Assembly (NCBI GenBank): GCA_003008705.1 | Contig: PDUO01000016.1 | Span: 63,975-127,974, forward strand | DNA length: 64,000 nt | From: Pezicula radicicola | Taxonomy: Eukaryota > Ascomycota > Leotiomycetes > Helotiales > Dermateaceae | Direction of reading: 5' to 3' | Shown: in pieces, positions 1 to 64,000 of the stretch | How the letters are laid out: each line of letters begins with the position of its first letter | Numbering within the stretch: the first letter of the stretch is position 1 | Made by a program: the position numbers and the translations under genes | The notes under the pieces: model-generated | Told to the model about the DNA's origin: nothing | The model's database searches: none | What the model saw: only the letters and a program-made list of their open reading frames with translations

Positions 1-1
1 T

Positions 2-1153
2 GAGGCTATGGCACGATTCAAGGGTAGATCGAAAGATACTCTTATTATACCAAAGAAACCAATACCAGAAGGTTATAAGATATAGTGTATAGCCTAGGAA
101 GGTTATATACTCTGTTGGTGCTGGTATAAGAAGGGTTCTAAAGCTGGAAGAGGTCCACAAGGGGTAAAGCCTCCAAAACAACTTAAGACGAATAAGATAG
201 TTGTAGTAGTACTATACTTGATTTTATAACTCCCAGAGGCCTAGTCTGCCTATTGTATATACCTGGATAATCTTTTTATAAATACAAAGCTTCTATATAT
301 ACTCAGAGATTATAATATTGGAGCAATAGGTACTTACCGAGGAGGCTCTGGTATTTTGAAGGATTTTATTGAAAAGAAGAAGAAGGATACAAGAAAAGAT
401 ACTATCCCCTGGAATACCCTTTGGGTAGTACCTTCTGAAGACAATGAAGTCAATTATATAGCCTGGAAAGACAATACTCTTGTCCTATTTCAGTCTATAA
501 TTGATGATGGAAAGGGAATAGTTATAACTATCTGTAAGTACCCTTCTGAAACTTCATCAGCTACAAAGACTTCGAGAGTTCCTTTTGGAGATCAGCCTAT
601 AAAAGAATTAGAGTACCCAGAGTTCGACTACCTATATAATCATAATATAGGCTATATGGATAGGGTAGACCAATTAAGATCCTATAATACTGGTAATAGG
701 TAGATTAGGAAGGGAGGTTGGTATATTATATAGTACTTCTTATTCAATATAGTACTAGTTAACTCCTATCTTCTTTCCTTCTATTCAAAGGTTGATAATA
801 GCCTTAAATTTACCTCTCAAAAGGACTTTAGAATAGCCTTATATATAGCTCTATTTACAAAGGCTACTCAGTAACCTAGGAAACGTAAATCATATCTAAT
901 TGGGCCTACATTTATAGAGCTAAATCAGCTCCATTGTATTGAGGCTTTTGGAAGTAAGAGAGATTGTTATACTTATAAGGAAAGGGGTGTTCGGAGGGTG
1001 CCTAAACAGACTCCAGTTTTAGGGGAGATTTCAGGTAATTCAAGAGGAAAACTACGCCCAAAAGCTACAAGATTTGGTTGCAAGGTATGCCAAGCCCCCC
1101 TTTACCAGAATGGAGATTGTTTTGAGTGGTACCATAGAGAAAGGGAGCTATAA
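2..1153 (+). pseudogene. piggyBac-type transposase remnant, RIP-damaged, 5' end outside window
   Basis: One reading frame runs from base 2 to the paired stops near 1150 with no frameshift, broken only by stop codons, mostly TAG where Trp is expected (first at 83 and in the next line). The longest unbroken part is 356-703. Visible family marks are the MARFKGRSK block at the start, the VDQLRSYN block near 670 that closes the piggyBac DDE domain (DDE_Tnp_1_7), an R-K-G-G-W block just after it, and a Cys-rich C-terminal zinc-binding tail (CKVC...GDCF..YH, 1080-1135). TGG to TAG equals CpA to TpA on the other strand, the RIP signature. piggyBac transposases cut and paste at TTAA sites; this copy cannot encode one. 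The left terminal repeat is outside the window and no clear right terminal repeat was found. Confidence 0.85.
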
Positions 1154-2399
1154 TAGATGTTGAAAGCCCATTTTCTACCTGAATTCAGTGATATATACGA
1201 TCTGATTGGCTAATAAACCCATGTTACTTAAGCGAGTTCTGGCGCTTTGGCGGGCTATGGGATAACAAATACTGGAACAAAGGATCACTCGAGGGATTAT
1301 TCAATGGTTGACAGCTTTCGTAATAATAAGGATGGGGCGCATAGCACGTTTTTCGTATATATACCAGCCAGCACCCTACCTCTGAGCCTCTTTCTAACGT
1401 GGATGATGGTTGTTCTGTTCAGCATGTGTGTTGGAACCCACTACTGTAAGCGGATGAGGAAGAAGCTCTGATCTCATGCTCGCGGATCACGACACGGTCG
1501 CTTGAAATAATGCAAGGTGCAAGGCAACGCAAGACCCAGAGCAAGTGATTCAGATCCCTCACCATACCTCGTAGTCAACTATAATAATAGATCCTGCAAC
1601 TTACACGGTGCCAAACAAGGCCGAGTACGAGGTTTTGCAAAGAGACTATTGCTTGTGATGTCAATCGTGGAGTAGTATATATGAGGCAGAATCAAGGTAC
1701 TTACTGTATTCCCGTATGGGTTGCAGGGCACCAAGGCATTATCATGATTAGAACATCAGAGCGATAACTTTTAAGCGGATGGCAATGTATAATAATAATA
1801 AGACGGAGATGGTGAAACCTTGGGAATAAACATTTTTGGTGATTGACCACTCACAACCATCAAAACTAAATTCCCACCGTTCTATTCCCTCCTGGCATGC
1901 ACCTGGCCGGATGCGCTAAACCTCGGCGGTCCCCCCGAGGCCCCTACACGACCCCCAGTCTGTCCGCCGAAATGCGCTGAATCCAGTTAGTGCCAGCCAA
2001 AAAAACCCAGGGTGCATGGAGAGACGTAAGCGCCCCCCCCAGCAGCCCCCAGCAGCCCCCAGCAGAAGGCGAGATAAGAGGCACTCTTGCAGAGCAACGC
2101 TACGCTACGCTCGCTGCTGGGGCTCCACCATACTTTCAACCTTTCACTTCCAGCCTTCGTTCGAGACCACCTCAAAAACAACTACTCACTTTATTGCCAT
2201 AATCCAATACACCACAAAACTTCTGTCTTCGGACCTCCACATTCGTTTTCTATTGCCATCTGTCCTCCAAGCCTTCGTCAATGAATTCGTCGTGTGCCAG
2301 CCCAGCTTTTAAATAACCTTGGCCTCCTGAACGCAATCTAGAGCATTTTGTAAAGACAATCCTCACCACGTCGATCGAACAGCACCACTCGCCAGTCCG
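1154..2399. other. intergenic, upstream of the apyrase gene
   Basis: No convincing gene. The reading frame at 1247-1471 has no recognisable domain. Base composition changes from AT-rich transposon flank to ordinary DNA by about 1900. From about 2035 there is a C-rich AGCAGCCCCC repeat, then the likely 5' leader of the apyrase gene. Confidence 0.5.
1921..1940. promoter_or_regulatory. palindromic CCTCGG-N8-CCGAGG element
   Basis: CCTCGG at 1921-1926 and CCGAGG at 1935-1940 form an inverted repeat about 460 bp upstream of the apyrase start codon. Paired C/G-rich half-sites of this form are typical binding sites of dimeric Zn2Cys6 regulators, and CCTCGG is the core reported for FarA/FarB in Aspergillus. 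It could equally fold as a short hairpin. Functional use is inferred. Confidence 0.3.
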
Positions 2400-4612
2400 A
2401 TGGGTAAATGTATGTTGCTTTGTATGCTAACCACTGAGTGCAATGCCCGCTAATCACTGCTGCAGGGAGATATGGTGTTATCCTGGACGCCGGTTCGTCG
2501 GGGACGAGAGTATATGTCTATCGCTGGCTCAACAACGCCGGAGCCCTCGGCGACGCCGATTTTGCAACGCTCAATAGTCTGCCAAAACTCAAGACAAAGA
2601 AGAAATGGACTCTCAAGATCAACCCAGGCATCTCGACCTTTGGGGAGCGGCCGGCGGAGGTAGGGCCAGAGCACCTCCAACAATTACTCGACCATGCCAT
2701 GTCAATTGTCCCCGAAGACCAACACTCCGATACTCCCATATTTTTGATGGCCACAGCGGGTGTGCGATTACTGCCAGAAATACAGCAGTCGGCACTGCTT
2801 CATGAAGTTTGTTCCTATGCACGAGCACATTCACAGTTCTCTTTACCAGACTGCGATTTACACATTCAGGTTATTCCGGGAGAGACTGAGGGATTGTATG
2901 GATGGATTGCTGCAAATTATCTGCTGGGAGGCTTCGATTCAATAGATGTGCAAGCTCATGGCAAAGGTCATCATACCTATGGATTCTTAGATATGGGTGG
3001 GGCCTCTGCGCAGATTGCGTTCGCCCCAAACGCAACAGAAGCCGAGAAACACGCGAATGACCTTAAATTACTGCGTATGCGAACAATAAATGGGCGTGCA
3101 TCAGAATACAAGGTCTTCACAACAACATGGCTAGGCTTTGGAGTTAACCAGGCAAGGCAGCGCTACATTGATGCGTTGATGGAGGCGACCTACACTCCCG
3201 ATACGAAAGAACTTCTGGATCCATGTCTACCGTCAGGATTAAGAACTACAATCAAAGGCCACGAGATTGAGGAGGGTACGGATGTTGGTCCAGAACCAAT
3301 CTTAATAGGTACCGGACTCTTCGACGAATGTCTTCGTCAGACATACCCATTACTTGACAAAGATGCACCATGTGCAGACCAGCCCTGTCTGTTACATGGC
3401 CAGCATGTGCCGGCAATTGATTTCGATGTCAATCACTTTGTGGGTGTTTCCGAGTACTGGCACACGACTCACGAGGTATTCGAGATGGCCCACAAGGATC
3501 AAGCCTACGACTTTGCAGCATACCAGAAATTGGTCAAGGACTTTTGTAGTGAGGAATGGGACGACATCGAAGAGGGTGTAGCTGATAACAAATGGGGAAA
3601 GAAAATCGACTCAAAGACTGCACAGGAAGTCTGCTTTAAAGCATCTTGGCTGATCAACGTGCTTCATGATGGAATTGGTATACCAAGGATTGGCATCGAG
3701 AAAGGCGTCCACCCACCTGGATACAACGGGACGAAGGAGGTACAGGCGCAGGCAAAGTCGAAAGGCTTCTTAGACCCTTTCCAGGCCGTGGATAAGATTG
3801 ATGGCACTGAAGTTAGCTGGACCTTGGGAAAGATGGTTCTCTACGCGGCGGGCCAAGTACCAACGACAAATGATGCTTTGGCTGTAGGTTTTGGTAGCAA
3901 CACCGGTCCATACGATGCTCTCGGCCTGCCCGTGGATTTCCAATTCGCAGGTTCGAATACCAATCCAGTTCCCGTTGGAGAAGAGGACTGGACAGACACT
4001 GCAGAAGAAGTTATCGAGAAGGCTCAAGGACGAAGGACTCCTGGCTTCCTCCTGTTCTTGTTCGTGATGCTCTTTATTTTCTACTTCTTCCGCAAGCGTG
4101 ACCGCCGAATACGACTCATGAGCAAATTGAACACTTTCCGCAGACACGCAAGACCTGGTAGCCCACGTAAGGGTGGTCGAAGTTTCTTCAATGCTGGCAA
4201 GCTATTTGGCAGAAGCTCGGGCAACTATGAGCGGGTTCTTGAGGACGGAGAAGCAGCGGGCGAATTCGAATTGGGTGACGTCTCAGATGTATCCGAAGAC
4301 AACGAACACTCAGACAGCAGTGAAGCATCCCGTGTTGGTCGATCATCTGGCCTAGCAACTCCGAAACTTAACGTAGTGAACTTCGATGCAGCCAGCGGGA
4401 GCCAATACTTCGACAAGAGTGAAGGAATCGGCTTGGGACTGTCAGGAAGTGGCATATCGAATGCCATGGACAGAAGCGGCCTGCTTATCCGTAACGAGTC
4501 GAGGGACCGATTGGGTCCCAAGTTGCAAATGCTCAATGCAGGGCGGAGGAGCAGGGCAGGCAGTCCTACACGAGCGAAGAGCCCCTTGATGGCTCCCCTG
4601 GAAGAGGATTGA
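2400..4612 (+). CDS. YND1: Golgi apyrase, Ynd1-type (GDA1/CD39 family)
   Basis: Two exons, 2400-2409 and 2466-4612, encode 718 residues. The 10-base first exon gives MGK and splices (GTATGT...CTAATC...GCAG) so that the protein opens MGKWRYGVILDAGSSG, as in other fungal apyrases; the in-frame GTG at 2438 lies in the intron. All four central apyrase-conserved regions are seen: DAGSSGTRVYVY (about residue 11), ATAGVR (about 98), GETEGLYGW (about 142) and DMGGASAQIAF (about 179). One membrane segment lies near 529-547, followed by a basic anchor and a long Ser/acidic cytosolic tail, as in Ynd1. The enzyme hydrolyses GDP/UDP to monophosphates in the Golgi lumen, supplying antiporter substrate for glycosylation. 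No neighbour is functionally linked. Confidence 0.92.
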
Positions 4613-7600
4613 TAGGTCTGCAGTAGATGCTCAAATATACGACCGAGCTCTTAACATGACGACGTCGAGGCGCAGAGGCGACATCCCCGATTATCACTAC
4701 ACAACCTACACTACACGCATCCCCGAAGAGAAGACAAAATCTTTCGAAATACTTAATATTATCGACGGCGTTTAGCTTGTGGGACAAGGACACACTTGGG
4801 GTTTGGTGTCTGGGTTCCGGAGTTCTTTTTTTTACACCCCTTGAAATTTGCTCTTTTTTCGCTTTCACACTCTGACTGGCTTAGCTGGATGTGGCGATCT
4901 CTTCTTGTACAGAATACCTTGGGAAACCGAATAACCTTTTTTTCCTACTCCTTTTCTTTTGCTCATTTTTGAGTTTGGGTATAATGCCGGGATCAGATAA
5001 CGGCAAGGCAGGAGCATTGATAGCATTGCATTACGCTGCGGGGTGGCTTACGATTTGAGGACTTGACTGAATAATTCCGAGCGTGAAATAGTGGGTTGGT
5101 GTTATAGAGGCAGGCATTGACAAAGACCTTTAGGATTGAAGTAGATAGATAGGCAGTAGGCAGATAGGAATGAGAACCCTGAAAGATATATGTATTATTG
5201 GAGCTCTTTCAATGCGGTAGTTCTGTATGACCTCACCTACTTACTATTAGCTCTATACAAAATTAGTAGAGTTTAGCCTTAGACACTACAAAGATATTCC
5301 TAAGATACTTTAATTAAGTTAGTTATTATGCTCCTACGTAACTGTTATCTTATATATTATTATACAGTAGTGTTTATATTCTATAGAAAGTTTTCTAGTA
5401 GTTTACATTTAGTTATTACTTACATATAAAAAAAGTATATGTTTTATAAAGGAATAGAATAGTATATGCTTAGCTATAGTACATTTCATTATGAGGCCTT
5501 TATAAAATAGCTGCTTGTTAGCATACTAGTAAGATACAAAATACATTAGAATAATTCTTATCTATAAAGCCAGGGCCATTCTTGCCTAACTATATATACT
5601 AGAAGTACTCTCTTTAGAGTAAATTGTTAATTTCCTAGAGAGCTTAACTCCCAAATTTAGTAAGTACTAATCAATAGATTAGAACTATAGGCTCGCCATT
5701 TAATACAAAATGTTCTATGTTTCAAAATAATCTTAAAGGAAGTAGAGTTCTTCTTGCACAAAGATGTTTGGCAAAGGAATTTTATTGTACATCGACTACA
5801 TCGGAAGAATTATCAAAAAGGATCAACTTCGAGGGCTTCTAGAGCAACGGACGAGCTTTAATAAAAAGGCTCACTCTAAACAACAGGTCAAATTTTCCCA
5901 TAAAGGCTTGCATAGAGTTTTCATCCTGTTCAATAAACCGTTACAGTGTACTTGTAAGATACTAGCGGCACTTCCGCAGGCAGCAGGGGACAGGCTCTTA
6001 ACAGATTCTTTTTCTAAAAATCAACGGATTTTTACCAGATGTAGAAGGTCACATTTGGGATAGCAACACTGTTTCTGTATTATGTGTAGAGCTAAGAGCT
6101 CGGTAGAGGCCTTACTTGTAGACCTCTATTACAAAGAGACAAAGTTAAGGCAGCTGCAGGACTATTCTGGAATATACTTCTCTATTCAGCACCAGAGATC
6201 GACAGAAGCTTCTACCCGCTTGATGAGAATGGAATGGGAACATTTTTGAGTAAGGCAATTGGCAGACAAGAACAGAGCTGTTATTTGTTATAGCACAAAG
6301 CTCTGCAAGCAAGGTTAATAGAATACAACCCTGACCTGTCCACACTGCGGCGAACATCATTATTAGTTGTTATTAACATATCCGTTGTCATGTTAATTAC
6401 TTAACAAGTCTAGCATAAATAACATATTATGAAATACTCTACAAGGAGATGAAAGTTACTAGTATATATTAAAATCTATGAAGTTAAGGTAATGTAGAAG
6501 GATTTTGTTCAGAATAGACGTGTTTTGCAATTCTTGTTCCTGAACGGCGCATGCCTTGATAATTAAAGAATCTTAGTGGTATGACTTACCTAAGCTATAG
6601 TTGCTTCTTTAAAACAAATAAAGGTAATTTTGCTTCTTTTACTTTTAACTTCTTCTAACAATTAGAGTAGAAGCTACACCAATAACAGAGGAGGACCTTC
6701 TAAACCCCTAAGATGTTATTATAAGAGTTTCTGTAGTGTTTTATATACTTTTTACTGTAGTGTGGCTTTAAACGTTAGGATACCTATTAGATTTTAAGAA
6801 AGTCAATGGCATCTGCTATGACTAGTGTTGGCAGATTGACACGACGAAATTGTATAAGAATAATTGAAATTTACTATAATTTCTTAAATAATATAAAACT
6901 CTTGTTTTTATATCTCACGTGCTATATTTCATTAGTTGGGTAATTTAAAATAGATTGCCTTGGCTTCAAATAAAGGAGAGTACAACATAAAATCTTTCCA
7001 CTTCTATTTCCTTAATCTGCTTCCTCTACCAATCGGCTAGCATTGCTACCTTACGCACTCGAAGTTTCGAGTTAAGACTTACTGCCTTAATTCGTCAGTG
7101 GATGTATATCATACTACAGATTCACAATAAGACTATCAACTTCTATTGTTCAAAAGGAGATTGTGTCCCAACTGTCGACAGGCTTAACCTCGTACGCCAA
7201 CTCAGCTATAGCCGCCTGCGAAATAGCAGAAGCTATTCAATTTGCTTATACCAATTTTGTAAGATCTCGTAATTCTATTCACTTCATGTACAGATCAATA
7301 GTACCCGTCAATCATCGATGAAGCAGCGTTTGATCAGGAGTATAACTATCCTAAGCGGTAAGCACTCTCAATTAAACCTATACATAATCCAAAGACCAAA
7401 CAAGAAATATCTCTGAACCAAGATATCTACTAAAACAAAGAGGATTTTACAAAAAATAAGAATTGTTGTCAAAAATCTCTTGTTGTCAATACACGAGATC
7501 TAAATCTACAATTGTACTTCAAGACAGGAAACCAGCTAAAGCTCTTTTATTATTGTACTTGTTATTAGACTCGTCAATTGTAGTCTCCAATGTAAAGCAC

Positions 7601-9336
7601 TACTTTGTATAGGTCGCACGCTAAGTGGTCTTGGATATCATACTCGGGTAGGACAGTTAGCGGTGATAATGTATCCTTTTCATTGTTATCATTTCAGTTG
7701 TAGCTAATGAGATCTTCCCGAGTTTCTGGGAAATCTTACAAATATTTCAAGCTGTAAAACAGCTTCAAGTACAATGAGAATCTGGGCCTGAGTAAGCCAA
7801 TATGTTGATTAGTTCTAGGCATGTTTGCGATCCATAGACTAACAATTACATTAGCAACGTCAAGTACAGACCAAAAATCTCAACACAGCTTAGATTCTCT
7901 AAACACTGGCTATATCTATTATACCAGTGTACCAAGACGAAATCAAGAGGCAGCTAGGTACCAATTCTCCTAAACTTCAGATCAAACTAGCAAGTACAAC
8001 CTTAAAACTAAAATAACAACCAGTTACTACAACCACTATCAACCCAGCAAGAAATACAGCTCCCATTATCAACTATCTACAAGATCAAAAGTGCCACTGA
8101 AAGGAAGCAGATCTAGCTTTAGACCTCCAAAGCGATCCATAGCCCATGGCAACTAACAACGCCAAGTAAGTCTCAAATATTTCATTCAGATCTATCTGAC
8201 CTTGGCGGTCATGTAAAAACTCGACTTATATATACAGACCGCCCAATCGCAAACTCCCAACAGATCAACCTCATGAAGAACCCATCTAGCTAGCCGGACT
8301 AAGTATTCTGTGCTTGACTATTAGGTCTACATGACCTTTCCTAGCACAGCTGGGATATTGATAAAGATGTGTATTAGATGGTTCTGATATTGGCTCTCTG
8401 AACAAAAGAAAATATGGGGTCTAGAATAAATTCAAAGTGTTGTTACCGTGTGCACTGTTGTCAACGATAAATGTAAATTTTATAACTTGTATAGAAAGAA
8501 GGGGGGAATGTAAGCAAGCAAGCTAACGTCTTGCTTCGGAGTGGTTCAAGTTATTTTTATTATATTTCTCGAGTCTAATATTCTTACTCTTGTTATACTC
8601 CAACATCTATGATAGCTATTTGTAGTTCTCAATGCGTATCTTCGACATGAGTCTCCCTTCAGGCCTTTTAGTTAGTGCCTTCAACCTTCATCTTATCAAA
8701 GTCTACTTTCATTTGTAAATCGGACTTTCGATATAGAGCCGTTGGAGGTTGTCTTTAGTTACAAGGCAATGAAGAATCAGAACAAGATTCTACTCTAAGG
8801 ACCTTATGGCTTCTTCAAAATCGATAAGTAGCCAGGTCCTTAGAATCACTGAAAACAATCCTCTTCAGAAGCCTCTACATAATCTCTGTAACAACATCCT
8901 ACTTCTTTTTAATACATTTCTCTCCCCTTCAACTCACCCACATAAACAATTCCCCACATCATCCCACCTCATCTTTCTAAAACTTCAAATTTCCTGCCCT
9001 AGACAGAAAACTCCTTCCTGCTGGTTAAAGAGTCAATTTACTTTATGCAGTTTAAAAAACGGCCTTTTGGTTTTTATTTTGTTCCGTTATTCGAACCACC
9101 ACGCATGCTATTGGTTTCTCATATTGGGGAGGCGGGGAGGCGGATAAGTGATTCAGGTATAAATTATTGAATTGGTTTGAATGACTCCAAACCCTAGCAC
9201 TGCTTATCCCATGATGGATAGGTAAGTGGTTTACAATTGAAGCTATTGATATAGTTTGAGTAACAGTAAATTATAATTCATAAGAATATCCAAGCTACAA
9301 TATCGCTAAAGCAAACTAAGACATGTCACCTTATCA
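4613..9336. other. gene-poor block; AT-rich, RIP-like core from about 5200 to 8800
   Basis: The first 500 bases look like the apyrase 3' untranslated region and ordinary spacer. From about 5200 the DNA becomes strongly TA-rich with stops in all frames. Small frames at 5764-6063 and 8806-9147 have no recognisable domain. Around 6150-6360 the plus strand reads as a short protein-like stretch interrupted by stops, source unknown. The block most likely consists of RIP-degraded repeats; I could not assign a family apart from a possible long terminal repeat edge near 8509. Confidence 0.55.
8493..8530 (+). repeat. possible polypurine tract and start of a 3' long terminal repeat
   Basis: A purine run (8493-8507, AGAAAGAAGGGGGGA) is followed at once by TGTAAGCAAGCAAGC. 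A polypurine tract next to a TG start is the usual 3' LTR junction of fungal gypsy-type elements. I found neither the matching 5' LTR nor readable reverse transcriptase, so this rests on the junction alone. Confidence 0.25.
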
Positions 9337-11256
9337 CTAATTTACGCCACTATAAAACTGATCTCCATCAATCTCCATGATATCTGGGAACACATCATCA
9401 GACGGTGGGCCATCTAAGCCCCTGCTGACCTTGAAATCGGCCGGAACAGCCTGTCCAAGTGTATCTTTTCGATTCTTCTTACGCTGACTTGTCGCTTGAC
9501 TACTATCTCCCCTACCGTTCATGCTAGTACTGACATCGCTTGCGATACCTTGTGAAATTTCTTGCAAGAATGTCTGCTGGCCCTTGAGGATGGGAAGGAG
9601 GGCGCGAGTTTCATACCATCGTCCCTTGATGTCAGATAGACCCCGCCGAGCAGCCGGTTCGAGAAGGCGCCATTCGCACCATTGGCCTTTGTGAGCAGAA
9701 TCCGCAACTTCATTCCGGAATTGGAGATCTGCTACCATTCGAGGGGGAAGGTCGGGTTTCGGCCATTCCTCTCGCGACTTGTACGGCATTGGCATGGTTA
9801 CAAATTTGTATACATCGCCGATGAATGTGACTGTAGAATTTGAGGGTGGTGTAGTACGCTCCACAAGCCTCTGAATGATGAGTACAACAATGTCGTCTCC
9901 AGGAACTTTGAGTCGGACCGGTTCTCCAACCCAGATCTTTTCTGCTCCAAGGAACATTCCATTGTAGTGGGATTCACCAGCGGGTGCAGGAACATCCAAG
10001 CGATCAAACAGAGAGTAGCTCGTGTCAATCACTTTGGCAGCCAATATGCTTCCGTCAACTTCTGGGTCACCGGGATACCGTTGTTGCCGGACTGGTTCCC
10101 AATCGACTTCATCGTACGGTGTAGTTGCGACGGCCTTGTTAGTTGTTGCCGGTACACTCCAGGCTAGCCATGGTCTTAATAGATCTTCTCGTTCTTTTAT
10201 CTGGGCTTGTGGATGGCTGAGAGGGTGAGAGAGTGGTTGAACTAGGTATCGAGGTGCATCGTTTTGGACTTGTCGCTTGGCGATTACACTTAGCCCCCAT
10301 GCTTGGCCCTTATTGAACCAAACAAGCTCTCCCGGTCTATAAATATATTTACCGTTTGCCTGGCTGTCGAGAACTTGCTCCTTCGATCGGGTAATTGGCT
10401 GAACGGCAGCCTTTGGTGGTGCAGATGGCGGTTGTGGACTTGGTTTTAATGTTGGCTTTGGCGTAGGAGTTTGGGTACGAGTGTTGTTTTGTTCTAGCTC
10501 TATAACGTTGGGCTTTCCTCCATCACTGCTGTTGGTGACGTCTGGGGGCAGGTTAGTATACTTCGTGAGAGTGAAGTGCCTGGAAACTTACTGTTGGAAG
10601 CTGGAGGCAGTGGATCTTTTGTGTCAGGCGAATCTGCTCCATCCGCCGCAGAATTACCACCTTTTGGCGAACATAGCCTACATGGGCAATTATTTGGATC
10701 TCCATCTTTATCACAGCATAGCCACAATAGATGTGGGAAGAACTCCGCTGGACTTCTGTAGCGTCGTTTTTTACCCTGCGGATGACCGTAGAGATAGGCA
10801 TCCTGCCTATCGTAAAATCCTGGGGCGTGCTTGTTCTTGGCTTTTGTTGTGGTCTTTTCATTCCATTTCTGCTGTTCCCAGAGCGTGTACCCTTCTGGAA
10901 ACTCCTCCAAGATCCATTCCTTTTCTGTTGATTGCATTAGCCTCAACCATTGAACAAAACGAATATCCATATGTGAAAGGAAAACTGTATGTGGGGGCTT
11001 ATATACTCTTGTGTGCATCCTCCCCAATGTGATGTATGAGCATGGCGGCCAATTTCCTTCTCCAATCTATCCCTTTTGTCCCATTGTGATCTAGCCGCTC
11101 ATAACAATCAACCGCACCATTGGCATCTGGGGTTGCGTCCAACTGAGCACCAGAAGGCCCATTAATTTCCTTCTTGCCAGATCTCGTAGTTACCTCAAAT
11201 AACCCGTCCGATCTCAATGGCACGATCGGGTAGAATGGGGTGTTGGCAAATGCCAT
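9337..11256 (-). CDS. clr2: Clr2-like heterochromatin silencing factor
   Basis: Three exons on the minus strand (11256-11007, 10924-10592, 10541-9337) give 595 residues. Introns start GTATAT and GTAAGT, end CAACAG and CCCCAG, and have TAAT and CTAAC branch sites. The first half holds the block around YLYGHPQGKKRRYRSP and FPHLLWL followed by a Cys cluster (CPCRLCSP), typical of the Clr2 transcription-silencing domain. The second half, from about residue 266, holds ELVWFNKGQAWGLSVI, the start of the Clr2 C-terminal domain. In fission yeast Clr2 is a subunit of SHREC, a complex with the histone deacetylase Clr3 and the remodeller Mit1 that silences heterochromatin. The C-terminal 80 residues are polar and poorly conserved in appearance. 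A SNF2 remodeller lies 1.7 kb away, divergently. Confidence 0.85.
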
Positions 11257-12961
11257 TGCGACCGAGGTATACTTGAGTAGGCTATGTGCCCCTAAATCTC
11301 GCTTGCGATTTTAGCAATCCGCTAGCAGCCTTTGTTGTATATATAGAGTGCTGGTAACAGGCTATCGTATACTAATCCCCTCGTGGTTGGGGCGTGCCAG
11401 TGGTTGAGACGCGTTGGCAATTGTGATGTGTTTAAAACAGAGACGCCTGTACACTAAGGTGCTGTTCCTTCATCTTGGGGTTTCCCTCATGCGCTGGTAT
11501 TCGGCAGGTCGTATGAAACTGTCCTGACTCTTTGAGTTAGCTGGAGCAACCCGAGGAACAGCATCCACCACGCAACATAGGTAGCTAACATAAAGAACCC
11601 AGGAGGCAAGTCTAGTAGCTCCCAGCTCTCCAGCGTAGGGTGGCAGACTTCGGACTTACAAACTACAGTAGATGCATTTTAGAAACTTCTGGGGGATGCA
11701 ATCGAAGTTGTGGTTAAGAGATGTGTACGAAGTTAGTTTGTTGTGTACGACTGAATGATGAAAGAGAATTGAACCGTTTAGCGCAAGGCTGAATAGATAT
11801 GTATGTCTTGGTGTGGCCGCTTTATTACGAGTACCGTAGCCCTGCGCTAGTAGTGGGGAACCCCTGTGTTGCTTAGGTGGGGACTCGTCTTTAAGAAGTC
11901 AAGAAGCGACTCATTGAAACCGACTTCATTCTTTAACTCAAAGCTTCCTAAGATAATTAGTTGGCAAATACCTTCTTAAGTATTTAATATGGACATCTGA
12001 TTATTTGAAGAATTGAAGAATTGAGAGACCGTAAGAACGTGGTTGCGATGTACTTCGTATTATTTGGGCTTAATCAGTGAGCGTGGTGAGAGAAAGAAAA
12101 GCATACGGACAATCCAAGTAGACTCAACTGGAAGCAACAGTAACAAAAGATGCTATACAGGAAAGATAGTCTCCAAACACTAGTAGTGAGAACAAGAATG
12201 TATCCTTTCAATGATGACTTTGGTCTGAGTCACTTAGTAGGATTGTAGCACCGTATTGCTTAGTAGTCACTGATAATACCGATGCTTTTGTTTTGGAGGG
12301 AATTCGAAAGTAAATAGGTAGATATTGTAGCTAATAATGATGAAAAGACCTAGTATCTCTTACCCATTGATATAAGTCTACGGTAGATGAATTAAGAAAG
12401 CTAGGAAGCTAATCAAATCTGTAGTCTTGGTTCTAGAGGTACTTTATACGGAAGTGATATTGAATCCTGTGGCTTTCCTTTTCAGCCTCATTGTAGTAGT
12501 GTAAAGTAAGGTACACAATGCAGCAGGATTTGCCCCTAGATTATTGGGATTCTGTCAAGCTGATCTTTGCATCAGGAAAGGGGGAGGGGGGGCTATTGAT
12601 AAGATAACAGTTAAGCGAACCAATCAGTCATCAATCATTCAATTCAAATCGCGAAGCCAGGCGCGCATCGAGAACTTCAATTTCGCGTCGTCGGATTTCG
12701 CTCCTCAGTCAGCAGAGCACCACCACATTCCAGCCTTGACTGCAGTTGTGTGCCAAACAGTTGTCGCATTGCACTTGCGGTGCATGTAACATTCTGGTCT
12801 GCACTCTGCACAGCGAACAATTCTCCGCAAAACACCAAATATTCAGCACACAATCCCAGATCTGTCCTTCGGCTTGACTTAATTTCGCACAACAGCGCTG
12901 TGAACAACCTTGCTTTCAGCACCTCTTCACAACCATTTCCTGACCTTGCGCAGCCAGCATC
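11257..12961. other. divergent intergenic region between clr2 and the SNF2 gene
   Basis: 1.7 kb that must hold both promoters. No gene was recognised; short frames near 12544-12922 fall in the probable 5' leader of the SNF2 gene and have no domain. The middle (11950-12480) is moderately AT-rich without strong repeats. Confidence 0.5.
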
Positions 12962-15900
12962 ATGGACTTTCCAGAGTTCCCTAACACCTCAGGCTACTCG
13001 AAACCCCTCCCACGTCGCGAGACCGCCTCTAGCTTGCTTTCCCAATTTCTTCCTGGGGCGAAAACCGAACATAAATCAGATCTTCAGAAGTTCCACCAGA
13101 ACAAATCTCCAGTCTCTCATAACCCGCCTGCACATACGCCATACCGTATCGCACCCCCTACCACATCGTACCCTGAACCTCCTTCTCCGGCACCATATAT
13201 TGATCTCGAGGCGGAAACTGAGTCATTGGTACAACCTAAACAACAAGAAGAAGCAGACGAAGAGATTGAATACACCCCAAAGTCCAGATCGGGACGTGCT
13301 CTGCGACCTCGTTCTTCCCTTCCCAAATCTCTCAAGGCGGTAGAGAACGGAGACCAGCCGCGATCCAAGACTTCTCGAAAGTCTAAGAAGGATGCGATAT
13401 CTGACCTGGTTGGAGGAGATATTAATGGCCTCAACTTCACACCGGTGGTAAGCAAGAGAAACTTGATCAGACAAGAGATTGCAAGTCACACAGCTGCCAA
13501 TAGAAGCCGGTTTTTCGTCGAAAAGAAAGACTACTTTCTGCCTCTTTTACCACCACACAATCATGTCAAGAAGCTGGTGGAGAAGCATGAGCAGCTTTCG
13601 CCTGAGGAGATATCCAAGTTGCCAGCGATAACATCTTACGAAGAGATTGAAATGCAGCCCAAAGGCATCCAGGCAAAAATGAAACCGTATCAACTATCTG
13701 GTTTGAGCTTTATGGTCTATCTTCATCGTAACGGTTTGTCAGGTATCCTTGGTAAGTACGAGCAGTGCCTTGGGCCAGATTTCCGGCTAGCTGGTCAGGT
13801 TTAGCAGATGCTGATGTTCGCCAACAGGTGACGAGATGGGACTTGGCAAAACTCTCCAAACCTTATCGTTGATTCAGTATCTGAAGGAGAATGATCCCAA
13901 GCAAGGTTCAGGAAGACTACAACGTCCATTTTTGGTCATTTGCCCACTGTCGGTACTCAGCAGTTGGATGGGCGAGTCAAAGCGATGGGCTCCTGGACTT
14001 AAGGTCATCCGCTTCCACGGTCCGGCCAAAGAACGACTTCGTCTGAAGAAGATCATCATGGGTGAGATTGATATGTATGGCAATCCGACTGCTCAAACCA
14101 GATCCAAGCACAAGTCCAAGGTGAATCCTGCAGGCCAGACTGTGATTTCTCTTGATGAAGAGGAAGAAGATGTTGGTGTTGATGTGGTTGTTACTACCTA
14201 TGAATCCTATGCTGCCGAGGATTCCTGGTTTAAGAAGGCGTTTGTTTGGAGATATGTTGTGCTTGATGAAGGTCACAAGGTTAGAATAGAATGCCTGCCT
14301 TTTCAACCGCTACTAACATGTTCCTAGGTTAAAAACGACCAAAGCTTGATTTCCAGAAGTTTGCAGGGTCTACAGGCCGAATATCGGCTGATCTTGACTG
14401 GAACTCCTCTTCAGAACAACTTGTCAGAAGCATGGGCCTTGCTTCACTGGCTGTACCCAGAAGTCTTTATTGAGAACACGGCAGACCTTTTCCACAACTC
14501 ATTCAACCTGAGCAAGGGGCTTTATTCCAACACTGTTCTTGATGATCTCCGCCATCTCCTTGAGCTTATCATGCTGCGGCGCATGAAAACCTCCCCGGGG
14601 GTTGATCTTAACCTACCTCCCAAGACCGAAGTCCTCCTATTTGTGCCTTTGAGTCCAATGCAACGATTCTGGTACCAACGCCTTATTACAAGAGCGGATC
14701 AGGGCCTTTTAGATGAGCTATTCAAAGGTGCAAAGGACAAAGAACAGTCGGATATGGAATTAGCCAAGAAGAACGAAGCAATGGAAGCCGAGCTGATGAA
14801 GAGAGAAACCGCAGCGCTTGAAAACCTTGAGAACGAACTGGTTGTCGGTAGTGATTCATGGAAGGAGTCTCGAGAAATTTTGAAGATGACAATTCAGCGC
14901 GAACAAGAAGATCTGGACGATGTTGGTGCGAAGAAGAGTGCTTGGCAGAAACTCATGAATCTGTTGATGCAGCTGCGAAAAGTATGCAACCACCCTTACC
15001 AGATTCAATACCCAGAAGACCTTGCGCCGGGAGATCACGTTGTCACAGCATCTGGTAAATTCATCATTCTTGAGAAACTACTTAATGAGCTGGTCGTAAA
15101 GCAGAAAAAGAAGATTCTTATCTTTTCAGGATTCACAAGAATGCTTGACTTGGTCGAGGAGCTATTGCAAGTTCGAGGAGGCGATGGTTCAAGTTATAGA
15201 TTTGTCCGCCTGGATGGAGGCACTGGTAGAGCACGTCGAAACCTTGGTATTCGGATGTTCAACGATACCAACAGTGAATACCGTGTTATGCTAATCTCTA
15301 CACGAGCTGGAGGCCTTGGAGTTAATTTGGCTACTGCTTCTGATGTTGTCCTTCTAGACCAAGATTGGAACCCCCAAATCACACTTCAAGCCGAAGCACG
15401 AGCTCACAGGATTGGCCAGAAGAACCCGGTCACTATTTATAAGCTGGTCTCACAGGGTACCGTCGAAGAGCAAATGATGGGACGTATCCAGAAGAAGCTC
15501 TATCTCTCAGCTAAGGTCACCGAGGCCATGGAAGACATTCATACCAAGTCAGGTGTTCGATCTGGCAAGGGCAAGGGTAAGGGTAGACCTGCAGCAACCG
15601 ATGAAGAGAAGGGCCCCCAACTTGGTACTAGTGAACTCATGGCACTTGTTCGACGAGGTGCTTCTGCAATTTCACGACCTGAAATTGATGTCAATGAGAT
15701 GCTTGACTGGTAGGTTCTGTCCGGCTCTGCAATATCCCGCGCCATTCACTAACCAATCATAGGGACTGGGCGACTACCGTTGCAAAGTGCAAGGACCAGC
15801 CAGCAGATATTAATGTCAAGAAAGATGCATTACCTGACCTCGAGGTTGATGAAGAGGCAGAGAAAAAGTGGCTGACGGAAATGGAGAGAGTTGAAGCATC

Positions 15901-16762
15901 AGTCTTCGAGGGCAAGAAGATGATGCGAGGCATACGACCTAGCGGAAGCTATAACGAAATTGCACAAGAATGGAAGAGAGAAGATCGCCGCGTTGGCAAG
16001 AATACCACGGTCATGGTTGATGGCTTTGCAGTCAACAAGGAATCTATGAACTGTGGCGATTGGGAGGCAGTACCAACCATGGCCGGAAAGGACCCTCGCC
16101 TTGCAGAACCCAAGCGGGCTAAGAAAGTCAAAGGCGATCCCCAATCGCACTGCCAAATTTGCTTTGATGGTGGTGAGTTGCAATGCTGTCAGCTCTGTCC
16201 ACGAGCCTACCACTATGAGTGCTTGGATCGCGATTTCCAGTCGAAGGCGAAGAGTTGGCAGTTCAACTGTCCTCAACATGAATGCCAAGATTGCGAGCAA
16301 AAGACAACCGACGCAGGTGGAATGTTGTACCGTTGCCGATGGTGCGAACGAGCATATTGCGAGGACTGCCTCGATTTCGATAAGGTCATCCTGTACGGAA
16401 ATAATCTACCCGAGTACGAGACTCTAGGCTACGGCGAAATGACACAGGCTTTCTATATCCAGTGCCATGCTTGCACTGAGCACCTAGCGGAGAACCCTGA
16501 GAACCAGAAGTTCTGCGAGAACTTTGCTGCAACGGCACTCAAAGAGCACGAGGAGATGTTCGGTGTTAACGAAGTCGGTGGAATGATGAATGATAGCCCC
16601 AGAGCTGGTAGCCTGACAGATGCAACGACTATTGATACCCCTGGTGTCAATACACCTATCACCATTGACGATGACTACGAGCAAAAGGGCGGCAAGCGTA
16701 AACTTCGCATCAAGGTCATTCCTAAGGCTCATGCAGGCGTAAAGAGGAGTAGGCGGGTATGA
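12962..16762 (+). CDS. SNF2-family chromatin-remodelling ATPase with C-terminal PHD-like zinc finger
   Basis: Four exons (12962-13751, 13828-14279, 14328-15709, 15763-16762) give 1207 residues; every junction keeps phase and restores a conserved motif. The N-terminal 210 residues are polar and unstructured in appearance. The ATPase core has the Walker A site GDEMGLGKT (about 264), Walker B DEGH (about 410), LTGTPLQNN (about 437), STRAGGLGVNLA (about 738) and RAHRIGQ (about 773), the order and spacing of Snf2/ISWI-like enzymes. A Cys/His-rich module at about 1003-1080 (HCQICFDGGELQCC...CPRAYHYECL) is PHD-like and suggests histone-tail reading. A basic tail follows. ATP-driven nucleosome sliding in the nucleus is inferred from the family. 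Which subfamily (ISWI, LSH or Mit1-like) cannot be settled by eye. Confidence 0.9.
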
Positions 16763-17896
16763 GTTGTTCTACTTACGTGGGTAGCTCTGAAGTTGTACAA
16801 CAAGGCGAATGGCGTTTGTCGGATATCAGGTTTGGTGTTTTGGGAAATGGCCAGCCTGGGCGGAATGATATTTGATTTGAGGTGTGAGGTAGTGACCTGG
16901 TTGTGCCTCGTGGCAGGATAATCTCTGATTCTGGCTTTTTGTTTTCATGGTTGCGCACTGGTTTACAAAGGCTATTGATGTATAATAGTTTCTGATTTGG
17001 CGCTTTGCACTTTCGTCGCGGTTTATACCATGTACCACCAAAGAGCTGACTTGCACGATAGAGAAGACGAAAGAACAGAGTAGATCCAGAAGGATCTTGA
17101 TTTGTAATATTATGGCGAATAGATCTCTAGAGGGTATGAAGAGAAATGGAATGAGAGAATCTGCTTCGACACATACATGGCTTTGATCTCAGATGCAGTG
17201 AGTGCGATTTACCTCAGATTAAGCCCATTAAGGGATGCATGCAGATACTAACAGCGGCATGAAAGAGAAGCCCCAATATCAAATTAATTTAAGGATGGAA
17301 ATGATATGAATATATGCCGGGGAGACATTAACGTGAAGGAAGCAAGGATGGGTGGCTGCTGTTACAGTGGTGAAGCAAATAGGAGTTGGTGAGCGCGAGG
17401 AGATTGCTTAAATTTGAAGTGAGCAATCTCAATGTGGTGCAGCTTGCGGGTTTGATGCGAAAGTGTACGAAGGGTACTTACTGTACGCAACGCACTACAT
17501 AGAACCTTTAATTCTAGAAGAGCATAGCAGAGCATAGGCATACCTAGAGCGATACAAATAGTTGTTTTGGAGTCATAAAAGCCCTTCCCTAATGCAACAT
17601 TCCCCCCTGCCTACTCCGTAGCTATTTAATTATTTAAAGCTTCATTCAGATTGTCTATGCCTCTTTCAGGTATGTAAGCGATGATCTGCCCTTGCTAGAA
17701 CCTTCTGGGCTAGCGCGGCGGGTAGCACGAAGGGTAGCTGCGCTAGGATGTCGGCCTAAGCAAATTAGGCAAACTATGTCCAAGATTTATATTTTGCGCA
17801 CATCCCACAGGGCATCCCATCTTTCACGCACGCCACTACTGCCCTGCCTGCACTCTCTCCACTCTCGATTGCAAATACATTAAAGATTACTAAACA
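16763..17896. other. intergenic
   Basis: Holds the 3' untranslated region of the SNF2 gene and the promoter of the CCCH gene. No open frame with recognisable content and no strong repeat. Confidence 0.5.
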
Positions 17897-19820
17897 ATGA
17901 CGGCCGAATCCCAGGCGGTCGATTTAGAACGTCTCAGCGACCTCTGGGGTAGTTACCAGGACCTGAGGAGTCACGATGTCAATAAGAATCTTTTGATTGA
18001 GGTCCGTTTGTCCATCCTACCTACCACCACCTTCCTCTCTAACNNNNNNNNNNNNNNNNNNNNNNNNNNNNNNNNNNNNNNNNNNNNNNNNNNNNNNNNN
18101 NNNNNNNNNNNCTCTCTCTCTCTCTCTCTCTCTCTGCGCAACTCCAGCTTTCCGTTTCAGCTTTCATCTTTCAGCTTCACCACTCAACCACGTGCCAAGC
18201 TAAACTTCATCTCACGTGTAGAAACTCTTTGGCGAGGTCAATAACCTGTGTGTTGCCTTGGAGCGGACGAGAGTACAACTCGCCGATGCCGAGGAATTGA
18301 AAGCTATCTACTATGGCCGACAGAAGGAGAATGCTACCAGGAGCCAAGCGCTCGAGGCTGAAAAGCAACGCCTTCAGCGTGATATGTTCGTCTACGTCTT
18401 GATTGACGGCGATTCTATGCTGGTAAGGATACTGTCTGTTCCGGCCAATTCACATGGCCCCTTCAAATCGACCTGAGTTGATGGAGAAATAGTTCAACGA
18501 TGAGTTGATCCAAGACGGCGAGAACGGAGGTCACGAGGCTGCGAGCTTGCTTAAAGGCGAAATTGAACAGTATTTAAACACTTTCGATCTAGTCAATCGC
18601 CCAACCATTCGTGTTCAAATCTTTGCAAGTCTACGAGGCCTTGCGAAAAGTTACGTTGACGCCGGCGTCATCTCCGATCCTGCAACATTTCAGCTATTCA
18701 TCCGTGGATTCAACATGGAGAATGCCCTTTACGAATTTATTGAGGCTGGTAATGGCAAAGAGTGCGCTGACGAGAAGATCCGAGGTAAGATATCAACTGC
18801 CCATTTGTGCTACTGTCACCACTAGCCTATATTTGCTGCCCTGTGGGCGTTTGCAAGCTGGTTGTATAGCTTCTTTTGGTCCTCGCCGGGAGGCTCAAGT
18901 GTGCATGACATGCATGGCTTTACCTTCCAAACAAGTCTCATTGGATTTCTCTACTTTCTTCAAAATGAATCGAGAAACCTTGCATGGCCCCTTGAAATTG
19001 GCTGATCTTTCCACCAGAAAATTTTAAGCTACACGTATCAATCATGCAGTGCAAGCAAATCATTTTTGGTGGTTCAACGGATAATGCCTACGCTCGCCTT
19101 CTCGGACCGTACAGCAGAGATGAAGACTATGTTTCACGTATAACGATGCTCGAAGGAGCACCATTTGCGATGGAGCTGCGTCCTTTTAAGAACATATTTG
19201 CCACCACCTCATTTACAAGCGTATTCCGAAACACAAAACTTGAGATTAAACCATCTAACTACACGCCCCCACCGTCCGTAGCATCGACCACCTCATATTC
19301 TACCATTGCATCGGCCAAAAATACTACTATCACCGTACCTATGCGCACCAAATCGGCTGCTGCTGTAATTGAACCACTACCACCGGCACCGCCGTCTGTA
19401 ACCGAATCCGCACCCGCATCTCCACCTCGGTCAGCCGAACCCAAGCTTCTACAGAACAAGGCCGGCCACCGCGTCGACTCAATAATAAAATACAACGAGC
19501 TCACCGTCAAAGAGGTCAAGTCCAGGAAGATGTGCAATAATTTCCACCTCAACGGATACTGCCCTTATGGTGATGATTGCGGACACACACATGGTAAAAA
19601 GCTTAGCGACCGCCAACTCGAGGCACTGCGATATATTGCCAGGACCTCGCCCTGTGGAAACGGCATCTGGTGTGAGCTTCCAAGCTGCGTCTCTGGTCAC
19701 CGATGCCCGCGCGAGCCTAACTGCGAGTTGTATGCTATCGGGAAGTGCCGCTTCAAGGACAATATGCACAATGTGGATATGAAGATCGTCGATCCATACG
19801 ATGTCTACATTATTAAGTAA
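17897..19820 (+). CDS. fungal tandem CCCH zinc-finger protein
   Basis: Four exons (17897-18001, 18222-18422, 18493-18784, 19018-19820) give 466 residues. The first intron holds an assembly gap, and its donor (GTCCGT) is weak, so the first junction is the least certain. The N-terminal part is a predicted coiled coil (exons 1-2). It is followed by a globular region around FVYVLIDGDSML and IRGFNMENALYEFI, seen in a widespread family of fungal zinc-finger proteins. After a Pro/Ala/Ser linker comes a C-x8-C-x5-C-x3-H finger (CNNFHLNGYCPYGDDCGHTH, about residue 371) and a Cys-rich second finger set. CCCH fingers of this spacing usually bind RNA; a DNA role has also been proposed for this family. 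The target is unknown. Confidence 0.8.
18044..18111. other. assembly gap (68 N)
   Basis: A run of 68 undetermined bases inside intron 1 of the CCCH gene, directly before a CT repeat. The gap probably reflects a collapsed or unread CT-rich microsatellite, so the true intron length is unknown. Confidence 0.98.
18112..18135. repeat. CT microsatellite
   Basis: About twelve CT units immediately after the assembly gap, in an intron of the CCCH gene. Its original length is unknown because the gap cuts it. Confidence 0.9.
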
Positions 19821-21585
19821 GAGGTGCTAGATGCGTTAGGTGCTGGAGGATATGCGCCAGGCTCAACTTTTGGTAAAGACTAGTTGAGTGTGGATGATTT
19901 GCTCTGGTGCGGCGCTGGCATCCGTAAAGATTTTGGGAGGTAAATTAGCATTTAATTTAACAATCGTCACTCGTTTTGGTAATTATAAGAGTTAGAGGCA
20001 ATCCGTTGCAGATTATAGCGATAGCTTAACAAATGTAAAATATTGTCGAGACTCGATTGCTGTATCCAATGATTTCAATGTGGTAAGCGTGTTTATGCTC
20101 AAGGAAGTTTAAGAAGATAGTGATTCATAACTTCCTCCGCTCTTCCCTTCCTTACCTAACTTTAAAGTTATGAGGTCCGCAGGGTCCGCTGTAGAGATAA
20201 TGCCTATCTGCAAGTTCTCGTTCATTGAGATTATCAATCTTTCAATTTGATCAAGGTACTTTGTACAACTTGGCAGCCCCTCCCGGAAAGCTTTCAAGCA
20301 CAAACAAACCTTCCTCATGTTCCATGGAATTTCAATTTTGGAAGCGGAAGCTAATCTGTGCAGTGCACAGTTTCCTCTCTGCGTAATAAATGGTAACTTG
20401 CTTCGCAATGGGGGGAAAAAAGGTTGATGAAGATGCTAGTTCTGGTTCTGGTTCTGGTTCTGGCTTGGGACTAGATTTGGGTTGTCACGGTGAGGCTTTA
20501 TATTTGGTGGGGTTTTGATATTATTGTAGGTACAGTGAGGTAGTTTGGAGTGAAAGTGATGATGAAAAGAAAGAAAGGGTTGAGTGATGGGTTTTTGTTT
20601 GTAGTATATATAATGTTTTTTTAGAATTTTTCTTTTATTTCTGTGATAGGGTAACTAATAAATTAACTACTTTTGTTTACCTGTTTGATAATACCTTTGA
20701 AGGAGTGAGCATATGAGATAGTTAGATTTATGTTATAGTATTTTGGTGATGATAAACAGGCACGGCAGCTTCTCTTTGGTATAAGTATGTTTCGTTATAA
20801 GTTTTCCACCACCTTTTTGCTTTTGTATATCTAATATAATATTGTATATTTTGTACATTATAGGCGACGATACCCCTGAATATAGATACGGTATCCCTTT
20901 CCTTGTATGGATGGATCCTATAATATGTGACCCTTTTCCTTTTGTTGATTGACTTGTTTCGATTCGATTCGATTTGGAGGAAGTGGAGGATCGTGTTTTG
21001 GAATTGACTTATGGAGGTGGATTATGATTATTTTTAAACGAGGCTTTTGACTTGACTTGACTTGACTTAAATTAGTGAATGACACGCTGCGAAGCACAGT
21101 ACTTTTAGTGAATCCGTGATACATTGTAAAGTAGTACTTTAACTTGAAAGATTGAGTGACACGTTGCAAGATTGTACTTTGGTTGAAGCAGTGAATATAA
21201 GTACGACAAATGTGAGCTTGATTTAGGGATGATGGCTATTTGAAGACAAAAGATTTTGAGACTTGATGATTAATGTGGATCTGTGGAAGCTTTTGATTAT
21301 AGTCTTTACGGCTCTATTCTGTGCAGAGTTTTATGATATTGCTTGCTCTGGAGACTTTGAATGTCTATGACTTTGCGCTGGACTTGTATGGTTACTGTGG
21401 TGGGCTGCTAAACATATATCAGTAGTTATAATCTATCTGTTCTTATAGCCTTACTTGATATAAGTGGCTTATTTGAGTTAAGTGACTCACTTTATTTAAA
21501 GCTTGCAGGTTTTGTAAAGGAATATTCCTATCATTATTATATCAACATTATTTACTAAAAGAATGTCCCCCGTATGAATTCTTTA
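19821..21585. other. intergenic, with short simple repeats
   Basis: Contains four GGTTCT-type hexamers near 20434-20463 and four CTTGA pentamers near 21048-21067. The only sizeable frame (minus strand, 20408-20109) is listed separately. The 20580-21580 part is AT-rich. Confidence 0.5.
20109..20408 (-). CDS. hypothetical 99-residue protein, doubtful
   Basis: An open frame ending in a Gly/Ser tail; I recognise no domain. The stretch around YLDQIERLIISMNENLQIGI reads like a helical protein rather than chance translation, so it may be the last exon of an unrecognised or decayed gene. No upstream exon could be joined with confidence. Confidence 0.25.
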   Translation of the reverse strand: MRSKLPFITQRGNCALHRLASASKIEIPWNMRKVCLCLKAFREGLPSCTKYLDQIERLIISMNENLQIGIISTADPADLITLKLGKEGKSGGSYESLSS

Positions 21586-23824
21586 TCAGACAGCCTTTCC
21601 AATATCGTCCAAGTCAATAGTACCATGATTCCAAAGTGTCGATCCATCACTTGAAGTATGATGATGAGTCCAAGATGTTGACTCTACTGATATATTATGA
21701 CATGTGCAGCCATGTATCAAAAATTCCCTTTTCACTTCCCCGTCTGGTCTAGTCTCCGATTCAGGTTCAGGTCGAGGTCCCTGAGAATTCGTCGACATAC
21801 TCGATAAATTTGATAATAAAACATCTCTCTTGTCTTCCACACGCGGTCCCTGCGAGTTTGTTGAGGCCGTCGATAAATTTGATATTAAACCGACTGTCTT
21901 CTGTTCCCTGCGAGGTTCCTGTCTCTGTCCCTGAGAAGCAGTCGACGCAGTTGATAAATTCGATATTAAAACATCTGTCTTCTGTTCCCTGCGAGGTCCC
22001 CGTTCCTGTCCCTGCGAAGCAGTCGACGCAGTTGATAAATTTGATATTAAAACATTTGTCTTCTGTTCCCTGCGAGGCCCCTGTCCCAGTCCCTGAGAAG
22101 CAGTTGACGCAGTTGATAAATTCGATATTAAAACATCTGTCTTCTGTTCCCTGCGAGATCCCAGTTCCTGTCCCTGCGAAGCAGTCGTCGCAGTCGATAA
22201 ATTCGATAATAAAACATCATTCACAGAACCAACCTCCACATAATTCGACTCTGGTTTTCGACTCATCCGTCCTGTGAGATCTGTGTCAATATTGGATCGG
22301 CGTAGTCTTCGCTTGAATTTATTGGCACTGAATGACTCTTTTGTTCTTGGTTTATTTGGTGAGGGTGTTTCTTCTTGCTGGTTATGTTTTGAATATCGCA
22401 TTGTGAGATAACTGTGTATCGCTGGGACGCAGGCACATACTATTCCTATGCCTACTTCTGCTACACTATATTCCGATCATTAATCATGGTGAGCTAGGAA
22501 GGTAGCTGGGGAATGAATCAGAGGTAAAAAGCAGAATAGATTGATTGGATTGGAGTGGAATACATACCCTAATAGATTGAACCGAACGAATGATACTGTT
22601 TCATTGAAGAAACTGTTTGGTTGGAAGACCAGAATTAAACGGACTATACTTGCTAATGTTGCTATTCCACCGGCTCCGAGAAGTACTCCGATTCTTAGTT
22701 TCTTATTCAGTGGCATATTTAGTTTTGATACCCTAAAGGGAGTGGATTACAACGTTAGCACATTTCCATATCCGTATCTGTATCTCTTACCGCCCCTTAT
22801 TATGAACATAAAAGAAAGTAAGCTCCAAACAACTTCCTTTCAGAGATAAATAAAGGTCGAGGACGATTTCTGGTATAATGCTTACAAAGGAATAGGCAAG
22901 ACCAGAATAACAAAATCCGTGACAGCACTCATAATAGTGTCTGTCTTAAAAAGAGCAGCTTGATCAATACAACTCGCCTGAATATCTGGATTCCATAGCC
23001 CAGCAATCGGTGAACAGATTTTGATCTTCATGACCATGACAGGGAAGTAATAGAGGAGCATGGCTCCCATGAAACAGTAGATGAAGAATACGGTTTTCTT
23101 GTAGACGTAGAAGATTCGGATGAACATCAAAAGGAGGCTGGATTTTGTGAACCAGGCTGTTGGTCCGTAGACGATTGTGTCGGCGTATAATGCCTGGTTA
23201 CGTTTTATTTATTTTAGCATCTGTGAGATTTCCTGGATGATGGGGAGGAAGAATGTTTACTTGTTTAAATCCAACTAATTCGTCTTTTGTCACTTCCCAT
23301 TGATTGTTTCCTCCGCCGTGAAACCCCACTGCGTATAGTTAGAAAGGTCTCGAAAACGTAGGTCTGCAAATTGCATACTAAATAGTCCTGTGAGACAATA
23401 TCCTGTGGATAATAGCTGATGAAATGTAAGCACTCTATCCCTAGTCTTGAATGCGTGGGAAATAAATACCCAAGCAATGACGCAGAACCCTGTCTAAGTC
23501 AACATGACACTCTCTTCCCCAGAGGAATAATTTACAAATATATACTGTTTCGCCGTCAGGAATACTTACAATCCTCTCTACTAAAAGCACCCGTCACATA
23601 AGCCCTAATATAAACCCGCAAGAGAACAAAAGGAGCCATGATTGCAATGACCAGTATTCCCGAAACGGTATTGATTGTATGCAAGACATCTTTCGGATGC
23701 TGAAAATTGGGAACTATGCCATTTGGTGGCGCAACTATTTTGCTCGAGAAGTTAGAATCAGAACTATTTAGTAGGTTTGGGATACGAGGAAGGGGAACGT
23801 ACGTGCTCCTTCAGATCCAGACAT
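21586..23824 (-). CDS. fungal rhodopsin-domain integral membrane protein with tandem-repeat tail
   Basis: Eight exons on the minus strand (23824-23803, 23734-23570, 23490-23471, 23415-23379, 23328-23261, 23193-22886, 22732-22568, 22465-21586) give 554 residues. Phases close at every junction, and the small exons of 20 and 37 bases are needed to restore the family pattern. Seven hydrophobic segments can be traced. Family marks are DWFCVIAW in helix 2, GGGNNQWEV in the following loop, AWFTKSSLLLMFIRIF in helix 3, ICSPIAGLWNP with a following Cys, and MPLNKKLRIGVLLGAGGIA before helix 6. This is the Fung_rhodopsin (SAT4-like) family of plasma-membrane proteins, for which receptor roles are suspected. 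The cytosolic tail (exon 8) consists of six 23- to 29-residue repeats and a final Cys/His-containing segment. Confidence 0.85.
21775..22235. repeat. six tandem ~81-bp units coding for SNLSTASTASQG repeats
   Basis: The DNA repeats with a period of about 81 bases. Four inner units each read xVLISNLSTASTASQG followed by RREQKT on the minus strand; the two outer ones are more diverged. Period divisible by three keeps the frame when units are gained or lost. The plus strand of the array is also open (21810-22277), a simple consequence of the repeat. Confidence 0.9.
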
Positions 23825-26750
23825 TTTGCCAAGTCACTATCCTGTTAACACTCAAGTGTATTGTTCCGTAGGCCCGTAGTTCGGTCGGTCGACACCTCGA
23901 GAGAAAGCACCGATATCCACAATTCACTTAGGTTAGAAATCGGTTACTCCGTACTTTCAAATTAAACTGGAGCTATCGGTGTATATGAACTACATAAAGA
24001 AGTTTACAGAGGGAGAGACCAAGGACTAAGGTCAACCTGTGTCCTGTGCCCTACATCCTGCAGACAGTACTCCGATAAGAGATGGTTTCAACAGTACGCA
24101 CGAAATCTCAGGCATTAGACTGTCGAGATATCTAAGCGTCTTCATACTTTAAAGTTCTTTTTGCGAGGAGGCGAAGGAATAAACGAGGAACATACTGAAA
24201 AGCTCGAAAACCCCAAGAGAGCCGGTCGCTGCCTACCTGAGACTGGTGCATCATGGCGTCCTGAACGAGATACTTAACCAATGAGTGACTTTACAGACCA
24301 TGATTTTAAGTTCAGATGGAAGATTCTAAGACGCGGCAGATGGAATTGACTAAGGGTCTTAAAGTTTAAGTACAATCCTAGTTTTCGGCCGACATCCGTT
24401 TTGTGGTTGAAGTTGTCAGACAGCTTGGACCTTGATTAGGTTTTTTGATGTGCGAGTAGTACGACTTTATGTGTTTCTGAGTCAGGCGCAAAAAGTCGAG
24501 TTGAAACGCAGCTGTATACGAAAGTAGTATGTTCACTCAAGCGTTCTTGTTCCGCTTCCCCTCCTTTTATTGGCAATCAAAGCTCTTATCGTGCTTGCAT
24601 GAGAGCCGTTGCTGGTGGCTGTGTAGGGGACAATGCTGGTACGGTATCAGAGCGGGAAGCCTCTTTCTTGTGCCTTCGTACTTCAGTCGATTTCTTTGTG
24701 AACGTCGAAGGAGCGACAAAGGATGAAGAAAACAATATTTGTAGGTAAAAGATTGAGATTTATGAGATGGGGTTTATTGGTATCGGGACTTGGTTTCCGG
24801 AATATAAATGTGTGGTTGATGCCACTTGTATGTAGGAAGACTTGAAGATGGAAAAAAGCTGGATGATAGATGATTGATTCAGAGCAGTTTCCGAAAGCTG
24901 GCTGTACTACCGTTTCAGTTTTCTCACTTGGCTGTCATCTGATCTCGCTTAAAGTAACTCCGTGGCTCGCTTAGAAATACTTATCATAGCCAACTGCCCC
25001 CCCTTTCGGTATCTTTCGTACATCTACCCTACTCGCTCGGACTACACGGGCTATAACAATCCCAAGGTTTGAAGACGCCATGATTTGAGTCGCTTTTTCG
25101 AACCTCTTTAACCTAGAATAAGTTTTTGTTTTGCGTTTTCTTTGCGTGCAAAAGAAATTAAAGAGCAAGTTCAACCTATGAACTGTGCTACGGTAGGTAT
25201 GTATTCGAAAACCACACTCTCTTTGAAATAACAGAAAGTAAACATTACGTAACTCAACAGTGCATAACCTTCTTATACATTTAAGGTTCAGAGGTTTGGA
25301 AAAACCATTAACGGTGGCGCTAGTTCCCCTCTTTCCTTTCAACATGCTTTTACTAAAATGTCGTAAGGGCTGTAACGTACTTCATGAAAGCATAAATTAA
25401 TTTCTACGCATAGGATTTTATGCATCTGATACTCAGAACTCTGTATTTCGGAATTTCTCCTAAGGAGTGTGATCATCAAGTCCAAAGATTTCCAACTTAT
25501 GAACCAAGTTTTAGAATAGAAATTCAAGGTAAAGCTATACTAAAGTATCTAAGGGTTGAAGATTTAGTGTAAACCTCCAATTTTCTAAAAAGCAATGATT
25601 TCTCCTTATTCTGTATTTTGTACGGCAGGAAGAGAGAGGGGAATAGCTATTTTCCTTTGCACTAGAGTTTCTATAACTCTTCCAGGACACACCTCACTAT
25701 TTTGTATCTTGTAAGAAAGAAGGGAAAATATAAAATATGCTTAATTATAATGTCCTCTTTAAAATGTCTCTTGGCAAGTCCATTTCAAATCTTCAAGAAT
25801 CTAGGTATTCTCAGAACCTGTCCCTAGCAGACTACTGAAAATCTAACTCTAGGTACCCAATGTCTTGGGAAGTGGTTAGTACAGATACTGGGCACTTGAT
25901 TTAATAAAGAAGCATCTTAGGCCACTTATGCTAGTGATTTATTAATATTAAAACATAACAATGTTATAGCTTATGACAAGTGACGAGTAGATTTGCTATG
26001 AGTAAAAGAATTGCTATGGTAATAGTTGGTAAGACTTTAATAGTTCATCCACTCTGGCAAATCAATAGCAATCTCAACTGGTCTGGTTGTTCACATCGCA
26101 TATCACATCCACCAGACTTTAAAAGCTGCCATTTATCTTTGTGACTTTAGATTTGGGAAGGGTTGATGTTAGTGATAGTTTCGAGTTTGCGTTTCTATAG
26201 GAAAATTTGACACTTATGCTTTAAATGTACTGTACTTGCAGTTTGCTTTAGATATTATTTCTTTACGAGATAGCAGTACTGAAACTGCTACTCATAGATT
26301 AACTTAGAAAATTTATAAACTAATATAGCTACGTATCTGTAGAAGGTGTTGCTTCTTTCTTGGCTGCTATTTATTTATTTGAAATAGCTTCTTAGTAGGT
26401 ACGAGATGAATGAATTGTACTTAGTGAGACAACACGGAGTATCAAGAGTTATAAGATAAAATCTTTAATAAATTACCCTTTGATTTGTGCAAGTGCTAGA
26501 ATTTTCTCTGTATACATATGCATTCTGTACAGTATAGTTGGGGTATCTCAAAAGCAAACTAAACTATCTGTGAACTCCTTGCTTAATACAATTACAATGT
26601 CCCCTTCCCAACGCCACTTGTTCCCAGCTAGGCCTATACAACCCATACAAGAAACTGCTATTAGACATCCATGCCTGAAAACTATCCACCTGTGAAAGCA
26701 AATAAAGACAGTAGTCCTAGAGAATGTAAATAAAAAAAGGAAAATGTCAC
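23825..26750. other. gene-poor AT-rich block
   Basis: Promoter of the rhodopsin-family gene at the left, then 2.5 kb with only short frames without recognisable content (for example 24529-24726 and 25345-24971). Composition is TA-rich, consistent with RIP-degraded repeat DNA. No transposase motif was readable. Confidence 0.5.
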
Positions 26751-28836
26751 CTAATGGTGATGTTCGTAATACTTTCCCGCAGTCAAAAACTGCTCCAAAC
26801 GATCCTCCGGGAGCTCATGATCCTCTACCAAATGTCTTCTCAAATGCTTCTCATCCGTCCAAGTATCATTCGGACACCGCTCAGCCGTTATAGGACACTC
26901 ATACCGAATCCCCAAAGCATAGGTCGCCCACCTATCTGTCCTCGCCCTCGCCCTCCTGTGGGAAACCATCATCTCTGCAACATCGTTCAATTCCTTGATC
27001 ACCACCGGATCCTTAAGATACTTATTCGTAATGCGTTGAATTTCTACCTGTGTGCTTTCCTTCCGCCAGCGACTCGGCTGCTTCCACTCGTCCAGCTTGA
27101 TTTTTCCAAGCCCTCGATTTAATGGCTCCCCACCGTGGCCGACCAATTTCCGCGATCGCTTCTTGATGTGTTGCCACCTAGAAGTCTCTTGGGCCTTTGG
27201 ATCTGTGCACTTTTCTGGCACATTGAAGCGGAAATATTTGTGTTTAATACCAGTAATCTTCTGCATTTCGAAGTGCGCCTGTTCACAATCCGTGGAGACT
27301 TTCTTCGCCGCATTGAGCCAGCCAATGGGTCTCTTCAAGAACCAATTCTGAAAACGGGAGAATGTAGTGATGCCTGTCCCGATACTTATTGACAGCTCGT
27401 TGGCATTATCATCGTTGTTGTTCATATTACTGACTTCCCAGAACAACCTCTTGCTTGGGTTATTCTCTCCGAATCCGGCATCGCCGTATTCATCTTCTCC
27501 GATTTTAATCGTGTTAAAGTATGTAGGAGCGGCTGAGGTTGCACGCGCCACTTCCCAGATAAGACTTGAATCTGCAGGGCCAGTTTGTTCGATGAGGGTT
27601 TGCATTCTGTTGGAAGGGCTGTCGATTGACATGGCTCTCCGCTGGTGGTGGTCATATGTTCGGAAAAGGTGTGCCATTTCGTGGCCATTGTGATTCTTCT
27701 TCATTGCCAGCACGACCCTGTAATGTCGTTAGATTGAAATGCACCAGGGTAAATTGGTTCAACGGGCAGGCTTACGTTCGGCACATCTCTTTGTTCATCG
27801 CCAACATGTAGCCTTCCCCCTTACACAGATGGTCATCAACAACATCTTTCACCACATCCCTCATTCGACTGCCGCTATACTTGGCACAACACCAAAATAG
27901 AGGGGAGAGTCTGTAAGAAGCGAGCCGAGGTTTGCCGAAAACTCTACTGGCCATTTCAGAATAACTACTCAGGCATTCGTCAACGCTCATTCGAAGTCTT
28001 CCAAGCATGATCGCATTTAATCTGCAAAGTGGTCAGTGATGCGTAAGGCGTACTGAAGATACTGAAATAAGTCACATACCCTCCTGTACTTGTTCCTGCA
28101 ATATAGTCAAAGTAGTGATATGGGTAAAATTTAGACCACTCTTCATCAGAAGAAGACGACTCGGACTGTCTTTCTACCTCTTTACCCTTACCTTTACTAT
28201 TTCCCGCATTCCCATTCGGGTGACCATTCATAGAAGCTTCCTTCATCCTCTTTCTCCTATGTTTTAATTTAGGTGGCATGACGGATTTCCCATCACTTGG
28301 AGAGAATGGATGAAAGCTTGACTCGACTTGCCGCCCATGTTCGTCTGGTTTACTTCGTTCTATTCGTGCCACTTCGTCCATCAAAGCTTTAATGATGATC
28401 AGTTGCGAATAGCCACGCACACCCCCACCATCTGTAGTATCTCAGTACCAAAAATATGGGGAAGTAAAACTGGGATAGTAGTACCAAGACTCAAGGTGTA
28501 ATTACTCCTCCATATCTTGTTATATTCGTAAAGTTTGGTTTTCTTTCGACGTTGTGACGCAAATCCACTTTGAGTTGGGCTTTGGTTCTGACCTTGCGTT
28601 TCCATGTCAGGCAATGGTAGATGCTGTCCATTGATTGACCTTGGTCTTCGATGCTCTCCAGCTCTGGAGCTAGTGGCAGGCGAAGGTGTGTGCTTGAATT
28701 CTTCTTGCTTTATATGGTCAAACTTTTCAAATTTCGCATCAAATTCGGGTGCAGGACTTTTCATAGTTGAGGGCCGTCTTGTAGATGAACCAGTCTCTAT
28801 CTCGGACATCTCGATTGATTCTCTTCGATCGACCAT
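26751..28836 (-). CDS. patatin-like phospholipase
   Basis: Four exons (28836-28485, 28431-28080, 28021-27776, 27717-26751) give 638 residues. Joining exon 1 to 2 restores LSLDGGGVRGY (about residue 114), the oxyanion-hole motif. The nucleophile elbow GTSTGG (Ser near 232) is restored across the next intron, and DAGFGENNPS (Asp near 396) supplies the Asp of the Ser-Asp dyad. The enzyme would cleave acyl chains from phospholipids or other lipids. Odd parts are a 100-residue polar N-terminus, a Lys/Ser-rich insertion between the two active-site blocks, and a C-terminal segment with paired Cys and His (C-x6-C...H-x4-H) that resembles a C2H2 finger. No signal peptide is evident, so it is probably cytosolic or membrane-associated. 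The start ATG was chosen as the first after an upstream stop-rich region. Confidence 0.85.
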
Positions 28837-30570
28837 GAATAGATACTGTATGGCAGGATATACGACTTGGCAATTAAGTGAATGAAGCAATGGTGGGACG
28901 ACAAAAACATGAGGTTAGAAATCCGTCGAATCTCCAGAGCCTAAATACAGAGCCTCAGATACAGTGAGAGATGAGGCCGGTACACTGCCATAACGGAGAT
29001 CCAAAGACTTGTGGGCTGTGTATCGGTCTGATCAGGCTCATGGCATTTTGAGGAGGCTCTGCAAACCCTCCTGAAGAACTTGCTTGCTGCTTGCATACTT
29101 AGATATTGATAAGCTGTAGATACATGCGTCCGGCGAAAGGCAGCTCAAGCACATAACGCCACTGTGACTAAGTTAGATGGTGGAGGCGGCGCTGGGAAAT
29201 TCTTAGCAAGTATTCCTCCTCAATCAACATCATACGGGTCGCTTGCATAGGGTTATGGGCGTATATGTCCACTTTGCGAATTTCTGGGTTTTCACTTAAC
29301 TATATTTTAATGAGGAAAAGAAGATTAGACGAACTGATTGGGTATAATATTTCTTCGTGTATTAAATGTAATTAGCAAGAATAACAGCAATTTGAATATA
29401 TAAGAGAAGTGCTTGATTTTTGGAAGTAAAAACATACCTTTAGTGGTTGATCGGCCCTAGTCTATTATTTTGCCGCCATTAGAGGGCGGTTAGCAGCCTG
29501 CAGCCGGACACCAAGAACTAGTACGGAGGTTCCCGCCTTTAAAGTAGCCTGCTTTTAGCGCCTAAGCGCCAAAAGCCCCCTATAAGGGGCATAGCTACTA
29601 GCCTATAAGAGGACGCTATAGCTACAGGCTGCTACAGGTATCACGACTTTTGGCGGGAACCTCCGTATATGTGTTTGAAATAACACTACTAGTAGTAATT
29701 AGTACTGACTGGCGTCTTGCGCTCGCATCGATTTTTGACGAATCGATCGAATTTTTTAACTTAAATAATTATAAGGTAGAGACGTGTTGTATAGGCCTTG
29801 ATCCGAATATTTGTGGTTTCGGGAACACGAAAAAAGCCAGCTGGAAGAACGTAGTAGGCTGCTTTTGGCACGTTTAGCACACTATTGGCTTGCTAAGCTT
29901 GATTATAAGTTTGGGCATGAGGCTTAGTAGCCTACAAAGACGTCAGTGATGAATATGAGGAAAGAGCGACTGCCTCAGCCGGAATAGCTATTCATTTTCT
30001 GAAAACAACCCAAGCAAGAGCAGACGACGGAACTGTCACCTAGACAACATTGAACGGGGGTTTAATTGGCTGGGTTTACGAACCACACACCACGCGGCTG
30101 AGTTGGGGCTGGGTAGTTGGCCTGCAGCGGCAGACTGCTTTGGCAGGCTGGCCAATGGTAACCTTCTGCAACCCACCCTAGCCGCAGTATGCCTGACCCA
30201 TTCTGATGACTAGCAGGAAATAACCTAACTTCGTGTGCCACATGTTTTCGTGGTGTTCACAAGTCCTTCATAGAACCACTGTTGCCCGACAAGTCGCCTT
30301 CTGACGCATGGCTATAATTCAGCCACAGCTATTTTCGACAAGATAGGCTCGCTTGAAATTACTCAAAAGTGCACTCAGTTCTGGATGGATGAGTCTTCTC
30401 TAACACCCATTGATTCATCAATAATTGGGATGGTTCTTTGAGTTCTTTGTAGCATTCGTTGCTGGTTCTTTATCTTGTTGCATCCCGCCAACTCTTTCTT
30501 CGAATCTGACCTGAGTAAAGCAACGAACGGCTATTTAATTTTAGGCACATAAGCTTCTAGTAATCTTGGT
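28837..30570. other. intergenic, contains a MITE
   Basis: Promoters of the patatin gene and of the small gene at 30571, with one miniature inverted-repeat element at 29522-29667. A 75-residue frame starting inside the element (29650-29877) has no recognisable domain. Confidence 0.5.
29522..29667. mobile_element. MITE with 14-bp terminal inverted repeats and TA target duplication
   Basis: CGGAGGTTCCCGCC at 29524-29537 is perfectly inverted as GGCGGGAACCTCCG at 29652-29665, and both ends are flanked by TA. The 142-bp interior codes for nothing and contains further small hairpins (AGCGCC repeats and CCCC...GGGG near 29550-29600). TA duplication and size fit a non-autonomous Tc1/mariner (Fot1-like) element. 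Confidence 0.8.
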
Positions 30571-31053
30571 ATGGGTCTGCGAAGTCAAAAGAGAAAAGGA
30601 GGGAAAGTCGTGTACGATCCGTTCCGAGAGGTACTCTCGAAAGAAATCATCTCTCAAGAACAACAATGTAGTAAGTCAATCGACAATCCCCGGCTTTCAT
30701 ATACTAATCCCGTTTTAGACTACGAGCGCGTTGAGGTCAAAGGACGAAGTAAACATGTCAAGATATACTTGGACGTTGGGGATGGGACCTCAAAGACAAA
30801 AATACTTCTTGCTCGAGTAGACATTGGCCAGCTTGGAATGTCCGAGTGGTTCCAACGGTACATGGGGAATACCCAGGAGATATGGGTTAAGGGGCGGGTT
30901 CCCTCAACAAAGAAGATCCCTTCGTGGCCCCCCATGGGTAAATCAGGTTACGGTTTAGAAACGTTAGTTCAAGACAATATGAATGAAAAGTCTGAGCTAA
31001 CAGATGGTAGACCGACATTAAGAAAATATCCTGCGTCGATTCAAGGTTGTTGA
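30571..31053 (+). CDS. hypothetical protein, 144 residues
   Basis: A gene of unknown function. A 48-bp intron (30671-30718) has GTAAGT, a TACTAAT branch site and TTTTAG; splicing joins exons 30571-30670 and 30719-31053. The intron length is divisible by three and has no stop, so an unspliced 160-residue form is also possible. The protein is basic and hydrophilic, begins MGLRSQKRKGGK, and has no signal peptide or membrane segment. It lies alone between AT-rich blocks. No family was recognised. Confidence 0.45.
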   Translation: MGLRSQKRKGGKVVYDPFREVLSKEIISQEQQCSKSIDNPRLSYTNPVLDYERVEVKGRSKHVKIYLDVGDGTSKTKILLARVDIGQLGMSEWFQRYMGNTQEIWVKGRVPSTKKIPSWPPMGKSGYGLETLVQDNMNEKSELTDGRPTLRKYPASIQGC

Positions 31054-34048
31054 CGGGGGTGGGAAGGAGGAATGGAGGGATGAGGTGTTCACATTCGTAT
31101 ATATTTCCTTCTCCTTTGGCGTCATTTGGGGATTTACTCTTGGTAGCGTTCGGTAAACACCTCATGGTGACGGGAGATTTGGCGTTTTTTATACCAGTAT
31201 TTTTGAATTATTTACGCAATATTTCATTCACTAGGTTGCGGTTTCATTTTGTTTCGGCTCACTATTTGCTATTCTTGTCTCTCAAGCGATCTCTTAGGTA
31301 TATACTTCCTAGTATTCGATCCCAAGGATTATGAATCTGTCTGGCCACTACCACTTGTGAACGCCTCCATAATGTGATGCTTCACTCTACGAGCAGAATG
31401 GTAGGCAACCTAGAAGCACTTGCAAGATACTAACAAGGTGCTAATTAATAACAAAATAGAGTCCTTCAATCTATAGACGCGTTAAATATATTCTCCGTAC
31501 CATATTAATTGCACCATTCTGTTTTGGATGTAGCAGATTTCTATAATATCTTGCTAAAAGATCCTCAAAGGATCAACCTAAGCGAGCAATTTTCATTGCA
31601 ACCGCCCCCGCCCCCCCCCAAAAACCCTTAAAGCATGATCTTCGCCATGTTATGAGGAGTGATATATTATGGCAAGTGATATTTTTGTGCTGAGCAGGGA
31701 ATGCCAAAATAGGCCTCTCCAAGTAAAAGGATGGTTATATACTAATTCCTAGAATACACCTTACTTTTAAACATCCACAACAAATAATAGATGAAATAGA
31801 AGTTATTTAAGTACTCTGAAATATAAATCCTAGCCTTTTAATAATTGAAGGATAATCTTCCAGACTCGGGTAAAATATTAAAAGTTCTCTTCTCGCCAAT
31901 GCACATATCAATGAGGTTATCATCCCAACTATCGTCAAGGTCACTCCCCCTACCCGCGCCATGGATGTTGGAGAATCTAGTTCTACCCTGCAAAGGCTAT
32001 GGAAGACGAATGCTGCCTTAGGATATCACGTAGCACTGAGCTGCTGTTAGGGAACCAAGCCACAACCACTCGTATTGACCAAATCTAACATCCAAAGCCC
32101 ACCAGTTCTCTATAAGAATCTTCCAGCCTCAAGCCCCCCGAAAACTATTCAAGACACGATATTCTTTGTTCGAGAGCTCGGGTTTCACTAAGTCTAGGTC
32201 GATGTACTCTACACAAGTATGGTTTGAAATTCTTCCTCCACCGCATGATCGAAATGATATTTGTGAAGCCGAAGAATGCAAAGTAGGCTTGCAGGCATGG
32301 CAGTTTTTGATCAAGTTAGAGGTGGGCCTTTCAGACTAAGAACACGAGTAGAAAGGTTGGAGATGAGAGACACTGGAGACGTTGTCGAATTGGCATGCTT
32401 GATATCTTTACTTGATGGAGATAATAATGAGATCTACCTTGGTCATAATATTGAAAATCTTGCAGGTAGATTCTTGCTTAAATATATTGGATACGCATTT
32501 CTGTCCGCATATGGTGGTTTATTACTAGTACCTTCCATGCAAGAAACTTGCGTGAGTATCAGGATTTTTTGAGATACCGTACAAATTTCTTTATAAGACA
32601 TCATTTTAAATCGCTATATGTTGAGGTATAAGAGATAGATTTAAGTAACTTGATTTACGTAACTCGCCTAATATATAGCCCTAATCAAAATGATACCTTA
32701 CAAAGCAATTTATATAGTCCCTAAAAGACTTAGAATGTGCAAGGTCTCCTCCGAAAATGCTATACTTGCTACACGTAGCAAAATATCATTTTCTGTTAAC
32801 TCATAAAATAGAACTCTCTTAATTGAACTCTACAAAGGATCAAGATTAAGTACAGAAACCTATCCTGGTCTCGATCTAGCCTAAGAACTCGGAACTTGGG
32901 CTTTACAACGACAAGAGAAAAGACGAAGACAGTGGCAAGAAAAGAAAAAATATAAATCTAGCTTTGAGAGTATGTGTGTGTGTGTGTGAGAGTTTCTGCA
33001 CACTCAGTAAACAGTCCACTAGGAATTGAAATATCACATAATATATTAAAGATTTCACTCGTATTACTGTAGAACCTAGCTCTCAGAGGTGATGCTGCAC
33101 TTCATCCCAGCGGCCTATTAATCTACTAATTCTTTGGCTAAGTAGTAAGATACTTCGACTCTCTTTATGTCGATGAAAGAAAGTTTTTTATATTTATAAT
33201 ACTAACTCCTGGGCTAAACTCGAAGTAGTCTTAACACTTATTATCTAAATTAATAATAACTTCTTAATATTATAATAGTATATAGTACATTAGCTCTAGA
33301 GCTGTTTTTAATTAGCCAGTATTAGACCCCTATCATCTCCTAGATGTGGATAATACAGGGTTAAACTGATGAGTCTTTCCTAGCGCAAGAAGCTAATCTA
33401 ATATGCTGTTCCTTTAGAGTTATAGAATACAGGGTAATTTATTATAGAGCTTAAGAGTTACCCATGGAGTCCAAGGAGCCAAAGGACCTAATACTACAAT
33501 ATACTCTTTCCCAAAAATCTACTAAAAAAATATTCAGAAGGTGACAACAAGATGCATATTAACAACAAGACAGATGTCTTTAAATTCGAGTTACATTTAC
33601 TAATATGGCACTTCTCTAGCGCAATAATATACATCACTCTACTCTGAATGGTTTTCTCTGCCTGCCATATTTATTCTCTATTGGCGTTTCTTGGATAGTT
33701 TTGCCTAAAGTTCCCGTGGAATCTTATTCGTAAATGCTATTTTAATTTATTGTGCAATACTAAGCGAAACTGATGAAATAGTAAGGGAACACCAGAATAC
33801 CCAATCCTCAAAAACCCCCCCAAACCCCCTCCAAACTTTCTAACCCTCCAAACTAAAACCAGACCTCATAAAGCCCCTTCATCAAAACCCCATTACTTCC
33901 CTCCCCTACACCTTCCGCACCAACGGCGTGTAATTAGCGGATATTCCTTCCATTCCATTCCTAGCATAGCACGGAACTGCCGAGTCTTGACACTCACAAT
34001 CATAATCCCAAAACTTCACCTTTAGATCAAAAACAGCACAAACATGCA
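31054..34048. other. gene-poor AT-rich block
   Basis: TA-rich from about 31330, with stops in all frames and a short GT microsatellite near 32973-32988. Small frames (31047-31334, 32276-32572) show no domain. From 33800 the composition returns to normal as the tRNA gene approaches. Probably RIP-degraded repeats. Confidence 0.5.
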
Positions 34049-34064
34049 GCTCCTTTAGCTCAGT

Positions 34065-34121
34065 GTAAGCAACTACCACACAACAAAATATTCACCTCGT
34101 TTACTGACTCTGTACTTACAG
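34065..34121 (+). other. intron-like insertion in the tRNA D-loop (spliceosomal type)
   Basis: 57 bases beginning GTAAGC and ending CTTACAG, with TTACTGAC (34101-34108), a good fungal branch site, 13 bases before the 3' AG. All three signals match the mRNA introns of neighbouring genes. The ends are also complementary: TGTAAG at 34064-34069 can pair with CTTACA at 34115-34120. Spliceosomal removal is inferred, not shown. Confidence 0.7.
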
Positions 34122-34141
34122 GGTAGAGCGGAAGATTGCAG

Positions 34142-34154
34142 TAACTAGCAATTT
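34142..34154 (+). other. canonical tRNA intron (after position 37)
   Basis: Thirteen bases, TAACTAGCAATTT, placed one base 3' of the anticodon as in other eukaryotic nuclear tRNA introns. It would be removed by the tRNA splicing endonuclease. Confidence 0.8.
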
Positions 34155-34190
34155 ATCTTCAGGTCAATCGTTCGAACCGGTTAGGGAGCT

Positions 34191-34621
34191 ACCTGATTTC
34201 ATTCTTTTCTCGCTTGGTTTTTTGAATGGGAGATTTGGGACGTTGTGTTGGGGTGGTTTTTTTTTGGTTTAGAGCGTTTTGGGGGCTAAGCGAGTTCGTC
34301 CGAGGTTTAACCAGCTTGGATTTTATTGTGGCTTCAAACTGCCTATCATGATCATGGAGAAGCTGTTCTTGAATTTGAATTTGCATTTGAATTTTGTTTA
34401 ATATTTGACAAAGGTAAATATGTGCGAGAATACCCATTCCATATCCAAAACCATGTATCTTTCCGCTTTGTCATGGCCGGAAGCACCAAAAAATTTCCAT
34501 AGGTCGAAACCAAACCTTTCAAAGATCCAACGCCATCGCTATGCTAGAATAACCCAACCCATATTTCCACAAATCCATCCAAGTTTCACCAACCCTAAAT
34601 GCCAAGGGCTAATACACGGTA
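34191..34621. other. tRNA 3' flank and protease-like gene 3' region
   Basis: Contains the likely polymerase III stop signals directly after the tRNA, then spacer. A minus-strand frame (34437-34189) rich in Gln and Lys has no recognisable domain. Confidence 0.5.
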
Positions 34622-37443
34622 TCATATCATAGTTTCTCTTCCCTCACCACTCTTGTGACTCTCAAATGAAAACCTGTTCGATGCTGGTACAGGCACATGT
34701 ACTAAATCCTCGCCATCGAGTCGTCGACGATCCCTATATGGATCTTCTGCTTCCCTCATTTGAATTTCTGATCTAAGTGCTTGGACATCTTCCATACGGA
34801 ATTTGCTTTCGTCTTCATCTCGGACGACTCTGCCTCCTATTATCCTCGTTCCTTCTTCTTCGTCTAGTGGCCAATTGGGTCCTCGAGCATTTGGTCGCCG
34901 GGATTCATGCTCACTTGCAGTATCGTGTGACACTTCAATGCTATTTTCATCGTAGATGTTACCTGTTGAATCCATCTCGTTTTCGGTATAGTGACTTCCG
35001 AGTGTGCTGGAGCCAGGATGGGTTCCCATTTCCAAGGTTGATCTATCTCTGCTGTCTGCCACGCGGGGAACATGTTCCGGTAGCTGAACGTCCGCTGGGA
35101 TAGGACCAACATAGAGTGCGTTATTTGGCGTACGGCGATATTCCGGAGGAGGTGAAGTTGGAGGACCTGTTGCCGTAGATAATGGTCGGAAGGCAGGACT
35201 AATGGGAGACGGTGCACTTCCTCCACTGTCCGAGGATGATTGACCATGCGAACCATGACCGACATGACTTGGTAGAGGACTTGGTAGAGGACTTGACAGT
35301 GGGCTTGGACCATCACTCAACGATTCCGGTGCATGATAATGGACCAAATGGCTAAACTCGCTTTGCGTTTTCTCGGGTAGGTAGGGCCCAAGTCCTCGTT
35401 CTGCTGCTGCTTGCTGACGCTCAAGTTTCCGTCTCGCGATCTCGTAAGCAGATAAATTTGGCGTACCCCGCGTAGAACTATTTTCTGCGGTTCCAGAAAG
35501 TGTGTTGGATTCGCTGGGGAGCTCTGCAGGAAGTGACGCAGGAAGTTCGTAACGTTCATGGGACTCTGTAGCCATTTCAGTAGGATACGAACTGTTCCCA
35601 GCAGCTTCATGAACTGTCACTGGATCTTTTTGTCGGTGAAGGAGACGACCGAGGAAGGTTTGGGGCGAGGAAGATGGGCTTGCTCCAGGGGCATGTGATC
35701 TCGATCCAGGGGTAGATGAACTAGAGTTCTTTTCATTGTCGGTCGCATCCTTCCCTTGACGTCTAGACCTAAGCCAAAATACGAGAAGAGCGATCAAAAT
35801 TACCCCAACAATGCAACCTACCACAATTCCTACAATAGCTCTAGTCCGCAGGCCGGCTGGCGAATCGTCTGCAGGTATGTCTGAGAAAGTCGTATTGTCA
35901 TATCGAGGAATATCGACAAGACTAGTGTTAGCAATGGGATCCTCGGTGTGCACGGCCTGGTGAACGCTAAAATTGTTCCTCTCATAGTCGATGATGATGT
36001 AAGCCTCTTGGAGGAAAGCTCGGCCAATTGTGTACTGGTTTGCACCGGAGGCTTGGCGGAGGGGAAAATAATACTTTGTAGCTTCGGTAGAGCCATAAGT
36101 GGTGTTTGGTATGAATGGGTAGCTCAACTGTAAATCAAATGCTGCGTAGGGTAATGTGATGGTCACAATGTCATTTGAAGTTGAAGTGTCAGATAGGTTG
36201 AAGGTAAAGGTCAGTTCGGCTGACTCCAGTACATCGTGTTGTGAAGGATCGCTGTCAAAGGTATATAGTTCCAAGGATGTGTTGTAGGTCAGGCCGAGAC
36301 TGGAAGCGAAGCGCTCACATACTGACTCTGGCAGCCAGAGGTAAGGAGTCGAGCTGTCAATCGTCGCATAGACTCGATCCGTAGTAGAAAGTAGAGATAC
36401 CTCCGTGGTCCAATTGCTGGAACTATTCAAACTAATGACGGAAATCGAGTCTATGTACACTTCCGGCTGTTGGCTTGGATTCAGCTCAAAAGTTGTATTG
36501 TGGGATTCAAGTCTGTTCTCGTCATATCCTCCCAACGTCAAGGAGACAGGTACTCCTTTCAGCTCTAGTATGTGTCAGTATTTTCTCAGCAGGTACTGGA
36601 ATCCAAACTCACGATAACTGGCACCGGCTGTGTAGCCATAACTGTGACTTGGTATTGCCCCCTCCGTCTCTACTAACCCACTGATAGCACTGAGAGCCGT
36701 GATATCTGTGAAGTTCCCAGGCACAATTCCAAGACCAAAGAAGCCGACCCAGTATTCGGTGGTATTGACTGACGCAATAATCGCATCTGTTAGAGATACT
36801 CCCGTCGTCCCAAACGTTAAGACATCCAAGCCGTAGTCCCCGTATCCTCCAAAGCCCAACTGCGTATCGAGTCCGAGGTTATAAAAGCCTTCAGGTACCC
36901 AGGTCTCTGAGTATGACTCGTTGAAGAGCCCTCCTCTGTCATTATAGCATATTGTGCCTGCATCGAACCTTTAGCACTCAAGCTCAAGAGTGTCATGCCG
37001 GGACAAAGTGAAGGGTAATTGAATCACGTCTCGTCTGACGGGAAACTGCGCACAAAACCGCACAATTGCCGCCTCTCCTAACTCCTCTTACAATCGTAAC
37101 GTATCGCGCTGGGCCAGAACTTAAGGAAATCGTCCAACTCACTACTCGCATCGCAACCACCAGTCCCCATCACCCAGGTTTCCGAGCTCGCGGTACTGAC
37201 CAAGAGGTAGAGCCATTGCGCGGGCGTTCCCACTCGCATCGAAATAGGGGACCAATCTCCATCATTGCCAATCCTGATCAAAGGTCAGTCTCGCACGATT
37301 TGGAAGGGAAAGGCATCGCATTATTACCATGTCGTCGAAGGGGTTACACTCAAGGCCGTCGGGAAGTCTGCGCCGCATGTACATTGGACGAAGAAAGTTG
37401 CGATAAGGAAAGTCACCCTCTTCCACCTCGACTCCGAGATCAT
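34622..37443 (-). CDS. membrane-anchored aspartic-protease-like protein, probably inactive
   Basis: Four exons (37443-37328, 37273-37143, 36957-36613, 36564-34622) give 844 residues. An N-terminal signal peptide (FLIATFFVQCTCGA) is followed by a pepsin-fold domain. The usual first active-site motif DTGSS is replaced by STASS (residues 65-69), so the first catalytic Asp is Ser. The flap-like YGDYGLDVLTFG and FGLGIVPG blocks remain, and the second motif IDSST keeps its Asp (about 267). A single membrane helix lies near 437-459, followed by a 380-residue Ser/Pro-rich cytosolic tail. The lumenal part has many NxT/NxS sites. This layout is known from fungal cell-surface aspartic-protease-like proteins. 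Loss of the first Asp argues for a binding, sensing or structural role. The 185-bp second intron is the longest in this gene. Confidence 0.85.
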
Positions 37444-40400
37444 GATCAACGACAATCCGGGTGCATTATCCAATATACACAGGGCAGCTGGAATGGAGCT
37501 AGAAATGTCCTTCGAGGCCGTCAACTGAGGTTGCGGGAGGAAAAAAAGGAGACGACCCGGAAAGCATGGACCCGGCGCACAACCCGCCAGCCTCTGCCCA
37601 GTGGTCAAGAGGTGCCGGCGTTTGAAGCGCGCAATAATTTGAGATGTGGGGATCTCTTCTGGCTCAGCCCTGACCTACGAAGAGGAACGCCCACTACAAT
37701 TCACAGGAGAATGTTGTATTGCGATAATGTTTTACAATCATAGATAGGCAAAGAGGTACGCATGCATAGCATAGGTAAGGTAGACCACGAGTGGCGGGCC
37801 GAATAATGGCGTTGAGTATCTTTGAGTTAGCTCACTCTTACCGACACGGTAGTTGGGTAGCCTGGAAAGAGCAAGTTGGTAAGACCGTTACATTTCTACA
37901 TACTCCTAAAGTCTGGTTCTGGAAGCACATGTACAGTAGTGATGTGGGGTGATGCTGGGCGCGCTATCATAGCGGAGAGAGGGCTGAAAGCTGAGTGAAG
38001 GGTGGTGGGAGATGCAGGTTACAAGAATTTCAGATATCGGGCAAGCTCACCACCTCTATGATACACATGCTGGAGCGCGAGTTGAGACTTGGCGCTGCAA
38101 GATGAATGGACAGTCTCCTGCAAGTTTTTACTTGTAAGAAATGTAGAAGGCCGGAATCGGAAAGATCAAGATAGCATCAAATCCGATTGCGTGCAGACAT
38201 CCATCAGTACATGCAGGGGCATTGGGGCACAGTTGGCTTGAATCCCACCAATCTCTTGAGCGAAGCCAGCGACAGAGGCACAGTGGCGGTTATACAACTA
38301 ATTGCCTTTTTTCGCATGAAAAAGTCCCTTGACTTCCTGTATTTTAACCGTGGATTTGAAGGTCTGGTTCGTCGCTATTATTTCCTCCGTTGGTGAAGGT
38401 GTAGAAAGTAAGTTGCCTTTACTTGTGACCAAACCCCGGGCAGCAGCCAACTCACTACCTTGACTCTGCACTGCAATGGGTAGGTTATTGCGGAAGCCAA
38501 CCACTGTCAGTCCCAAAGCATCGACACCCCTCACATACTGTATCGCCAGGTTTCTATTCAGGGACTCGAGGCATGAAGGCTGTACGAGAGCGATCGCCTG
38601 GAAATTTACCAAGAAATTCTTTGAAATGGTGGCGAGGAAGAGCAGTCGAATGGCTGTTGGTGCACCGTGTTCAGGCTGTCCTACGTGAACTGCCCAATCA
38701 TCGCAGAGGTTGACGGGTCGTCGGGAACGAAGCAAGGAGCGGCTTGCTTGGATATTTTGACTTCCACCTTCTAGCTGGGTTCAAGCTCACAGGGCATCAA
38801 CAACTGCAAATGAACGTCGTTTCATCCTCCTTTGCACCAGAACGCTGGTACAGACAGCTAGCTATGCAAGCCTGTCTCTCAGGCCTTTTCTCTCCTGGAG
38901 TCTCTCCTCGCTAACCCCTGAGCTTCGACCAGCTCTCTCGTGGTCGGCCTGCAAAAGAGAGTTTTAAACCTTGACCTGATCCTTGATTTTCCCATCTTTG
39001 CCAACGATCACGCGGGGACACAAGCACCAATATATTTATTTTGGGGATTTTCACTCTTGGTATCGAGGTGTATGGTCTCACCGTTAGGTCTAGACCTTGT
39101 AGACTTGCATATCGCAGAGGCTTGAGTCAGAGAAGTACAGATAGATGCTAGGGTATAAATAGTTGGAAGCGAAAGAGTAAGTGCAAGAAATTCACACTAC
39201 GGGCATGTCACTCATATTAGGACTTCAAGTACAAGCATTCAGTCTTCCAAATACCATACTCCTGCTATTCTTGCAATTCCTGCACGCAGTTATGAACATC
39301 CACGTAGCTGTTGTCCTAGTAGTAAGTCATGTCATAAAGCGCCCAAACGTCAGTCAGCCCGTCAGCACTAGAATCGTCCCCATTATGAGCCAGGGTGACT
39401 TCACCGTTGCAGGCGCATTTAGAGCAAGTTGAATTTGTAACTGCCGAGCTGTGATAGATAGCAATGACATGGTTATTATGATTATTGAATCTCTTTTGTC
39501 GCTTTTCAAAGCTCATCAGTATTATGTGGCGTTATGGTTTTGGCCATTGCATTAAAACAAGTGAGAGCAAAGGTGAGATGAACATGGTCGGGAGATTGGC
39601 GTTTTCGCAAGGCTGGAAAACTTCTCCAGTAGCTACAGTACTTACTTCCCTGCTGGCTTTCCCGGTAAGGTACGGCGTTCGGATTTATGCATGTGTTCCC
39701 TTCCAGCTGGCCAATTGCTGTTACCATATCGCTAAGTAAGGTTAACTTTTACCGCAGTTTCCAGAGTCCAGAGAGCATAAGGTAGGGAGGTAATCCTTGA
39801 CCACCACACTTGGTCTGTCGTCTATCGTATGGAGGTGGGACTGTATGGTACTGTCCTGTCCTGTATTGTGCGTAGGATTCGCCTTTGCAGAGCTGTGTCT
39901 TGTCACTATTGGTCAGAAATTTACGAGCAATGCATACAGAACAGAATAATAACTCCTTGAGGAGAAAGGGTGTAAGCATCGCGAAGCAAAAAGAACCAAC
40001 GAAAGGCATCTCCTTGGACAGCCACCCCCGGTTAAGAAACAATCTGACTACTCCAGCGGCTCAGCCCCAACTAACCCAACTAAACTAAGTTAACTGCATC
40101 GGCAAGCTTCATCACAGCAGTCACTCACCTACCTATTCCCGCACGCGGGATCCAGCAAGATGGGTGAACACGGACGGCGGAAGATTAGACGACCCCAATT
40201 TGCCCCCATATGCCCATGCAAAAAGGGCTGGCGCACGCACTGCCTGTCCTTGTCAATCTTTGTGATCGCGCCGCTTGGCAACCGGAAGTGGCTCGGTGTT
40301 AGGTCAATCTCTCTTGGTTTTAATATATCTTCTCCACCCTAGCAATCTCTGCTCAGTCGATGCCAATCTCTGAAATACTGTATTTGTATGACAGTAAAAT

Positions 40401-40610
40401 AATGACCGACGACAACAACCTCTAATCCATCCGCTTCTTGCGCCATTCCCCACTGTCGTTTCCGGTCATTGTGTTCTCTCATACTCTGTCCGAGCTTCAA
40501 GTAAATGCTGCTTCAGAGTATATATCTTCCGCTGCTAAAACCCGCCTGTGCCTTTTCCTTTGAGCCCGGCCGGGTCTGTCGAGGGGTTTTTATGTGAATT
40601 GAATCAAACC
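37444..40610. other. intergenic, no gene recognised
   Basis: Three kilobases of ordinary composition with several open frames (37066-37743 antisense to exon 1, 38735-38298, 39181-39432, 39516-39316, 39885-40088) but none with a recognisable domain or convincing splice partners. It could hold a long untranslated leader or non-coding RNA for the flanking genes. Confidence 0.4.
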
Positions 40611-43087
40611 ATGCTTTACTCCCATTCGGTTTTCTTTTGGGTTGCGACTCTTTGCTCAGTAGCAACGGCGCGGATAGGTTGGTGCACCTCAGACGCAATG
40701 GCGGTTCGTGAAGCTGGAGCCTATGCTAATAAGGCACAGCACCTCAACCTCGATATGTTAATGCAACAACCTCCACATTTGCGCCATCCACGGATTCTTC
40801 CTCTTCTTCGTCGTCCGAGCAGACATCGATTTTGGGACCAACCGCACTCTTACCCTCACTGCCCTCAGTCGATGTCTCGACAAGCAGATATACAGCGACG
40901 GTTGCACCCTCGCCCCCGCAGGAGCCTGTGACCAGCTCGTCCGTTTCCTCGTCCGTTTCCTCTTCATATTCTTCATCGACGATTATCCCTCATAATACAA
41001 CAATTACTTCGACTCCATCAACATCCCCATCATCGACCGTACTTCTTACTACAACAACCTCAAATACTTATGAAAGTGGAAATGGAACTGCTACTAAGAC
41101 TATGACAACCCAGACGTTCACTTATCCGACTTCCACTGAAATATCAATCATTGAAATATCAACCACTGAAATATCAACAACCAAAACATCAACATCCACC
41201 ACATGTTATTCGCCTACATTTGGGGAAGCAATCACCGAATATAGCTTTGTACCGAACACTACAACTATAACATTACCAATAGGGGCAAATGCAACTCAAA
41301 CCCCAGAATTCACACCAACGCCATATTGTTGTTCATATTCCTGCACGACAAGTAGCACCTCAGCAGCACCCTTTTATAAATCAACAAGTACAGCCTCGTC
41401 AGGTGACAGTTTCTCTATAGTAGTACCCTCTCAAACCCAGACATTTTCTATTGTACCGTTCTACAGTTTAAATCCAGTTACCACTACCGTGGTCGTTACG
41501 GTTAAGAATCCCGTCACTCTCTTTACGTCGAATGCTGTTCCTACGTACCCGGGGGTTGGGGTTGATAGTAAGAAGCAGAGTGTGCAGGCGACTAGTGTGG
41601 CGGTACCGACTTTCCCGGCTGAATCCCCCTTTTCGACTACTCCCTCTCCCTCTCCGTCTCCGTCTCCTGGAACCAATTCGCCGGGAAGTGGAAGCTCAGG
41701 TGGGAGTAATTCTGGAGACACTGGTGGAGACAACTCATCTTCAGGAGGCTCGAGTGGCGGGGATAGTTCTGGACAACAGGCCGCATCGCCGACGATAACA
41801 GTAACGGCCGGTAGCGTGCCAATTGTTCTAACACCATCAGATGTTTCGATCGATGGGCAGACTTTTGCTGTCCCCACAGGCACCAATGCCTCGCCGACAA
41901 CAGTAGTTGCGAATGGCCAGACATATACCATAAGTCCTTCTCAGGTTATCGCTCCTGGGACCATTATCGATGTGCCAAGCTCACAGGGGGGAGTCTTTGT
42001 GGCCGCACCAACTCCGACCGTGATCGGCGGCGCATCCATTTCGATAGGAGGCAATATTGTGTATATTGGAGGTTCAAGCTATACTTATGGCCAAGGAGCT
42101 GTCGAAACAAGTGTGGTGGTAAATGGAGAAACTATATCGATCGGAGCAGCAGGAGTCGGATTTGCAGCCGCAAAAACCACGATCCAACCGAATCAAGCTG
42201 CAGCTACACCAACTCCAACTGTGATTGGTGGCGTATCCATTTCAATAGCAGGTGATATTGTGTATGTTGGAGGTTCAAGCTATACTTATGGACAGGGAGC
42301 TATTGAAACAAGTGTAGTGGTAAACGGAAAAACCATATCAATTGGACCGGCAGGAATTGGATTTGCAGCTGCAAAAACCACAATCGAACCGCCCTCTGCT
42401 CAACCCACCGCTGTCATTATCATTGGAGGTGACATATTCTCGGCGATTGGTTCTTCTCTGGCCGTCATTGGTGGGCAAACTTTCACATATGGCCCAGGAA
42501 TCCCCCAAACAACCGATGTTTTCAACGGAGAGACGATCACTATCGCATCTAATGGAGTCATACAAACATCTACAACACTTGGAGGGACATCCCACCCAAC
42601 GGGAACTCAAATCGGGATAGCTGGTGGGCTGTCAGTGACTGAGATAGGCTCGTCAATCGTAGTCATCGCCACGACGACCTTTACGATTGGTCCTGGGGCC
42701 AGCTCGACTACAGCTGTAATCAATGGGAAGACAATCATAGCAGATTCTAGCGATATCGAGATAGGAACGGCCACAACTTTATCATACCCCTTGAACCCAA
42801 CAACATCGGTAGTGACAGCCGGAGGAGTGACATTTTCGGAAATTGGCCCTAGCAAGGTTGTTATTGGAGGGACCACATACACTGTCGGTCCCGGAGCGAA
42901 GACCACCACAGAAGTATACAATTCGGAGACCATCAGCATTGGGCCTGGCGGAGTAGGGTTCAAGACCACGACCGTGGTGCCTGCTTCAGCGACTACAACG
43001 AAGAAAGGCGGCGTTGGAAAGGTGAAAATCGAATTGGGATGGAGCATTGCATTGTGCATAGCTTTGGGAGTCGGATTCCTAGCATGA
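40611..43087 (+). CDS. Ser/Thr-rich repeat-containing GPI-anchored cell-wall-type glycoprotein
   Basis: Predicted exons 40611-40677 and 40740-43087 give 804 residues. The first encodes a signal peptide (FFWVATLCSVATA). The junction uses a weak GTTGGT donor and a good TGCTAAT branch with CACAG acceptor, and is the only one I found that joins the two frames. Residues 25-230 are very rich in Ser/Thr, with only six or seven Cys, fit for O-glycosylation. A Gly/Ser linker follows, then five or so repeats of about 60 residues built on the pattern IGG..I..G..IVYIGG..YTYG.GA..T..VVNG.TISIG. The C-terminus is a small spacer plus hydrophobic tail (IALCIALGVGFLA), a GPI-attachment signal. It is likely a wall or surface protein; its role in adhesion is not shown. 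Confidence 0.75.
42005..42395 (+). repeat. two near-identical ~190-bp coding repeats in the wall protein
   Basis: The segments starting near 42010 and 42216 share long identical or near-identical runs, both encoding PTPTVIGG..ISI and GGSSYTYGQGA. They are much closer to one another than to the later repeats, suggesting a recent duplication within the gene. Confidence 0.75.
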
Positions 43088-43588
43088 TCCATGTGGGCTT
43101 TGGGGCATAATGATGGGGAAGGCGTTTTTGGAAATGGAATGCATTTTGTGACATATACCCATGATATATCATACCAGTGATATGATATGGTTTAGGTAAC
43201 CATACTACCTTATTGTAAATATAATATTTATTGCGAGAAGAGCATAAAGCACTTGGAAACTAAAAAACCTCTCGTATAAAAGTTGGTACTTGATTGAAAT
43301 TTGTGATTAGCAGACGGACGTTGTTGAGTTGAGTTTCATCTGCTCTGCTATAGAACGGGCGGTTCGTACCGGACACCTACTACGAGTATGGTGCTAGGCC
43401 CAATTAAGCGATAGCGGCCAACACGAATGCCATTATCTCCGCGACGTCACAACGAGGAACTTCTTTTTCCCATCAACACAGCAATCTAGAAGACCACCAC
43501 CTGCACAACTCAATAAGCATACAGAGACTGACCCAGAAGAAACTGGCTCAGTCAAACCTTCGAATTCCAGCCTTTCGAACCGATTTAT
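43088..43588. other. intergenic
   Basis: 3' region of the wall-protein gene and promoter/leader of the F-box gene. Nothing else recognised. Confidence 0.5.
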
Positions 43589-46500
43589 ATGCAATCCGAG
43601 CTCCCTGAAATTTCCATACGCGCACTAGACACAACCACCACATCAGCACCCTCCACCTCTACCCAATATGGCATTCAACCTCACCAGCTGCCCTCCGCAG
43701 GCTCGTATAGCCCTCTCCATGGAGAAGAGCGAAGTGTGTCTAGAGGATCAAGCTCTGCGGTCAACGCGATTGATGCGTCATTTCCCGAGGGCCACGCCCT
43801 CGAGGAGCAATTACGCCGATTGAAAATGGCCGATAACAAGGAGAGCACCCGTCCCAAACCATCTTTTCAGCGCATCTCAGAATATGAAAACGCGTTGTCC
43901 CCTAGTCCTCCGCGGACTAATAGCAACGGACCTGGATTCAAAATTGTGAAGAAGAAAGGGAGCAGACTCGATGGACCACGTCTTGATATGTTTCCAAATG
44001 GTACAGATGCCTGCAAACTCCCTTGTACATGTGCTCCTCATTCTAATGTATCATAGAGGTCTTGACCCACATTCTGTCGCATCTACCTGCTACATCACTT
44101 TCGTCAGTGTCGCTTGTGTCCCGCAGATTCTACAGTCTTGTCACAACTCCTCATGCCTGGCGTATTGCATTTTCACGCTTCTTTCCAGGACAGGATGCCA
44201 TCGAAGGTGTTCCGTTGTCGCAAATGAACCGCCGCGCATCTGACCAGGAAGAAAGAGATGACTTGCGCGCCGAACAGCGACTTTTCACTCGACTGACAGC
44301 GCTTGCCTCCTGGCGTAGCGAGTATATACTGCGAACAAGACTCCTCAGAAGCCTTTCTCGTGGAAAGCCGGCCCAGATTGCACCAGGCCATGGCGCATCC
44401 TCGCGGTCAAACAGTGCAGCCAACAATGCTAATGCTGTTGTCACGTACAGTTCACAGTTGTTCTCAACAGTCAACCACATCCATGCCATTTTCAAAAATG
44501 GGAAGAAATCGCCACGCTTTATTCATGGCACTGACGAAACTGGATCTGCTTGCACTAGTGATCCTAATATTGGTAAGATTGATAATTGGGGTCTTTCTGA
44601 CCCACAGTCCCTCCCACAGTTCTCAGAGCTCTTTGTTGGTGATATCCCGTATGGACTTGGAGATGGCCCTGCTGGTCTTCCCAATTCAATGGACGTCAGT
44701 CAGCCGTTTGGCCTACTTTACGGGGAAGGCTTCCCTGGAGGTCAAGCTTATTACCGAGCATCGGATGAAATGCGTGGACGTTTCTTGGGCCAAGCAAATG
44801 CGAATGACATCTCAGACCCCGCGATCGGGATCCCCAGAATCCCAGGTCTTACCGAAGCAATCTCTGCTGTCTGGATTGCCAAATCAGCTTCTTTCACCGG
44901 AATCACGGATAACCTAGTAGGAATCTTGACTGGATCTACTCTGGGGATCATTACTGCCTATTCTCTCGGTGGGGACAGTCTTCAGGGGCGTCGCATTGGA
45001 AGGGGTCAAGTAACCGCAAGATGGATCCTGAGTCCTGGAGTTCCCATCATTCACCTCAAGGTCGACGACTCTTATAATACGAATCGTAAAGCAGCTGGTC
45101 GGATCTGGGCTGTGGCACTGAATGCTCTTGGCGAGGTCTTCTACCTTGCCGAGCCACCGTCATCTCCACTTGTTGATGCAAAGCTAGATGACCGCACCAC
45201 AATCAGAAATGCATGGGAAGCTGGACGTACTGTCTACTGGAAGTTGGCTGAACCAACACGACGGGAAGCACGCGAGGATCCTTACCGTGAGGCGCAGATC
45301 CATGGAAGCTATTCGCCAAGATCTTCCTCGACATCTATGAATTTGTCCAAGGAGCAGATTACCGCGGAGACTTTAGAAATAGAGACCTTTTTGAAGTACC
45401 AACCGTCACACTTCAGAAAGTTGTGCGAAGGATGGGACATGCGCCGAAGGCTCGAGGTTGACTTTGCGGGTGATGACGGAAATGGTGCTGGGGAAGCTAT
45501 CTTTGTGATCAGATGTGGCTTTGATGGTGTGCATTCCGAGATCAAAAGATTCACCAGATGGAAATCTGAGCAAGCTTCATTCGAAGAGTATCCACAGCCA
45601 AAAACTCCCCCTATGACATCAGAAGGCGCACCCATGGCGTCGCTGTTTGGAGGTGGTAGGGTGACTGCACCAATTCGGACTGCGTCTCCTGTCCGATCGC
45701 CGATACGCAGCCCTCCGGTGAAGAACGGTTCATCGATTTTGGTTGAGGAGTGGCGTTCTTCACTTCTCTCTCTGAAGGATCACCCGTTGGTTGAGATCAC
45801 TGCAAGCGCCATCGATATGTCTACTTACGCTCTCTTGACGGTTGCAGAAGACCCTCTTCGCACAGCCAATGGTAGCTCAACCATCTCTTCGCCCTTTGCT
45901 ACCCCAGCAACAGACACTTCCTCAACCTTTGGAGACGTTCCTGGACATCGTGCTCGCTTTCTGGCTATTGGTACGAAAAGCGGATCCGTTGTGATGTGGA
46001 ATATGCGTGGTCCTCAGTCGACAAACTCTGCATTGGTAAACGAGTTGCGTCCTGTGCGGAACATTCAAACAGACTCCCCTCAAATATCGTGCCTCGCAGT
46101 TTCGGCGCTGTACATTGTGCACGGTGGCAATGATGGACTTGTGCAAACTTGGGATCCTCTTGGTTCAACCCTCCTACCAATTCGGACACTCAACTCCCGC
46201 TTTTCGTCTCGCGCTCGACGTCGGCTCGTCCAAGCTGAAGCATCGATTCAAGGAGTTGGTATCAATCTCTATGCTGCTGGGGCAATCGCAATTGATCCAG
46301 ATCCTACAGTCTTGCGAGGTATGGTCTCTCTTGGCACCCACCTACGATACTGGTCTTACAGTTCCTCTGCGGCCGATCAGTACACAAGTAAAAAGCGAAA
46401 GCTCCGTCGTTCAGGTGAGCGTGGCAGCAATGCTGGTCCAGACCGGTTCACAAGCACTGGAAGAGGTGCATTGATGGATTATATCGCAACCGAACAAGAA

Positions 46501-47205
46501 GAGCTAAAAGCGGAGAAAATGCGGCGAGCCAGAGAAGAAGCAAGGCTTGCTGGTCGATTTGGTGTTGGCTTGGGTGGCCTTAGTGAAGAAGAGGCCTTGC
46601 GGTACGCAGAGATGATTTCTGCTGAGACCTTCCAAAAAGACGAGGAACGACGTGTCAGCGATGCGGGCTATCTCGCTGATTCTCCACTCGGAGAGAGTTT
46701 ATCAGCCCAGAGTGTCTGGAGCAGCGAGACCATCACCCCGGAAGGCAGTGTCACGGGCAAATTTTCTTCTCCAACGCCGAGATTCAAGACGGACGACGAA
46801 TTTGACCACGAAATCGAGGAAGCTATTCGCCTCTCGCTCCTCGATGGTATCGATGAAGGGGGCCGCTCCCCACGAGCTAGTGGAAGTGGCGAGTATAGCA
46901 TCCCGATCACATTCAAGCAGAAGAAAAGTAGACGATCCGCTTCCAGTAGCCCTTCTACGAGCCAGGCCTCAAGAAACAGAGTCAGAATGAGAGGATCATC
47001 CAGCAAGCCAACTGTGAGTAAAAATATAGGCGTGGCTGCGGACGATTTGGATTATGCTTTGCAATTGAGCTTAGCAGAGGAACAGAGTCGAAGAGAGCAG
47101 TCGACGATGGAGATTCCCAATGATGATGAGAGCGTTTTGTTGCTCGAAGACGAGTTCCCAAGTTTAGAGGCGAAGGGTAAAGGCAAGGGCAGAGCCGGTT
47201 GGTGA
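43589..47205 (+). CDS. F-box protein with WD40-like region and two ubiquitin-interacting motifs
   Basis: Exons 43589-44000 and 44057-47205 give 1186 residues. Splicing (GTACAG...TAATG...CATAG) creates the F-box itself: PNEVLTHILSHLPATSL followed by SLVSRRFYSL (about residues 136-175). The middle contains WD-type blocks (IGTKSGSVVMWNM near 773 and VHGGNDGLVQTWDPLG near 825) that probably form a beta-propeller. Two C-terminal acidic helices, EIEEAIRLSLLDG (about 1055) and DLDYALQLSLAEE (about 1132), match the ubiquitin-interacting motif, including the A-x-x-x-S core. F-box proteins recruit targets to SCF ubiquitin ligases; the UIMs would let this one bind ubiquitin too. The N-terminal 130 residues are Ser/Pro-rich. 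No substrate can be guessed from context. Confidence 0.88.
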
Positions 47206-47336
47206 TTAGAAGAGATCTGAGTAGTTTCCGTCCGCGTTGTTTTTACTTGTTCATGTATTTCTCTTTCTCAGGTCAATAATACCTTTGCTAGCTAGACCTT
47301 GCTTCAATTATATCACTGTCTCCTGTCTCCTTATCT

Positions 47337-48398
47337 TTATACTTCCCCAACACCAGTACAACAACCTTTCTCCTCCAAATCCAACCCCCCAAAAACCTCC
47401 CCAAAAACCCTCAAATTCTCCCCCTCATCAAAAATAGCAAAAACAATCTCCTCAATGCCCGTCCCAGCACCGCCTCTCCTCTTCCCATCCCCCAAAATAA
47501 CCCTCTTAAAAATGTCCGCAACCTCTCTTACGGGATTCCTATAAGCACCACATCCGAAAGCCCCAAGTACCAAATGAGTAATTTTTTTAAGCCTCGCAAC
47601 TTGTAATATCAATCGAATCTTAAGGACCATTGCTTCTTTATCTTTTTCAGAGGCATATATAATTCTCTCAATATTCTTTTCATCTCCATTCACATCCTTC
47701 GCATCAGGATTCCCAACCCCATCCCTAACAACCTCAACATCAGGTCCCTTAACAGCAGCAACGGAAATAACATCCACAAACCTCCATTCCTCTCTAGGTA
47801 GGATCTTAGATTCGAAAGGAGTCGAAGCTCTAAAAACTAGGATATCGGGGGAATAGATTGCTGAGAGTTCGGGGAGACGGTAGGATTGGGTGAGGAGGGA
47901 GTAGTAGAGTGTACTTCGGACACAGAGGGATTCTTCTTGGGCTTGGGATCCGTTTAGGACTCCTCCGCCTGGTTGGAGGGCTGATGTCATGTTTAGGACG
48001 GCTACTCTCTTGTTATTGTTGGAGGGCTTCTTTTCCTTGGTAGAGGATTGAATTGATGTGAGGAGTTGAAATGCTGCGTCGAAGGTATCGGATTTTTGAA
48101 CGCTGATTTTTGGATGTGTTGGTTTTGATGTTGTGGATGAGGATGAGGAATTGGTTGGTATTGTTGTTGGCTTTCCAGGCTCTAAACTTGGTGTATAGGA
48201 TATAAGTTCGGTTCTATCAATCCCGGCTTGTGCTCGCGTTGATGCTTTTAGGAGCTTTGGAATTCGGTTTATTGTTACTTTTGCGTTTTTGGCGCGCCAT
48301 TTTTTGTTTTGCCATTGTGGTGCTGTGGGAACTGTGGTTTGGGAGGTTGATGGTGGTGATGTTGACAGTGATGGGGATGGGGATGGTGATGAGGCCAT
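47337..48398 (-). CDS. microbial-type PARG domain protein (TIGR02452/DUF2263)
   Basis: A single exon of 353 residues. The N-terminal 110 residues are Ser/Thr/Pro-rich. The catalytic block ALQPGGGVLNGSQAQEE with LCVRSTLYYSL (about 140-170) is the signature of microbial-type poly(ADP-ribose) glycohydrolases, where the GGG loop and the following Glu residues bind and cleave ADP-ribose. A second conserved block, LVLGAFGCGAYRNP (about 280), is present as in macrodomain folds. It would remove ADP-ribose chains from proteins. The gene runs tail to tail with the F-box gene, with a gap of only 131 bases, so the 3' ends may overlap. Confidence 0.88.
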   Translation of the reverse strand: MASSPSPSPSLSTSPPSTSQTTVPTAPQWQNKKWRAKNAKVTINRIPKLLKASTRAQAGIDRTELISYTPSLEPGKPTTIPTNSSSSSTTSKPTHPKISVQKSDTFDAAFQLLTSIQSSTKEKKPSNNNKRVAVLNMTSALQPGGGVLNGSQAQEESLCVRSTLYYSLLTQSYRLPELSAIYSPDILVFRASTPFESKILPREEWRFVDVISVAAVKGPDVEVVRDGVGNPDAKDVNGDEKNIERIIYASEKDKEAMVLKIRLILQVARLKKITHLVLGAFGCGAYRNPVREVADIFKRVILGDGKRRGGAGTGIEEIVFAIFDEGENLRVFGEVFGGLDLEEKGCCTGVGEV

Positions 48399-49200
48399 GG
48401 TTTTTGTGTGTTGTTAGGTTAGGTTGGGTTGGTTTTCGTTTCGTTACTTGACACCAGGAATTTATATTTAAAACCTAACTTAAGTTTGGAGAGGGAAAGT
48501 TGTATCTTTATTAACATTAGTACTTCTATTTCTTGGCTTTGTTAAAAGGGCGTTCTCGGGTATGATAATTGATTTAGCTGTACTAGATTCAGGTAGGTAG
48601 GTTGTTGTGTTAGAGTGTTAAATGAGTCAGACGGCCTTCACGTGCGTCATGCACTATGCATCAGGCAACAGGCAACCCCCAAATAGGCAACTCATCTCAT
48701 AGGTGTAAATTGCTTGAAATTTCCCATTAGGAACTTCTTTTCGGTGAGGGATAATGGAATGCAGGTCTAATCCTCAAGTTCCACGATGCGCAAACATCAC
48801 CCCCTTTTACTGTACTGTACATACTTAAGCGAAACCCCCAAAGATCATATAGCCCTTTATTCTAGAATTGAAGAAAAGAAATGCGAATATTGGGAGGACA
48901 GGTAGGTGGAAATAATTCCTAGGAAATACTAAGGTCTTGGTTTAAGAATCTTTATATCAAACTTAAAGGTTCTTAGTTAGTTAAAGGTTCTTAGTTAGTT
49001 GGTAAAGCGTGTATATGTAGTTTGGCGACAGCAACATGCTTTAATTTATTCTCCATAACTACCTATAGGACATCCTCCCTAACAAATTGGGTAGGAAGGA
49101 GTCTTTCTAGAAGCTCTGGTTGTTATTATCTAGAAAAAAAAAATGATATGTCCCAAAATGTCCTAATAACCTTCCATAGTACAGTACATAGCATAAAGTC
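48399..49200. other. intergenic
   Basis: Promoter of the PARG gene and 3' flank of the first hydratase gene. Holds a short tandem duplication, AAAGGTTCTTAGTTAGTT, twice near 48964-49000. No gene seen. Confidence 0.5.
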
Positions 49201-50457
49201 TCATAACTTCGAAGGAACCCACTTCGGAACCCTCTTCTCCGTAAAAGCTGCTAACCCCTCCTTAACATTCTCACCCCCCATAAGCCTCTCCGCATACATA
49301 TCAAGGGTAATTTGCGAGGCCCTTTCCACACTAGCAGTCTCCCAAGCCTGTCTAACACCAGCCCTACTAACAACAACACTATCCGGACTCATCCCCGCAA
49401 TCAAACTCGCCATCTCCACAGCCTCCCCAACCAACTTATCTGGCAAAACAATCTTCTGCACTAATCCCCACTGAACCGCTTCTTCAGCTTTAAGAGTATA
49501 ACCTGTTAATGCTAATAACATAGCACGTTGTAATCCAAAGTTTCGACAGATTCGAGGGAATGCTCCGGACATTGCAGCGGTTCCTCGAAGCACATCTGGG
49601 AGTCTGAAATTGGCGTTGGGGGAAGCTAGGACGATGTCACTGTTTAAAATTATTTCGAAACCGCCCCCGTGGGCGTGTCCGTTGCAGGCGCTTATTATGG
49701 GCTTTTTGCCTAGGCGTTGGGTTAGACCTCCGAAGCCGTTGGGTGGGTATCGGATTTTTCGGGTGTCGTAGTTGGGATCGAAGGGTGAGACTGTTGTTTG
49801 GCGTTCTTTTTCGGTGGGGTTTTTTGTTAGCTTTTGGGTCTTTTCTTCTTCTTCTTGTCTTTCGTGTGTGATGATGCAGAGGTGTGTTCTATTGAGTGTG
49901 GTGGATGCAGCTGGAATTACTGAAACCAGCCTTGATGATTGAGATATAACGAGAGTATCAGTATCATCAAATATCAACTTGATAAATGAGATGAGGCTCA
50001 AGCAATTCAATATCAAAATTTCTCAAACCCCAAAAGAAAAGAAAATGATTCGAAACCGATTAACAATTACAACAAATAAAACTCAGAATTACTTCTCACC
50101 TTTAAGATCCATTCCAGCTGAGAAAGCTTTATTCCCAGCTCCAGTAACAATACCAACGCGACTATATTTCACACATCCAAAAATCAGTATACGTTAGTTA
50201 AAACTATTAGGATATCGCTTCCTTGCCACCAAATTCCTATAAATTGAAGCTTGACACGGAAGGGGTATAACATACAGTTCAGGCTCCTGATCAAACCACT
50301 TCCAAACTCGATCCATCTCCCAACAAGCATCTACAGGCAAGGAATTCATCTGGCTTGCTAAATTGATCGTCACGAGAAGTACATATGGAGCTGGTATTTC
50401 TACAAGGACGTATTTTGTGGGTGGAATTGGTGTTTTTGTCTGCGGTGGTGTTGCCAT
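49201..50457 (-). CDS. peroxisomal enoyl-CoA hydratase/isomerase-family protein (copy 1)
   Basis: Three exons (50457-50276, 50161-50100, about 49919-49201) give about 320 residues; the exact start of exon 3 is uncertain (49919 or 49910). The crotonase fold is shown by VGIVTGAGNKAFSAGMDLK (oxyanion-hole strand) and ACNGHAHGGGFEIILNSD, which carries the first catalytic Glu. The second catalytic position, usually PE, reads LPDV, an Asp. An unusual charged insertion rich in Glu/Lys separates the two blocks. The last residues, PSKL, form a type-1 peroxisomal signal. Role: hydration (or isomerisation) of an enoyl-CoA in peroxisomes. It is the outermost member of a four-gene cluster, in tandem with a paralogue, and has a CCTCGG hexamer 388 bases upstream. 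Confidence 0.85.
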
Positions 50458-50844
50458 GTTGGCTGTACATAGGTTTGTTTGAGTCTTTATCGCTATCACT
50501 GGGTAGTATGAGATGAAGTATACAAGCTACGACTTATGGTTCTGTTATATGCATGGTTAGTGTGAGGTCTACTGCGATTTTGGGATCTGTTTGGATATAC
50601 ACCTCGTGATGGGTTATTTATTAACCACACTTGTGTGAAGTTATGGTTTCAAATTGTACGAAAGGTACTTGTTTAGATTGAGATCGTATCAGCTGGTGGC
50701 GTTTCAACGTTCGGATATATGTATGGTGGAGGAGTGTCGTTGGATTTGGCTCCTCTTGGTGTGGATGTGATAGTTAGGGGGCATTGGTTTGTACTACTAC
50801 TGGTAGTAAGGGGTGTCAGATTCACGGGATTGCGGGGTATCTTA

Positions 50845-50850
50845 CCTCGG
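50845..50850 (+). promoter_or_regulatory. CCTCGG site upstream of hydratase copy 1
   Basis: Core hexamer of the fungal fatty-acid response element bound by FarA/FarB-type Zn2Cys6 regulators, 388 bases before the start codon. Assignment is by motif match only. Confidence 0.4.
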
Positions 50851-50876
50851 CAACTTCGGTTAGCGAGGAGAGCTTG

Positions 50877-50960
50877 TACTCGTACTGGGGACGAATAAAC
50901 GTTAATTATTAGGTGACGAGCCACGTTAAATTTAACGTTTATTCGTCCTTAGTACGAGTA
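50877..50960. mobile_element. 84-bp palindromic MITE-like element with TA ends
   Basis: The left 29 bases (50877-50905) and right 29 bases (50932-50960) are inverted copies differing only at two adjacent positions (GG versus AA). TA stands at both ends, fitting a Tc1/mariner-type duplication. The 26-base centre codes for nothing. It differs in sequence from the element at 29522. Confidence 0.75.
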
Positions 50961-51086
50961 GCTTTTACCTAAGTTTCACTGATCTAGTGCTTATATCTAG
51001 TATGCTTTTCTAGCCATATCTGCTTTTCTTGGCCATTTGCTCATACACAATAATACACCTATTCCATAGACAACAAACAATCGACA

Positions 51087-52190
51087 TCACAACTTACTAG
51101 GAACCCAAACCGGATCTTTCTTCCCAGCAAAAGCATCAAGACCAATCTTCATATTCGGACTCCCAAGAAGAGCACGATCAAACCTTTCCGAAGTCCTTAA
51201 ATAAGCCATCTCAACGCTACCTTCATTCCAAGACTCTCTCAATCCATGTCTCGTCACGATAATAGAATCAGGAGAGATACTTGCTATCTTCTCTGCAATT
51301 TCTAATGTTTCTGAGATTAGTGATTCGGGTGTTTGGGAGATTTTGTTGATCAGATGGAAGGATTGGGCTTCTTTGGCTGTTAGTCTTCGGCCTGTTAAGG
51401 CTATTTCCGAACCGATTTGTAGACCGCAGTTGCGGACTATCCGGGGGAGTCCTCCTGTCGTGAGAGAGTTGAGATTAGTTTGGATTTTTGGAATTGAGAG
51501 GGTTGTTTAAATTGAGTGAAATGCTCGAGTCAAGTAGGCTGGTTACTCAAATATAAAATAGAGGCAATGGGTAATAAAGTTGAAGGATTTAATTCTGCTC
51601 TGAGGAATCGAATACGTACCAGCACCAGCATATAAACCAACAGTAGCTTCAGGTAATCCAAAAGAAGCAGTAGGTGAAGCAACCACCATATCACTACAAG
51701 TAAATCAGTACTCCATCACCCGAATAAATACCCTAACACCCCAACCAAACATAAACATAAATTACAAAAAGAACACAAAACAAAAAACCTACCAATTCAA
51801 ACAAGTCTCAAACCCCCCACCAAGAGCAAACCCATTAACAGCAGCCAAAATAGGTTTCTTCCCAGCCCTCCTACTAATACCCAAAAACCCAGCCGACGGA
51901 TGCTTTCTTGCAGACATGGGCGGAGGCTCGATTTTCCATTGTGCTAGCTCGATAAGATCTTGGCCTCCACAGAATGCCTTTTTACCTGCTCCTGTGATGA
52001 TTGCTACACGTAGACTCGGCTCTGTGTCGAACCAGTCAAAGATTTCTTGTGATTCCCAATGTGCGGACATGGGGATTGAGTTCATTGCTTGAGGGCGGTT
52101 GATGGTTACGAGGAGGATGTGTTGGGATGGGTAGGTGAGGTTGAAGTTGGTGGTGGGCGGTGGTGGCTTTGTTTGGAGGTTTGATGCCAT
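51087..52190 (-). CDS. peroxisomal enoyl-CoA hydratase/isomerase-family protein (copy 2)
   Basis: Three exons (52190-51793, 51693-51620, 51454-51087) give 279 residues, the usual length of the family. Motifs: VAIITGAGKKAFCGGQDL for the oxyanion hole and ALGGGFETCLNCDMVVASP with the first catalytic Glu. LPEATVGLYAGAGGLPRI carries the second Glu, so both catalytic residues are present. The C-terminus PSKL is a type-1 peroxisomal signal. The protein resembles copy 1 along its whole length, so the pair arose by duplication. It shares a 458-bp divergent promoter with the acyl-CoA dehydrogenase gene, indicating joint regulation and consecutive steps: dehydrogenation, then hydration. Confidence 0.9.
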
Positions 52191-52282
52191 TTTGATGGTT
52201 TTTTTTTGTGTTTGGTGGATTGATGGATTGATTGTTTTGTGATGGATGAGTGTTGAGGTCTTACTTATTGTGAGGTGAGATG

Positions 52283-52288
52283 CCGAGG
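52283..52288 (-). promoter_or_regulatory. CCTCGG site proximal to hydratase copy 2
   Basis: Reads CCGAGG on the plus strand, 93 bases upstream of the hydratase start codon. Confidence 0.45.
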
Positions 52289-52508
52289 AGTCAGATAATT
52301 AGTGATCAAGGGTTATATGTATCACGTGATGGAGAATATTGAAGGCATTTTTTATATTGTGATATTTATGAATTATTGTTATAAGGGAATGAACTGGGAG
52401 AATTATTTTATTTCCGTTATCTTGCAATAACTCCAAGTCGTTGACTTATTGAAGGCTTATTCCCAACCCCGCATTTTCGTAACGAGTAATTTCAATTTCA
52501 TAGGGAAG

Positions 52509-52514
52509 CCGAGG
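52509..52514 (-). promoter_or_regulatory. CCTCGG site proximal to acyl-CoA dehydrogenase
   Basis: Reads CCGAGG on the plus strand, 135 bases upstream of the dehydrogenase start codon. Confidence 0.45.
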
Positions 52515-52648
52515 AACGAGAGACGTGCCACGGTAATCATGTCAGCATTCATATCAACTCTACTCCGTACTCATACAATCTTCACAACTGAAGATCCACG
52601 AAAGAAATGAAATAATAAACAGTTCATAAGCACTAGAAAACGCCCAAT

Positions 52649-54194
52649 ATGGCCACAACCTTCCAACCATTCGGATCGTCAATTCCATACGCCGAACCAC
52701 TCTGGTATTCCCGAGACTCATCACCATACTACAAGGAATCTCATCGCAGACTCCGACAATACGTACGAGATTATGTTGAGAATGATCTGAAACCATTCGC
52801 CGAGAAGTTCGAGAAAGAAGGATATGTTCCACCAGAGGTGAGTTTCTAATAGAACACGAATTGAGACGGGACGATTGAGTTCTGACGATGTAACAGGCGA
52901 TTAAGCTTCATCGCCAGAAGGGGTTTGGAATTATACATGCTGGAAAAGATACGTATATACCAAAGGGAATGAGCCTTCCAGCTGGTATCAAGCCTGAGGA
53001 ATGGGATACTTTCCATACTATTATTATGACCGATGAGATGTACAGGTAAGTTACCTCCGTCAGCATAACATCGTCTTTCAATGTAGTTCCGCTAAAGAAT
53101 AATAGAGTAGCGTATACGGGAGCTCTCTGGGGTTTGAATGGAGGAAATGGAATCGGAGCTCCACCTATTCTACATTTTGGAAATGAAAAGCAGAAGGAGT
53201 TTTATTTGCCTAAAGTTGCGACGGGAGAGGTTCGATTTTGTTTGGGTATTACGGAACCGGATGGTGAGTTGTTCATATTTCTATTTTTAAGTATCTATAC
53301 GTAGACAAACTAATACTCGGGTTTTAGTTGGCTCGGATGTGGCAAGTTTACACACAACTGCCGTGAGAGCGGGAGATCATTACATTGTAAATGGGGCCAA
53401 GAAGTGGATAACCAATGCCATATTCTCCGACTACTGTACCGCAGCAGTTCGGACAGGTGGCCCCGGAGCCACTGGTATCTCTCTTCTAATTATTCCCTTG
53501 AACTCGAAAGGGGTGACGAGGAGAAGGATGGAGAATTCAGGAGTTTCTGCAAGCGGATCGACTTATATTGAGTTTGACGATGTCAAAGTCCCAATTGAGA
53601 ATTTGATTGGAAAGGAGAATCACGGGTTTCGATATATCATGTCAAGTAAGTTACAAATTTCTACTTCGTAAAAGATGAAAACTAAGGAAATATATAGATT
53701 TCAATCCAGAACGACTTGTCCTTGCCGGTTCAGCACTCCGCCTAGCACGAATCTGTGTAGAAGACGCCTACACTTACGCCACAACCCGTGAAACATTCGG
53801 AACAAAATTAATTAACAATCAGATAATCCGAGCCAAATTCAGTAAAATGGGACAACTAATCGAACCCTGTTTCTCCTTTATGGAACAACTCGCCTACACT
53901 CTCGACATCTCCAATTCCACAGGTCGAAACATCAACATCGGTGGTATGACAGCTTTATTGAAGGTAATGAGTACTAGATGTTTGGAAAAGGTATGTAGGG
54001 AAGCGCAACAGATTATGGGTGGTGCTGGATATAATAAGAGTGGTAGAGGTGCGAGGATTGAACAGATCAGTAGGGATGTGAGGGTTTTTTCTGTGGGGGG
54101 TGGTAGTGCTGAGATTATGAGTGATTTGGCTATTAGGCAGGAGATTAAGGATATGAAGGAGTTGAGAGGTCGGGAGAAAGATTCTAAGCTGTAG
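52649..54194 (+). CDS. peroxisomal acyl-CoA dehydrogenase
   Basis: Five exons (52649-52837, 52897-53045, 53106-53263, 53328-53645, 53698-54194) give 436 residues. The FAD-binding middle domain shows CLGITEPDVGSDVASLHTTA and YIVNGAKKWITNA; the C-terminal helical domain shows REAQQIMGGAGYNKSGRGARIEQ. At the place where medium- and short-chain enzymes have the catalytic Glu (EGT), this protein has GGG. A Glu in NPERLVLAG (start of exon 5) stands where isovaleryl-CoA-type enzymes carry theirs. The last three residues are SKL, a peroxisomal signal, unlike the mitochondrial enzymes. It would form the 2,3-double bond of an acyl-CoA, passing electrons either to oxygen or to an unknown acceptor. Neighbours supply the steps before and after. 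Confidence 0.9.
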
Positions 54195-54779
54195 CCTTGT
54201 AGGATGGATGTATTTACCTCTACGGATTGGTTATGATTGTTGTAGTAACGCTTCGCGCTTACCGCCATGTTAGGAATCCAAATCAAGTAAGCTACCTACA
54301 AGTCAAGTGAGTTACCTAAGTCGAAAAAATACTGGCAGAATTCACGTGGCATTGTTCAAATATCAATTTTGGCATTGTACACGTATCAGGACCCCATTAA
54401 ACGCACTACTGGTGTCAGATCTGACTACAGCTGGGCATTCTTTTTATGACTCGCTTTACGGACGTATCAAATGATTAATGATCAAAAAAAAGCTCCTTGT
54501 AATCACATCCCGAGGATCATTTCTCCGCCAAATTCTCCTAATTGGTCAATTTAACCCAAAGCTACGGGGCTACTTTGAAAGCTACCGGGGTCTTGGGTTC
54601 TGTACCGTAGCTTGACTTGAATACACTGACACAGATAACCACCGCCATCTCTGGGGAGTGACGAAGAACTTACTTTTACTTCTTCTTTAATCTGTCATCT
54701 CCTCAAATAAAAAAGAAGTAAAACCTACCTTCATTCCATCCATCTACAATACTCAAAGAATTTATCCTCCGAACTTGAA
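54195..54779. other. promoter region of the CoA-ligase gene
   Basis: Spacer with one CCGAGG hexamer at 54510-54515 and a pyrimidine/AT-rich leader before the start codon. No other gene seen. Confidence 0.5.
54510..54515 (-). promoter_or_regulatory. CCTCGG site upstream of CoA ligase
   Basis: Reads CCGAGG on the plus strand, 265 bases before the start codon; same hexamer as in the other cluster promoters. Confidence 0.4.
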
Positions 54780-57162
54780 ATGGCCACAAATATCTTCTCC
54801 AGTCATGTTGGTCCGCTCGGTCTTAACGGACTCGAGCACATGTCCATTCCAGAATTCATGACAACCTACAATCCAGACAATGTCAGCGACGATAAAATAG
54901 TACATACAGATACAATTATGGGAAAATCAATTACTTATGGAGGGCTCAGATCTGAAGCTGCAAAATGTGCTGATGGGCTACAGAAGCTATTTGGATTGGA
55001 GGAGGGTGATGTGGTTTCTGTGATACTTCCGAATTCTGTGAGTTCTGTTTAGATACAATTAATTTTGAAGAGTTATAGTATTCTGATTATAAATACAGAC
55101 TGACTTCGTACTTCTTGCTCACGCCGTATTGTGGGCTGGTGGTATCTTCTCGTAAGTTCTCTCACACTATAAATTTGAACATTCTAGCTCTGACAACCCT
55201 GCTAATCAGTCCAATAAATACATCTTCAACAACAAAAGATATCACCCACGTCTTTACTCTCATGAAACCAACCCATATAGCTATCACCGCTAGCTATCTC
55301 AAAAAAGTCCAAGAAGCAATCAAGCGCTCAGAGCTCGGAGAGGCCGGGAAGGAACCCAAGATTTTCACTGTCTTAGACAAAGTGGAAGGTTATCCAAAGG
55401 TATAAATTCCTTATTAGATTCATACCACTCAATCCCCTATTATTACAAAAAGAACAAAATTCTTATCCAAAAGCATCAGTTCCCCGAAGACTTCCAAGAC
55501 CACAAGGATAGCAACAAACTCCCCCCCTATTCACTTGGCCAGAAGAACGCCAAGGAAACAACAGCAGTAATCTGCTTTTCATCTGGTACAACCGGGAAAG
55601 TAAAAGGTGTTCAACTTTCTCACTTTAACTTATGCGCTAGTATGACACAATACCGGTCTTCGAGCCCTGGCAGGAATAATGCATATCAGAGAGAAGTATT
55701 CTTTGCACCATGTAAGAAACCGAACTTCCTTTTCTCCGCGGTCTTTTATTTAGTACTCAATTTAACACTATACCATAAAATCCCAAGCTATCTTCCACAA
55801 CACTAAACTAAACCATCATTCAGATTCCCACATATACGGCTTATCAACCGTAGTCCTCATCGGCCAATGGCTCGGAAACTTCACCTGCGGTATCCCCTCA
55901 TTCGACCTCACAATCTTCTGTCAAAAAATGGAACAATATAAAGCAACAATGGCCCATATAGTTCCTCCAGTAGCTTTACTTCTAGCCTCTTCTGATCTAC
56001 CATTAAAATATGACCTGTCAACTTTGGAATATATGGTTGTTGCTGCTGCGCCATTGAAGAAGGCCTTACAGGTTAAGCTCAAGACGAGGTTTGAGAAGGC
56101 AGCGGTCTGTCAAGGTTAGTCTTTTCTTCTTCTCTTTGGTTTGATTATAGAATATATTAGGAGTGTAGGGTTTGGTGATATGATGATATACTGATATGTT
56201 TGTTGCTTAGGTTATGGCCTCACTGAATGTTCACCTGGAGTTTTATATCAGCTCGAGAACGACGAGGAGAGCATAGGAACATGTGGACGCTTATTCTCTG
56301 GGACGTAAGTTCAAAAATCCCACTAACCATAACTCCTCCCTTCCAAAAACAAAAAAGTAGCTAACCATACCAAAAAATCCTAAAAGTGAAGCAAGGATAG
56401 TAGATCCTAAAACTTGCAAAGACGTCCCAGAAGGAGAAGAAGGCGAACTCTGGGTTCGAGGTCCTCAAGTAATGATGTACTTCTCCCTACACTATTCATT
56501 TCATTTACCTACCTGATCACCAACGAAGCTAATACCAAATCAAAGCGGATACATAGACAACGAAGTAGCAACACGAGAGACTTTCCATGAAGGCTGGTTC
56601 AGAACAGGTGATATAATGCGTATGGACAATAAAGGAAATTTCTGGGTAACAGATAGAATAAAAGAGGCAAGTAATTATCACACCCTAATTTACATACCAT
56701 AGATATCTGTAGTAAGTCTTGAAACTAACAATAATCAAAACCAGATGATAAAATACAAAGGGTACGTACTGTACCTCCCCCCTCCCAAAATCACATCCAA
56801 TTAACACTCTCCCATCCAATAGGTTCCAAATTGCCCCCTCAGAACTAGAATCCCTCATCCTAACTCACCCCTCAATAACCGACGCCGCAGTGTGCGCCGT
56901 CTACTCTGAATCACTAGCAACCGAAATTCCACTCGCATACATCTCGTTGATCCCCACCTACTCAAGTCTACCAGATAGCGATGTCCAGAAACAAAAGGTA
57001 CTAGAGGGTGTGAGAAAGTGGTTTGATGAGATGGTTGCTGGGTATAAGAGGTTGAGGGGTGGTGTATATCATTTACAGAGTTTACCTAAGATGCCTAGTG
57101 GGAAGATTTTGAGGAGGGAGTTACCGGTCAAGGTTAGGGAGGGGAGAGGGGGGAGGTTGTGA
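54780..57162 (+). CDS. acyl/aryl-CoA ligase (AMP-binding, 4-coumarate:CoA-ligase-like)
   Basis: Ten exons (54780-55037, 55099-55151, 55210-55399, 55480-55711, 55824-56114, 56211-56304, 56387-56476, 56546-56666, 56745-56761, 56823-57162) give 561 residues with all phases closing. Adenylation-domain motifs appear in order: CFSSGTTGKVKGVQLSH (P-loop), GYGLTE, GWFRTGD, DRIKEMIKYKGFQIAPSELE and PSGKILRREL with the catalytic Lys. The enzyme activates a carboxylic acid to its CoA ester with ATP; the acid is unknown. The intron after exon 8 starts with GC (GCAAGT) instead of GT, and exon 9 has only 17 bases; both are needed to restore the IKYKGF motif. The C-terminus GRL is at best a weak peroxisomal signal. 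It heads the cluster chemically. Confidence 0.9.
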
Positions 57163-57631
57163 TTGGGGTTTGAGGTCCTGTTTTAGAGGTTACTGGAATA
57201 CTTGTAAGAATGGAATTCGCTGGTACAAGGATTTCAACTAATTTGATTTAGATAGCTGCCTTAATTTAAGTTACTTACTTTTTGGGGAACTCACTTACAA
57301 GTATTGAATTTAAAGCTTGAGGAAAAGTCAGGCCAAACTCATTTTAGTAAAATCTGGGATGCATTTCGTGCTGACTGATTAGAAGTTTAAGAAACCAGCC
57401 CAAATTCTCCACCCAAGAAAGCTCGTTAATCAACGACATTCCCGAAGTACTTCGTCCCCTTCCAGTTGCCATAGCCGGCGGCCACAAGTACAGAACTTTT
57501 GTAAAATAAAACTCAATCCAGTACCAATTTTGTTTTTCATGAATCATAATCATTTCCAGAGCCAGAAAGCTGACTCCAAAACCTATCCCATTTCATACTC
57601 CATAAAACTCATGATCTCCGTCATTGATGAC
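57163..57631. other. convergent intergenic region
   Basis: 3' flanks of the CoA-ligase and CAP genes. No gene recognised. Confidence 0.5.
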
Positions 57632-58386
57632 TTAGCAGCAACCAGGGAAGATGTCAGAGCCGACAGGAAGGACGTTCTCAGTGTATTCTCCTGGGACATT
57701 GCCGATATCATACTCGCAGGTGAGGTAGATGCTGGGGAGTGAGGTGTCGCTGCCGGTGCAATTGGTGGAAGCACAGCCGACTTGCGTGGCGGACTTCCAG
57801 ATCATCTGAGTGAATGGGGCGGCCATATTCTGTGGGATATGTCAACACCTTTTCTAATCACGTGTGTTGAGATCTCGAGAACTTACTTCAGAATTATTGG
57901 TGGTTGGGTCAGCGCCGTAGTTGTAGCTGTGCTGAATGTCAGTAATGTTGAAGAGTGGTGGAGTGGTGGAGTGAGGAGCCACATAGCAAGAGGAATGAGA
58001 GTACGTACTTATCACCGAAATCATACCAGGCCTGAAGTGCAGTAGCTGTGCTATTGGCACCCTCGAAGATGTGTTGCTTGTAGGGGGAGGAAGCTGTTGG
58101 ATAGGCGCAGGAATTGCTGACAGTGGATGCGTAGTCGGCCATAGTGTTGTTCCAGATTAGGATGGGGACACCGTGATAAGTGCGATAGTGATTGATGGCA
58201 TTGAGGGTTGGGTTTGTACCCTGGCGTGGGAGGCTATGTAGACGTAAGTCTCAAGAATGAAGTCGACCTGAGCATTAGGATGAGGACAATAGGGTACGTA
58301 ACATACTTCTGGATGGCAGCACCGAGGACTGGAAGAGCGATAGCCAGGATAGCGACGAGCCTATTCAACATGTTTGGGAACTGCAT
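57632..58386 (-). CDS. secreted CAP-domain (SCP/PR-1-like) protein
   Basis: Four exons (58386-58307, 58233-58009, 57926-57887, 57829-57632) give 180 residues. A signal peptide (LVAILAIALPVLGAA) is followed by a CAP domain: NAINHYRTYHGVPILIW at the start, AWYDFGDNYNYG, then FTQMIWKSATQVGC and YLTCEYDIGNVPGEYTENV, the characteristic CAP signature blocks. Cys residues fit disulphide bonds of an extracellular protein. Fungal PR-1-like proteins bind sterols or lipids and often act at the cell surface or during host contact. The 40-base third exon was placed by the strong donor GTACGT and CACAG acceptor; another pairing two codons longer is possible. Confidence 0.85.
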
Positions 58387-61168
58387 TTTCGTACTGTTTG
58401 TTTGATGTTGACTGTTTGAGATGAGAAGAATTAAATGAGCGACAATGGTAGGAGAGAGGAAGGTTGAGGTGCGGAAAGAGCGACAGAAGTTGGTTGAAGG
58501 AGTGTGGTGTTGTAGGATTCATGACGAGGGTCAACAAACTGAATTGACGTCGACGTGGGGGAGGCAAGGAGATAAAAAGAAAGGAAGGCACGTGAAGCTG
58601 GTGAATATTAAGCGAAGGCGTCGATATGCACTTTCCCGTTAGCCTAACATCGGGATTTACTCCTTAAATTAATCCCCGCAGCCAGAGGAATGTAGAACTA
58701 TAATTCATCCAAAGTCGACATGGGGGTCGGAGAGGTGCAGCGTGAGGTAATATACTTGAAACCAAGAGATATGACTGACTTTCGTCCCCCCTATCTTCTC
58801 GCTTAGGGGCTGTTTGCATGCGTCACGTGGTCTATACTTTACTGAATGAAGCTCTGTTTATTTCCTTTTTCATCACAGCCTGGTTATTCTATCGTGATTC
58901 TAATTAAATAGTTCTTCAGATACCACTAGTTCATAGAACACCGACTTAAAACAAGAAGCGACTTAGGTCTTGTAGTTTATGTACGACATTTATATTACTA
59001 GGTAGTTTCGAGCCATGCAATAGCAGGTAGCGTACGAATTGGTTTATAATAGAGCATTTTTGAATAGCTATCTTTTTAGACATAAGAGATGGGGTTGAGT
59101 GACTCGCTTGATCTAGGTAACTTAGTTGAGTTAGGTAACTCAGTTACCCTGTGTCGTAATCAAAATAATCTCTTATGGACCAATTCGTACTGTAGGTGCC
59201 AAGACACTTGTTGCGAGTTCTGTCATTTAGTAGTTTCATAGGGCCAAAATTGGAGATTAAGTAATAAATGACAAGGCAGATGTAAAGGGAAGAGTCATTG
59301 AATAGGAAGGAGACGATTATTATGGCTCTTGACGCAAGGATATAGAGATCACGTATCGTAACCAAAGCGATTAACAACAAGCAGATCAATCCTAAGAGAA
59401 CAAGAATGAAGAATACTTACCTTCGAAGCGTAAAGTTTTATCAAAAAAGTTCAAGACATTTGGCCACCAGGTTATTATTAAGTGGTTGTGAGATCGCTTG
59501 TCAAATGATGTGCCTTTCGTAGATATCTTTAAGAATCTGCAAGGGGGAGAATTCCGTAAAAGTTATGAAAACTTTCTCCCAGATTTTTATAACCTGGAAA
59601 ACGTCGTTCAATTCTAGCTGCTTTCCTGCAGAGTTATATCGAACCGCTAGCAAGAGAATATTGACCTAATTTTATAGTCCTATTGGAATAGTTTGTACTG
59701 CAGGTAGTGCAATACATATACCCTAATCTCAATACATATATCACGTTAATTCTAAGCTTTGTTTTCAGATAGGAATTTCTATCAAACACTTGCCAATCAT
59801 CAACTTGCTGTCAGTAATCATGCAATCTTGTAACAACCCTAGGTAAAGTGCATAAAAGTCCTGTAGATTGACTATCGGTACGAAGCTATCTAAATAGGTG
59901 CTACTTTAGTGCGGTCCCGTAACATTTCCATCGAATGCACCATCCTAAGAAACACTTCCTCGGCCCTTGCGTCTGGTTTGCTTCGCAGACTTCTGCTTGC
60001 CCCTAAAGTTGCTCTATCCTTGTGTTTAGAACCCTATGCCGTCCTGGTGCGTACAAGAGTTGAGGTAATGCTACTACATGGCAACCCTGGATCAAGTGTG
60101 CAAAAACCATGTGGATTGACTGTCGGTATTAAGCTATCTAATAGGTCCTACTTAGTGCAGTCGAGGACATAATCTAAGCACTATACGGTGTTATATATCA
60201 CTGCATAGTATCCTCCACATTATCATGTTGAGAAAAGAAGAGTAAGCAACAGAACTTTTGTTGCATATACCTTCTAGTATAACAAGTTAAATGGGAAAGG
60301 TAGCTATAATTTAAATTTGCTGATATTACTAAGTTAAATAAAGGAACACATTCTATGCGATACTGGAATTTCTACTGATTTATTATTGGTTGTTCAAGTT
60401 TGACAAGTTTGACAGCAAAATGAGTAGTAGTATAATACAAGTAATACTACCACTACTTGAATTGAAGGAGGTACTATTCGTCTGTATTCTTACATGCAAC
60501 TCTAGCTATGTTACCCGTACCTCATAATACGCCTATGTGTACTCAAATTTATTAGCTGACAACTTGATCTAGAAACAAACACTGGTATCCAGATTTAAAA
60601 AGTGTGCCTTGTGTCGTTAAGTCACAACTAACCTTATACATTAAGGTTTCCTGAAATTATTCAGCTTAATGTTAGCTGACAATCACCATAGAGCTAACAA
60701 CAAGCATTGGGTATATTACTAGAACAAACTCTTTACTTTATTTCATAGAAGAATTCATCCCCTTACGTAGTTAAGTAGATGTTTGTAATAGCTGTCCACT
60801 GTTGTTATCGGTGTTTGAAGATGATCCTTAGCAGAGTGAAAGTGTACTTGATTGGTGTTTATTGTCCGCCATTGTGGTGTGGTTTTAGGTATACTACTCT
60901 TTACCACTGGTACTTACTATAATGGTTTCTTTAACGACGCTAGGAACAGAAGAAGAAAAAATAGCAATAGTACCTAACTAATAAGATTCTCCTTAACAGA
61001 ACCGAAGGCAAGATAATGTGGTGGCTGTGGCTGAAAAAGGTTACTTTTACCTGTGTACCTAGGTAGCACAAGCCAAACATCACAAAAATCATGTAATTCC
61101 ATTCATATAAACTAGAAACTCCCAAGTACTCTCATAAACGCACACACCATTCCAAACCTCAAAAAACT
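58387..61168. other. gene-poor AT-rich block
   Basis: Promoter of the CAP gene to about 58700, then TA-rich DNA with no recognisable gene. Frames at 59389-59144 and 59909-60172 have no domain. One diverged direct repeat is listed separately. Probably RIP-degraded repeat DNA. Confidence 0.5.
59833..60163. repeat. pair of diverged ~83-bp direct repeats
   Basis: The segments 59833-59914 and 60081-60163 align along their length, including GATTGACTRTCGGTA and AAGCTATCTAA, with many transition differences. The spacing is about 248 bases. They may be remnants of an old tandem or terminal repeat degraded by RIP. Confidence 0.6.
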
Positions 61169-61925
61169 CTAAACCTCAAAAACAAATCTCTCCTCCCCTC
61201 TCCCCACTCTCCACCGATTAGTAGCCTCCAAAATATCCTCACACCCCCACTTCCTCCAAAACCCCTCTGAAACCTCCCATCCACTAACATCCCATGGCGG
61301 ATCCCAAACAACAACACCTCTCCGTTCGATCTCATCATCCGGAAACCCTTCAAACAATCCACCAACAGTATCAGACCATAAATCATTTTCATCGAAACAT
61401 CCAGATGCTAAGATCAGGTTATCGCGCCAGGTTGGATGCGGAATTATATCGATCCAGGCTTCGTGCGGTATTGTACTTTGGAGATGGGTAGGATGGAGGG
61501 CTGGGGGAATGAACTGAGGTAATGAGGGACTTGGAAGGACTTGAAGAGCTGCTGTCACAAATTCTTCTATCCCCATTGTTGGGTTACGTGAGAGGAGACG
61601 ACGGTTAGCGAGGAGGCCACGGAGGACGTTATATTGGAGGAGAATGATGAGGTGGTCTGAAGAAAGAGGGAAGATGATTCTTTTGGCGGATTGGCTGTCG
61701 AAAATTGCTGGATTCCGTTGTTCGTAGGGTATTAAGGGATTTCTTTTCCTATTAAGGGTTTTGGCTACTGCAGCCGGCCAGATGGATACTGTTCGTTGAT
61801 CTTCGACCCAACAAGGTATTTCAGGCTCAGTCTTGGTGATGCTGATCTAGGATATAGAGCTAGATATAAGATTTACTTTTGATTCACGCGATATATGCGA
61901 GCGAGGAGGCATTTGCCTCCGACAT
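61169..61925 (-). CDS. DUF3425-domain protein
   Basis: Exons 61925-61888 and 61841-61169 give 236 residues. The long frame has no upstream ATG before a stop; a 46-bp intron (GTGAAT...GATCAG) joins it in phase to a 12-codon first exon beginning MSEANASS. Family blocks are IIFPLSSDHLIILLQYNVLR (about 75) and IPHPTWRDNLILA, with WDPPWDVSGWEVSEGFWRKW and ATNRWRVGRGE near the end, all typical of the fungal DUF3425 domain. That domain usually follows a bZIP region in transcription factors; here no bZIP is present, so it may be a short relative without DNA binding. It is divergent from a short-chain dehydrogenase gene with only 163 bases between the start codons. Confidence 0.82.
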
Positions 61926-62088
61926 TGTTCAGTTAAAAAAATGTATAAAGGCCTCTATGAAGACCTCGAAACCACCTGTCTGCGCTTCAATTCAAATCCT
62001 GTAAATCACACTTTCCCACATTTCTCAACCGTTCCTTCTCAGCCTGCCTGATTTAACACATTCTAATTCTACATCACTTACCCCCAAA
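61926..62088. promoter_or_regulatory. short bidirectional promoter (DUF3425 / SDR)
   Basis: 163 bases separate the two start codons on opposite strands. Such a short gap implies a shared control region. No specific factor site was recognised. Confidence 0.5.
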
Positions 62089-63088
62089 ATGACTTTCCAT
62101 CCTGATTCCCTACCAGACCTCACTGGCAAGGTGTACATAGTCACCGGCGGAACTTCTGGAATGTCAGTCTCCCCTCTTCTCTCAAATCAATTCAAACTTA
62201 CCAAAGCACAGAGGTTACTACACCGTTGCCCGTCTCGCACAACACGGAGCCCACGTCTACTTGTGCTCTCGTTCCCAAACCAAGGGATCTACCGCCATGA
62301 AGAGCATCAAATCCATTTACCCACAAGCAAACATAAGCCTCCTAATAATGGACCACCTATCATTATCTACCGTCATCTCAGCAGCCAAACTCTTCCTCTC
62401 CAAAGAAACAGTTCTTCACGGTCTAGTTAACAATGCTGGAATCATGGCCACACCTTTCGAGATGACTAAAGACGGCTACGAAGCACAATGGCAAACCAAT
62501 TACCTCGCCCACTGAGTGTTTACCTCCTATCTCATACCCATCATGCTTAATACTTCTAAGACACTCCCTTCAGGTAGCGTACGCATTGTAAACTTAACAT
62601 CATCAGGTCACTACAATGCACCAAACGGAGGAATAAATTTCACAGATACATCACTCCCAAAAGACGGCAGTATGACCCGATATGGACAATCCAAACTCGC
62701 CAATGTTCTACACACCAAAACACTCAACAAGCAATACGGTCCCGACTCCCCAAGTTCTAAAGCCGGAAAAGGTGAGATTTGGATCGCTGCTGTACATCCC
62801 GGTTTAGTGAAAAGCCAGTTGGCTGATCGAGCTGAGATATCATGCTGGTTGAAGATGGTAGTTGTTGTGGCTGGTGTTATTGGGGGAGTGGTAGATTCAG
62901 ATGTGGGGTCCTGGACGAGTTGCTTTTGTGCGGCGAGCCCTGAGATGAAGAAGGAGCAAAGCGGAATTTATTTTCAACGGATTGCCGAGGAGGGATGGCA
63001 GAGTGGGATGGCGAAGGATATGGATCTTGCTACGAGATTGGAGGAGTGGACGAGTGAGGAGATGAAGAAAGAAGGTTGGGTCCAATGA
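62089..63088 (+). pseudogene. short-chain dehydrogenase/reductase with in-frame TGA
   Basis: Exons 62089-62162 and 62212-63088 form 317 codons including an internal TGA at 62513-62515. Splicing restores the Rossmann motif TGGTSGIG. NNAG, the NLTSSG catalytic Ser block and the YGQSK catalytic Tyr/Lys block are all present, as in retinol-dehydrogenase-like SDRs. The TGA stands in QTNYLAH-stop-VFT, where relatives have Trp (TGG); the frame is otherwise intact to the end. Either the gene is recently dead, or TGA is read through, or the base is a sequencing error. If active it would oxidise or reduce a small alcohol or ketone with NAD(P). Neighbour: divergent DUF3425 gene. Confidence 0.8.
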
Positions 63089-64000
63089 AGGAGGAACAGA
63101 TGGAAGACGGAACCTTGTTGAGGGGCTGAATATTGAGTACTTGGTTTTCTTGTAATACACGGCTTTGTTTGAGATGGAATAGTGAGGTAGTCTGTTCCGG
63201 CTACAGTCTGTTTGGCGATAGATATTTCTTAAAGTACCATATTAGATCCATATAATTTTCATTTCTTTTTCTAAACCCTCAAACTTCTACAAATTTCCTG
63301 AATATCAACATGCCATCGCAATGACTGGATTCAAAAGAGGCAATTATTTGGTGAAGTGCGTTTTAGCTCTACCCTCATGGAGAAATATATGTCTTCTCTG
63401 TCTCAAGAACACAAGAAACAATGACATCTTCACGTATATCTCCACAACTGCGTATCAGCATGTCGGTAGCTTCCTCAAACAGAAGGCCTTGGACCAGGCA
63501 GACAACGCGTTGGTCGCTCCTGGGTGGAAGAACGAAATGATGTCAATGAAAGATGGTGTTAGCACCATGGAGTATAATGGTCAGGAACAATAAAATCCAG
63601 ACGAATATACCAAATTGGCTGTTGCGTGTCCTAGAAAGAGATTGAGCTGGTTGTGTCAGAATTAAGTGAGTTCCCAGTATTATCAGCTACTTACAGCAAC
63701 TGGTGCCTTTAAAGTTGGGGAAGTGTAAAAAATTAACGAGAGTCCTCCAATTTATTTTTACTCTTTATCATTCGGCTGCTAGATACTTAGTACAAAAAAC
63801 CATATGGAAAGTTTAGATGCATGCCTTTATTATCCCATTTTCATAGAATGCTACTTTGACGAGATTAATAGCAGTTAAAGTGAATCTAGTAGAGAGTATC
63901 GTATGGAAGGCTACTGGGTCCATTTAGGACATATCAATTTTTCCTTTCGAGTATCTTTAAATAACTTAGAATTAAGATTCTAACAAACTTAATTTCTTAG
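63089..64000. other. intergenic to window end
   Basis: 3' flank of the dehydrogenase, then increasingly AT-rich DNA. A 90-residue frame at 63321-63593 (listed below) is the only candidate gene. Confidence 0.45.
63321..63593 (+). CDS. hypothetical 90-residue protein, doubtful
   Basis: An ATG-started frame with a moderately hydrophobic first half (VKCVLALPSWRNICLLCL) and polar second half. No recognised domain, and composition is close to that of surrounding spacer. It may be a fragment of a decayed gene. Confidence 0.2.
   Translation: MTGFKRGNYLVKCVLALPSWRNICLLCLKNTRNNDIFTYISTTAYQHVGSFLKQKALDQADNALVAPGWKNEMMSMKDGVSTMEYNGQEQ

Follow-up and report, generated by a model that had tools for sequence, protein, structure and literature searches.

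A tRNA-Cys gene with two kinds of intron

The window analysed here is a 64,000-nt stretch (C55:63975-127974) from the genome of a Helotiales fungus that comprises 61,044,626 bases in 152 contigs. At positions 34049-34190 of its forward strand the sequence reads as a tRNA-Cys(GCA) gene with complete stems, running from G1 at 34049 to U73 at 34190. Exon 1 (34049-34064, 16 nt) supplies the 5' strand of the acceptor stem, T8-A9, the 5' strand of the D-stem and the first D-loop bases, and is the same in the two paralogues described below. It is followed, immediately 5' of G18-G19, by an mRNA-type D-loop intron of 57 nt (34065-34121) that begins with GTAAGC and ends with TTACAG, and that carries a branch-point motif TACTGAC (34102-34108) whose branch A, at 34107, lies 14 nt upstream of the intron end. 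The first part of exon 2 (34122-34141) holds the remaining D-arm and the anticodon stem and loop up to position 37, with the anticodon GCA at 34138-34140. A canonical intron of the tRNA-endonuclease type (34142-34154, 13 nt) then interrupts the gene at 37/38, with borders set by the cloverleaf (ARAGORN sets it 1-2 bases later). The last exon (34155-34190) contains position 38, the 3' strand of the anticodon stem, the variable loop, the T-arm with the B box, the 3' strand of the acceptor stem and U73. Downstream on the same strand a T6 run at 34218-34223 is a likely pol III terminator, and an additional T4 run is found at 34205-34208.

In the raw window neither ARAGORN (several settings) nor Rfam reported a tRNA. 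Upon excision of 34065-34121 ARAGORN called tRNA-Cys(gca) with a 13-nt anticodon-loop intron, and the position, the insert span and the intact tRNA-Cys(GCA) of the preliminary description are thereby confirmed together with the reading of the sequence itself. Since ARAGORN alone tolerates many borders (117 of 5166 test excisions of 40-80 nt in the window gene also yield tRNA-Cys), the intron borders rest on an uninterrupted paralogue.

Searching the genome at the DNA level revealed three tRNA-Cys genes, two of them interrupted (the window gene on C55 and a copy on C63) and one uninterrupted (C2). In the uninterrupted copy (C2:394628-394712) CAGT is joined to GGTAG exactly at the proposed junction, and the 5 differences from the window gene among 85 positions all fall inside the canonical intron. 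The second interrupted copy (C63:335500-335652, minus strand) carries a different insert, of 63 nt, at the same point, with GTAAGC, ACAG and, at the place matching the branch motif of the window gene, TACTAAC. The mature sequences of the two interrupted genes are identical (72/72) and their intron interiors are 62% alike (shuffles 51%); the two copies can be distinguished by their canonical introns, which are not the same. Because a different insert with the same signals occupies the same site in an identical mature sequence, the insert of the window gene is not a chance feature. The look at other tRNA-Cys genes proposed in the preliminary description thus yielded one diverged insert at the same site and one gene with none, and the splice signals it had listed (5' GTAAGC, branch site, ACAG) proved correct. 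That description had left a choice between removal by the spliceosome and a recent intron transposition. Comparison across all the interrupted tRNA genes described below strongly supports the spliceosomal reading at the level of sequence, and a recent transposition is not supported for tRNA-Cys because the two paralogues share the site while their interiors have diverged this far.

Interrupted tRNA genes in eight isoacceptor families

The window gene is not alone. At least 15 tRNA genes carrying GTAAG[CT]...AG introns of 50-64 nt emerged from an intron-tolerant scan; they belong to 8 isoacceptor families, and their introns occupy seven non-canonical sites. The scan script required a T-arm, acceptor pairing and T8 and allowed long inserts. 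Its loci were the best Rfam tRNA candidates (63 of 2516 scored) and the matches of four exact B-box words, and the census is a lower bound. Matches of the four words were read as sequence in 25 of 25, 56 of 56, 32 of 34 and 20 of 29 cases; among the 9 unread matches of the fourth word, 2 are full-length Rfam matches of uninterrupted length. The scan gave 93 distinct tRNA-like places, a few of them chance or out-of-register matches, with 69 of at most 114 nt and 24 longer ones. Fifteen carry an mRNA-type intron; 9 of the 24 places above 114 nt do not, and two or three of these seem to be chance or out-of-register matches. An artefact of the scan as the source of the interrupted genes was rejected, as 20 long matches with the intron grammar occurred in the real, redundant loci and 0 in one reversed and three shuffled sets.

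The following counts refer to copies read as sequence, with site numbers and some isoacceptor names assigned by us from the cloverleaf. Interrupted copies make up 2 of 3 for Cys(GCA), directly before G18, 3 of 4 for His(GUG) at site 22/23 and 4 of 4 for Leu(AAG) at site 9/10. For Leu(CAA) it is 1 of 3 (site 11/12), for Pro(AGG) 1 of 2 (site 9/10) and for Arg(UCU) 1 of 3 (site 10/11). Arg(ACG) is interrupted in 1 of 6 copies, in the T-stem at 52/53, and Val(UAC) in both copies found, in the variable loop at 47/48. Judging by where matches end in the searches, Leu(AAG) may have one further interrupted and one uninterrupted gene, and Pro(AGG) two further interrupted ones. Among the copies found, Val(UAC) is the one case in which the tRNA could come entirely from interrupted genes, and we do not claim any interrupted gene as essential. 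Near the tRNA-Arg(UCU) genes we also observed a partial copy of an interrupted gene (L016:1755-1805, minus strand; C62:85315-85365), in which the end of an mRNA-type intron and the first part of exon 2 (query 47-97, 92%) are followed by unrelated sequence.

With introns of up to 60 nt allowed, ARAGORN called 0 of the 15 genes unexcised and all 15 after excision, each with a complete cloverleaf. In two of these genes, Leu(AAG) copy 2 and Leu(CAA), the anticodon it then gave differed from ours, because ARAGORN sets the canonical intron in another register. When introns of up to 120 nt were allowed, three unexcised genes were called with wrong identities, namely Val(UAC) at L038 and L039 and Arg(UCU) at L016:488; several intron-rich copies are misnamed by the program. 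Finders that allow only anticodon-loop introns miss or misname such genes, and interrupted tRNA genes may therefore be commoner than annotation shows. One exact intron-bearing pattern each for Cys and His was not found in viral_contigs, nor was one exact pattern for Leu(AAG) in genome_contigs, both collections not being meant for fungi.

Intron grammar and comparison with mRNA introns

All 15 inserts start with GTAAG[CT], a 5' splice site complementary to U1 and U6, and end with AG, and in all 15 a branch motif [CT]T[AG]A[CT] places its A 10-17 nt before the 3' end. Shuffled interiors would give this motif in 1.84 of 15 cases and 0 of 100000 simulations reached 15, while the stricter CTAA[CT] is present in 11 of 15 against 0.73 expected; family members are related, so that the independent number is nearer 8 than 15.

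For comparison we attempted 8 distinct mRNA introns of the window, of which 5 were placed and 3 did not resolve. Three belong to an SNF2-type gene on the plus strand. Those at 13752-13827 (76 nt) and 14280-14327 (48 nt, motif TACTAAC) have their branch A 13 and 11 nt before the intron end, respectively, and were each placed by reading frame and a conserved motif; the third, at 15710-15762 (53 nt, motif CACTAAC, branch A at 10 nt), was placed by frame only. The other two were placed by homologues aligned on both sides, P0001 for a 56-nt intron of an F-box gene (44001-44056, plus strand, motif TTCTAAT, branch A at 10 nt) and P0121 for a 114-nt intron of an enoyl-CoA hydratase gene (50162-50275, minus strand), where the closest branch candidates are 22 and 32 nt away from the 3' end. 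The resemblance to nearby mRNA introns asserted in the preliminary description is a fair one, with the branch A at 10-13 nt in four of the five. The sizes also match, the tRNA inserts measuring 50-64 nt and the five mRNA introns 48, 53, 56, 76 and 114 nt, and the 5' splice sites are if anything cleaner in the tRNA genes (GTAAG in 15/15) than in the mRNA introns (GTACA, GTATG, GTAAG, GTTAG and GTAGG).

The proteins of the window are closest to those of Coleophoma crateriformis (F-box 75%, Golgi apyrase 84% and enoyl-CoA hydratase 76% identity) and also of Phlyctema vagabunda, both Dermateaceae within the Helotiales. On the minus strand two enoyl-CoA hydratase-type genes that are related to each other are neighbours, at 51090-52190 and 49204-50457.

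Group I and group II introns have a large catalytic RNA core; at 50-64 nt the inserts are far below the size of either, and the window has no Rfam match. The canonical intron at 37/38 differs from the mRNA-type inserts in site, length, signals and pairing. It is present, in our register, in 14 of the 15 interrupted genes, the exception being Arg(ACG) L141 on C2, which has the T-stem mRNA-type intron and is without the 37/38 intron found in the other five copies read. The mRNA-type inserts themselves occupy seven sites other than 37/38, the position of endonuclease introns in eukaryotic nuclear tRNA genes.

Conserved exons, drifting introns and flanking signals

Within families, the mature tRNA of interrupted genes is 100% identical in 8 of 11 pairs and 93% in the other 3, which all involve Leu(AAG) copy 2. 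The interiors of the mRNA-type introns are 55-69% alike within families, compared to 50-56% for shuffles. Judged by these comparisons, the mature part of interrupted tRNA genes appears to be under purifying selection. Canonical introns range from 45 to 94% within families and, in the case of Leu(AAG) and His, are often more alike than the mRNA-type introns.

Filled and empty sites can be compared directly in further families. The His genes L088 and L089 are identical over 98 of 98 nt apart from the intron, with a related 3' flank (63/78), and two inverted Pro copies in L024 are identical over 94 of 94 nt apart from the intron. Uninterrupted copies of Cys, His, Leu(CAA), Pro and Arg(UCU) have kept the canonical intron, as would fit an mRNA-type intron that is spliced first and was lost through RNA; a simple gain fits equally.

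Flanks were analysed for the 10 of 15 interrupted genes with enough flanking sequence, and the set of ordinary tRNA genes left out those named SeC, Tyr, Trp and Asp by ARAGORN as likely misnamed. A run of five T within 60 nt downstream is present in 10 of 10 interrupted genes, 44 of 46 ordinary genes and 8.2% of random places. The number of CAA in the 40 nt upstream is 3.7 for interrupted genes, 3.3 for ordinary ones and 0.8 at random, and a TATA-like word is found in 0 of 10 interrupted and 5 of 46 ordinary genes. These flanks favour transcription by pol III, beginning upstream of exon 1. Counting against pol III, the A box, at its usual position in tRNA genes, is split in Cys, Leu(AAG), Leu(CAA), Pro and Arg(UCU), whose introns lie at 9/10 to 16/18. 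In Arg(ACG) the last G of the intron keeps the B-box word GGTTCGATCCC intact, and it was through that word that this copy was found. About 40 nt after tRNA-His are nearly identical at L088 and L092, on different contigs, and push the first T5 to 54 and 51 nt downstream.

How the introns may be removed and where they came from

We consider it very likely, on the strength of these genomic comparisons, that spliceosomal-type introns occur in functional tRNA genes of this fungus. The window locus itself is in all probability a working nuclear tRNA-Cys(GCA) gene with a U2-type spliceosomal intron in its D-loop, one of at least 15 such genes in 8 families. What explains the data best is that the spliceosome removes these introns from pol III precursors, with the splicing, the machine, the polymerase and the order of events all inferred from the sequence. 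RNA polymerase III would make a leader-containing precursor ending at the T-run, in which U1 and U6 would read GTAAGC and U2 would read TACTGAC. The spliceosome would then join CAGU to GGUAG and so restore the D-loop, tRNA endonuclease and ligase would next remove the 13-nt intron, and end trimming and CCA addition would come last.

Could the tRNA splicing endonuclease cut out the inserts instead, as ectopic tRNA introns whose GT...AG borders are incidental? In Cyanidioschyzon merolae and in nucleomorphs ectopic introns are described in the D-arm, the T-arm and other parts of the tRNA, sometimes together with a 37/38 intron (PMC4090602, PMC3978253, PMC9602550). Those of algae and nucleomorphs are cut by the endonuclease through folds like the bulge-helix-bulge (BHB) and are often very short, and many of the nucleomorph ones have no clear BHB (PMC4090602, PMC3978253). 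The inserts described here are 50-64 nt long with splice sites and a branch motif, and if the endonuclease removed them there would be no reason for all 15 to share GTAAG[CT], AG and a positioned branch motif. None of the 15 inserts has a strict BHB geometry (at least 3 of 4 central pairs), as against 18 of 43 canonical introns; the test is blunt, given that fewer than half of the canonical introns pass it and that the 43 include relatives and a few misnamed calls. If one-base shifts are freely allowed, 9 of 15 inserts reach 3 or 4 of the 4 central pairs, so that pairing alone does not decide. We consider removal by the endonuclease very unlikely.

A different doubt concerns the genes rather than the enzyme, namely that the interrupted copies are dead or remain unspliced and the tRNAs come from uninterrupted paralogues. 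Cys, His, Leu(CAA), Arg(ACG), Arg(UCU) and Pro each have such a paralogue among the genes read as sequence, and one is inferred for Leu(AAG). The cell need not use the interrupted tRNA-Cys genes, because one uninterrupted tRNA-Cys exists. The preliminary description had raised a dead copy for the case that no spliced transcript exists and there are several uninterrupted tRNA-Cys(GCA) genes; of the latter there is one, on C2, and the genes do not look like dead copies. Mature parts stay fully identical in most interrupted pairs while the introns drift, terminators and upstream CAA are kept, and both Val(UAC) copies found are interrupted. We regard it as extremely improbable that these genes are dead or unspliced. 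As for origin, the introns could be introners, mobile elements that inserted into tRNA genes in recent times. Fungi are known to have introner-like elements (PMC4457414), and precise filled and empty sites at seven positions would suit them. No intron matched an intron of another family, at E values up to 1, in about 364 kb of partly redundant locus sequence, and shared sites with diverged interiors within families point to age, which leaves a recent mobile origin unlikely.

Returning to spliceosomal removal, it is probable that two splicing systems act on the same tRNA precursors in this Helotiales lineage, the endonuclease at 37/38 and the spliceosome on introns wherever they lie in the tRNA body, with several isoacceptors then dependent on the spliceosome. 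If this is true, the supply from both Val-UAC genes found and from most Leu-AAG and His genes read would hang on the spliceosome. Translation capacity would be tied to mRNA splicing, and pol III transcripts would be ordinary targets for spliceosomal intron gain.

Relation to known systems

mRNA-type introns were reportedly described in fungal 18S rDNA by Rogers et al. in 1993 (cited in PMC11782384). The tRNA introns would resemble them as spliceosomal-type introns in an ascomycete structural RNA, with the difference that the 18S introns reside in a Pol I rRNA and not in a tRNA.

The U6 gene of Schizosaccharomyces pombe has an mRNA-type intron that is spliced from a pol III RNA (PMC10484740), and is alike in having a spliceosomal-type intron in a short non-coding RNA of this polymerase. 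The U6 case concerns one spliceosomal RNA and is explained by reverse splicing near the catalytic site, unlike the 15 tRNA genes in 8 families and at seven sites found here. Eukaryotic tRNA genes are described as 'limited to one intron', removed by a protein endonuclease (PMC8450103), and spliceosomal introns in tRNA genes would break this rule.

Each half of the observation is thus known, spliceosomal introns in non-coding RNA genes on one side and oddly placed tRNA introns on the other, and their union in nuclear tRNA genes is not known from the open literature searched. The preliminary description had known of no nuclear tRNA with such introns, and our search, which covered mainly open-access papers, likewise found no report of spliceosomal introns in nuclear tRNA genes. 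If our reading is true the spliceosome would be seen at work on short pol III RNAs, and the filled and empty sites offer natural material for the study of intron gain and loss.

Other tRNA-like places with long inserts

Some places recovered by the scan have long inserts of another kind. The anticodon loop of an Ile(UAU)-like tRNA at L040 (C109:672923-673077, minus strand) contains about 80 nt of inserted sequence, flanked by a repeated ACTT and folding into long hairpins; this insert is neither an mRNA-type nor an ordinary canonical intron. Five further tRNA-like places of 117-161 nt (L037, L091, L102, L116 and L158) have, around the anticodon loop, long inserts of another type than GTAAG...AG. 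They are possibly tRNA-derived repeats, degenerate genes or carriers of another kind of intron.
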